Part shown: positions 1 through 34,032 of the stretch, in pieces | Layout: every line of letters begins with the position of its first letter | How positions within the stretch are numbered: position 1 is the first letter of the stretch | Assembly: GCA_009885845.1 (NCBI GenBank) | Contig: VFJW01000161.1 | Span: 1-34,032 of the forward strand | Reading direction: 5' to 3' | DNA from: Geobacter sp. | Lineage (GTDB): Bacteria > Desulfobacterota > Desulfuromonadia > Geobacterales > Pseudopelobacteraceae | DNA: 34,032 nucleotides | Translations under genes and position numbers: made by a program | The notes under the pieces: model-generated | Seen by the model: the letters and a program-made list of their open reading frames with translations, nothing else | Database searches by the model: none | Told to the model about the DNA's origin: nothing

Positions 1-581
1 CGGAAAAGTGGGAGCGGCGGATGTTGGAAGATGTAAGTGAAACTATTGAGTATGGTCTAAATGCATCAGCTATGGAATTTGATGGTAAAAATAAATACCT
101 TCGAATTACAGACATTGATGATGTATCCCATAAATTTAGAACTGATGACCTTACCTCGCCAAATATCGATTTAGCTTTATCAGAAAAGTACAAATTGAAA
201 GAGGGAGACATTCTTTTCGCTCGCACCGGTGCAAGCGTAGGTAAAAGCTATATCTACGATAAAGGCGACGAGTTGGTATATTTTGCAGGTTTTTTGATAC
301 GTGCCCGGATTAGCCCCAAATATAATGCCGAGTTCATCTTTCAAAATACCTTAACAATAGCCTATGATAATTTCGTCAAGATAATGTCACAGCGTTCTGG
401 TCAACCTGGAATTAACGCGCAAGAGTATGGAGAGTATTCTTTCATGTTTCCGGAGCAAGAAGAACAAAGCCAAATTGGCATCTTTTTCAACCACCTCGAC
501 TCCCTGATCTCCCTTCAGCAGCGCGAGCTGGACAAGCTAAAAAACATCAAAAAAGCCTGTCTGGAAAGGATGTTTGTCTAA
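1..581 (+). CDS. hsdS: Type I restriction-modification specificity subunit HsdS, C-terminal part (5' truncated by window)
   Basis: This is the DNA-recognition subunit of a type I restriction-modification complex; it selects the target for the HsdM methylase and HsdR translocase. The reading frame is already open at the left edge (the residues before the first ATG at 21 read EKWERR), so the true start lies outside the window. The visible part is one target-recognition domain: LRITDID, then GDILFARTGASVGK (the conserved GDIL.x.RxG.x.G segment of HsdS domains), QPGINAQEYGEYSF, and a C-terminal helical spacer (QQRELDKLKNIKKACLERMFV) typical of the second coiled-coil conserved region. It is separated from hsdR (1448) by a gene remnant and a toxin-antitoxin pair, an interrupted arrangement seen in type I loci. 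hsdM is presumably upstream, outside the window. The family is clear; the sequence recognised cannot be predicted. Confidence 0.9.
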   Translation, partial: EKWERRMLEDVSETIEYGLNASAMEFDGKNKYLRITDIDDVSHKFRTDDLTSPNIDLALSEKYKLKEGDILFARTGASVGKSYIYDKGDELVYFAGFLIRARISPKYNAEFIFQNTLTIAYDNFVKIMSQRSGQPGINAQEYGEYSFMFPEQEEQSQIGIFFNHLDSLISLQQRELDKLKNIKKACLERMFV

Positions 582-639
582 ACCAAATACATGGCCTCAT
601 GGTACGTTCCATTTTGGAACTTACCACGGCTCACGGAGC

Positions 640-735
640 GATACAGGGTAAAACGCAGACAAGACGGTCAAATATTACAATCTCGACGCCATCATCGCCT
701 TGGGCTATAGTGAACGAGAAAAGTCAGGCAGTGTA
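640..735 (+). pseudogene. Decayed remnant of a RhuM-like (virulence RhuM family) gene
   Basis: Between hsdS and the toxin-antitoxin pair, the frame from 667 reads VKYYNLDAIIALGYSERE. This closely matches the signature I know from RhuM-family proteins (a Y/HYNLDxIIAxGYR segment), which are often found inside type I restriction loci. The frame has a stop at 649-651 just upstream. The preceding residues expected in the family seem to be spread over other frames, so the piece is a frameshifted fragment with no start codon. It is best read as the remains of an inserted or deleted cargo gene. It rests on one short motif, so the exact limits are arbitrary. Confidence 0.55.
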
Positions 736-770
736 GAGCAGAGTAGAAATTCTCAAAGGAGATAAATTAT

Positions 771-989
771 ATGAAAGCCGAAGCCACACAACAAAAGAAT
801 GCCAGACCATTAAAGCCAGCCAAGAAGATTCAAAATAATGTTACGGATTTATCTGCCTATCTTGCGGAGCGGGAACGTCAGCGACAATCTTTGGTACGCA
901 GCCTGAAAGGTAAATTCAGCGATATGAAATTCAGCAGTGAAGATATTATCAAACAGCGTCGAGCAGAAACCATGTTGGAGGGTCGCTGA
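771..989 (+). CDS. Putative antitoxin of a VapBC-type module
   Basis: This 72-residue protein sits directly before a PIN-domain toxin and overlaps it by one base (TGATG at 987-991), the usual translational coupling of antitoxin and toxin. An AAAGGAGA ribosome site lies about 9 bases before the ATG. The protein is basic and hydrophilic. Its N-terminus (KAEATQQKNARPLKPAKKI) looks disordered, and the C-terminus has helices ending KFSSEDIIKQRRAETMLEGR, which would fit a toxin-wrapping tail. I see no clear AbrB, RHH or Phd fold, so the antitoxin call rests mainly on position and size. Its likely role is neutralising the downstream ribonuclease and repressing the pair's own promoter. Confidence 0.7.
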   Translation: MKAEATQQKNARPLKPAKKIQNNVTDLSAYLAERERQRQSLVRSLKGKFSDMKFSSEDIIKQRRAETMLEGR

Positions 990-1396
990 TGCATTATGTT
1001 CTTGATGCCTGTGCCTTGCTTGCGTTTTTGAGAGGAGAAGAGGGAGCAGACAAGATCGAAGCACTTCTTCTTAACAATAATAATCGTTGTTCGGCTCACG
1101 CGGTTAATCTGTGTGAGGTCTATTTTAATCTTGTGCGAGAGTACGGAGAAACAACCGCTCGCGCCGCAATGCAGAATTTTAAGGACATTGGCGTTTTGCC
1201 GGTAGACGATATGTCCGAGCCATTCTGGCAGGATGCCGGAAATCTCAAGGCCACGATCAAACGTATCTCTCTTGCGGACTGCTTTGGACTTGTAACGGCC
1301 CGTAATTTCAAATCTCCTTTTGTTACTTCCGACCACCATGAGCTTGAAGCGGTTACGCAACATTTTCCGGATATCGAGATTATGTTCTTCCGATAA
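989..1396 (+). CDS. vapC: PIN-domain ribonuclease toxin (VapC-like)
   Basis: This 135-residue protein of the PIN family is a probable Mg2+-dependent endoribonuclease toxin. The four acidic residues of the PIN active site are visible: D6 in YVLDACALLAFLRGEEG, E42 in NLCEVYFNL, D96 in SLADCFGL and D114 in VTSDHHE. The length is typical of VapC. It starts one base inside the antitoxin stop, so the two genes form an operon. The pair lies between hsdS and hsdR, where it could stabilise the restriction island against loss. The RNA target is unknown. Confidence 0.88.
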   Translation: MHYVLDACALLAFLRGEEGADKIEALLLNNNNRCSAHAVNLCEVYFNLVREYGETTARAAMQNFKDIGVLPVDDMSEPFWQDAGNLKATIKRISLADCFGLVTARNFKSPFVTSDHHELEAVTQHFPDIEIMFFR

Positions 1397-1447
1397 TCTG
1401 CAAGCTCCGGAAGAGCTGGAAAAACGACTGTTGGAGCAAAAGAAATC

Positions 1448-4400
1448 ATGACCTTTACCAGAGAAAGCGACTTTGAAAACGCACTGATCGAAATCCTCTC
1501 CCACAAAGGGTGGGAAAAGGATGTTATCACGTATCCCACGGAAAAGGATTTGCTGGCCAACTGGGCGTCCATTCTGTATGACAACAACCGGGGCATAGAC
1601 CGTCTGGGCGACTACCCCTTGACCGATGGTGAAATGCAGCAGATTGTGGAGCAGATAGCCAATTTGCGCACTCCGCTCAAGCTGAACGGCTTCATAAATG
1701 GCAAGACCGTCTCCATCACCCGAGACAACCCCCAGGACCCCCTCCACTTTGGCAAAGAAGTCAGCCTGAAAATTTATGATCGGCGGGAGATCGCCGCCGG
1801 TCAGAGCCGGTATCAAATCGTCCGGCAACCTCAATTTCCCACAAAATCAAAAATACTGAGTGACCGCCGTGGCGATTTGATGCTTCTCATCAACGGCATG
1901 CCGGTTATTCACATCGAACTCAAGAAAAGCGGAGTGTCAGTCAGCCAGGCCTGCCACCAGATCGAAAAGTACGCAGACAATGGCATCTTTTCCGGCTTGT
2001 TTTCCCTGATCCAGATTTTTGTCGCTCTGGAACCCGAAGAAACCATCTATTTCGCCAACCCAGGCTCCGACGGCACGTTCAACAAAGATTTTTATTTTCA
2101 TTGGGCAGATTTCAACAACGAACCCATCAACGACTGGAAGCAGATAGCCGGATCACTCCTTTCGATTCCCATGGCCCACCAGCTGATCGGCTTCTACACG
2201 GTGGCCGATGAATCCGACGGCGTGCTGAAAGTAATGCGGAGTTACCAGTATTACGCGGCCAACGCCATTTCTGATCGAGTCTCCAAGATAGATTGGCAAT
2301 GTCACAACGGCCGCGGCGGTTATGTCTGGCATACCACCGGCTCGGGCAAAACCATGACCAGTTTCAAGTCAGCTCAACTCATTGCCAATTCCAAGGACGC
2401 CGACAAGGTTATTTTTCTGATGGACCGTATTGAACTTGGTACCCAGTCGCTGCGGGAATACCGGAACTTCGCAGAAGAAAACGAAAGCGTCCAAGCCACC
2501 GAGAACACCGGCGTACTGGTCAGCAAGCTCAAAAGCACTAATCCGGCCGATACCTTGATCGTCACTTCCATCCAGAAAATGAGCAACATCTATGGCGATG
2601 CCGACGGCTTGAATGCCCATGACATCGAACTAATGAAAGCCAAGAAGATTGTCTTTATAGTTGACGAGGCTCACCGCTCCACCTTCGGGGATATGCTGAG
2701 AACCATTAAAACCACCTTTCCCTTGGCCCTTTTCTTTGGTTTTACCGGTACGCCGATCCATGAAGAAAACCAGAAAAAGCAGAACACCACTTCAACCGTT
2801 TTTGGTGACGAACTGCACCGTTACAGCATCGCCGACGGGATTCGGGATAAGAACGTACTCGGGTTTGATCCCTATAAAGTGCTGACGTACAAGGATAGGG
2901 ATTTACGTATAGCGGTAGCTCTTGAGCAAGCGAAAGCCCAGGATGAAGCCGAGGCTCTGGCCGATCCCCAGAAGAAAAAGGTCTTTAACAAGTTCCTGCG
3001 TGACGTAAAAATGGCGGGATTCACCGACGCTTCCGGTTCATACAACAAAGGGATTGAGGATTACCTGCCACAGAGTCAGTATGACCGCTCTGAGCATCGG
3101 GAAAAAGTAGTTGATGACATATGTTGTAACTGGCTCACTTTAAGCCAGAACGGTAAGTTCCATGGCATTTTTGCCACCAGTAGCATAGCGGAGGCTATTG
3201 AATATTATCGCTTGCTTAAAGCCCAGAAACCGGAGTTGAAAATAACTGCTCTCTTCGACCCGAATATTGACAATAACGGTGGGGTGAAATTCAAGGAAGA
3301 TGGCCTGGTTGAAATTATTGAGGATTACAATGAGCGTTACGGACGGGATTTTTCTATTCCCACTCATGCACTGTTCAAGAGAGATGTTGCTGCCCGCCTG
3401 GCCCACAAGGCTCCCCATATACGGATAGAAAACAGCCCGGAGCAGCAGCTTGATCTGTTGATTGTGGTTGATCAGATGCTGACCGGCTTTGACTCCAAAT
3501 GGCTCAACACCTTGTATATGGACAAAGTGCTTCGCTTTGAGAACATCATCCAGGCATTTTCCCGCACCAATCGTCTGTTTGGCCCGGATAAGCCCTTTGG
3601 CACTATCCGCTATTACCGCCTGCCCCATACCATGGAACAGAACATAAACAAGGCGGTCAAGCTCTATTCCGGTGATAAGCCGTTGGGCTTGTTCGTTGAA
3701 CATCTGGACGAGAATCTGAAAAAGATGAATGCCATCTTTGAGGATATTGCCACTCTGTTCAATCGGGCGGGTGTGCCGGATTTTACTAAAATCCCCGATG
3801 ATCTGACCGAGCGCGGAAAATTTGCCAAACTCTTCCGCGAATTCAACTCCCATCTTGAGGCTGCCAAGATCCAGCGATTTGTCTGGAGCCGCTCACGCTA
3901 CGAGTTTGATAAAGATCCGGAGAATGCCAAAACAGTCATCGACCTTCTATTTGACGAGAACACCTATCTGGTTTTAGCCCTCAGGTACAAAGAACTGTTT
4001 GCCGGCGGAGGTGGCGGAGGTGGCGGCTCAGATGATGTCCCTTATGAAATCGATGGCTACCTGACCGAAATCGATACCGGAAAGATTGATGCAGATTACA
4101 TGAATACCCGCTTTGACAAATACCTGAAAATGATCAACCAACCGGGAGTTGATCAAGACCAGGTACGGCAAACATTGGACGATGTGCATAAATCCTTTGC
4201 CTTCTTGACTCAGGAAGAACAGAAATACGCCAATATTTTCCTGAACGATGTGCAACGCGGTGATGCCGATCTGGCGGCGGGTATGACATTCCGCGAGAAT
4301 GTAACAAAATACCGATCAAACGCCAAGAATGAACAGATCAACGCTCTTATCCGTACATTCGGGTTGGATGAATCAAAGCTGAGAAACCTGCTGAATTTGG

Positions 4401-4585
4401 GGGTAACGGAAGCAAACCTCAATGAATACGGCCGCTTTGATGAGTTGAAGGATTCCGTGGACAAAATTAAAACCAAAAAGTTCTTTGAAGAGCAGGAGGG
4501 TGCGGCGATTCCACCTTTTAAAGTTAATGTTAAAATTGCTGACTTACTCAAAAGATTTATTTTGAGTGGCGGATTTGAAATATGA
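1448..4585 (+). CDS. hsdR: Type I restriction enzyme endonuclease/translocase subunit HsdR
   Basis: This 1045-residue motor and nuclease subunit of a type I restriction enzyme translocates and cleaves unmethylated DNA using ATP. Its N-terminal PD-(D/E)xK nuclease shows D143 (RRGDLMLLI) and E157-x-K159 (IHIELKK). Superfamily 2 helicase motifs follow: Walker A TGSGKT (297-302), DEAH in IVDEAHRS (406-409), FTGTP (432-436), and the late helicase segment TGFDSKWLNTLYMD with QAFSRTNR. The protein ends KRFILSGGFEI, similar to family C-termini, so it appears full length. An unusual run of eight glycines lies near residues 853-860, at the junction to the C-terminal helical domain. The ATG at 1448 has a GGAG about 11 bases upstream. 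With hsdS to the left it forms one type I locus. Confidence 0.96.
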   Translation: MTFTRESDFENALIEILSHKGWEKDVITYPTEKDLLANWASILYDNNRGIDRLGDYPLTDGEMQQIVEQIANLRTPLKLNGFINGKTVSITRDNPQDPLHFGKEVSLKIYDRREIAAGQSRYQIVRQPQFPTKSKILSDRRGDLMLLINGMPVIHIELKKSGVSVSQACHQIEKYADNGIFSGLFSLIQIFVALEPEETIYFANPGSDGTFNKDFYFHWADFNNEPINDWKQIAGSLLSIPMAHQLIGFYTVADESDGVLKVMRSYQYYAANAISDRVSKIDWQCHNGRGGYVWHTTGSGKTMTSFKSAQLIANSKDADKVIFLMDRIELGTQSLREYRNFAEENESVQATENTGVLVSKLKSTNPADTLIVTSIQKMSNIYGDADGLNAHDIELMKAKKIVFIVDEAHRSTFGDMLRTIKTTFPLALFFGFTGTPIHEENQKKQNTTSTVFGDELHRYSIADGIRDKNVLGFDPYKVLTYKDRDLRIAVALEQAKAQDEAEALADPQKKKVFNKFLRDVKMAGFTDASGSYNKGIEDYLPQSQYDRSEHREKVVDDICCNWLTLSQNGKFHGIFATSSIAEAIEYYRLLKAQKPELKITALFDPNIDNNGGVKFKEDGLVEIIEDYNERYGRDFSIPTHALFKRDVAARLAHKAPHIRIENSPEQQLDLLIVVDQMLTGFDSKWLNTLYMDKVLRFENIIQAFSRTNRLFGPDKPFGTIRYYRLPHTMEQNINKAVKLYSGDKPLGLFVEHLDENLKKMNAIFEDIATLFNRAGVPDFTKIPDDLTERGKFAKLFREFNSHLEAAKIQRFVWSRSRYEFDKDPENAKTVIDLLFDENTYLVLALRYKELFAGGGGGGGGSDDVPYEIDGYLTEIDTGKIDADYMNTRFDKYLKMINQPGVDQDQVRQTLDDVHKSFAFLTQEEQKYANIFLNDVQRGDADLAAGMTFRENVTKYRSNAKNEQINALIRTFGLDESKLRNLLNLGVTEANLNEYGRFDELKDSVDKIKTKKFFEEQEGAAIPPFKVNVKIADLLKRFILSGGFEI

Positions 4586-4901
4586 CGAAGAGTATGTGAA
4601 CGCCCAAGCCTTGAAAGAAACGACGATAATGAGAAATTCCTTTACAGACACATTCGATAGAGGCAATAGACAAAATGCTGGCTAACCAAGAAGATTCACC
4701 TGACCCAAAAACCGTCAGGTGATCTCCCACACCGTTATACCTACCCCGAAAAGAGGCTGGAATGAACAAAATAAATATGATGGTCTTTGCCCTAATGTTT
4801 TGCGTTGCTCCGAGTTCAGCAAGAGGTGACCTACCCGGAGTTTCCCCCTAATTACTCCTCCACGAATCCCGGGGCGGTTCATTGATTTTTTTGCGGCGGC
4901 T
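4586..4901. other. Gene-poor gap between hsdR and the minus-strand barrel gene
   Basis: No convincing gene lies in these 316 bases. The only start codon with a plausible ribosome site (AAGAGG, ATG at 4762) opens a 29-residue frame to 4851 whose translation looks like a secretion signal (MVFALMFCVAPSSA) cut short by a stop. This may be the remnant of an exported protein. A 9-bp perfect hairpin is listed separately. The gap separates convergent genes and probably marks the edge of the restriction island. Confidence 0.4.
4696..4722. repeat. Perfect inverted repeat/hairpin after hsdR
   Basis: TCACCTGAC (4696-4704) and GTCAGGTGA (4714-4722) are perfect complements around a 9-base loop. The stem could act as a transcription end for hsdR or for the convergent gene at 4902, but no T-run follows on the plus strand. 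It could instead be a protein-binding palindrome or the scar of a mobile element. Confidence 0.5.
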
Positions 4902-6494
4902 TTACCAACTTGGCATCGAGAAGCGATAAGTCACGCCGAGCCCGGTGTAATCAGATTTGAATTTATCCTTGTCGATGGCAATCGTTTGGCCTGCCAGGCA
5001 GTAGATTGCCATCCGATCACTCAGGCCATAATTCAGGCCAAGGCCATACTTGAGGATCGGGCCATGCACATTGGTACCGACCAGCAACTGGCCAAATACC
5101 TGAAATCGGCTGTCCTTGTGATACTTGTTCTGCACCCCGATACCGACAAGGAGTTCGCCATATCCAGGGTAACCCAGGTAGTCGGTGTAGGCAACAGCAA
5201 CCTGAACCGGCAGGTACAAATTTTCATTGATCATGCCGTCGCCTTGCAGCGTCAGTAAATTGATTCTGCTTCGAACCTTGTCCTTGTAGCTGACGTTGAA
5301 CTCGGTTTGCTGGAAAAGGTTGAGTCGGTATCCCCGGTAGAGGCTTCCGCTTGCATCGGTCGAGCCAGGACTCCCATCCCCGGAATGAATGTGATAGTTC
5401 AGGGCTGCGCCGAGGGTATAGTTCTTCGACGACCCATTTGGCGCAAAAAGATATCCGGCCGACAACGAAACGCCCAAATTCTTGTCAAGCAGGTACTCGG
5501 CTGACACTTTAGGATAAACGAGCAGCCCGGAGCCGGTGTCAATGGTGTCAGGGGCATACCCTCCCGACCCGAGTCCAAGTTGACCATAGACATGGACGCG
5601 TGGCAACAATTGAGCCCTGGCCCCGAGGCCGGCAAGGACGTGGTTGTAGAGGGGCAATCCGTGGTAGCCGACCCCCACATTGCAGAGCCAATAGATGTTC
5701 TTCGACATGAAGTGCGAAAACTGCAAGTCGACCAGGTTGATGGTGTCTTTGTTCGATCCTTCGGGTTTGATCTGCAAAAAATTATCCAGCCCAAATGACA
5801 ATATATTCTCGTTCGGGTCGGAGAAGCCTTCTGGGGTGTGCGGATTGCCGGCCCGGGAAAGGCCTTCACCTGAACTCGCATAAGGGCCAATGGAATATGA
5901 GAATGGCACTTGAAGGTACAGGTTCAGCTGGGAGTGGTCGATGGCGGAGTTCATGAACTTCATCCTGGAGATATTCGCGCCAACAGAGAAATCCTTCAGT
6001 TCGAAGCCGAGGCCGAGGTAGGCCTTGTAGAACCCGCCCGTGCCAGAAAGTACCTTGCTCTGCTGCACACTCTTGCCACCTCCTCCGCCACCCGCCGAGA
6101 CGCCGACATCGGCAAACAAATCGCCAACAATTTTGTGCTGGATATGTGCGGTGACGTCAAAAGCCATGAAGCCGCCGTATTCACCCTTGAACATCGGCGC
6201 ATAACCACCAACGCCCAGGTACATCCAATCGTTGATCTTGTTCAAGAGGTGAAACCCCATCAAATCGATCGGTTTGATGCCGGGCACCGGGATCACTTGA
6301 TAATCCAGCATGACGATCGCCTCGGCTTTGGAGAGGTTTGATTGCTGCGAACTTGCCGGACTGGCTTCTTCTCCGAAAACCGGATTGGCACGTTGATTTG
6401 ATGCGGGAGATGTCTCCTGGGCCAGGGAGCAATTGGCGCTGAGAGAGGTAGTCACGAATACGACTACGAACAAGCTGGAAAGCTGTTTAATCAC
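4902..6494 (-). CDS. Predicted outer-membrane beta-barrel protein with three internal repeats, function unknown
   Basis: The protein has 530 residues and a GTG start (6492-6494), with AAAGGAAAG about 9 bases upstream. Residues 1-26 form a signal peptide with likely cleavage after SLAQ. A short Ser/Pro/Gln-rich linker with a repeated SPASxQ follows. The rest consists of alternating aromatic and glycine-rich strands typical of an outer-membrane barrel, ending YRFSMPSW. By eye it splits into three similar units (about 60-195, 233-370 and 392-530). Units 2 and 3 both run INLxxLQ...VGVGY/VAVAY..., VYGQLGLG/VFGQLLVG and AGYLFAP.../AGQTIAI..., closing with YTLGAALNY/YTGLGVTYR. I do not recognise the family. 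It stands alone between convergent hsdR and a divergent toxin-antitoxin pair. The export and barrel call is fairly sure; the role is unknown. Confidence 0.75.
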   Translation of the reverse strand: MIKQLSSLFVVVFVTTSLSANCSLAQETSPASNQRANPVFGEEASPASSQQSNLSKAEAIVMLDYQVIPVPGIKPIDLMGFHLLNKINDWMYLGVGGYAPMFKGEYGGFMAFDVTAHIQHKIVGDLFADVGVSAGGGGGGKSVQQSKVLSGTGGFYKAYLGLGFELKDFSVGANISRMKFMNSAIDHSQLNLYLQVPFSYSIGPYASSGEGLSRAGNPHTPEGFSDPNENILSFGLDNFLQIKPEGSNKDTINLVDLQFSHFMSKNIYWLCNVGVGYHGLPLYNHVLAGLGARAQLLPRVHVYGQLGLGSGGYAPDTIDTGSGLLVYPKVSAEYLLDKNLGVSLSAGYLFAPNGSSKNYTLGAALNYHIHSGDGSPGSTDASGSLYRGYRLNLFQQTEFNVSYKDKVRSRINLLTLQGDGMINENLYLPVQVAVAYTDYLGYPGYGELLVGIGVQNKYHKDSRFQVFGQLLVGTNVHGPILKYGLGLNYGLSDRMAIYCLAGQTIAIDKDKFKSDYTGLGVTYRFSMPSW

Positions 6495-6710
6495 CGGGAT
6501 CTTTCCTTTCTGGAGGCCTGCCCATCACATCGAGATGACCGGGCAAGCAGCCTCCACGCAACCCCGGGCCCGGATTCATTCCGCGACGGAGCACACAAGG
6601 GTAAAAAATTGAAATTTGCATTTTCAGGTGAACGGAAAATACACCCGGCGCGGGGTGGCGTCAAAGCAATTTGGGTGAATGAAAGTTTTGTTGCCACGAT
6701 TTCAATACTG

Positions 6711-6731
6711 CGCTATCATAACGCTATCATA
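6711..6731 (+). promoter_or_regulatory. Tandem 10-bp direct repeat before the second toxin-antitoxin pair, possible operator/promoter
   Basis: CGCTATCATA occurs at 6711-6720 and again at 6722-6731, an 11-base period of one helical turn. The second copy runs on into a short palindrome, CTATCATAG. It lies 19 bases before the antitoxin ATG. Ribbon-helix-helix antitoxins of this kind usually bind such spaced repeats to repress their own operon, so an autoregulatory operator overlapping the -10 region is a reasonable inference. Confidence 0.45.
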
Positions 6732-6750
6732 GTATCAGAGAGGGCACATC

Positions 6751-6981
6751 ATGCCACAGCTTTTGATCAGAAATCTTGACATTGAGACCATTCAAAGCTT
6801 GAAAGAACGGGCCAAGGATCACAACCGTTCGTTGCAGGGGGAGGTGAAGCTGATTCTGGAGGAATATGCAAATCGTCCCGACGAGACGCCTCAGGCAATA
6901 GCCGACCGCTGGCAGGGCTATTTTGCCGGACGCACGTTCAGTAACAGTGCCGAATTGCTGCGTGAGGATCGGGAACGATGA
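6751..6981 (+). CDS. FitA-like ribbon-helix-helix antitoxin
   Basis: This 76-residue protein resembles the FitA/VapB group of antitoxins. An N-terminal strand and two helices (PQLLIRNLDIETIQSLKERAKDHNRSLQGEVKLILEEYA) form the ribbon-helix-helix DNA-binding fold. The C-terminal tail (ADRWQGYFAGRTFSNSAELLREDRER) would insert into the toxin. It overlaps the toxin gene by four bases (ATGA at 6978-6981), and a GAGAGGG ribosome site precedes the ATG. Its expected role is to block the PIN toxin and to repress transcription through the direct repeats just upstream. Confidence 0.85.
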   Translation: MPQLLIRNLDIETIQSLKERAKDHNRSLQGEVKLILEEYANRPDETPQAIADRWQGYFAGRTFSNSAELLREDRER

Positions 6982-7400
6982 GTACACTGGTAATTGATGC
7001 CAGTGTCGCTATCAAGTGGTTTCTGCCGGAATCACATTCCATCAATGCCATCAGGCTGCTTGATGCAGGGCATGAATTGGCAGCGCCGGATCTTGTTTTT
7101 CCTGAATGCGGCAACGTCCTGTGGAAAAAATGGCTACGTCAGGAACTTGAATCTGATGTTATTCCGGCCCTTTTGGGTGATCTGAAACGGATGAATATTA
7201 CAATCGTGCCAACATATTCACTCATTGATGAAGCTTCACGGATCGCCGTTACCTGGCGACGGAGTTTTTACGACAGCGTCTACCTTGCCCTGGCGGTTGC
7301 CTGTAATGGTCGCATGGTTACTGCCGACGAAAAACTATGCAATGCTCTCAAAAATACATCAATTGCCAGTCAGGTAGTTTTTATCGGGGACATGGTGTGA
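6978..7400 (+). CDS. vapC: PIN-domain ribonuclease toxin (VapC/FitB-like)
   Basis: This 140-residue PIN protein carries the full acidic set: D7 in LVIDASVAIKWFLPE, E43 in FPECGNVLWK, D99 in SFYDSVYLALA and D117 in VTADEKL. It is a probable Mg2+-dependent RNase and the toxic half of the pair with the gene at 6751. It differs clearly from the PIN toxin at 989, so the two modules are separate acquisitions, not a duplication. The gene ends 105 bases before the hrcA start, and the hrcA promoter begins shortly after its stop. Confidence 0.9.
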   Translation: MSTLVIDASVAIKWFLPESHSINAIRLLDAGHELAAPDLVFPECGNVLWKKWLRQELESDVIPALLGDLKRMNITIVPTYSLIDEASRIAVTWRRSFYDSVYLALAVACNGRMVTADEKLCNALKNTSIASQVVFIGDMV

Positions 7401-7425
7401 ACAACTCGAATCCCCTGAAATATCC

Positions 7426-7454
7426 TTGACAAAAGCAGGGTCGCTTATTACCTT
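7426..7454 (+). promoter_or_regulatory. Probable sigma-70-type promoter of the hrcA operon
   Basis: A consensus -35 box TTGACA lies at 7426-7431. With a 17-base spacer the -10 is TACCTT (7449-7454), a weak match. The CIRCE operator begins 7 bases further on, where transcription would start. That is the usual geometry for HrcA repression. The -35 is clear; the -10 assignment is tentative. Confidence 0.5.
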
Positions 7455-7461
7455 TGAACTG

Positions 7462-7488
7462 TTAGCACTCACATCTGACGAGTGCTAT
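7462..7488 (+). promoter_or_regulatory. CIRCE operator (HrcA binding site)
   Basis: TTAGCACTC (7462-7470), a 9-base spacer and GAGTGCTAT (7480-7488) match the CIRCE consensus TTAGCACTC-N9-GAGTGCTAA at 17 of 18 positions. It lies immediately before hrcA, so the whole heat-shock operon is expected to be repressed by its own first product and released on heat stress when GroEL titration inactivates HrcA. Confidence 0.95.
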
Positions 7489-7505
7489 TTTTTTGGGGTC
7501 ATGAC

Positions 7506-8537
7506 ATGGACATTGAACTTTCTCCCCGCAGCAGACAAATACTTGAGGCGATTGTTGAGGATTACATCGCTACTGCCGAGCCGGTCGGGAGCAATACTGT
7601 CGCGCGTCGTCACGCCCTGACCCTGTCGTCGGCTACCGTGCGCAATGTCATGGCCAATCTGGAGGAAATGGGATTGCTGACATCGCCGCATACCTCGGCC
7701 GGTCGCATTCCAACGGAAAAAGCATACCGGATATATGTTGATTCGCTGGTTGCCCTGCGACAGATCAGCCGGAACGAAAAACGCCAGATTATCAGCCATT
7801 GTCGGCAGGCCGGTACCGGCCTGTCAGGTATACTGAAAGAAACCAGCCGGACGTTGTCACAACTCTCAAACTATATGGGTATTGTGATTGCCCCGAGCTT
7901 TACCGCTGATGTATTTCGCCATATTGAATTTATCCGTATCGGCCAGCGCAAAATTCTGGCAATTCTGGTTTCCAGCAAAGGGGCTCTTCAGAACCGCCTC
8001 ATCGAGACTGAGGAAGAATATGCTCCTGAAGAACTCGTCAGAATGGGTAATTATCTGAATGACCGGATGCAGGGGTTGACCATAACCCGTGTTCGTGAAC
8101 AGATTCTTGAAGAGATGGCCTCGGAGAAAGCCCAGTATGACACGCTTCTGTCACGTGCCCTGAAGATCAGTGAACAGGCCGTGCGGGTGGACGGTGATGA
8201 AATATTTGTTGAAGGCCAGGCCCGTATCCTTGATCAGCCCGAATTCAGTGATGCCGGGAGGATGAAGGAGATTTATCAGGCTTTTGAGCAGAAGGGACTG
8301 CTTGTGCAGCTTCTGTCGCGCTGCATGACAGCCGACGGGGTGCAGATATATATCGGAGCGGAGACTTCGCTCAGTCAGTCAGCAGGCATCAGTCTGATTA
8401 CCTCACGTTTTGTTACCAGCAGCAATACCGTCGGCATGTTGGGAGTCATCGGTCCGACCCGTATGGGCTACTCCAGCGTGATTCCTATTGTAGATTATAC
8501 CGCCCGGATGGTCAGTAAGCTGTTAAGTGAAGTGTAA
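7506..8537 (+). CDS. hrcA: Heat-inducible transcription repressor HrcA
   Basis: This 343-residue repressor of class I heat-shock genes binds CIRCE as a dimer. The N-terminal winged helix is visible (LSPRSRQILEAIVEDYIATAEPVGSNTVAR, then LSSATVRNVMANLEEMGLLTSPHTSAGRIPTEKAYRIYVD). The C-terminal regulatory domain includes SLITSRF and the closing GVIGPTRMGYSSVIPIVDYTARMVSKLL. I chose the ATG at 7506 (MDIELSPRS) because the more upstream in-frame GTG at 7482 lies inside the CIRCE operator and would add unrelated residues. The ribosome site before 7506 is weak (GGGG). It is the first gene of hrcA-grpE-dnaK-dnaJ and autoregulated through the adjacent CIRCE. Confidence 0.97.
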   Translation: MDIELSPRSRQILEAIVEDYIATAEPVGSNTVARRHALTLSSATVRNVMANLEEMGLLTSPHTSAGRIPTEKAYRIYVDSLVALRQISRNEKRQIISHCRQAGTGLSGILKETSRTLSQLSNYMGIVIAPSFTADVFRHIEFIRIGQRKILAILVSSKGALQNRLIETEEEYAPEELVRMGNYLNDRMQGLTITRVREQILEEMASEKAQYDTLLSRALKISEQAVRVDGDEIFVEGQARILDQPEFSDAGRMKEIYQAFEQKGLLVQLLSRCMTADGVQIYIGAETSLSQSAGISLITSRFVTSSNTVGMLGVIGPTRMGYSSVIPIVDYTARMVSKLLSEV

Positions 8538-8568
8538 ATTTTATTTTTGATTTCAAAAGGACCGGGAT

Positions 8569-9147
8569 ATGGATGTGAATATGGATGTGAACATGGAACC
8601 AAAGGATAACGAAGATAGTGCAACCAATGAAGGAGTCGCCGGGGAGGAAGGCTCTCCCGATACTCACGTTCCTGAGGCCGCTCTTTCAGTGGAAGAACAA
8701 TTGGCGGCCAAGGAAAAGGAAGCGCGGGAAAACTGGGATCGTTTTCTGCGTGAGCGGGCCGACCTGGAAAACTATCGTAAGCGGGTAGGGCGCGAAAAAG
8801 AAGAGCTGCTCAACTACGGTAATAAATCGCTTCTTGAAGAGATATTGCCGGTCATAGACAATCTGGAGCGGGCTCTTGCCCATGCCTCTGAAGATGGGTT
8901 GGGAGCTGTTGTCGAGGGCATCCGTATGACGCATGTCATGCTGTTGTCGGCTCTCAAAAAGTTCAGCGTCACTCCCATTGATGCTGTGGGACAGCCTTTT
9001 GATTCGGCCTTTCACCAGGCGATGGCACAGGTGCCGACAGATCAGCACGAACCGAATACGGTTGTAGAAGAGTACCAGAAGGGGTACATGCTGAAAGAAC
9101 GGTTGCTGCGTCCATCAATGGTAACCGTGGCATCGCCTTTAAATTAA
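8569..9147 (+). CDS. grpE: Nucleotide exchange factor GrpE
   Basis: This 192-residue co-chaperone promotes ADP release from DnaK. It has an acidic, disordered N-terminus, a long coiled-coil helix ([33 protein letters not shown]), and the four-helix/beta-wing part with [19 protein letters not shown] and the family closing segment ([21 protein letters not shown]). The ATG at 8569 has AAGGA 8 bases upstream. The first eight codons are a 12-base tandem duplication (MDVNMDVN), so an internal start at 8581 is also possible. It lies 31 bases after hrcA and before dnaK in the heat-shock operon. Confidence 0.97.
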
Positions 9148-9224
9148 TTTCACTTGGACCTTGTTTTTTATAAATACGATGAATATCTTGCTAACAGAGT
9201 ATCTAAAAAGGAGGACTACACGTC

Positions 9225-11141
9225 ATGAGTAAAGTAATCGGAATCGATCTCGGAACAACCAACTCTTGTGTTTCAATCATGGAGGGTGGTGAGCCGATTG
9301 TTATAGCCAACTCCGAGGGTGGCCGCACGACGCCTTCGATGGTAGCCATTTCAGACAGCGGCGAGCGTCTTGTCGGCCAGCAGGCCAAGCGTCAGGCGGT
9401 TACCAATCCGGAGAATACCCTCTATTCCATCAAACGTCTGATCGGCCGCAAGTTTGATACGGAAGCGGTAAAAAAGGACATCGCCATTTCGCCATTTAAA
9501 ATTGTCAAGGCTGATAACGGTGATGCGTGGGTGGAGGTGCGCGGCAAGCGCTATTCCGCTCCGGAAATTTCTGCGATGATACTGCAGAAAATGAAAAAAA
9601 CCGCAGAGGACTACCTGGGTGCCACGGTTACTGACGCGGTTATAACTGTACCAGCCTACTTTGACGATTCCCAGCGCCAGGCAACCAAGGATGCTGGCAA
9701 AATCGCCGGGCTAAACGTATTGCGCATCATTAACGAGCCGACCGCCGCCGCTCTGGCGTACGGTCTGGACAAGAAAAAAGATGAGAAGATCGCTGTATTC
9801 GACCTTGGCGGCGGAACATTCGATGTTTCAATTCTGGAACTGGGCGATGGGGTATTCGAAGTCAAATCTACCAACGGCGATACCTTCCTGGGGGGCGAAG
9901 ATTTTGACCAGTTGGTTATCGACTGGATTGCCGACGAGTTCAAGAAAGACCAGGGTATTGATCTGCGTGGCGACAAGATGGCTCTCCAGCGTCTGAAAGA
10001 GGCCGCCGAAAAGGCCAAGTGCGAACTTTCTTCCTCGGTTGAAACTGATATAAACCTCCCGTTTATCACCGCCGACGCTTCCGGGCCGAAACATCTGACG
10101 CTGAAACTCTCCCGCGCCAAGCTGGAGTCGATCTGTGCCGGACTGATTGCAAAACTTGAGGGCCCCTGTCGTACCGCTTTAAAAGATGCCGGATTGACTG
10201 CCGGCCAGATTGATGAAGTTATTCTGGTTGGCGGTATGAGCCGTATGCCTGCCGTGCAGAAGTGTGTAGAAGATATTTTTGGTAAAGTTCCGAACAAGGG
10301 TGTTAATCCGGATGAAGTGGTTGCCATCGGTGCCGGCATCCAGGGTGGTGTCCTGAGAGGCGACGTCAAAGACGTACTGCTGCTTGATGTAACGCCGCTT
10401 TCGCTCGGTATTGAGACACTTGGCAGCGTCATGACCAAGCTGATTGAGAAAAACACCACGATTCCCTGCCGTAAGAGCCAGACATTTTCAACGGCGGCAG
10501 ACAATCAGCCGGCCGTTTCCATCCACGTTCTGCAGGGTGAACGTGAAATGGCGCGTGATAATAAAACACTCGGCAACTTTGAGCTTTCCGGTATCCCGTC
10601 TGCACCGCGCGGTCTGCCGCAGATCGAAGTAACCTTCGATATCGATGCCAACGGTATCGTACATGTTTCTGCCAAAGACCTCGGTACCGGCAAGGAACAG
10701 TCGATCAGCATCACCGCATCTTCCGGTCTTTCCAAGGATGAGATCGAAAAAATGGTGCGTGACGCCGAACTTCATGCCGACGAAGACAAGAAAAAACGTG
10801 AAGCGATTGAAGCACGTAACCATGCTGACAGCATGGTGTACACCACTGAAAAATCGCTGAAGGAGTTTGGCGACAAAATCGATGCTGTTGAAAAAGGTGA
10901 CATCGAGAACAAGCTGGCCGAACTGAAAAAACTGATGGAAGGCGAAGATGCTGAAGCCATTAAAAAAGCCACAGAAGAACTGGCCCAGGCTTCCCACAAA
11001 CTTGCCGAGGCCGCGTATGCCAAGAAAGACGGAGCAGAAGGCGAGCCTGCTGCCGGAGCAGAACAGGCCGGTTCAGCCAAGCCGAAAGACGATAAAGTTG
11101 TTGATGCTGATTTTGAAGAGGTTAAGGACGAGAAGAAGTAG
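9225..11141 (+). CDS. dnaK: Hsp70 chaperone DnaK
   Basis: This 638-residue ATP-driven chaperone has the usual family length. The nucleotide-binding domain starts [14 protein letters not shown] and continues with [43 protein letters not shown] and [11 protein letters not shown]. The hydrophobic [13 protein letters not shown] linker region and the substrate-binding domain ([15 protein letters not shown]) follow. The C-terminus ends EEVKDEKK after a low-complexity Ala/Gly segment. AAAGGAGG precedes the ATG. It works with GrpE (upstream) and DnaJ (downstream); all three are in one operon under the CIRCE upstream of hrcA. The 77-base gap before it shows no second CIRCE. Confidence 0.98.
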
Positions 11142-11167
11142 TTCTTAGGTGGTGGTAGATTGAGTCT

Positions 11168-11196
11168 GTAGGGGCGGGTTTTAAACCTGCCCCTAC
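11168..11196. repeat. GTAGGGGCG palindromic intergenic repeat, copy A
   Basis: GTAGGGGC at 11168 pairs perfectly with GCCCCTAC ending at 11196, and the inner bases continue the stem with one G-T mismatch. It lies between dnaK and dnaJ. The arms match those of copies at 18317 and 24740. It may form an RNA hairpin that adjusts dnaJ levels relative to dnaK; no T-run follows, so it is not a classical terminator. Confidence 0.7.
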
Positions 11197-11226
11197 ACGC
11201 ATTTCATGGATATAAAGGAATATATT

Positions 11227-12351
11227 GTGGCAAACGGCGATAAACGTGATTGTTACGAGGTGCTTGATGTTCATCGCAACGCCTCTGAAACCGAGATAAA
11301 AAAAGCTTTTCGCAAGGTAGCGATCCAGCATCACCCCGATAAGAACCCTGGCGACAAAGCGGCAGAAGATCGGTTTAAAGAGGCCACTGAGGCATATGAG
11401 ATTCTTTCAGACCCTCAGAAACGTGCCCAGTATGATCAGTATGGTCACGCCGGTGTTTCCGGTGCGGGAGGTTTTTCGAGCGGAGGTTTCGGCGCCGGTA
11501 CTCCGTTTGGCGATATCTTCGGAGAAATGTTCGGCGATATCTTCGGTGGAGGCGGTGGTGGCAGAGGACGCTCCCAAGGTAAGCGCGGTGACGACCTGCT
11601 CTACAACATGGAAATCAGTTTCGAGGAGGCGGCTTTTGGTGTAGAGAACAAGATTGAAATCCCTTTTGCGAAACGGTGTGCGACCTGCAATGGTTCAGGA
11701 GCAAAACCGGGCACCGACCCGAAGACCTGTCCTGCCTGTCGCGGCGCCGGGCAGGTTCGCTATCAGCAGGGATTTTTCAGCGTCAGCAAAACGTGCGGCC
11801 AGTGTAACGGTGAAGGCAAGGTTGTTGATAATCCCTGCCCGGACTGTCGAGGCAAGGGCAGTACAAAAGACACCAAAACGCTTTCTGTCAAGATTCCTGG
11901 TGGGGTTGAGACCGGCTCCCGCCTCAAGGTAACCGGCGAAGGAGGGCAGGGTAAAGGCGGTCCCAACGGGGATCTGTATGTTGCGATCAATGTCAGGGAT
12001 CATGCGATCTTCCAGAGGGAAGACAATAATGTTATCTGTGAAATCCCGATCAGCTTCATTCAGGCAGCGCTCGGGTGTGAGCTTGAAGTTCCGACTCTGG
12101 ACGGCAAAGTCGCCATGAAAATCCCTGACGGGACCCAGTCAGGTAAAATCTATCGTCTGAAAGGGAAGGGGATCCCTTCGCTGCAGGGGTATGGTCGAGG
12201 TGATCAACTGGTTGTTGTCCGGATTGAAACACCTACCAACCTTAATAAAAAACAGAAAGAGCTTTTGGAAGAATTTGCCAGGATCAGCGGCGAGGATATT
12301 CATCCATTGAAAAAGGGTTTTCTCGATAAAGTAATGGATTTTATCAGCTGA
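11227..12351 (+). CDS. dnaJ: Hsp40 co-chaperone DnaJ
   Basis: This 374-residue J-protein delivers substrate to DnaK and stimulates its ATPase. The J domain (1-70) carries HPD at residues 36-38 ([11 protein letters not shown]). A Gly/Phe-rich stretch follows, then four zinc repeats: [24 protein letters not shown] and CPDCRGKG. The C-terminal substrate-binding domains come last. I chose the GTG at 11227 because AAGGA lies 7 bases before it and it gives the standard N-terminus; the in-frame ATG at 11206 has no ribosome site and sits against the palindromic repeat. The usual DYYEVLGV start of the J domain is DCYEVLDV here. It is the last gene of the hrcA operon. Confidence 0.96.
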
Positions 12352-12470
12352 TAAGGCGTGAGCCAGCGAAGTATGCCAGCTCATTTATTTCTGTCTCATT
12401 TATTTCTTGCCTAAGCTGGTAATACATCTTAGAATTCAGGACTAAATCAGGTTACTTTGAGAGGCTGCCC

Positions 12471-12809
12471 ATGGATAAGCAGAAACTGATCGAAAAAACC
12501 ACTGAGACTCTGCGCCCATTTGAAACAACAAATTTGATTGATACAGTACAGCATCTGAGTGTCAACCAGGTATTCTCTCATCCTGCCGTCCTCATTATAA
12601 TCGTCTCTATATTTATTTTCGGAATTTTAAAGCGCTCAAAGACAGTGCTGCTCAGCTTGTTTGCACTGTTTTGTATTGCCATAATTATGCGTTATGCGAT
12701 GCCTGTTCCTGGTGATGACCTTTCTTTCCGATCATTGATGCCGTTCGTCGGTGGCGGCATTTTGGTCGGCGGTGTAGTCATTTACTTTTCCCTTATTAAA
12801 ACCGACTAG
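12471..12809 (+). CDS. Small conserved-looking membrane protein, unknown function
   Basis: This 112-residue protein has a soluble N-terminal stretch (about 1-36) and three predicted membrane helices, roughly PAVLIIIVSIFIFGIL, TVLLSLFALFCIAIIM and FVGGGILVGGVVIYFSLI. A short loop between helices 2 and 3 carries PVPGDDLSF. No catalytic motif is visible and I do not recognise the family. GAGAGG lies about 8 bases before the ATG. It is followed after 20 bases by a diheme cytochrome on the same strand, so the two probably share a transcript. It could be a membrane partner for that cytochrome, but this is only proximity. Confidence 0.7.
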   Translation: MDKQKLIEKTTETLRPFETTNLIDTVQHLSVNQVFSHPAVLIIIVSIFIFGILKRSKTVLLSLFALFCIAIIMRYAMPVPGDDLSFRSLMPFVGGGILVGGVVIYFSLIKTD

Positions 12810-12829
12810 CAGTTTGACAGGATTTTAAC

Positions 12830-13141
12830 ATGAAAATTGATACGCGGGACTGGATTTTTATAGCTATTGTTGTTGTGGTACTGGGGATTTTTATCGGTAT
12901 TTCAGGGAACGAGAAAACGACGCTGGTTCCCAACAATCCGATGCATAAAATTTCATACGATGCTGCATTCAGGAATGCCCCCGGTCCGGACGCTTCAATT
13001 TTCAAACGTGCTTTCTTCAAGCCGGACAAAAAAGGTGCTGAAGTCTATTGCGAGCCGTGTCATAAAGAAAAAGGGGTGGCATTTCCTCCGAATCATCCCG
13101 CAAAAAACCGCTGTCTGTTTTGTCACAAGTTCAAACGGTAG
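12830..13141 (+). CDS. Membrane-anchored diheme c-type mini-cytochrome
   Basis: This 103-residue protein has one N-terminal membrane helix (about residues 8-25, WIFIAIVVVVLGIFIGI) and a short periplasmic part with two CxxCH heme c attachment motifs: CEPCH (74-78) and CLFCH (95-99). Other histidines in KEKGVAFPPNHP could serve as distal ligands. It is therefore a probable electron carrier anchored in the inner membrane and facing the periplasm, as expected in a cytochrome-rich metal reducer. It sits 20 bases after a three-helix membrane protein and ends only 5 bases from the convergent ylqF-like gene. The redox partner cannot be told from the sequence. Confidence 0.87.
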   Translation: MKIDTRDWIFIAIVVVVLGIFIGISGNEKTTLVPNNPMHKISYDAAFRNAPGPDASIFKRAFFKPDKKGAEVYCEPCHKEKGVAFPPNHPAKNRCLFCHKFKR

Positions 13142-13146
13142 CAGGA

Positions 13147-14019
13147 TTACTCTGTTTCAGCAGTATGGTCTGACACTGATATATCTCCGGCCTGTGCCGG
13201 TTCTTCGAAACTGACCCGCCCGATTTTTCCGGCACGCAACTCCCGCAAAAAAGCCTCTGCTGCACGGTGAACATCGATTTCTCCACCCGCCATCAGACAT
13301 CCGAGACGTCGCCCGATTTCATGAAGCATGTCGGTCGGTGACTCAGGCAGTTCAGGCACTTTGTACCGCGCCTTCAGCAACTCCGGGTATCTCCCCATCA
13401 TATATTCAGCGGCAAAAAGACCGACGCAGGTGTAATCGAGAGCGCTGGCGCTGATTGCTCCACTGGTTGCAAGGCGATAGGCAATACCCTGATCGTCCAT
13501 ATTCGGCCAGAGAATGCCAGGGGTGTCTGACAGCACGATGCCGTTTTTGAGGTCGATCTGCTGGCCGCAGGTGGTTATCGCCGGCTTGTCGCCAACTTTT
13601 GCTATGCATTTCCCCGCGAGAGTATTGATCAGGGTTGATTTGCCGGTGTTGGGAATCCCGAATACCATCACACGCAGCGGCCATCCCGGCCGTCCGCGAT
13701 GCGGCACAGTTTTCTGGCAGAGTTTGATCAACTGCTTTGCGTCAGCGTGCAACCGGGCAGATAGCGGCAGGGCGGACACTCCGACATCCTGTTCAAAATG
13801 GCGCACCCAGGCTTTGGTAACGGCAGGATCGGCCAGGTCATTTTTGTTCAATACCTTGATGCAGGGCTTGTTGCGCCGCATCTCATCAAGCTGGTGATTG
13901 GAGCTGGATAAGGGAAGCCGGGCATCAAGAACCTCGACAATCACATCAATCTTGCGGATCGCCTCGGCCATCTTTTCCTGCGCCTTGCCCATATGTCCCG
14001 GGTACCATCGTATCGTCAT
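13147..14019 (-). CDS. ylqF: YlqF/RbgA-type ribosome biogenesis GTPase
   Basis: This 290-residue circularly permuted GTPase acts in late assembly of the 50S subunit. The G motifs occur in permuted order: G4 NKND (58-61), G1 GIPNTGKST (121-129), G2 around T149-T150 and G3 DTPG (165-168). The N-terminus TIRWYPGHMGKAQEKM is the family signature. The C-terminal helical domain is present (PELPESPTDMLHEIGRRLGCLMAGGEIDVHRAAEAFLRELRAGKIG). AAAAAGGAA precedes the ATG. It is the last gene of a minus-strand run, 15 bases after the RlmL-like methyltransferase, which fits a shared ribosome maturation role. Confidence 0.95.
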   Translation of the reverse strand: MTIRWYPGHMGKAQEKMAEAIRKIDVIVEVLDARLPLSSSNHQLDEMRRNKPCIKVLNKNDLADPAVTKAWVRHFEQDVGVSALPLSARLHADAKQLIKLCQKTVPHRGRPGWPLRVMVFGIPNTGKSTLINTLAGKCIAKVGDKPAITTCGQQIDLKNGIVLSDTPGILWPNMDDQGIAYRLATSGAISASALDYTCVGLFAAEYMMGRYPELLKARYKVPELPESPTDMLHEIGRRLGCLMAGGEIDVHRAAEAFLRELRAGKIGRVSFEEPAQAGDISVSDHTAETE

Positions 14020-14034
14020 GTATATATTTCCTTT

Positions 14035-15294
14035 TTAATACAAATCATATTTAAGAAGCCGACACTCAATTGCGCCGTTAAACAGTACGTAGCGCCTTGA
14101 GGCCTTGAGGCCGATATATTTAGCCAGTTCAAGATTTCCCGTCAGGACGTATCCGGTCCAGCCACGGCATTGTTTCTTCATGACATCACCAATCTGACAG
14201 TACAACTCCCGGAGATCATTCTCTTCTCCCAGACGTTTGCCATAGGGGGGGTTGAGTATCACTACCCCTTTGTTGCTTTCAGGCCGGAACGCTTCCAGTG
14301 CTGCGTGGAAAAAATGGATCTGTCCTTCCAGCCCCGCTTTGGAAACATTCCGTCCGGCCAACAAAAGAGCCCTGCTGTCCAGATCATATCCGCTAATCAA
14401 GCCGACCGGCAACCGGCGGATCCCCTTTTGAGCCTCTGCGCATATGCCGTCCCAGATCACACTGTCAAAATCCAGCCAGCGCTGAAAACCGAACTCCCGC
14501 TGTAAGCCGGGGGGAATGTGTGCCGCAATGAGAGCAGCCTCGACCGGAATTGTGCCTGAACCGCACATCGGGTCCGCCAGGGGGATAGAGCCGTCCCATC
14601 CGGTCAGCGCGACAACAGCGGCTGCAAGTGTCTCCCGCAGCGGCGCTTCGTTTCGTTCCAGTCGGTAGCCGCGACGATCAAGGGAGTCGCCGGAGCTGTC
14701 CAGGCTAATCGTACAGCTGTTTTTATGAAGATGGACATTAATGCGTACGTCCGGTGATGTCGTGTCTACATTTGGGCGACTGCCGCATGATTCGCGGATG
14801 CGGTCAACAATGGCATCTTTCGTTTTGAGTGCCACAAAACCGGAATGTGTCAAGGTTGAATCGCGCAGGGAGCAATCCACCGCCAGAGTCATGACGGGAG
14901 TGATCAGTCCCTGCCAGGCTATCGCGTGAACTCCGGCATACAGTTCTGCCGGACTGGAGCAGGGGAATTGTGACAATTGAACCAGCACGCGACTTGCGGT
15001 ACGTAGCCAGAGATTGACCCGGTAAAGTCCGGCACGGTCGGTTCGGAATGCAACTCCTCCCTTGCCCGGCTTCGCATCGCAGATGCCAAGTACTGCAAGC
15101 TCTGCAGCGGTGAGTTCTTCAGCTCCGCGAGGCACTGCGGCAAAGCAGTTGAGCGATATGTCCTGGTTCATTTCGGGAGTAATTAAATCAATGCCCGCCC
15201 TGGTTGCAGGAAAATCCGGCATGTGATCGGTAGTTATTTGAGTTGGTTTAGCCTGGCGTTTGCCTGGTCGTAATATGTGATTCAACTTACTCAT
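14035..15294 (-). CDS. RlmL-like 23S rRNA guanine-N2 methyltransferase (THUMP + class I SAM domain)
   Basis: This 419-residue probable rRNA m2G methyltransferase is of the RlmL/YpsC group. An N-terminal ferredoxin-like and THUMP region (about 45-200, FAAVPRGAEELTAAEL, then RINVHLHKNSCTISLDSSGDSLDRRGYR) is followed by the catalytic domain, with SAM motif DPMCGSGT (241-248) and motif IV NPPYGKR (348-354). It lacks the second RlmK domain of the E. coli fusion protein, so it corresponds to the single-domain form. The ATG at 15294 overlaps the coaE stop by 8 bases; an alternative start at residue 42 (MNQDIS) would better match usual N-termini. It lies upstream of ylqF in the same operon. The exact target base is not certain. 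Confidence 0.9.
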   Translation of the reverse strand: MSKLNHILRPGKRQAKPTQITTDHMPDFPATRAGIDLITPEMNQDISLNCFAAVPRGAEELTAAELAVLGICDAKPGKGGVAFRTDRAGLYRVNLWLRTASRVLVQLSQFPCSSPAELYAGVHAIAWQGLITPVMTLAVDCSLRDSTLTHSGFVALKTKDAIVDRIRESCGSRPNVDTTSPDVRINVHLHKNSCTISLDSSGDSLDRRGYRLERNEAPLRETLAAAVVALTGWDGSIPLADPMCGSGTIPVEAALIAAHIPPGLQREFGFQRWLDFDSVIWDGICAEAQKGIRRLPVGLISGYDLDSRALLLAGRNVSKAGLEGQIHFFHAALEAFRPESNKGVVILNPPYGKRLGEENDLRELYCQIGDVMKKQCRGWTGYVLTGNLELAKYIGLKASRRYVLFNGAIECRLLKYDLY

Positions 15295-15907
15295 TAGTGC
15301 TCCCTGTTTCTTGAGACCAGATGGTTTCCAGCATCATCCGGGTTTCCGCTTCAGTCCCACTGTTGTCGATGATCACGCTGCCGTAGCGTTCTTTTTCTGA
15401 AAGCGGCATCTGGCTGTCAATCATACGCTGAGCCTCCTTGCTGCTTATTTGTTCGCGCCGCATGAGTCGTTCGAGCTGAATCTCGGGCCGGACCGTCACC
15501 ACCCAGACCGTATCGACCCGGTCTGTTGCCCCTGCTTCAATCAGAAGCGGAGCCATGTAGATCAATCTTTGATGGCCGTTTGCTGCAGCTTGGGTAATGA
15601 GTTCGCCAGACAGTTTTTGTATTTCGGGATGGATAATTTTTTCAAGTTGCCGGCGTTTTTCCCGATCAGAGAATACTCGGGTACTCAAAAGTTTACGATC
15701 AAGCTGACCGCCATGTTTCAACATCTCTTGTCCAAACTGGGAAATAATTTTCCTTAACGCAGGACTTCCCGGCAGCACCGCATCGCGGGCAAGTTGATCG
15801 GCATCAATTACCGGTATGCCTTTCTCTGTAAAAAAACGGGCAACGGAGCTTTTACCGGTGGCAATCCCGCCCGTTAATCCGATGACTCGAATTCCGGGAG
15901 GAATCAT
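15287..15907 (-). CDS. coaE: Dephospho-CoA kinase CoaE
   Basis: This 206-residue cytosolic enzyme for the last step of coenzyme A synthesis phosphorylates the 3'-OH of dephospho-CoA with ATP. The P-loop GGIATGKS (13-20) follows RVIGLT. DADQLARDAV is the conserved substrate region, and IYMAPLLIEAG, RLMRREQIS (lid) and IIDNSGT near the end are family landmarks. The ATG overlaps the stop of the upstream MBL-fold gene (ATGA), and the stop overlaps the downstream methyltransferase start, so the three genes are translationally coupled. Confidence 0.96.
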   Translation of the reverse strand: MIPPGIRVIGLTGGIATGKSSVARFFTEKGIPVIDADQLARDAVLPGSPALRKIISQFGQEMLKHGGQLDRKLLSTRVFSDREKRRQLEKIIHPEIQKLSGELITQAAANGHQRLIYMAPLLIEAGATDRVDTVWVVTVRPEIQLERLMRREQISSKEAQRMIDSQMPLSEKERYGSVIIDNSGTEAETRMMLETIWSQETGSTNE

Positions 15908-16746
15908 TTGAGTGCCTTCAGTTCGAGGTACGCACGACGGAAATTGACATCAAAATAAGCCTGATAGCCGGGCATATTTTCATGCTGAGGTAGAGAAAAC
16001 TGTCGCTTTGCCGCCTCAATCTCAAGTGTTTTACCGGTCAACCGTAAAATTTCCGTTGTGAATGCACGGAAGAAGGTCTGAAATTTTAGTATTCCGTCTG
16101 TTGTTGTAACCTCCCCCAGGCCGGGAACAACGGTGCGGACATCGATGCTGGCAAGCAATTCGAGTGTGCCGATCCAGTTGCGGAATGTGGCGTCTCCCAT
16201 ATATCCGACTACGTCGTGATATACGAGGTCGGAGGTGAACAATATCCCCTCCCCTGGCAGGTATACAAATACGTCCCCTTCACTGTGGGAGCGATCCGTA
16301 GCATTTAAAACCAGAAGAGTTGATCCTCGCTTTATGGTAAGGCTCCGGTCAAAGAAAGTGACCTGATTTTCTATCTGGCGAAATTCGCTTTTCATGGCCT
16401 GCCACGTCTGACCAGAAGTAATGATTTCAATAGTAGCCGGAAAATCAAAATCAATATGGTTAAAACCGCGATGATGGTGTGTCAGGATAATATGACGAAC
16501 AGGAATCGGGGTGAGTGTTTTGACAAAAGCCAGTAGTTCTTTGATCGTTTCCGGGACAAAATGAGCGCCAGCCACAATTACTTCATAGTTTGTGATAACT
16601 ATCAGAGAATTGCTGGCAGCTTTGCCCCCTGGTTCGGCAATTGCCGCATATACGCCGTTTCGTAGGTTTTTGAAGGAGAAATTGGCGGCCAGGGCGGTTG
16701 CCGGCATCAAAACTATACAGAGTATCAGTAATACTGCTCGCTGCAT
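15904..16746 (-). CDS. Exported metallo-beta-lactamase-fold protein with degenerate metal site
   Basis: This 280-residue protein has a signal peptide (MQRAVLLILCIVLMPATALAA) and a metallo-beta-lactamase-like fold. IILTHHHRGFNH occupies the place of the usual THxHxDH motif, so the first two histidines are kept but the Asp and next His are not. HSEGDVFVYLPGEGILFTSDLVYHD matches the HxxGD...LFxGD segment. VVPGLGEVTT stands where family members have PGHG, so that His ligand is also lost. It may bind one metal, use NH for a shifted ligand, or be non-catalytic. I chose the ATG at 16746 because AAGGAGAG precedes it and a signal peptide follows; the longer open frame runs antisense through the tRNA gene. 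It is first in the operon with coaE. Confidence 0.85.
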   Translation of the reverse strand: MQRAVLLILCIVLMPATALAANFSFKNLRNGVYAAIAEPGGKAASNSLIVITNYEVIVAGAHFVPETIKELLAFVKTLTPIPVRHIILTHHHRGFNHIDFDFPATIEIITSGQTWQAMKSEFRQIENQVTFFDRSLTIKRGSTLLVLNATDRSHSEGDVFVYLPGEGILFTSDLVYHDVVGYMGDATFRNWIGTLELLASIDVRTVVPGLGEVTTTDGILKFQTFFRAFTTEILRLTGKTLEIEAAKRQFSLPQHENMPGYQAYFDVNFRRAYLELKALK

Positions 16747-16799
16747 GGCACTCTCCTTGCCCGTCATCATATCAGAGTGCACGGTAAAATGACAGATTT

Positions 16800-16828
16800 T
16801 TGACTTGAGTTGACTGGCGTAATAGTGT
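16800..16828 (+). promoter_or_regulatory. Possible promoter of the tRNA-Arg gene
   Basis: TTGACT at 16800-16805 and TAGTGT at 16823-16828 are spaced by 17 bases and lie about 28 bases before the tRNA. A second TTGACT at 16810 could pair with TAATCC at 16831. This is a motif match only, and neither -10 is strong. Confidence 0.35.
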
Positions 16829-16856
16829 AATAATCCTCGATCTTGGATTGCTTTAC

Positions 16857-16933
16857 GGGCGGTTAGCTCAGCTGGATAGAGTACAGGCCTCCGAAGCCTG
16901 GGGTCGCGGGTTCGAATCCCGTGCCGCCCACCA
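16857..16933 (+). tRNA. tRNA-Arg (anticodon CCG)
   Basis: A 77-base cloverleaf can be folded by eye. The acceptor GGGCGGT pairs with GCCGCCC, the D arm has GCTC/GAGT, and the anticodon stem CAGGC/GCCTG encloses the loop CTCCGAA, giving anticodon CCG at 16891-16893. The T arm is GCGGG-TTCGAAT-CCCGT. Discriminator A and an encoded CCA (16931-16933) end it. It reads CGG arginine codons. It is divergent from the MBL-fold gene and precedes the GGDEF gene; no integrase or attachment repeat is seen beside it. Confidence 0.97.
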
Positions 16934-17005
16934 ACATCACGCAATTCAGCTTTTTTCGTGTCAGATGCTTCGCCAGTGTTTGTTATCCCGTTGCCGGATA
17001 TCCGT

Positions 17006-17881
17006 ATGATCAATAAACTCCACCGTACAATCATTCAGAGTTTTTCGTCCCGCGCCCCGGCGGTGACACTGCTCTTTTGTTCAGTGTTCCTGCTGTTTCT
17101 TGGTTGGCTTGACATCATCACCGGCGATTACTCTCTGATTGTTTTCTACCTGATACCGGTTTCTCTCGCGACCTGGTTTGTCGGTAAATGGAGCGGGCTG
17201 CTCTTCTGCTTTTTGGCCATAGTCGTGCGAGTCATTGCAGATGAAGGATATCGCTCATCCGGTTTCGCCTACTCCGCACTGCATTACTGGAATGAATTGA
17301 TTGAATTCTTCTTTCTGATAATCATGAGCATCCTGTTTTCGGCGCTTAAAAGGAACCTCGAAAATGAAAAAGAACTGGCGCGTCGAGACCCGCTGACCGA
17401 TACTCTGAACCGTCGCTCGTTCTTTGATCTGGCAGAGCATGAGATCAACCGCTCACAACGGTATGGTTTGCCACTGACGATTGCATATATGGACCTTGAT
17501 AATTTTAAAGTAGTCAATGATCAATTCGGGCATCATGCCGGTGATGAGTTGCTTAACGCCGTCGTTTTGACCATCCGTTCAAATATCAGAAGTTCTGATA
17601 TTCTGGCCCGGGTCGGCGGCGATGAGTTTGTGATTCTTCTCCCCGACACGCCCGGAGACGCTTCGCTTACGTTCCTCAATAAAATACATGACAGTCTTGA
17701 CCAAACAATGGCTCGCAATGGGTGGCCGGTAAGTTTCAGTATCGGAGCAGTAACCTACCTTACGGTGCCGTCAACGGTTGACGAGGTGATACGTCATGCA
17801 GATGAGCTCATGTATACCGTCAAGCATGGCGGCAAAAACAGGCTGCTTCATAAAGAAATCGGGGAGGTGACATATGGCTAA
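17006..17881 (+). CDS. Membrane-bound diguanylate cyclase (GGDEF)
   Basis: This protein of about 291 residues makes the second messenger cyclic di-GMP from two GTP. The N-terminal part has about four hydrophobic helices (TLLFCSVFLLFLGW, YSLIVFYLIPVSLATWF, GLLFCFLAIVVRVIA, FFFLIIMSILFSAL). A short coiled linker leads to the GGDEF domain: RRDPLTDTLNRRSFF, YMDLDNFKVVNDQFGHHAGDELL, RVGGDEFVILLP and HADELMYTVKHGGKNR. RSSD five residues before GGDEF is an RxxD product-inhibition site. I chose the ATG at 17006; an in-frame GTG at 16958 would add 16 residues but has no ribosome site. It overlaps the doxX start, so both are made from one transcript. Confidence 0.92.
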   Translation: MINKLHRTIIQSFSSRAPAVTLLFCSVFLLFLGWLDIITGDYSLIVFYLIPVSLATWFVGKWSGLLFCFLAIVVRVIADEGYRSSGFAYSALHYWNELIEFFFLIIMSILFSALKRNLENEKELARRDPLTDTLNRRSFFDLAEHEINRSQRYGLPLTIAYMDLDNFKVVNDQFGHHAGDELLNAVVLTIRSNIRSSDILARVGGDEFVILLPDTPGDASLTFLNKIHDSLDQTMARNGWPVSFSIGAVTYLTVPSTVDEVIRHADELMYTVKHGGKNRLLHKEIGEVTYG

Positions 17882-18320
17882 GGGAGGATTTGATGCGACG
17901 GATTTGATCGCCCCTTTGATGCTGCGTGTTCCGCTCGGGCTGATCTTCATGGCCCATGGTTCCCAGAAACTGCTGGGCCTTTTTGGAGGTCAGGGATTGA
18001 CGGCGACGTTCAGGACGTTTGAAGAAAAAATGGGGATTCCGCCGATCTTTACCCTGTTGGCTATTATTGCTGAATTCGGTGGCGGTTTCGGCATCCTGAC
18101 CGGGTTTTTGACCCGGCTTTCAGCGGCCGGCATCTCAGCAGTCATGCTGGTGGCCATCTACAAGATTCACTGGATTCACGGATTTTTTCTCAATAGCAGC
18201 TGTGTTGCCGGTCGAGGACACGGCATTGAATACAACATTGCTCTGCTGGGTATGGCTCTCTACCTGCTGATCGCCGGTGGCGGCAGATGGTGTCTTGACC
18301 GACTGGTGTTTAAAGGGTAG
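17874..18320 (+). CDS. DoxX-family membrane protein
   Basis: This 148-residue protein of the DoxX/DoxD-like family has four predicted membrane helices. It shows the family pattern [43 protein letters not shown], a glycine-rich second helix ([22 protein letters not shown]), and [28 protein letters not shown]. Members are linked to thiol or quinone redox stress in the membrane, but this one cannot be assigned a reaction. It overlaps the GGDEF gene by 8 bases, with GGAGG before its ATG. Its TAG stop (18318-18320) is part of the GTAGGGGCG repeat, and a terminator follows. Confidence 0.88.
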
Positions 18321-18370
18321 GGGCGACCCGATGGGGCGACCAACGGGGCGGATCAACGACTCGCCCCGAC
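18317..18370. repeat. GTAGGGGCG palindromic intergenic repeat, copy B
   Basis: GTAGGGGCGA at 18317-18326 is mirrored by TCGCCCCGAC at 18361-18370 with one mismatch. The centre holds further GGGGCG blocks. The TAG inside the left arm is the doxX stop codon. It shares its ends with the copies at 11168 and 24740. Confidence 0.65.
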
Positions 18371-18380
18371 AAAAAGATCA

Positions 18381-18400
18381 GGCGGGCTTGCCCGCCTTTT
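18381..18400 (+). terminator. Rho-independent terminator after the GGDEF-doxX operon
   Basis: GGCGGGC-TT-GCCCGCC forms a 6-7 bp GC stem followed by TTTT. It lies 60 bases after the doxX stop and before prfC, which has its own ribosome site at 18421. Confidence 0.7.
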
Positions 18401-18433
18401 GATTGTCGTAAGATTATCCAAGGAGTTATACAA

Positions 18434-20017
18434 GTGGAACTGTTCAATCAGAAAGAAGTCGAGAAGCGTCGTACTTTTGCCATTATCAGCCATCCTGACG
18501 CCGGCAAGACGACTATTACCGAAAAACTGCTGCTTTTCGGCGGTGCTATTCAGCAGGCCGGAGAAGTCCGGGCCCGAAAGAGTGCTCGGCACGCTACGTC
18601 CGACTGGATGGATCTGGAAAAACAGCGCGGCATCTCGGTTACCTCTTCGGTCATGAAGTTTACGTATGATGAGTGTGAAATTAACCTGCTCGATACCCCC
18701 GGACACAACGACTTTTCGGAAGATACCTATCGCGTGTTGACTGCCGTTGACTCGGTATTAATGGTGATCGATTCGGTCAAAGGTGTTGAGAGTCAGACCA
18801 GAAAACTGCTGGAGGTCTGCCGTCTCCGCCACTCTCCGATCATGACCTTTATGAACAAGCTTGACCGTGAAGGGCAGGAGCCGTTTGATCTTCTGGATGA
18901 CATTGAAAAAAACCTCCATATGCAGACGGCTCCGATAACCTGGCCGATCGGTATGGGCAAGCGGTTTCGTGGGACCTATCACCTGTATACCAAAGAGCTG
19001 ACTTTTTTCGATGCTGATGCAGATAACGGCATCGGTGAAATCATCACCGTCAACGGACTGGATGATCCACGTCTTGATGAACTGTTGGGAAGTCAGGTAG
19101 AAGAATTGCGGAATGATATTGAATTGCTGGAAGGTGCGGCTCATCCCTTCGATATGTCGGAGTATCTGGCCGGGCGGCAGACGCCGGTGTTCTTCGGCAG
19201 CGCCATCAACACCTTTGGTGTTCAGCAGCTGCTGGACGCTTTTGTCCAATATGCGCCGCACCCGCTGCCTCGCGAGTCAGCCACCCGGGCCGTATCGCCC
19301 TACGAAGAACCGTTCAGCGGGTTTACTTTCAAGATTCAGGCAAATATGGATCCGGCTCATCGCGACCGGATAGCGTTTTTCCGGATCTGTTCAGGTAAAT
19401 TCACCCGCGGCATGAAGGTCCGTCATGTCCGTTTGGGGCGGGATGTTCAGATTGCCAACGCAACAATATTCATGGCCCAGGACCGGACCAATATTGAAGA
19501 AGCCTGGCCGGGCGATATAATCGGCATTCATAATCATGGCACAATCAAAATCGGCGACACCTTCACTTCCGGTGAAGATCTGAAATTCACCGGCATACCC
19601 AGCTTTGCCCCCGAACACTTTCGGAAAGTGCGGCTACTGAACCCGATGAAGTCAAAAGCTCTGGAAAAGGGGTTGGTACAGCTGGCTGAAGAGGGCGCTA
19701 CACAGGTATTCAAGCCGCTGATGGGGTCGGACTGGGTAATTGGAGCGGTGGGTCTGCTGCAGTTCGAGGTGGTCATGCACCGTCTTGAACACGAATACAG
19801 CGTTAAAGTCGCTTTCGAGCCGGTCAGTTATGTTACCGCTCGCTGGGTAAGCGGCGAAAAGAAGATTATTGAGGATTTTGAGAAGAAAGAGGCCATGCAC
19901 GTCTACATAGATGGTGAAGGCAAGCTGACCTATATGGCCGGCAGTCAATGGCGGCTCGATAATACCGTTGATAGTTGGAAAATGCTTGAGTTCCACGAAA
20001 CCAGTGAGCACGGCTAG
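18434..20017 (+). CDS. prfC: Peptide chain release factor 3 (RF3)
   Basis: This 527-residue translational GTPase recycles RF1/RF2 from the ribosome after termination. It has the standard family length. G1 is HPDAGKTT (20-27), G3 is [16 protein letters not shown] and G4 is NKLD ([12 protein letters not shown]). The RF3-specific [24 protein letters not shown] follows G1, and the C-terminus ([21 protein letters not shown]) is characteristic of RF3 rather than EF-G. The start is GTG at 18434 with AGGAG 8 bases upstream. It appears to be a single-gene unit between a terminator and a repeat-containing gap. Confidence 0.97.
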
Positions 20018-20388
20018 AGAATGAAATCAAACACAGAGACACAGAGACGCAGAAAAAAGCCTGGTTCTACGAGTCTTAAAGCGACGATATCCACTCTTCT
20101 GTGTATGTCGTACACCCATTTTCCGCTGATTCTGCCTGGCGTTCATGCTCTGGTCGCCCCGCTGATTATGTTCCGCCTCAAACGTCGCGGATTTTCAAAC
20201 TGTCGAGTCGAAGTCTCAGGATCAGGATTAGTTGTGTATGCAGATCGCTGACCCCGCAAAAATGCCCCTGATGTTTTTAGCAATGCGGATCCCCTGCCCC
20301 CCCCTGATCCCGCTTGCTTCTCCGTGAAGTAGTGTGTAAAATCAACTCCCGTAACTACCCTGAATTACATTCCCGCTGCGAGGTTTTC
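20018..20388 (+). other. Intergenic gap before the cobalamin operon
   Basis: These 371 bases hold an ACACAGAG-type repeat at 20029-20056 and a 76-codon open frame (20021-20251). The frame starts inside the repeat and has a basic, low-information N-terminus, so I do not call it a gene. Its second half (LILPGVHALVAPLIM...) could be a decayed fragment. A C8 tract within an imperfect GCGGATC/GATCCCGC hairpin lies at 20285-20313. No cobalamin riboswitch core is recognisable despite the downstream B12 genes. Confidence 0.5.
20029..20056. repeat. ACACAGAG-type intergenic repeat, single arm
   Basis: The segment AACACAGAGACACAGAGACG (from 20030) is almost the same as the left arm of the inverted-repeat element at 24795. 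No matching right arm is seen nearby, so this is a solo arm or decayed copy, placed 12 bases after the prfC stop. Confidence 0.65.
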
Positions 20389-22725
20389 ATGGCTTCACTG
20401 TACATCATCGGTACCGGTCCCGGTGACTCCTGTCAGATGACGGAAGCTGCCAGAAACGCTATAGCAAGCTCTGATATCATTATCGGATATGATATGTATG
20501 TCGATCTGGTGCGGCCGCTGCTGGCCGGCAAGCAGGTTGTGTCAACCGGTATGATGCAGGAGGTGCAGCGCTGCCGTGAGGCGATTACGCTGACACGTGC
20601 CGGAAAATCGGTTGCACTGGTTTCAGGTGGTGATTCCGGTATTTATGGAATGGCCGGCCTGGTTTTTGAACTGCTTGAAATGGATGCTATTCAGGATCCG
20701 GATGTGTCCCGACTCGACGTCCGGATAATTCCCGGTATTTCCGCTGTTCAGGCAGCAGCAGCTCTACTTGGCGCCCCCCTGATGCACGATTTTGCTGTTA
20801 TTTCACTCTCTGATCTGCTGACTCCGTGGGCTCTGATTAAAACCAGATTACATGCGGCTGCCGCGGCGGATTTTGTTATCGCAATTTACAATCCCCGCAG
20901 TAAAAGTCGCAGGACGCACATTCAGGAGGCACGGGACATTATTCTGACGCAGCGGTCACCTGAAACTCCGGCCGGGATCGTGCGCAATGCCTATCGTGAC
21001 GGGCAAACGGTTATCGTAACAACTCTCGGACAGCTGCTCGATCATGAGATCGACATGACAAGTATCGTTTTGATCGGCAACGCCAGCACTTTTATCGATG
21101 CTGCCGGTCGTATAGTTACGCCACGCGGTTACGCAGCAAAATATGGTCGGCAGGTTGAAATTACACCATCAGCCGCCACTGTGCAGGGACCGCTTTTACA
21201 TTCCGGAGCAGTGATGTTCTGCGGTACCGCCTCCGATGTCGGGAAATCGGTTATTACGTCAGGATTCTGTCGCTGTCTGGTGAAGCGCGGGCTGACGGTT
21301 GCCCCGTTTAAATCCCAGAATATGTCTCTTAATTCGTATGTTACTCCCGAGGGAGGGGAGATTGGCCGGGCTCAGGCGGTACAGGCCCAGGCCTGCGACA
21401 TTAATCCTCATACCGATATGAATCCCGTTTTGCTCAAGCCAAATTCTGATACCGGCAGTCAAATCGTTGTGCAGGGACGGCCTGTCGGCAATATGTCAAT
21501 TTCAGAATATGATGCCTACAAACCGACAGCTTTTGAAAAAATAGTGGAGAGTTACAACCGCCTGCGCCAGGCGTATGAATTCGTTGTCATAGAAGGGGCG
21601 GGGAGCATCTCGGAAATTAATTTGAAACATAACGACATAGCCAATCTCAAGATCGCAGCGATGGCTCGATGCCCCGTTATTCTTGTTGCTGATATCGACC
21701 GGGGTGGGGTCTTTGCTCAGATCATTGGCACAATAGAACTACTGGAACCGTCAGAGCGCTCCTGCATTAAGGGGATAATTATTAATAAGTTCCGTGGTGA
21801 TGTTGATATTCTGAAGCCGGGGATTGATTTTATAGAACAGCGCACCGGCATACCGGTGTTGGGAATCATCCCCTGGTTTGCTGATATCTGCCTGCCCGCT
21901 GAAGACAGTGTCGTTCTCGGCCAGCGCTCCAAAGTTGTAAGCATTATGGCCGGCCATAAAAAAATAAACATTGGTGTCCTCAAACTACCCAGGATATCCA
22001 ACTTTACCGATTTTGATCCTCTACAGAGTGAACCGGATGTCCATCTCAGTTATGTCGAAATGCCGGATCAGTTACAAGGTCTCGATATTCTGGTCATCCC
22101 CGGCAGCAAGTCAACCATTGCCGACCTTTATTTTCTGATGGAGCGCGGTTTGTACGATGCAATACGGGAGTTTAAGGGGCATATTGCCGGTATATGCGGT
22201 GGTTTTCAAATGCTGGGGACGGCGGTACTTGACCCAAATAGCGTTGAATCGGCTATCAAGGAAGCACAGGGGCTTGACCTGCTACCGTCGACGACGGTAA
22301 TTCTCCTTGAAAAAGAGACTCATCAGGCATTAACGTATCTCGATGAAGCCGGATTACTTATCGCTCCGGAATGTAACGGAGTAATGACCGGCTATGAAAT
22401 TCATATGGGAGTAACAACGCTTGATAAAGGGACACAGCCGTTTTCGCGCATCTTCCGTCGCGGGGATACTTCGGTTTCAGTTGAAGATGGTGCGGTTTCA
22501 CGCGATGGAAGGATCTTCGGCACCTATTTGCACGGCCTCTTCGAAAACAACCGCTTCCGGGAAATTTACCTGAACAGAATTCGTCTTGAAAAGGGGATGC
22601 CGCTCCGGCGTGGAATGAATAAAAAACAACATGACCCCTTTGATCAGCTGGCAGAGCAGTTTGAAAAACACCTCGATATGCCGCGCATGTTAGGGATTTG
22701 TGGGCTGGGCAGTGATACACCCTGA
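20389..22725 (+). CDS. Fused CobJ/CbiH precorrin-3B C17-methyltransferase and CobQ cobyric acid synthase
   Basis: One uninterrupted 778-residue frame carries two cobalamin enzymes. Residues 1 to about 260 are a SAM-dependent tetrapyrrole methylase of the CobJ/CbiH type (YIIGTGPGDS, ALVSGGDSGIYGMA, AIYNPRSKSR, VLIGNAST), which methylates C17 with ring contraction. From about residue 272 to the end is CobQ/CbiP: the ATP-binding FCGTASDVGKSVITSGF and FKSQNMSLNS, DIDRGGVFAQIIGT, then a class I glutamine amidotransferase with nucleophile C603 (GICGGFQMLG) and H715 (GTYLHGLFE), which amidates four corrin side chains. The start is ATG at 20389 with GCGAGG upstream; the open frame extends to a TTG at 20314 with no support. 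The two reactions are far apart in the pathway, so the fusion is unusual. It overlaps cbiB, and cobD follows. Confidence 0.93.
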   Translation: MASLYIIGTGPGDSCQMTEAARNAIASSDIIIGYDMYVDLVRPLLAGKQVVSTGMMQEVQRCREAITLTRAGKSVALVSGGDSGIYGMAGLVFELLEMDAIQDPDVSRLDVRIIPGISAVQAAAALLGAPLMHDFAVISLSDLLTPWALIKTRLHAAAAADFVIAIYNPRSKSRRTHIQEARDIILTQRSPETPAGIVRNAYRDGQTVIVTTLGQLLDHEIDMTSIVLIGNASTFIDAAGRIVTPRGYAAKYGRQVEITPSAATVQGPLLHSGAVMFCGTASDVGKSVITSGFCRCLVKRGLTVAPFKSQNMSLNSYVTPEGGEIGRAQAVQAQACDINPHTDMNPVLLKPNSDTGSQIVVQGRPVGNMSISEYDAYKPTAFEKIVESYNRLRQAYEFVVIEGAGSISEINLKHNDIANLKIAAMARCPVILVADIDRGGVFAQIIGTIELLEPSERSCIKGIIINKFRGDVDILKPGIDFIEQRTGIPVLGIIPWFADICLPAEDSVVLGQRSKVVSIMAGHKKINIGVLKLPRISNFTDFDPLQSEPDVHLSYVEMPDQLQGLDILVIPGSKSTIADLYFLMERGLYDAIREFKGHIAGICGGFQMLGTAVLDPNSVESAIKEAQGLDLLPSTTVILLEKETHQALTYLDEAGLLIAPECNGVMTGYEIHMGVTTLDKGTQPFSRIFRRGDTSVSVEDGAVSRDGRIFGTYLHGLFENNRFREIYLNRIRLEKGMPLRRGMNKKQHDPFDQLAEQFEKHLDMPRMLGICGLGSDTP

Positions 22726-23683
22726 TCCACTGATTATCTTTCTGGCACTGATGCTTGACCTGATTATCGGAGATCCCCGCTGGCTGCCGCATCCGGTGGT
22801 CGCCATCGGGCGCATGATCCACGTTCTCGATGGTTGTTTACGCGATCACTGGTTGAATGAGCGTCTGGCGGGAGTGCTGCTGCTGCTGCTGGTAGTTGCC
22901 ATCTCTGCAGGTATCACCTGGATTCTGCTGCAGACGCTCACTCTGTTTCTCCCGCTCCTCGGAATGCTTGTAACGGTTATAATCTCTTCCACCTGTCTTG
23001 CCGCCCGTTCACTTCATAATGAGTCTGCCCGTGTCGCCTCTGCGCTGCTTTCAGGTAATCTCCCACAGGCCCGGCAGTATCTCTCGTACATTGTCGGAAG
23101 AGATACTGCACAGCTTGATGAGTCTGAAATTTGGCGCGCTCTGATTGAGACGGTTGCCGAAAACACCTCTGATGGCATCATCGCACCACTGTTCTGGCTG
23201 ACAATCGGTGGACCGGTTGCCGCAATAGCCTTCAAGGCGGTCAGTACACTGGATTCAATGGTTGGCTACCGGAACCGTCGCTATCTTGACATGGGGTGGG
23301 CATCAGCCCGGATGGATGACCTGCTGAACTATGTTCCGGCCCGTCTCTCCGCGCTGCTGATTGTATTTGCTGCTCCGCTGGCTGGTTATTCGGCATGTGC
23401 TGCCGCACGAATAACGCTTCGGGATCGCCTGAAACACCCCTCTCCCAACAGTGGGCACCCGGAAGCCGCGGCCGCCGGTGCTTTAGGAGTGAGGCTGGGT
23501 GGCTCTGCATACTACCACGGGGTCCAGTCATGGAAAGAGTATCTTGGCGATCAGCTTCTGCCGCTTGACGAACGTGCATATCGCGGTATGATTAAACTTA
23601 TGTATATTTCAACCCTGCTGATGGCGGTCGTATGCATGCTTGCAGCCTTCTGCCTGAGAGGATTCCGTGTCCCATTCATATGA
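22700..23683 (+). CDS. cbiB: Adenosylcobinamide-phosphate synthase CbiB
   Basis: This 327-residue integral membrane enzyme attaches the aminopropanol arm (or its phosphate) to adenosylcobyric acid. Family landmarks are LMLDLIIGDPRWLPHPVVAIGRMI at the N-terminus, ENTSDGIIAPLFW, FKAVSTLDSMVGYRNRRYLDMGWASARMDDLLNYVPARLSA and GHPEAAAAGALGVRLGG. Several hydrophobic helices are visible. The start is either GTG at 22700 (AGGGA only 3 bases upstream) or GTG at 22712; both lie inside the end of cobJQ, so the genes are coupled. The substrate is the product of the CobQ domain upstream, and its side-chain donor comes from CobD downstream. Confidence 0.94.
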   Translation: MGWAVIHPDPLIIFLALMLDLIIGDPRWLPHPVVAIGRMIHVLDGCLRDHWLNERLAGVLLLLLVVAISAGITWILLQTLTLFLPLLGMLVTVIISSTCLAARSLHNESARVASALLSGNLPQARQYLSYIVGRDTAQLDESEIWRALIETVAENTSDGIIAPLFWLTIGGPVAAIAFKAVSTLDSMVGYRNRRYLDMGWASARMDDLLNYVPARLSALLIVFAAPLAGYSACAAARITLRDRLKHPSPNSGHPEAAAAGALGVRLGGSAYYHGVQSWKEYLGDQLLPLDERAYRGMIKLMYISTLLMAVVCMLAAFCLRGFRVPFI

Positions 23684-24743
23684 TCATGGCGGCAATATAT
23701 TCACCGTTGCAAGAACACTTGGTGTTCCACCCGATCAGATACTGGATTTTTCCGCCAGCATAAATCCGCTCGGTATGTCGTCAATGGTTCGTAAAGCCTT
23801 GATCTGTTCCCTCGACGACCTGATCCATTACCCTGATACCAGTCACAAGGATCTGAAGCTGGCACTGGCTCAATTTCATTCGCTTCCTCCAGCACACTTC
23901 ACGATTGCAAACGGTTCGACAGAATTAATTTATAACATCCCGGCAATGCTGGCCGGCAGCAAAGCGCTGATTATCTCCCCGTCGTTCAGCGAATATGTTC
24001 GAGCGCTTAATCAGCATCATTGGGAGGCCCGGCATTTTGTCCTGACGCCGGAGAGTAATTTTTCCATCGATACGGAAACATTGAAGCGAACTCTTGATGC
24101 CGGTATAGATGCGCTTTTTCTTTGTAATCCGGGTAACCCCAACGGGATGCTGTATCCCCAGCGTGTCATCGAAAAGATTTATAGCCTCTGCCTGTCCTCA
24201 GGTACGTTTCTGGTACTGGATGAAGCCTTTATGGATTTTTGCGAAGAAGCCTCAGCCAAACGTATGATCGTGCATAGTGACAATGCAATTGTACTCCGTT
24301 CCATGACGAAGTTTTTCGGCATTCCCGGGTTGCGTCTTGGTTATGCAATCAGTAATGCAACTATTGCTGAACGACTGGACGCAATGGGAGGCCCCTGGAG
24401 TGTAAATTCTCTGGCATTGGCAGCCGGCGCAGCAGCTCTTAAGGATGTCCGGCACAACAAGGAAAGTCTGGAATATATCCTGCAGGAACGGCGGGCTCTC
24501 GTCGAACGTTTGGTACAGTTTAAGCAGCTCAAGTTGTATCCATCGAGTGCAAACTACCTGCTGGTTGAAATAAAGGAGGGCATGACTGCCCGTGAACTTA
24601 AAGAGCGCCTGCTCCCCTTCCGGATTCTGATACGTGATTGTGTCAGTTTTATGGGGTTGTCAGACCGTTTTTTTCGCATCGCAGTACGGACGGCTGAAGA
24701 GAATAAACGGCTGCTGGAATGTCTGGGGAGGATATTTAAGTAG
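23667..24743 (+). CDS. cobD: Threonine-phosphate decarboxylase CobD
   Basis: This 358-residue PLP enzyme of the aminotransferase fold converts L-threonine O-3-phosphate to (R)-1-amino-2-propanol O-2-phosphate, the linker of cobalamin. The N-terminus HSYDHGGNIFTVARTLG...DFSASINPLG is typical of CobD rather than HisC. NPGNPNG and LDEAFMDF bind the cofactor, and K215 in RSMTKFFGIPGLRLG should form the Schiff base. It starts with GTG at 23667 with GAGAGGA upstream and overlaps cbiB by 17 bases. Its TAG stop (24741-24743) lies inside a GTAGGGGCG repeat. HisC-type activity is a less likely alternative. Confidence 0.94.
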   Translation: MSHSYDHGGNIFTVARTLGVPPDQILDFSASINPLGMSSMVRKALICSLDDLIHYPDTSHKDLKLALAQFHSLPPAHFTIANGSTELIYNIPAMLAGSKALIISPSFSEYVRALNQHHWEARHFVLTPESNFSIDTETLKRTLDAGIDALFLCNPGNPNGMLYPQRVIEKIYSLCLSSGTFLVLDEAFMDFCEEASAKRMIVHSDNAIVLRSMTKFFGIPGLRLGYAISNATIAERLDAMGGPWSVNSLALAAGAAALKDVRHNKESLEYILQERRALVERLVQFKQLKLYPSSANYLLVEIKEGMTARELKERLLPFRILIRDCVSFMGLSDRFFRIAVRTAEENKRLLECLGRIFK

Positions 24744-24766
24744 GGGCGTAATGCTTGCGCCCCTAG
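24740..24766. repeat. GTAGGGGCG palindromic intergenic repeat, copy C
   Basis: TAGGGGCG (24741-24748) and CGCCCCTA (24758-24765) are perfect complements around a short loop. The left TAG is the cobD stop codon, as for doxX with copy B. As RNA it would form a GC-rich hairpin right at the end of the operon. Confidence 0.7.
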
Positions 24767-24794
24767 CAAATTGTCCTAAAAACGGCAGTTCAAT

Positions 24795-24933
24795 AACACA
24801 GAGGCACAGAGAACACAGAGAAATAAAAGACTTAAAGAAAAAACAATATTCTCCTTTTTGGTGAATCAATATAAGCATTTTTAGGTTTATAGCCCTTAGA
24901 TTTTACTCCGTGTTCTCTGTGTCCTCTGTGTTT
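24795..24933. repeat. Inverted-repeat element with ACACAGAG-type ends (MITE-like)
   Basis: The left arm (24795-24820) begins AACACAGAGGCACAGAG. The right arm (24906-24933) is its reverse complement apart from one indel and one or two mismatches. The 85-base centre is AT-rich with no coding sign. It fills the space between convergent cobD and glgC and may end transcription from both sides as a long hairpin. The layout resembles a small non-autonomous mobile element, but no target-site duplication is evident. Confidence 0.7.
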
Positions 24934-24951
24934 CAAATGCTTTTTATAGGA

Positions 24952-26193
24952 TTATTTATCTTTACGCGGTACGACAACAATGCCTGATTCGGTGATTGTA
25001 TAGCCGTTTTTCAGGTCAGCTTCAGTGTCGTAACCGATTGTCGAACCGTCTGTGATCACGACCCCCTTATCTATTATGGCCCGCCTGATTTTGACATGTC
25101 GCCCTACCGTCACATCCTCAAAAAGAATGGAATCCTCAACGAGGCTGTAGCTGTTAATCTTGCAGAGCGGGCCGAGAATGGAGCGTCGTACGGTGCTGCC
25201 GCTGGTGATGCAACCGGCACACACGTATGAATCGATATTGACGCCCCGCCGGTCGCCGTCATCGAAGACGGTTTTGGCTGGCGGCAGATTGCCCTGATTG
25301 GTCAGAATCGGCCATTTGTAGTTGTACAGATTCAGTTGTGGCGACACATTTATGAGATCCATATTTGCTTCATAATATGAATCAAGTGTTCCGACATCTT
25401 TCCAGTAACCGCGCTCTTCAGCCTTCATGCCCGGGATCTGGTTATCGTTGAAATTATAGGCGAATACCCGGTCACCACTCTCCAGCATCATCGGAATGAC
25501 ATGCTTGCCGAAATCAAGATCCTCATGCTGTTTTTTGCCTTCCAGCAGAACATCAATCAGTTTTTTCGTAGAAAAAATATAATTCCCCATTGAGGCAAAA
25601 CAGGTCTTCCGACCGGGGATTGTCTCCGGAACATCCGGCTTTTCGTTAAAGGCAATTACCCGGGCATCATCATCTACAGAAAATACGCCAAAGCGGCTGG
25701 CTTCTTCTGCCGGTACTTCAAGAGCAGCAATAGTTATATCGGCGCGGTTCATACGATGAGCCTGAATCATCTGAGTGATGTCCATTTTATAAATATGGTC
25801 TCCGCCAAAGATCGCAACGTAGTCGGCGTCCGAAGATTCTACAAAACGCAGGTACTGGAGAATAGCGTCGGCGGTTCCCTTGAACCACTCTTCGCTCTCA
25901 CTGCTTGTTTCAGGAGAAATTGCCACATAGAATTCGCCGAGGCCGGTCCACTTGCCCCACGATTCGCGGATATGCTTATTCAAAGAATAGGCCCGGTACT
26001 GAGTCAGGATATAGACCTTTTTTATGCCGGAATTAAACAGGTTGCTTAATACAAAATCTATGATTTTGTATTTACCGCCAAAGGCGACACCGGGCTTGGC
26101 GCGACGCAGGGTCAGCGGACTGAGGCGCTCGCCTTTTCCGCCGGCCAGGACCATGGCGATTGTGTCTCTGCCGACATTGTTCATAGAATACAT
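24952..26193 (-). CDS. glgC: Glucose-1-phosphate adenylyltransferase (ADP-glucose pyrophosphorylase)
   Basis: This 413-residue cytosolic enzyme makes ADP-glucose from glucose-1-phosphate and ATP, the committed step of glycogen synthesis. The nucleotidyltransferase domain opens AMVLAGGKGERLSPLTLRRAKPGVAFGGKYKIIDFVLSN. IFGGDHIYKMD, EKPDVPE and GYWKDVGTLDSYYEANMDL follow, and the C-terminal left-handed helix repeats run SDVG-like to the end (GPLCKINSYSLVEDSILFEDVTVGRHVKIRRAIID). I chose the ATG at 26193 because GGAGG lies 6 bases before it; the frame extends 34 codons upstream without support. Other glycogen genes are not in this window. It is divergent from murI. Confidence 0.95.
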   Translation of the reverse strand: MYSMNNVGRDTIAMVLAGGKGERLSPLTLRRAKPGVAFGGKYKIIDFVLSNLFNSGIKKVYILTQYRAYSLNKHIRESWGKWTGLGEFYVAISPETSSESEEWFKGTADAILQYLRFVESSDADYVAIFGGDHIYKMDITQMIQAHRMNRADITIAALEVPAEEASRFGVFSVDDDARVIAFNEKPDVPETIPGRKTCFASMGNYIFSTKKLIDVLLEGKKQHEDLDFGKHVIPMMLESGDRVFAYNFNDNQIPGMKAEERGYWKDVGTLDSYYEANMDLINVSPQLNLYNYKWPILTNQGNLPPAKTVFDDGDRRGVNIDSYVCAGCITSGSTVRRSILGPLCKINSYSLVEDSILFEDVTVGRHVKIRRAIIDKGVVITDGSTIGYDTEADLKNGYTITESGIVVVPRKDK

Positions 26194-26360
26194 ACACACC
26201 TCCGCTGATGAAGATACCGTTTTCCAGATGGAAACGAAATTATTGCCGGGCAACTCTACCGTATTACCGTGCGCTTGAACATAAAAAATATACAACTATC
26301 AGCAATCCATCCATTAACATGGAGTGATATGTCGTCAGGAAATAAAATACAGTAAATGGC

Positions 26361-26390
26361 TTGCCTGATTGATAACAAAAAGTATATGAT
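26361..26390 (+). promoter_or_regulatory. Possible sigma-70-type promoter of the murI operon
   Basis: TTGCCT at 26361-26366 and TATGAT at 26385-26390 (five of six consensus bases) are 18 bases apart and 43 bases before the murI start. It would serve murI and perhaps the coupled genes behind it. This is a motif match only. Confidence 0.4.
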
Positions 26391-26433
26391 ACAAAGCTGT
26401 TACAATATTTAAGACAGACGAGGTGACGTCTAA

Positions 26434-27252
26434 GTGACGTGGAAATCAATCGGCATTTTTGATTCCGGGGTGGGAGGTTTAACGGTGCTGCGTGAGATTA
26501 TGCAGACACTTCCTCAAGAGGATACACTCTATTTTGGTGACACTGCCCGAGTCCCGTACGGCACCAAGTCCCCCGAAACGGTTATACGCTATGCCGGTGA
26601 GATCGCCTCATTTCTGATCAAGCGGGATATTAAACTGCTGGTAGTGGCTTGTAATACCGCTTCGGCAGTCGCGTTGCCAACTCTTAAACGTCAGTTGCCG
26701 GTACCGGTGGTTGGTGTCATTGAACCGGGAGCACGCCGGGCAGTCGAGGTAACCCGCTCCGGTCGGATCGGTGTTATCGGCACAGCCGGAACTATCCGCA
26801 GCAGTGCCTATTCCCGTGCAATCAAGCGCCTGAAACCGGATGCCGAGGTGCTGACCCGCGCCTGTCCGCTGTTTGTCCCGTTGGCAGAGGAGGGGTGGAT
26901 CGACAATCAGGTTGCCCGTTTGACTGCACATATGTATCTCCAGGAGTTGAAAGAAGCCGGAGTAGATACGCTGGTGCTCGGCTGTACACATTATCCGCTG
27001 CTTAAACCGATGATAGCTGATGTAATGGGGCCGGATGTGATGCTGGTTGATTCAGCCGAAGAGACGGCCAGGACGGTATCTGCCATATTGGCGGCCAAAG
27101 GATTACTCCGCCCATCTGCTGAAAAAGGCAACCACAATTATTATGTCAGCGATATACCGGCTGGTTTTGTCAGGGTTGGTAACCGTTTTCTGGGCGGCAG
27201 ACTTGGAGATGTATTTCAGGTAAGCCTTGATGATGAAGAGACAATAACCTGA
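26434..27252 (+). CDS. murI: Glutamate racemase MurI
   Basis: This 272-residue cofactor-free racemase makes D-glutamate for peptidoglycan. Both catalytic cysteines are visible: in LVVACNTASAVAL and in LVLGCTHYPLLKP. The N-terminus IGIFDSGVGGLTVLRE, YFGDTARVPYGTKS and GVIEPGARRAVE are family signatures. The start is GTG at 26434 with GAGG upstream. Its stop overlaps the start of the GerMN-domain gene by one base (TGATG), so the next gene is cotranslated. Confidence 0.96.
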   Translation: MTWKSIGIFDSGVGGLTVLREIMQTLPQEDTLYFGDTARVPYGTKSPETVIRYAGEIASFLIKRDIKLLVVACNTASAVALPTLKRQLPVPVVGVIEPGARRAVEVTRSGRIGVIGTAGTIRSSAYSRAIKRLKPDAEVLTRACPLFVPLAEEGWIDNQVARLTAHMYLQELKEAGVDTLVLGCTHYPLLKPMIADVMGPDVMLVDSAEETARTVSAILAAKGLLRPSAEKGNHNYYVSDIPAGFVRVGNRFLGGRLGDVFQVSLDDEETIT

Positions 27253-27827
27253 TGAATCATCGTCCCCGTAAAAAAATGTCGGTAAACATTTTGATACCGT
27301 TTCTTGTTATCATACTGTTTTTTACCGGTATGTTCTGGCAAAAATACCGGTCGAGCCACGAAATTTCTTTTGTTCCTTCCGCACCAAGTACCGAAGGTGC
27401 ACGCTCCGTGATACTTTTCTTTGTCGATGAGGAAGCACGGCTGACACGTGAGGCGCGTGAAATAGATGCCTGTGATGACGACAGTGAATGTCTGAAAAGT
27501 GTTCTTGATGAGTTGTTGAACGGCCCTGTTGGTGAATTGGATGAAGCCGTGCCGATGGGAACCGTTGTCGATTCGATCCATATTGAAGGAAGTCAGGCAA
27601 CAATCGGGTTGAATCGATTGTTTTCAGATTCGATGCTGTCCGGCAGTTCAGCTGAAATACTGGCGGTTTATTCTGTGGTTAATACCGCCGCAGTAAATTT
27701 CCCCCGGATACAAAAAGTTAAAATAAACATTGCTGGTGATTCCGGTGCAATCCTGCGACATCTGGATCTTTCAGATCCGCTTGTGCCCGACTATTCGCTG
27801 GAGCAGTCTCATCCCGCTGTAAGGTAG
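27252..27827 (+). CDS. Membrane-anchored GerMN-domain protein
   Basis: This 191-residue protein has a basic start, one N-terminal membrane helix (ILIPFLVIILFFTGMFW, about residues 13-29), and a periplasmic domain that fits the GerMN/sporulation-and-spore-germination type: VILFFVDEEARLTREAREID, VLDELLNGPVGE, VVDSIHIEGSQATIGLNRLFSD, AEILAVYSVVNTAAVNFPRIQKVKINI. In non-sporulating bacteria such domains occur in cell-envelope proteins with possible peptidoglycan links. It follows murI with a one-base overlap, which fits an envelope role. No enzymatic residues are evident; the function is unknown. Confidence 0.82.
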   Translation: MNHRPRKKMSVNILIPFLVIILFFTGMFWQKYRSSHEISFVPSAPSTEGARSVILFFVDEEARLTREAREIDACDDDSECLKSVLDELLNGPVGELDEAVPMGTVVDSIHIEGSQATIGLNRLFSDSMLSGSSAEILAVYSVVNTAAVNFPRIQKVKINIAGDSGAILRHLDLSDPLVPDYSLEQSHPAVR

Positions 27828-27897
27828 TAATGAATTTGCTCTTTTCTGCCGTGGTGTGATAACGTTAAAAGACGTAATTCTGATAAAGGATATTGTA

Positions 27898-28419
27898 ATG
27901 GTTCTGGGGTACAATCACAATCTGAAATACAAAGGTGAAGTGTTTCACGTCCAGACTGAGGATAGTGGCGTCGCCAACCCGCACATTATAACCCTGCTAT
28001 ATCGAGGCGGGGTTATAATCAGCTCCAAAAAAACCAGTTATTCTGACATCCTGAAGATGGAAAATCTGGAAGTTGTTGTGGAAGAGTTGATGAAAGAGCA
28101 GCATAAAGAGATGATGCGCCGCCTTAAAGCGGGTGATTTTGACGAAAAAGCATTTTCGTTTAAAGCCCAGTTGATTGAAAATTATGAAATTCCTCTGCTG
28201 GCTCCGGAAGCAGATCCGATGGCAGAAATATTCAGGTCTGCTTCTTCCCCTGCCCCTGCGTCAAAAGGTGGTGTTTCCCTGCTGTTTGATTTGCCGCTGC
28301 AGTCCGAAAAAAAAGATACTGCTCCTCAGGCAAATAATAATACACCGCCTGATTCTGACAGCAAAGTGATAAACCTTGATGAAGCGATTCTTTCTTTTTT
28401 CGGCCCCAGTGAAAAATAA
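27898..28419 (+). CDS. Conserved hypothetical protein, deltaproteobacterial type
   Basis: This 173-residue soluble protein of unknown function has an N-terminal block (VLGYNHNLKYKGEVFHVQTEDSGVANPHIITLLYRGGVIISSKKTSYSDI, residues 2-52) that I recall as a conserved motif of uncharacterised deltaproteobacterial proteins, including myxobacteria. A charged helix (VVEELMKEQHKEMMRRLKAGDFDEKAF) and a Pro/Ala/Ser/Asn-rich disordered tail follow, with a short acidic C-terminal peptide (VINLDEAILSFFGPSEK) that could be a docking motif. I chose the ATG at 27898 because AAAGGA precedes it; the frame opens further up without support. It lies between the GerMN gene and a sensor kinase. Confidence 0.75.
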   Translation: MVLGYNHNLKYKGEVFHVQTEDSGVANPHIITLLYRGGVIISSKKTSYSDILKMENLEVVVEELMKEQHKEMMRRLKAGDFDEKAFSFKAQLIENYEIPLLAPEADPMAEIFRSASSPAPASKGGVSLLFDLPLQSEKKDTAPQANNNTPPDSDSKVINLDEAILSFFGPSEK

Positions 28420-28463
28420 CCTCTCGCACACAGGTGTTACAGCTGTAACGATGGATACTCATT

Positions 28464-29957
28464 ATGTTCCATAGTCTCACGACACGCGTTATTGCAACTA
28501 CCATTTCGCTCCTTGTCGCGGGGATATTTATCTATACCTCGTTCAATGTCCGTCATCAGCATACCATGCTGATTGATACGGCCCGCGAAAGTACTGAACT
28601 GCTGCTGCATACCGTGGAAAGCAGTATTTATAACACCATGCATCTCGGCAATGTTCAGGATGTCGGCTCAATTCTGTCGATGGTCGGTCAGCATAATCAA
28701 CTGGTAGGAGTACGAATATTTCATCCTCACGGAATTATTCTGCGCTCATCGATTCCGAGTGAAGTCGGCAGGTCTGTCAGCGTTAATGATTACAATATCT
28801 ATCAGAGTCCAAAGAACTTCAGTATCTTTGCCGTTCCACCGCATGGTGAAGTTCTGGCGATGGTTAAGCCGATCTATAACGAGGCGGCCTGTCATGCCTG
28901 CCATGGCAGCAAAGCGCGGGTTATCGGGATTCTTAATATCAACTACTCGCTTAACAGCACAAAAATGCAGATGCTTGATGCCTCCCGGATCTTTGTCATT
29001 TCATCCATAGCGATAACTGCTTTTTTGGCTATTACGATCTCATTTCTGCTCGTGCGGTTTGTCAAAAAACCGCTTGATAACATGGTGGATACGATGCTGA
29101 AAGTTGAACAGGGAGACTTTGCCGTCCGTATTGCCTACAAAGGTAAAGATGAGATTGGTCGCCTGATAGTTAGTTTTAATTCTATGGTTGATAGACTTTA
29201 TGTCGCGAAAAATGAGTTGGAGCAGCTGCACTTTCAACAGCTTGAACGTGCAGACCGCCTGGCTTCAATCGGTGAAATGGCGGCAGGCATCGCCCACGAA
29301 ATCAAAAATCCCCTGGCCGGCATATCGGCCGCGGTGACGATTATTAAAGATGAAATGACGCCGGATGACCCGCGCGGAGCGATTCTTGGTGAAGTTGTCG
29401 ATCAGGTAAAGCGGCTGGACAAAACCGTCAATGACCTTCTTTTCTTTGGGAAACCGTCGTTGCCGGAGCTGAGATGTGTTGATATTAATTCGATTCTGCT
29501 TACGACACTCAAGTTTGCTACACAGCATCGCGGCGGAGGAAATATTGAACGGCGAATTGATCTGCAGCCCGATCTTCCGCCGGTATATGCCGACGACAAG
29601 CAGATTCAGCAGGTTTTTCTGAATATCATCCTGAATGCGTATCAGGCGATGACATCAGGCGGTGTTCTGGGCATTGCATCGTCATGCATTGTCCGTAACA
29701 ATGTTGAGTATGTACGGGTAGATATTTCCGATACCGGATCAGGCATTCCTTCCCAGATACTTGAAAAAATATTCACCCCCTTTTACACAACAAAAGCACA
29801 AGGAACCGGTTTGGGACTGCCGATCTGCAGTAAGCTTGTAAAACTTCACAAGGGTGACATCCGGGTATCCAGCAGTGATACGTCAGGCACGACCTTTACG
29901 GTAGAACTGCCTGCATGCTTCATTGAACCAACAAAAGTGAGTGAGGTAACAGTATGA
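28464..29957 (+). CDS. Sensor histidine kinase with a periplasmic c-type heme motif
   Basis: This 497-residue membrane kinase has helices at about 8-27 and 177-198 that enclose a periplasmic sensor of about 150 residues. Near the sensor's end is CHACH (residues 143-147, in NEAACHACHGSKARVIGILNINYSL), a CxxCH heme c attachment site, so it probably senses redox state or a heme ligand. A HAMP domain (about 199-250), a phosphoacceptor H278 in GEMAAGIAHEIKNPLAGISAA, and the ATPase domain with NIILNAYQAM, DTGSGIP and GTGLGLPI follow. All kinase motifs are intact. Its stop overlaps the start of the NtrC-type regulator (ATGA), which is almost surely its partner. The ribosome site before 28464 is weak. 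Confidence 0.93.
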   Translation: MFHSLTTRVIATTISLLVAGIFIYTSFNVRHQHTMLIDTARESTELLLHTVESSIYNTMHLGNVQDVGSILSMVGQHNQLVGVRIFHPHGIILRSSIPSEVGRSVSVNDYNIYQSPKNFSIFAVPPHGEVLAMVKPIYNEAACHACHGSKARVIGILNINYSLNSTKMQMLDASRIFVISSIAITAFLAITISFLLVRFVKKPLDNMVDTMLKVEQGDFAVRIAYKGKDEIGRLIVSFNSMVDRLYVAKNELEQLHFQQLERADRLASIGEMAAGIAHEIKNPLAGISAAVTIIKDEMTPDDPRGAILGEVVDQVKRLDKTVNDLLFFGKPSLPELRCVDINSILLTTLKFATQHRGGGNIERRIDLQPDLPPVYADDKQIQQVFLNIILNAYQAMTSGGVLGIASSCIVRNNVEYVRVDISDTGSGIPSQILEKIFTPFYTTKAQGTGLGLPICSKLVKLHKGDIRVSSSDTSGTTFTVELPACFIEPTKVSEVTV

Positions 29958-31327
29958 AACGAAGTAAAATATTAGTAGTAGACGACGAACATCTCATCCG
30001 CTGGTCACTTGAACAGAATCTGAAAAAGCAGGGCTATGAAGTTGTCACGGCGGGAAGCGGAGAAGATGCGTTACGCCTTGTTCGTGAGGAACAGCCTGAT
30101 CTGGTTCTGCTTGATATTCAATTGCCTGGCATCAGCGGTATAGATGTCCTTGAGAAAATTAAAGATCATGACGATGATATTATCGTCATCATGGTTACCG
30201 CTAACAGCGGTCTCGAAAATGCGGTTAACGCCATGCGGATCGGTGCGTATGACTATGTCAGCAAGCCGTTCAATCTTGATGAGCTATCGATTGTCGTCAG
30301 AAAAGCACTGGACAGCTCAGATCTCAAGCAGGAAGTCGTCCGGCTGCGCTCAGAATCAAAAAAGAACGGTCCACCCAATATTATTGGTGAGAGCCGTCAG
30401 ATCAAATACCTGATGGAGGTGCTTGATAAAGTCGCGCGCAGTGAGGCGTCAACGGTTCTTGTGCAGGGTGAATCCGGTACCGGTAAGGAACTGGTGGCAA
30501 AATGGATACATTACAGCTCAAACCGTGCTGAAAAACCGTTCATTGCGATTAACTGTGCCGCTGTTCCCGCCACCTTGCTGGAAAGCGAGCTGTTTGGCCA
30601 TGAAAAGGGGGCCTTCACCGACGCCAAGGCAAGCAAAAAAGGTTTGTTTGAATTAGCTGATGGCGGGACGGTTTTTCTTGATGAAATCGGTGATATGGAG
30701 ATGGGGATGCAGGCCAAATTGCTGCGCTTCCTCGAAGATCGAACCTTCCGCCGCATCGGCGGAGGCCGTGTTTTCACGGTGGATGTCAGAATAATATCGG
30801 CAACGAACAAAGATCTGCAAAAATCGATTGAAGAAAAATCATTCCGTAATGACCTCTATTACCGCTTGCAGGTAATCCCGATTTTTCTACCGTCACTCCG
30901 TGAGCGCAAAGAAGATATTATCCCGCTTGCAACTCATTTTATCAGCATCTTCAACAGGGACTTCAATAAGAAGGTTCATGGGATCGCCGGCATGGCTGAG
31001 CGGATGATGACCGACTACAGCTGGCCCGGAAATGTTCGTGAGCTGAAAAATGTCATCGAACGGGCCATTATTCTCGGCAATGACGAGACGCTTCTCCTGG
31101 AACATCTGCCGCTGGAAATAATTGCCAAGGCATCGCCACAGACCTGTGCTCCCGTATCATCTTTTCGTCTTCCGCCAGAAGGTATTGATATCGAGGAAGT
31201 TGAAAAAGAGCTCATCAGGCAGGCTCTCGAAATTACCGAATGGAACCAGTCAAAGGCTGCGAAGAAATTGAGTTTGGGGATTGATGCTTTCCGCTATCGG
31301 ATGAAGAAATTTGGTTATTTGAAATAA
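29954..31327 (+). CDS. NtrC-family sigma-54-dependent response regulator
   Basis: This 457-residue protein activates sigma-54 promoters when phosphorylated. The receiver domain (1-120) has D10/D11, phosphoacceptor D54 (LVLLDIQLPG) and K104. The AAA+ domain has Walker A GESGTGKE (172-179), Walker B TVFLDEIGDM and FRNDLYYRL. The sigma-54 contact loop is GAFTDA (219-224, 30608-30625) instead of the usual GAFTGA. The C-terminal Fis-type helix-turn-helix is NQSKAAKKLSLGIDAFRYRMKKFGYLK. It is translationally coupled to the upstream kinase. A consensus sigma-54 promoter lies 19 bases after its stop and is a likely target. Confidence 0.95.
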   Translation: MKRSKILVVDDEHLIRWSLEQNLKKQGYEVVTAGSGEDALRLVREEQPDLVLLDIQLPGISGIDVLEKIKDHDDDIIVIMVTANSGLENAVNAMRIGAYDYVSKPFNLDELSIVVRKALDSSDLKQEVVRLRSESKKNGPPNIIGESRQIKYLMEVLDKVARSEASTVLVQGESGTGKELVAKWIHYSSNRAEKPFIAINCAAVPATLLESELFGHEKGAFTDAKASKKGLFELADGGTVFLDEIGDMEMGMQAKLLRFLEDRTFRRIGGGRVFTVDVRIISATNKDLQKSIEEKSFRNDLYYRLQVIPIFLPSLRERKEDIIPLATHFISIFNRDFNKKVHGIAGMAERMMTDYSWPGNVRELKNVIERAIILGNDETLLLEHLPLEIIAKASPQTCAPVSSFRLPPEGIDIEEVEKELIRQALEITEWNQSKAAKKLSLGIDAFRYRMKKFGYLK

Positions 31328-31346
31328 GGAGCTATAGATTCATTCT

Positions 31347-31361
31347 TGGCACTTTTTTTGC
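31347..31361 (+). promoter_or_regulatory. Consensus sigma-54 (-24/-12) promoter
   Basis: TGGCAC at 31347-31352 and TTGC at 31358-31361 are separated by exactly five bases (TTTTT), with T on both sides. This is a full match to the TGGCAC-N5-TTGC consensus. Transcription would start about 12 bases after the GC, near 31372, leaving a leader of about 73 bases before the ATG at 31446. The upstream neighbour encodes a sigma-54 activator, so local control is likely. Confidence 0.82.
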
Positions 31362-31445
31362 TCATATGTTAGGTGTAATTTGTGTTCAGTGTGCATATAA
31401 CTACTGAAATAATACCTAAAACTCCACAATAACGGAGGCATAGAG

Positions 31446-34032
31446 ATGTTAGTGCGAACAAGAAAATTGTTAGTGTTGGGTGCCGTGCTGCTGATCGCAG
31501 TGGTCATTTCACAGCCAGTGGCCTCATATTCCGCTACATCACCGACAGTCACCGTGCTGAGCCCCTTGTCTCAGGGGCTTAGAGCGCCGGTAAAAATTGC
31601 TCTTGACGCAAGTGGCAACATGTATGTTGCCGATGGAAGAGCTGGCGGAGTTGTTGTTTTTGATGCATATGGAAAGCCGCTGATGAAGATTCGTACAGCC
31701 GCTGTTCCGAACGCCTTGGCCTTTGCCCAGGATGGGTCGCTGCTTGTCGCGCAATCGAATTTTGTTGCCCGTTATAATGCTGCAACCGGTGAGGAAGTGG
31801 GGCGTCTGACTGGCGGAAATCTTCGGTCTGCATCCGGTATAGCGGTAAACAGCGGGAGCGGATATCTGTATGTTGCCGACAGTAGTGCCAAGCAGATTGA
31901 GGTTTACACGGCATCAGGCCAGTATGTCACTGCGTTTGGAAATGGTGTTCTCTCGACTCCGACAGGAGTCACCTTTGAAAAAATATCAGGTCAGTTGGCT
32001 GTGGCCGATACCTACAACAACAAAATTCAGTTTTTTGACGTAAACGGCAACTACACGTTCGTCAGGAGCATTGGAAATCCGATCCCCTCCAATACTGCAA
32101 CAGTATCGGCGTTGCAGTTTTCTGCTCCGGTGGCGGTCGCATTTGAATACAGCCCCGGCCAGACACCTCTGCTTGCAAGAATATATGTGCTTGACGCATA
32201 CCAGGGAAATGTTCAGGTGATCGACCCGGCAACCTTAACCGCAATCAACGTGGCAGGTGCCGCAACTAATTACATCGGCACATCCGGAACGTTATTGGTT
32301 CCGTCTGATGCCATATTTGATGCTACAAACCGACGTCTGCTGGTTGTAAACGGCTTCGGGTATGTGACTATCTATGGCATCGACGGCGGCAAGAATCCTG
32401 TCTACGTTGATGTGACGGCACCCGTCTTCACCGTTAATCAGCTGCCTGAAGAAGTAACAGTAAATGCTTTGACAATCAGCGGCACAGTGGAAGCCGGATC
32501 AACAGTACAGATTTCTACCGGTTCGGCAGTCGTCGGCTCTGTTACGTATACCGGTTCTTCCTGGAGTGCGGGCATTACCGCTCTTGCCGCTGGCGTCAAC
32601 AACTTTAACGTCACGGCAAAAGATGTCGCCGGTAACATCGCGGCACCGCAGAGCGTTTCGGTAGCCTATCTGCTCCCCGCCCCGGTACTTACAGTCGCAG
32701 CGATTTCATCCATTATCAAATCACCCGTAATTACCATTTCAGGTGCTGTTGATGCCGGTTCTGTGGTTGTTGTTACCAACCTGACGACCGCAGTCGTCGG
32801 GAATGCCACAGTTACCGGAAGTGCGTGGAGTTTTGATGCTGCTCTGGGTGAAGGATCCAACAATCTGAAAGTTTCTGCGCAAAAACCGCAAAGTGCAGTA
32901 GCAAATCTAACAGTAGCAATCACGTTGGATACGGTTGCTCCTGCCCTTTCTGTGTCCGCCCTTCCTAACGGAAGCAATGCCGGTGACCCGATTCAGAATA
33001 TTTCGGGAACCGTTGTTGATACCAGCAGTACTTCTCTTACGGTTAACGGTACTGCTGCCGTGTTGAATGGCAACGCGTTCAGTGTTCCGGTTACGCTCCT
33101 GAATGGCCCGAATAACATTTCAGTAGTTGCAATGGATGCAGCCGGTAATACAACCGTCAATAACCGGACACTTAATTATTATGCCGGATCCGGTCTGGCC
33201 GTATCAACTCCGGTTGATAACTCAATTACCGCATCGGCAACAGCCGAAATAAGTGGTACGGTTGCCGGGTCTTTAACCGTTGCGGTTTCCGGAGTGCCTG
33301 TTACAATACAGGACAATACGTGGAGTACCTCTGTTGAGCTCACCGCCGGAACCAATACAATTGAAATAATTGCAACCGATGCTGTTGGTAACAGCTCTTC
33401 GGTAAAACGCACCATAACGCTTGACACCATCAAGCCGGCGCTGGCTGTTACATCGCCGACTCAGGACGTTGCCATTAATGTACCTAATGTCCTGATATCC
33501 GGCACCGTGTCTGACACAACCTCACTTTCACTTGAATATTCAGTTAACGGTTCAGCAGCAGCGGTGCCCGTTAGCGGCGGCATTTACTCATTCAACGTTG
33601 ACTTTGCTGCCGAAGGTAATTATCCGGTAACTATTACGGCAAAAGATGCCGCTGGTAATAGTTCGACCGTTGTACGTAACGTTATATATGATATCACTCC
33701 GCCGACATTTTCGCTTAATACGGTAACCGGTGTCATGCCGGAAAAACTGAGTGGAACTGTTGAGGCCGGTTCGTCTGTGGTAGTTAAAGACGGCACGTCA
33801 CCAGTCGGTACGGTGTCTGTTACAAACGGCGCATGGACAGCTAATCTTGCTGGTGTAACATATACCCCGGGTAATCTTCTGGTTGTAGCGACTGATGCAG
33901 CCGGCAACAGTACATCAAAGAGCCTGACCTACAGTTTCCCGGACGGGACACTCAATGCCGGTGGTCAGCCGACTGTTCAGGATGCTCTCCGTGCCATTCG
34001 TCTGGTTGTAAATCAGGTGACGCCATCAGCCC
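31446..34032 (+). CDS. Large secreted propeller/Ig-repeat protein with dockerin-like C-terminal part (3' truncated by window)
   Basis: At least 862 codons are open to the window edge. The ATG at 31446 has GGAGG 7 bases upstream. A signal peptide (about 1-29, KLLVLGAVLLIAVVISQPVASYSA) precedes NHL-type propeller repeats (about 40-315: LRAPVKIALDASGNMYVADG, ASGIAVNSGSGYLYVADSSAKQIEVY, LAVADTYNNKIQFF). About six bacterial Ig-like repeats follow (about 325-825), several with the pattern SGTVEAGS...NGxxW...NNxxVTAKDAAGN. From about residue 831, PDGTLNAGGQPTVQDALRAIRLVVNQ resembles the dockerin-like segment seen at the ends of such proteins in Geobacter-type genomes. It is probably a cell-surface or extracellular binding protein. 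It is expected to be transcribed from the sigma-54 promoter just upstream. Confidence 0.88.
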   Translation, partial: MLVRTRKLLVLGAVLLIAVVISQPVASYSATSPTVTVLSPLSQGLRAPVKIALDASGNMYVADGRAGGVVVFDAYGKPLMKIRTAAVPNALAFAQDGSLLVAQSNFVARYNAATGEEVGRLTGGNLRSASGIAVNSGSGYLYVADSSAKQIEVYTASGQYVTAFGNGVLSTPTGVTFEKISGQLAVADTYNNKIQFFDVNGNYTFVRSIGNPIPSNTATVSALQFSAPVAVAFEYSPGQTPLLARIYVLDAYQGNVQVIDPATLTAINVAGAATNYIGTSGTLLVPSDAIFDATNRRLLVVNGFGYVTIYGIDGGKNPVYVDVTAPVFTVNQLPEEVTVNALTISGTVEAGSTVQISTGSAVVGSVTYTGSSWSAGITALAAGVNNFNVTAKDVAGNIAAPQSVSVAYLLPAPVLTVAAISSIIKSPVITISGAVDAGSVVVVTNLTTAVVGNATVTGSAWSFDAALGEGSNNLKVSAQKPQSAVANLTVAITLDTVAPALSVSALPNGSNAGDPIQNISGTVVDTSSTSLTVNGTAAVLNGNAFSVPVTLLNGPNNISVVAMDAAGNTTVNNRTLNYYAGSGLAVSTPVDNSITASATAEISGTVAGSLTVAVSGVPVTIQDNTWSTSVELTAGTNTIEIIATDAVGNSSSVKRTITLDTIKPALAVTSPTQDVAINVPNVLISGTVSDTTSLSLEYSVNGSAAAVPVSGGIYSFNVDFAAEGNYPVTITAKDAAGNSSTVVRNVIYDITPPTFSLNTVTGVMPEKLSGTVEAGSSVVVKDGTSPVGTVSVTNGAWTANLAGVTYTPGNLLVVATDAAGNSTSKSLTYSFPDGTLNAGGQPTVQDALRAIRLVVNQVTPSA

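Follow-up and report, generated by a model that had tools for sequence, protein, structure and literature searches.

A conserved heme c attachment motif in the Cache sensor domain of a Geobacter histidine kinase and its predicted link to a multiheme cytochrome operon

The window analyzed here, that is, the whole stretch of 34,032 nucleotides from a Geobacter sp. contig, encodes a histidine kinase of 497 amino acids with an ATG start (28464–29957, + strand). The open reading frame, the Pfam matches, and the hydrophobic stretches located by eye (residues ~9–29, N-terminal, and ~176–197, running into the HAMP domain) give the following layout, from the N to the C terminus: a first transmembrane segment, a putative heme-c single Cache (sCache) sensor, a second transmembrane segment, HAMP (195–245), HisKA (270–330), and HATPase_c (377–484). 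The periplasmic sensor domain, assigned from its PF21563 score, from profile matches to the structures 3b42 and 3b47, and from an AF2 model, comprises residues 30–170 (28551–28973, +). It contains the motif C143-H-A-C146-H147 (28890–28904, +), which the initial annotation had taken for a heme c attachment site and whose five codons translate as claimed; His147 would be the proximal ligand. With the first membrane stretch before it and HAMP behind it, the motif falls in the periplasm, the compartment of heme c attachment; both the hydrophobic stretches and the position of the Pfam HAMP match agree with the earlier placement between two membrane segments. The predicted distal axial ligand is Met59 (28638–28640, +), on account of its invariance and its alignment with Met60 of GSU0935, as discussed below.

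The kinase gene is followed by that of a response regulator (29954–31327, +), in which the open reading frame and Pfam matches reveal a receiver domain, a sigma-54 AAA+ domain, and a Fis-type helix–turn–helix. The first 4 bases of the regulator gene are also the last 4 of the kinase gene, and the two genes may well be co-transcribed. The pair has the NtrC-type layout, i.e., a HisKA/HATPase kinase with an adjoining receiver-AAA+-Fis regulator, and a homologue of the regulator adjoins the kinase in all 31 of the loci whose neighborhoods were inspected (L004–L020 and L212–L225).

Upstream of the kinase are found murI (named by eye), a gene for a GerMN protein, and a gene for a RomY_N protein (27856–28419, +; NCBIfam NF053858, 134 bits against a cut-off of 50). 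RomY is present in 25 of the 31 neighborhoods, and most of the other six do not extend far enough to include its gene. In the relatives, the surroundings of RomY and the kinase contain variable genes, all named by eye: a methionine-synthase-like gene of 806 amino acids, transketolase halves, and a pseudopilin-like gene. The RomY_N protein probably does not belong to the sensing unit; its position directly upstream of the kinase, and its retention nearby in relatives, touch on the question of a link to polarity control.

A predicted sigma-54 promoter, TGGCACTTTTTTTGCT (31347–31362, +), begins 20 bases past the last base of the regulator gene, its first base lying 99 bases before the start codon of the next gene. 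It matches 11 of the 11 scored consensus positions, with GG at −24 and GC at −12, and its score was equalled in none of 500 shuffles of the 450 bases that follow the regulator. The element is the only exact match to TGGC-N7-TTGCW in the window, where the same pattern with one mismatch occurs 19 times, as chance predicts, and it agrees in 15 of 17 letters with the published RpoN consensus of G. sulfurreducens, TTGGCACGGTTTTTGCT (PMC2725144). Upstream of the promoter, no shared enhancer-like inverted repeat was found.

The gene behind the promoter (31446–34031, +) encodes an NHL/Ig-repeat protein with Pfam matches to Glucodextran_B, Big_13, Big_6, and NHL, of which 862 amino acids are seen before the contig end cuts the frame. 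The protein is probably secreted, judging by eye from its N-terminus, and its gene is the predicted target of the kinase/regulator pair. The ribosome-binding site of this gene is covered by an inverted repeat, CTCC-N8-GGAGG (31422–31438, +). The pattern has two other matches in the genome, compared with three for a reversed control pattern, and a search of positions 31320–31520 returned no Rfam match. We regard the repeat as a candidate translational control hairpin.

By its profile matches and its modeled fold, the sensor belongs, as a single Cache domain, to the known GSU0582/GSU0935 family (PF21563, Mcp40H-20_sensor). The Pfam match covers residues 53–163 and is borderline: the isolated domain scores 30.1 bits, the genome scan gave 28.1 bits, and the full-length kinase reaches 26.5 bits, just under the cut-off of 27. 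Two traits of the family, a CXXCH near the C-terminal end of the domain and an axial Met in the N-terminal helix, are both present. A profile built from 21 diverse members (A3) has as its top matches 3b42 (GSU0935, E 1.3e-8) and 3b47 (GSU0582, E 8.5e-6), followed at E 4e-4 or worse by cytochromes, one unrelated enzyme, and Tll0287 (E 0.3). The single sequence gives weak matches to the same two structures (E 0.031 and 0.44, respectively). Assignment to the Tll0287-like family (PF11845, DUF3365) was considered as well and rejected, the domain reaching 17.3 bits against a cut-off of 24.1.

The statements about the fold are based on the AF2 model of residues 30–169, the sole good one of five (pLDDT 75.5 and pTM 0.67; the other four have pLDDT 44.6–48.3). 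It consists of two N-terminal helices and five strands, with a short helix carrying the CXXCH between the last two strands. A Foldseek search with this model places the Cache sensors WalK, GSU0935, CitA, KinD, and GSU0582 among the matches with E < 0.001 (best E 2.4e-6), with 3b42 at E 5.1e-6 and 3b47 at E 3.4e-4, both at high rmsd and both from domain-swapped crystals. The structural aligner VIA-align superimposes the model on the WalK sensor with Z 15.8 and an rmsd of 2.5 over 127 aligned residues; the domain-swapped 3b42 and 3b47 are absent among the 50 matches that it listed. An earlier AF2 model that included the transmembrane helices was poor (pLDDT 60.2), and weak searches with it put GSU0935 or WalK first. 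The modeled fold agrees with a recent preprint, the available text of which moves heme domains of this type from PAS to Cache (PMC12889525).

The conservation of the motif was examined with a profile of residues 30–134 from 15 orthologues (A1), so that the motif itself was left out of the query. Run against 141 order genomes and 395 phylum genomes, the profile matched in 105 and 94 of them, respectively, and 197 loci were taken in (194 distinct after removal of 3 duplicates). The set comprises 92 strong order matches (E 5e-28 or better, in kinase-sized frames), 104 of the 112 phylum matches (6 of them shared), 5 order paralogues, the remaining ones staying outside the set, and 2 refetched copies. 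A CXXCH occurs somewhere in the sensor domain of 190 of the 194 distinct sequences, the four domains without it being short tail matches (L284, L285, L287, and L290) with E 9e-5 to 2e-4. These 190 domains divide into 124 with one CXXCH and no CX3-4CH, 56 with CXXCH and CX4CH, 8 with two CXXCH, and 2 with CXXCH and CX3CH. At the site occupied by the motif in the window, there are 128 CXXCH, 56 CX4CH, 2 CX3CH, and 2 CX5CH, while 2 sequences are cut off before it; with the weak tail matches excluded, a C-x(2-5)-CH heme motif is thus present in all 188 sequences that reach the site.

Both cysteines and the histidine are kept as CXXCH in all 92 strong order matches. Fifteen different XX pairs occur among them, which shows that the intervening residues drift while C, C, and H stay. 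As a baseline, CXXCH was sought in the same reading frame of 62 kinases matched via the kinase domain, a few of whose frames end at contig ends, and was found in none. A chance origin of CHACH is excluded because of this conservation, seen in matches to a profile blind to the motif and set against none in the baseline. The alignment of homologues that the initial annotation had proposed as a check therefore came out in favor of the motif, and common loss of the cysteines, which it had named as grounds for abandoning the idea, is not what the homologues examined display.

Four of the 92 strong order matches (L275–L278), from genomes of the same genus, are divergent relatives of the kinase (98–116 bits) that keep the CXXCH and the Met in a different neighborhood, with the regulator missing beside them. 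We also observed a sister branch of 60 loci with two heme motifs per sensor domain, namely, a mid-domain CXXCH and, at the window's site, a longer motif that is usually CX4CHxH (the 56 CX4CH, 2 CX3CH, and 2 CX5CH among the 190); examples are L149, L154, L155, L158, L163, L190, L209, L230, L231, L279, and L291. In this branch the alignment puts the second His of CHxH on the H147 column, the figure for which was left unused and the motifs counted instead. Additional motifs have already been reported for Gsu0591, Gsu0599, Adeh_2011, and Adeh_3383 in the portion of PMC3831638 available to us, and the word CXXXXCH is absent from the text of the heme-Cache preprint (PMC12889525).

For the axial ligand, the 190 sequences left after dropping the four tail matches were aligned. 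Met59 is invariant in the 189 rows that have a letter at this position, the remaining row being cut off; the only equally strict columns are G90 and S95, each kept in 190 of 190. A gapless alignment of the helix to 3b42, taken from the profile match, puts Met59 on chain position 26, which corresponds to Met60 because the CXXCH is at chain positions 106–110 and the published residues are Cys140, Cys143, and His144. According to the accessible part of a review (PMC8396549), Met60 of GSU0935 coordinates one heme of the pair present in the crystal dimer and probably binds the reduced heme; CO or NO displaces it, and oxidation makes it dissociate, giving what is proposed to be the active state. Since Met59 aligns with this residue, a His147/Met59-ligated heme c is predicted for the sensor domain of the kinase.

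As a heme-attachment site in the sensor domain of the kinase, the motif is well supported by the sequence comparisons, and the source genome encodes cytochrome c maturation proteins of the ResB and Cytochrom_C_asm families, so that heme attachment is possible. This part of the initial annotation stands, given the conservation described above. Its further suggestion, that few two-component kinases carry covalent heme and that the pattern points to a dedicated sensor family, is not supported as regards rarity or an undescribed family, as relatives are already described (PMC8396549, PMC12889525). The sensor family is neither new nor rare: the sections of PMC8396549 at hand review the heme-c periplasmic sensors GSU0582 and GSU0935 (3b47 and 3b42), GSU0303, and DcrA, and those of PMC12889525 give the heme-Cache family more than 5,000 InterPro members, histidine kinases included, 99% of them with CXXCH. 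A literature search lying mostly outside the subscription journals showed no paper on the kinase/regulator pair among the entries listed, and the probable output of the pair was likewise not found in print.

The output was surveyed in 20 related loci of 11.5–14.5 kb. Homologues of the NHL/Ig gene and of a giant cytochrome follow the regulator in 14 of them, with 23 to 50 CXXCH seen in the giant cytochromes. Eight of these 14 operon loci also carry a homologous protein of 260–308 amino acids with four CXXCH; that of L293, the only one examined, matches PDB 7tfs, which we take to be the OmcE filament, with E 4.8e-26. A sigma-54 site with 9 to 11 of the 11 consensus positions follows the regulator in all 14 operon loci, where 450 bases were scanned (700 for L303). 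The distance from the first base of the site to the NHL start is 79–110 bases in 13 of these loci; in L297, the exception, the 4-heme gene precedes the NHL gene. Weak NHL matches were obtained in L307 (E 8e-13) and L308 (E 1e-10), and the NHL gene of L303 was found by tblastn, having been missed by ORF calling. The six loci without the operon (L298–L302 and L309) contain the pair, and no site within the 450 bases scanned in them scores above 8.

The closer relatives behave in the same manner. The NHL gene and a site of 9 to 11 are found in L012, L016, L020, and the window, while nine others (L004, L006–L011, L018, and L019) keep the pair, have no NHL match, and have a site of at most 8. The stretch available for L014 is too short for it to be placed in either group, and in L222 the site is past the 450-base stretch, 99 bases before the NHL match. 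Taken alone, the sigma-54 score is weak in L296, L297, L304, L305, L307, and L310 (6 of the 14) and in L020, with shuffle fractions of 0.056–0.114, and these matches count mainly by their position. The inverted repeat over the NHL ribosome-binding site, as CTCC-N8/9-GGAGG with a mostly A-rich loop, recurs in 10 of the 14 operon loci (L292–L296, L304–L306, L310, and L311) and in L012, in addition to the window. It is mainly because the site and the operon come and go together behind the regulator gene that we name the operon as the target.

The rest of the operon is not seen in the source strain, because the NHL gene runs off the contig and the genome offers no close match to the OmcE-like 4-heme partner (best 33% identity, on contig C109). 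Elsewhere in the genome, a second NHL protein and giant multiheme cytochromes are encoded together on contig C157 (1648–10775; L322, L328, and L329); on the strand of this cluster, the stretch examined before it contains no sigma-54 site scoring at least 9. Two further probable heme-c sensors with CXXCH were observed, one on contig C92 (36809–37408, L002), in a frame of 720 amino acids whose C-terminal half looks by eye like GAF and HD-GYP, and the other on contig C147 (1347–1829, L086), in a frame of 677 amino acids that passes the Tll0287 cut-off with 79.5 bits and contains PAS- and kinase-like regions by eye.

We propose that the pair constitutes a His/Met heme-c redox sensor controlling the cytochrome operon, a reading that we consider reasonably probable. 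One covalent heme c would be held in the periplasmic single Cache domain, with Cys143 and Cys146 fixing the porphyrin, His147 as the proximal iron ligand, and Met59 from the N-terminal helix as the distal ligand of the reduced heme. Met59 would be released upon oxidation or by a gas such as NO, and this would shift the helix through the membrane into HAMP and change the kinase activity. The kinase would in turn phosphorylate the overlapping sigma-54 response regulator, which in its phosphorylated form would bind at and activate the promoter at 31347–31362. The promoter is expected to drive the NHL/Ig gene and, in complete operons, also the OmcE-like tetraheme and giant multiheme cytochromes. 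The availability of extracellular electron-transfer proteins would thereby depend on the periplasmic redox state.

NO sensing is a serious rival, because the sole signaling-type member tested in PMC12889525, a membrane-bound heme-Cache protein of P. azotoformans, binds NO tightly, with a slow off-rate, and forms no stable O2 complex, according to the text available to us. On this account the sensor would be chiefly an NO sensor, with Met59 displaced upon NO binding to the ferrous heme and a nitrosative-stress or respiration response under the control of the pair; the preprint takes the signaling heme-Cache members as NO sensors, and reduced GSU0582 and GSU0935 bind NO and CO reversibly, as stated in the accessible part of PMC8396549. 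However, the P. azotoformans protein was inferred to have water as the sixth ligand (PMC12889525), while the branch of the kinase has an invariant Met, and the conserved operon next to the pair encodes multiheme cytochromes. The words methionine and Met60 are absent from the preprint text (PMC12889525), and because of the water ligand and this silence on Met its conclusion need not extend to the Met branch. We judge NO as the principal signal to be rather unlikely, if worth retaining beside the redox reading.

It is also conceivable, at a similarly low level of probability, that the pair senses through heme c but has its main targets elsewhere, the adjoining promoter answering another enhancer-binding protein. 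The pair is kept in genomes lacking the operon, where the regulator must therefore have other targets, and RomY and the pseudopilin-like gene (by eye) are recurrent neighbors too. Against this stands the joint gain and loss of site and operon directly behind the regulator gene, and the local targets of sigma-54 activators often lie directly behind the activator gene. That the CXXCH is a disulfide site, a metal site, or a relic without heme is very improbable: CXXC motifs have other uses, but here the His is conserved together with both cysteines, in contrast to a freely varying XX, Met59 is co-conserved, relatives have a crystallized heme c (3b42 and 3b47; PMC8396549), and the same genome has cytochrome c maturation genes.

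Returning to the redox reading, we tentatively extend it, with a confidence somewhat short of even, to a redox feedback loop operating across Desulfuromonadia, of which the pair would be the regulatory half. The oxidation state of the periplasm would be read by a His/Met heme-c Cache kinase, which via its dedicated sigma-54 regulator would switch a cell-surface operon composed of an NHL/Ig scaffold, an OmcE-like filament-type cytochrome, and cytochromes with 23 to 50 hemes, the conserved hairpin at the ribosome-binding site serving as a second layer of control.

The characterized heme-c periplasmic sensors are chemoreceptors or isolated proteins in the literature consulted. Here the sensor, the regulator, the promoter, and the candidate targets lie in one conserved stretch, which makes the output of the kinase addressable by knock-out and expression experiments in culturable relatives, one with the operon being Pelotalea chapellei (locus L017); the G. 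sulfurreducens orthologues of the pair may be GSU2915 and GSU2916. If the proposal is true, the pair is a candidate regulator for multiheme cytochrome operons. The locus also bears on whether the NO-sensor reading of signaling heme-Cache domains holds for the branch with the invariant Met, and what it adds to the known family is this Met together with a conserved, testable output.

Among known systems, GSU0582 and GSU0935 (3b47 and 3b42) resemble the kinase sensor in profile family, fold, CXXCH position, and axial Met position, but their output is a chemotaxis signaling domain, whereas here a histidine kinase and a sigma-54 response regulator take its place. Their potentials are −156 and −251 mV, respectively (PMC8396549). 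The sCache_heme/DUF3365/Tll0287-like domains (PF11845), in the account available from PMC12889525, share the single Cache fold with a CXXCH helix between two strands; they differ in the ligand, Tll0287 having a Cys and the NO-binding member a proposed water, in contrast to the invariant Met of the kinase branch. The wider family of that preprint takes in GSU0582 and GSU0935, although the kinase misses the PF11845 cut-off. A likewise paired kinase and sigma-54 regulator, GSU2507/GSU2506, is found by an extracellular cytochrome locus in G. sulfurreducens, near omcS (GSU2504), the adjacency being taken from the locus numbers (PMC10599522, PMC11077965, PMC3495685). We rejected GSU2507 as the same protein, since it has 621 amino acids and a Cache_1-HAMP annotation, with no heme site mentioned in the accessible parts of these sources, compared with 497 amino acids for the kinase here. 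Finally, MsmS (MA4561) of Methanosarcina acetivorans is a kinase-type sensor that PMC8396549 lists among those containing c-type heme and presents as a heme-based redox sensor; according to the part of this review at hand, it is a predicted PHY-like, photoreceptor-type multidomain protein, and its sensor architecture thus differs from that of the present kinase.
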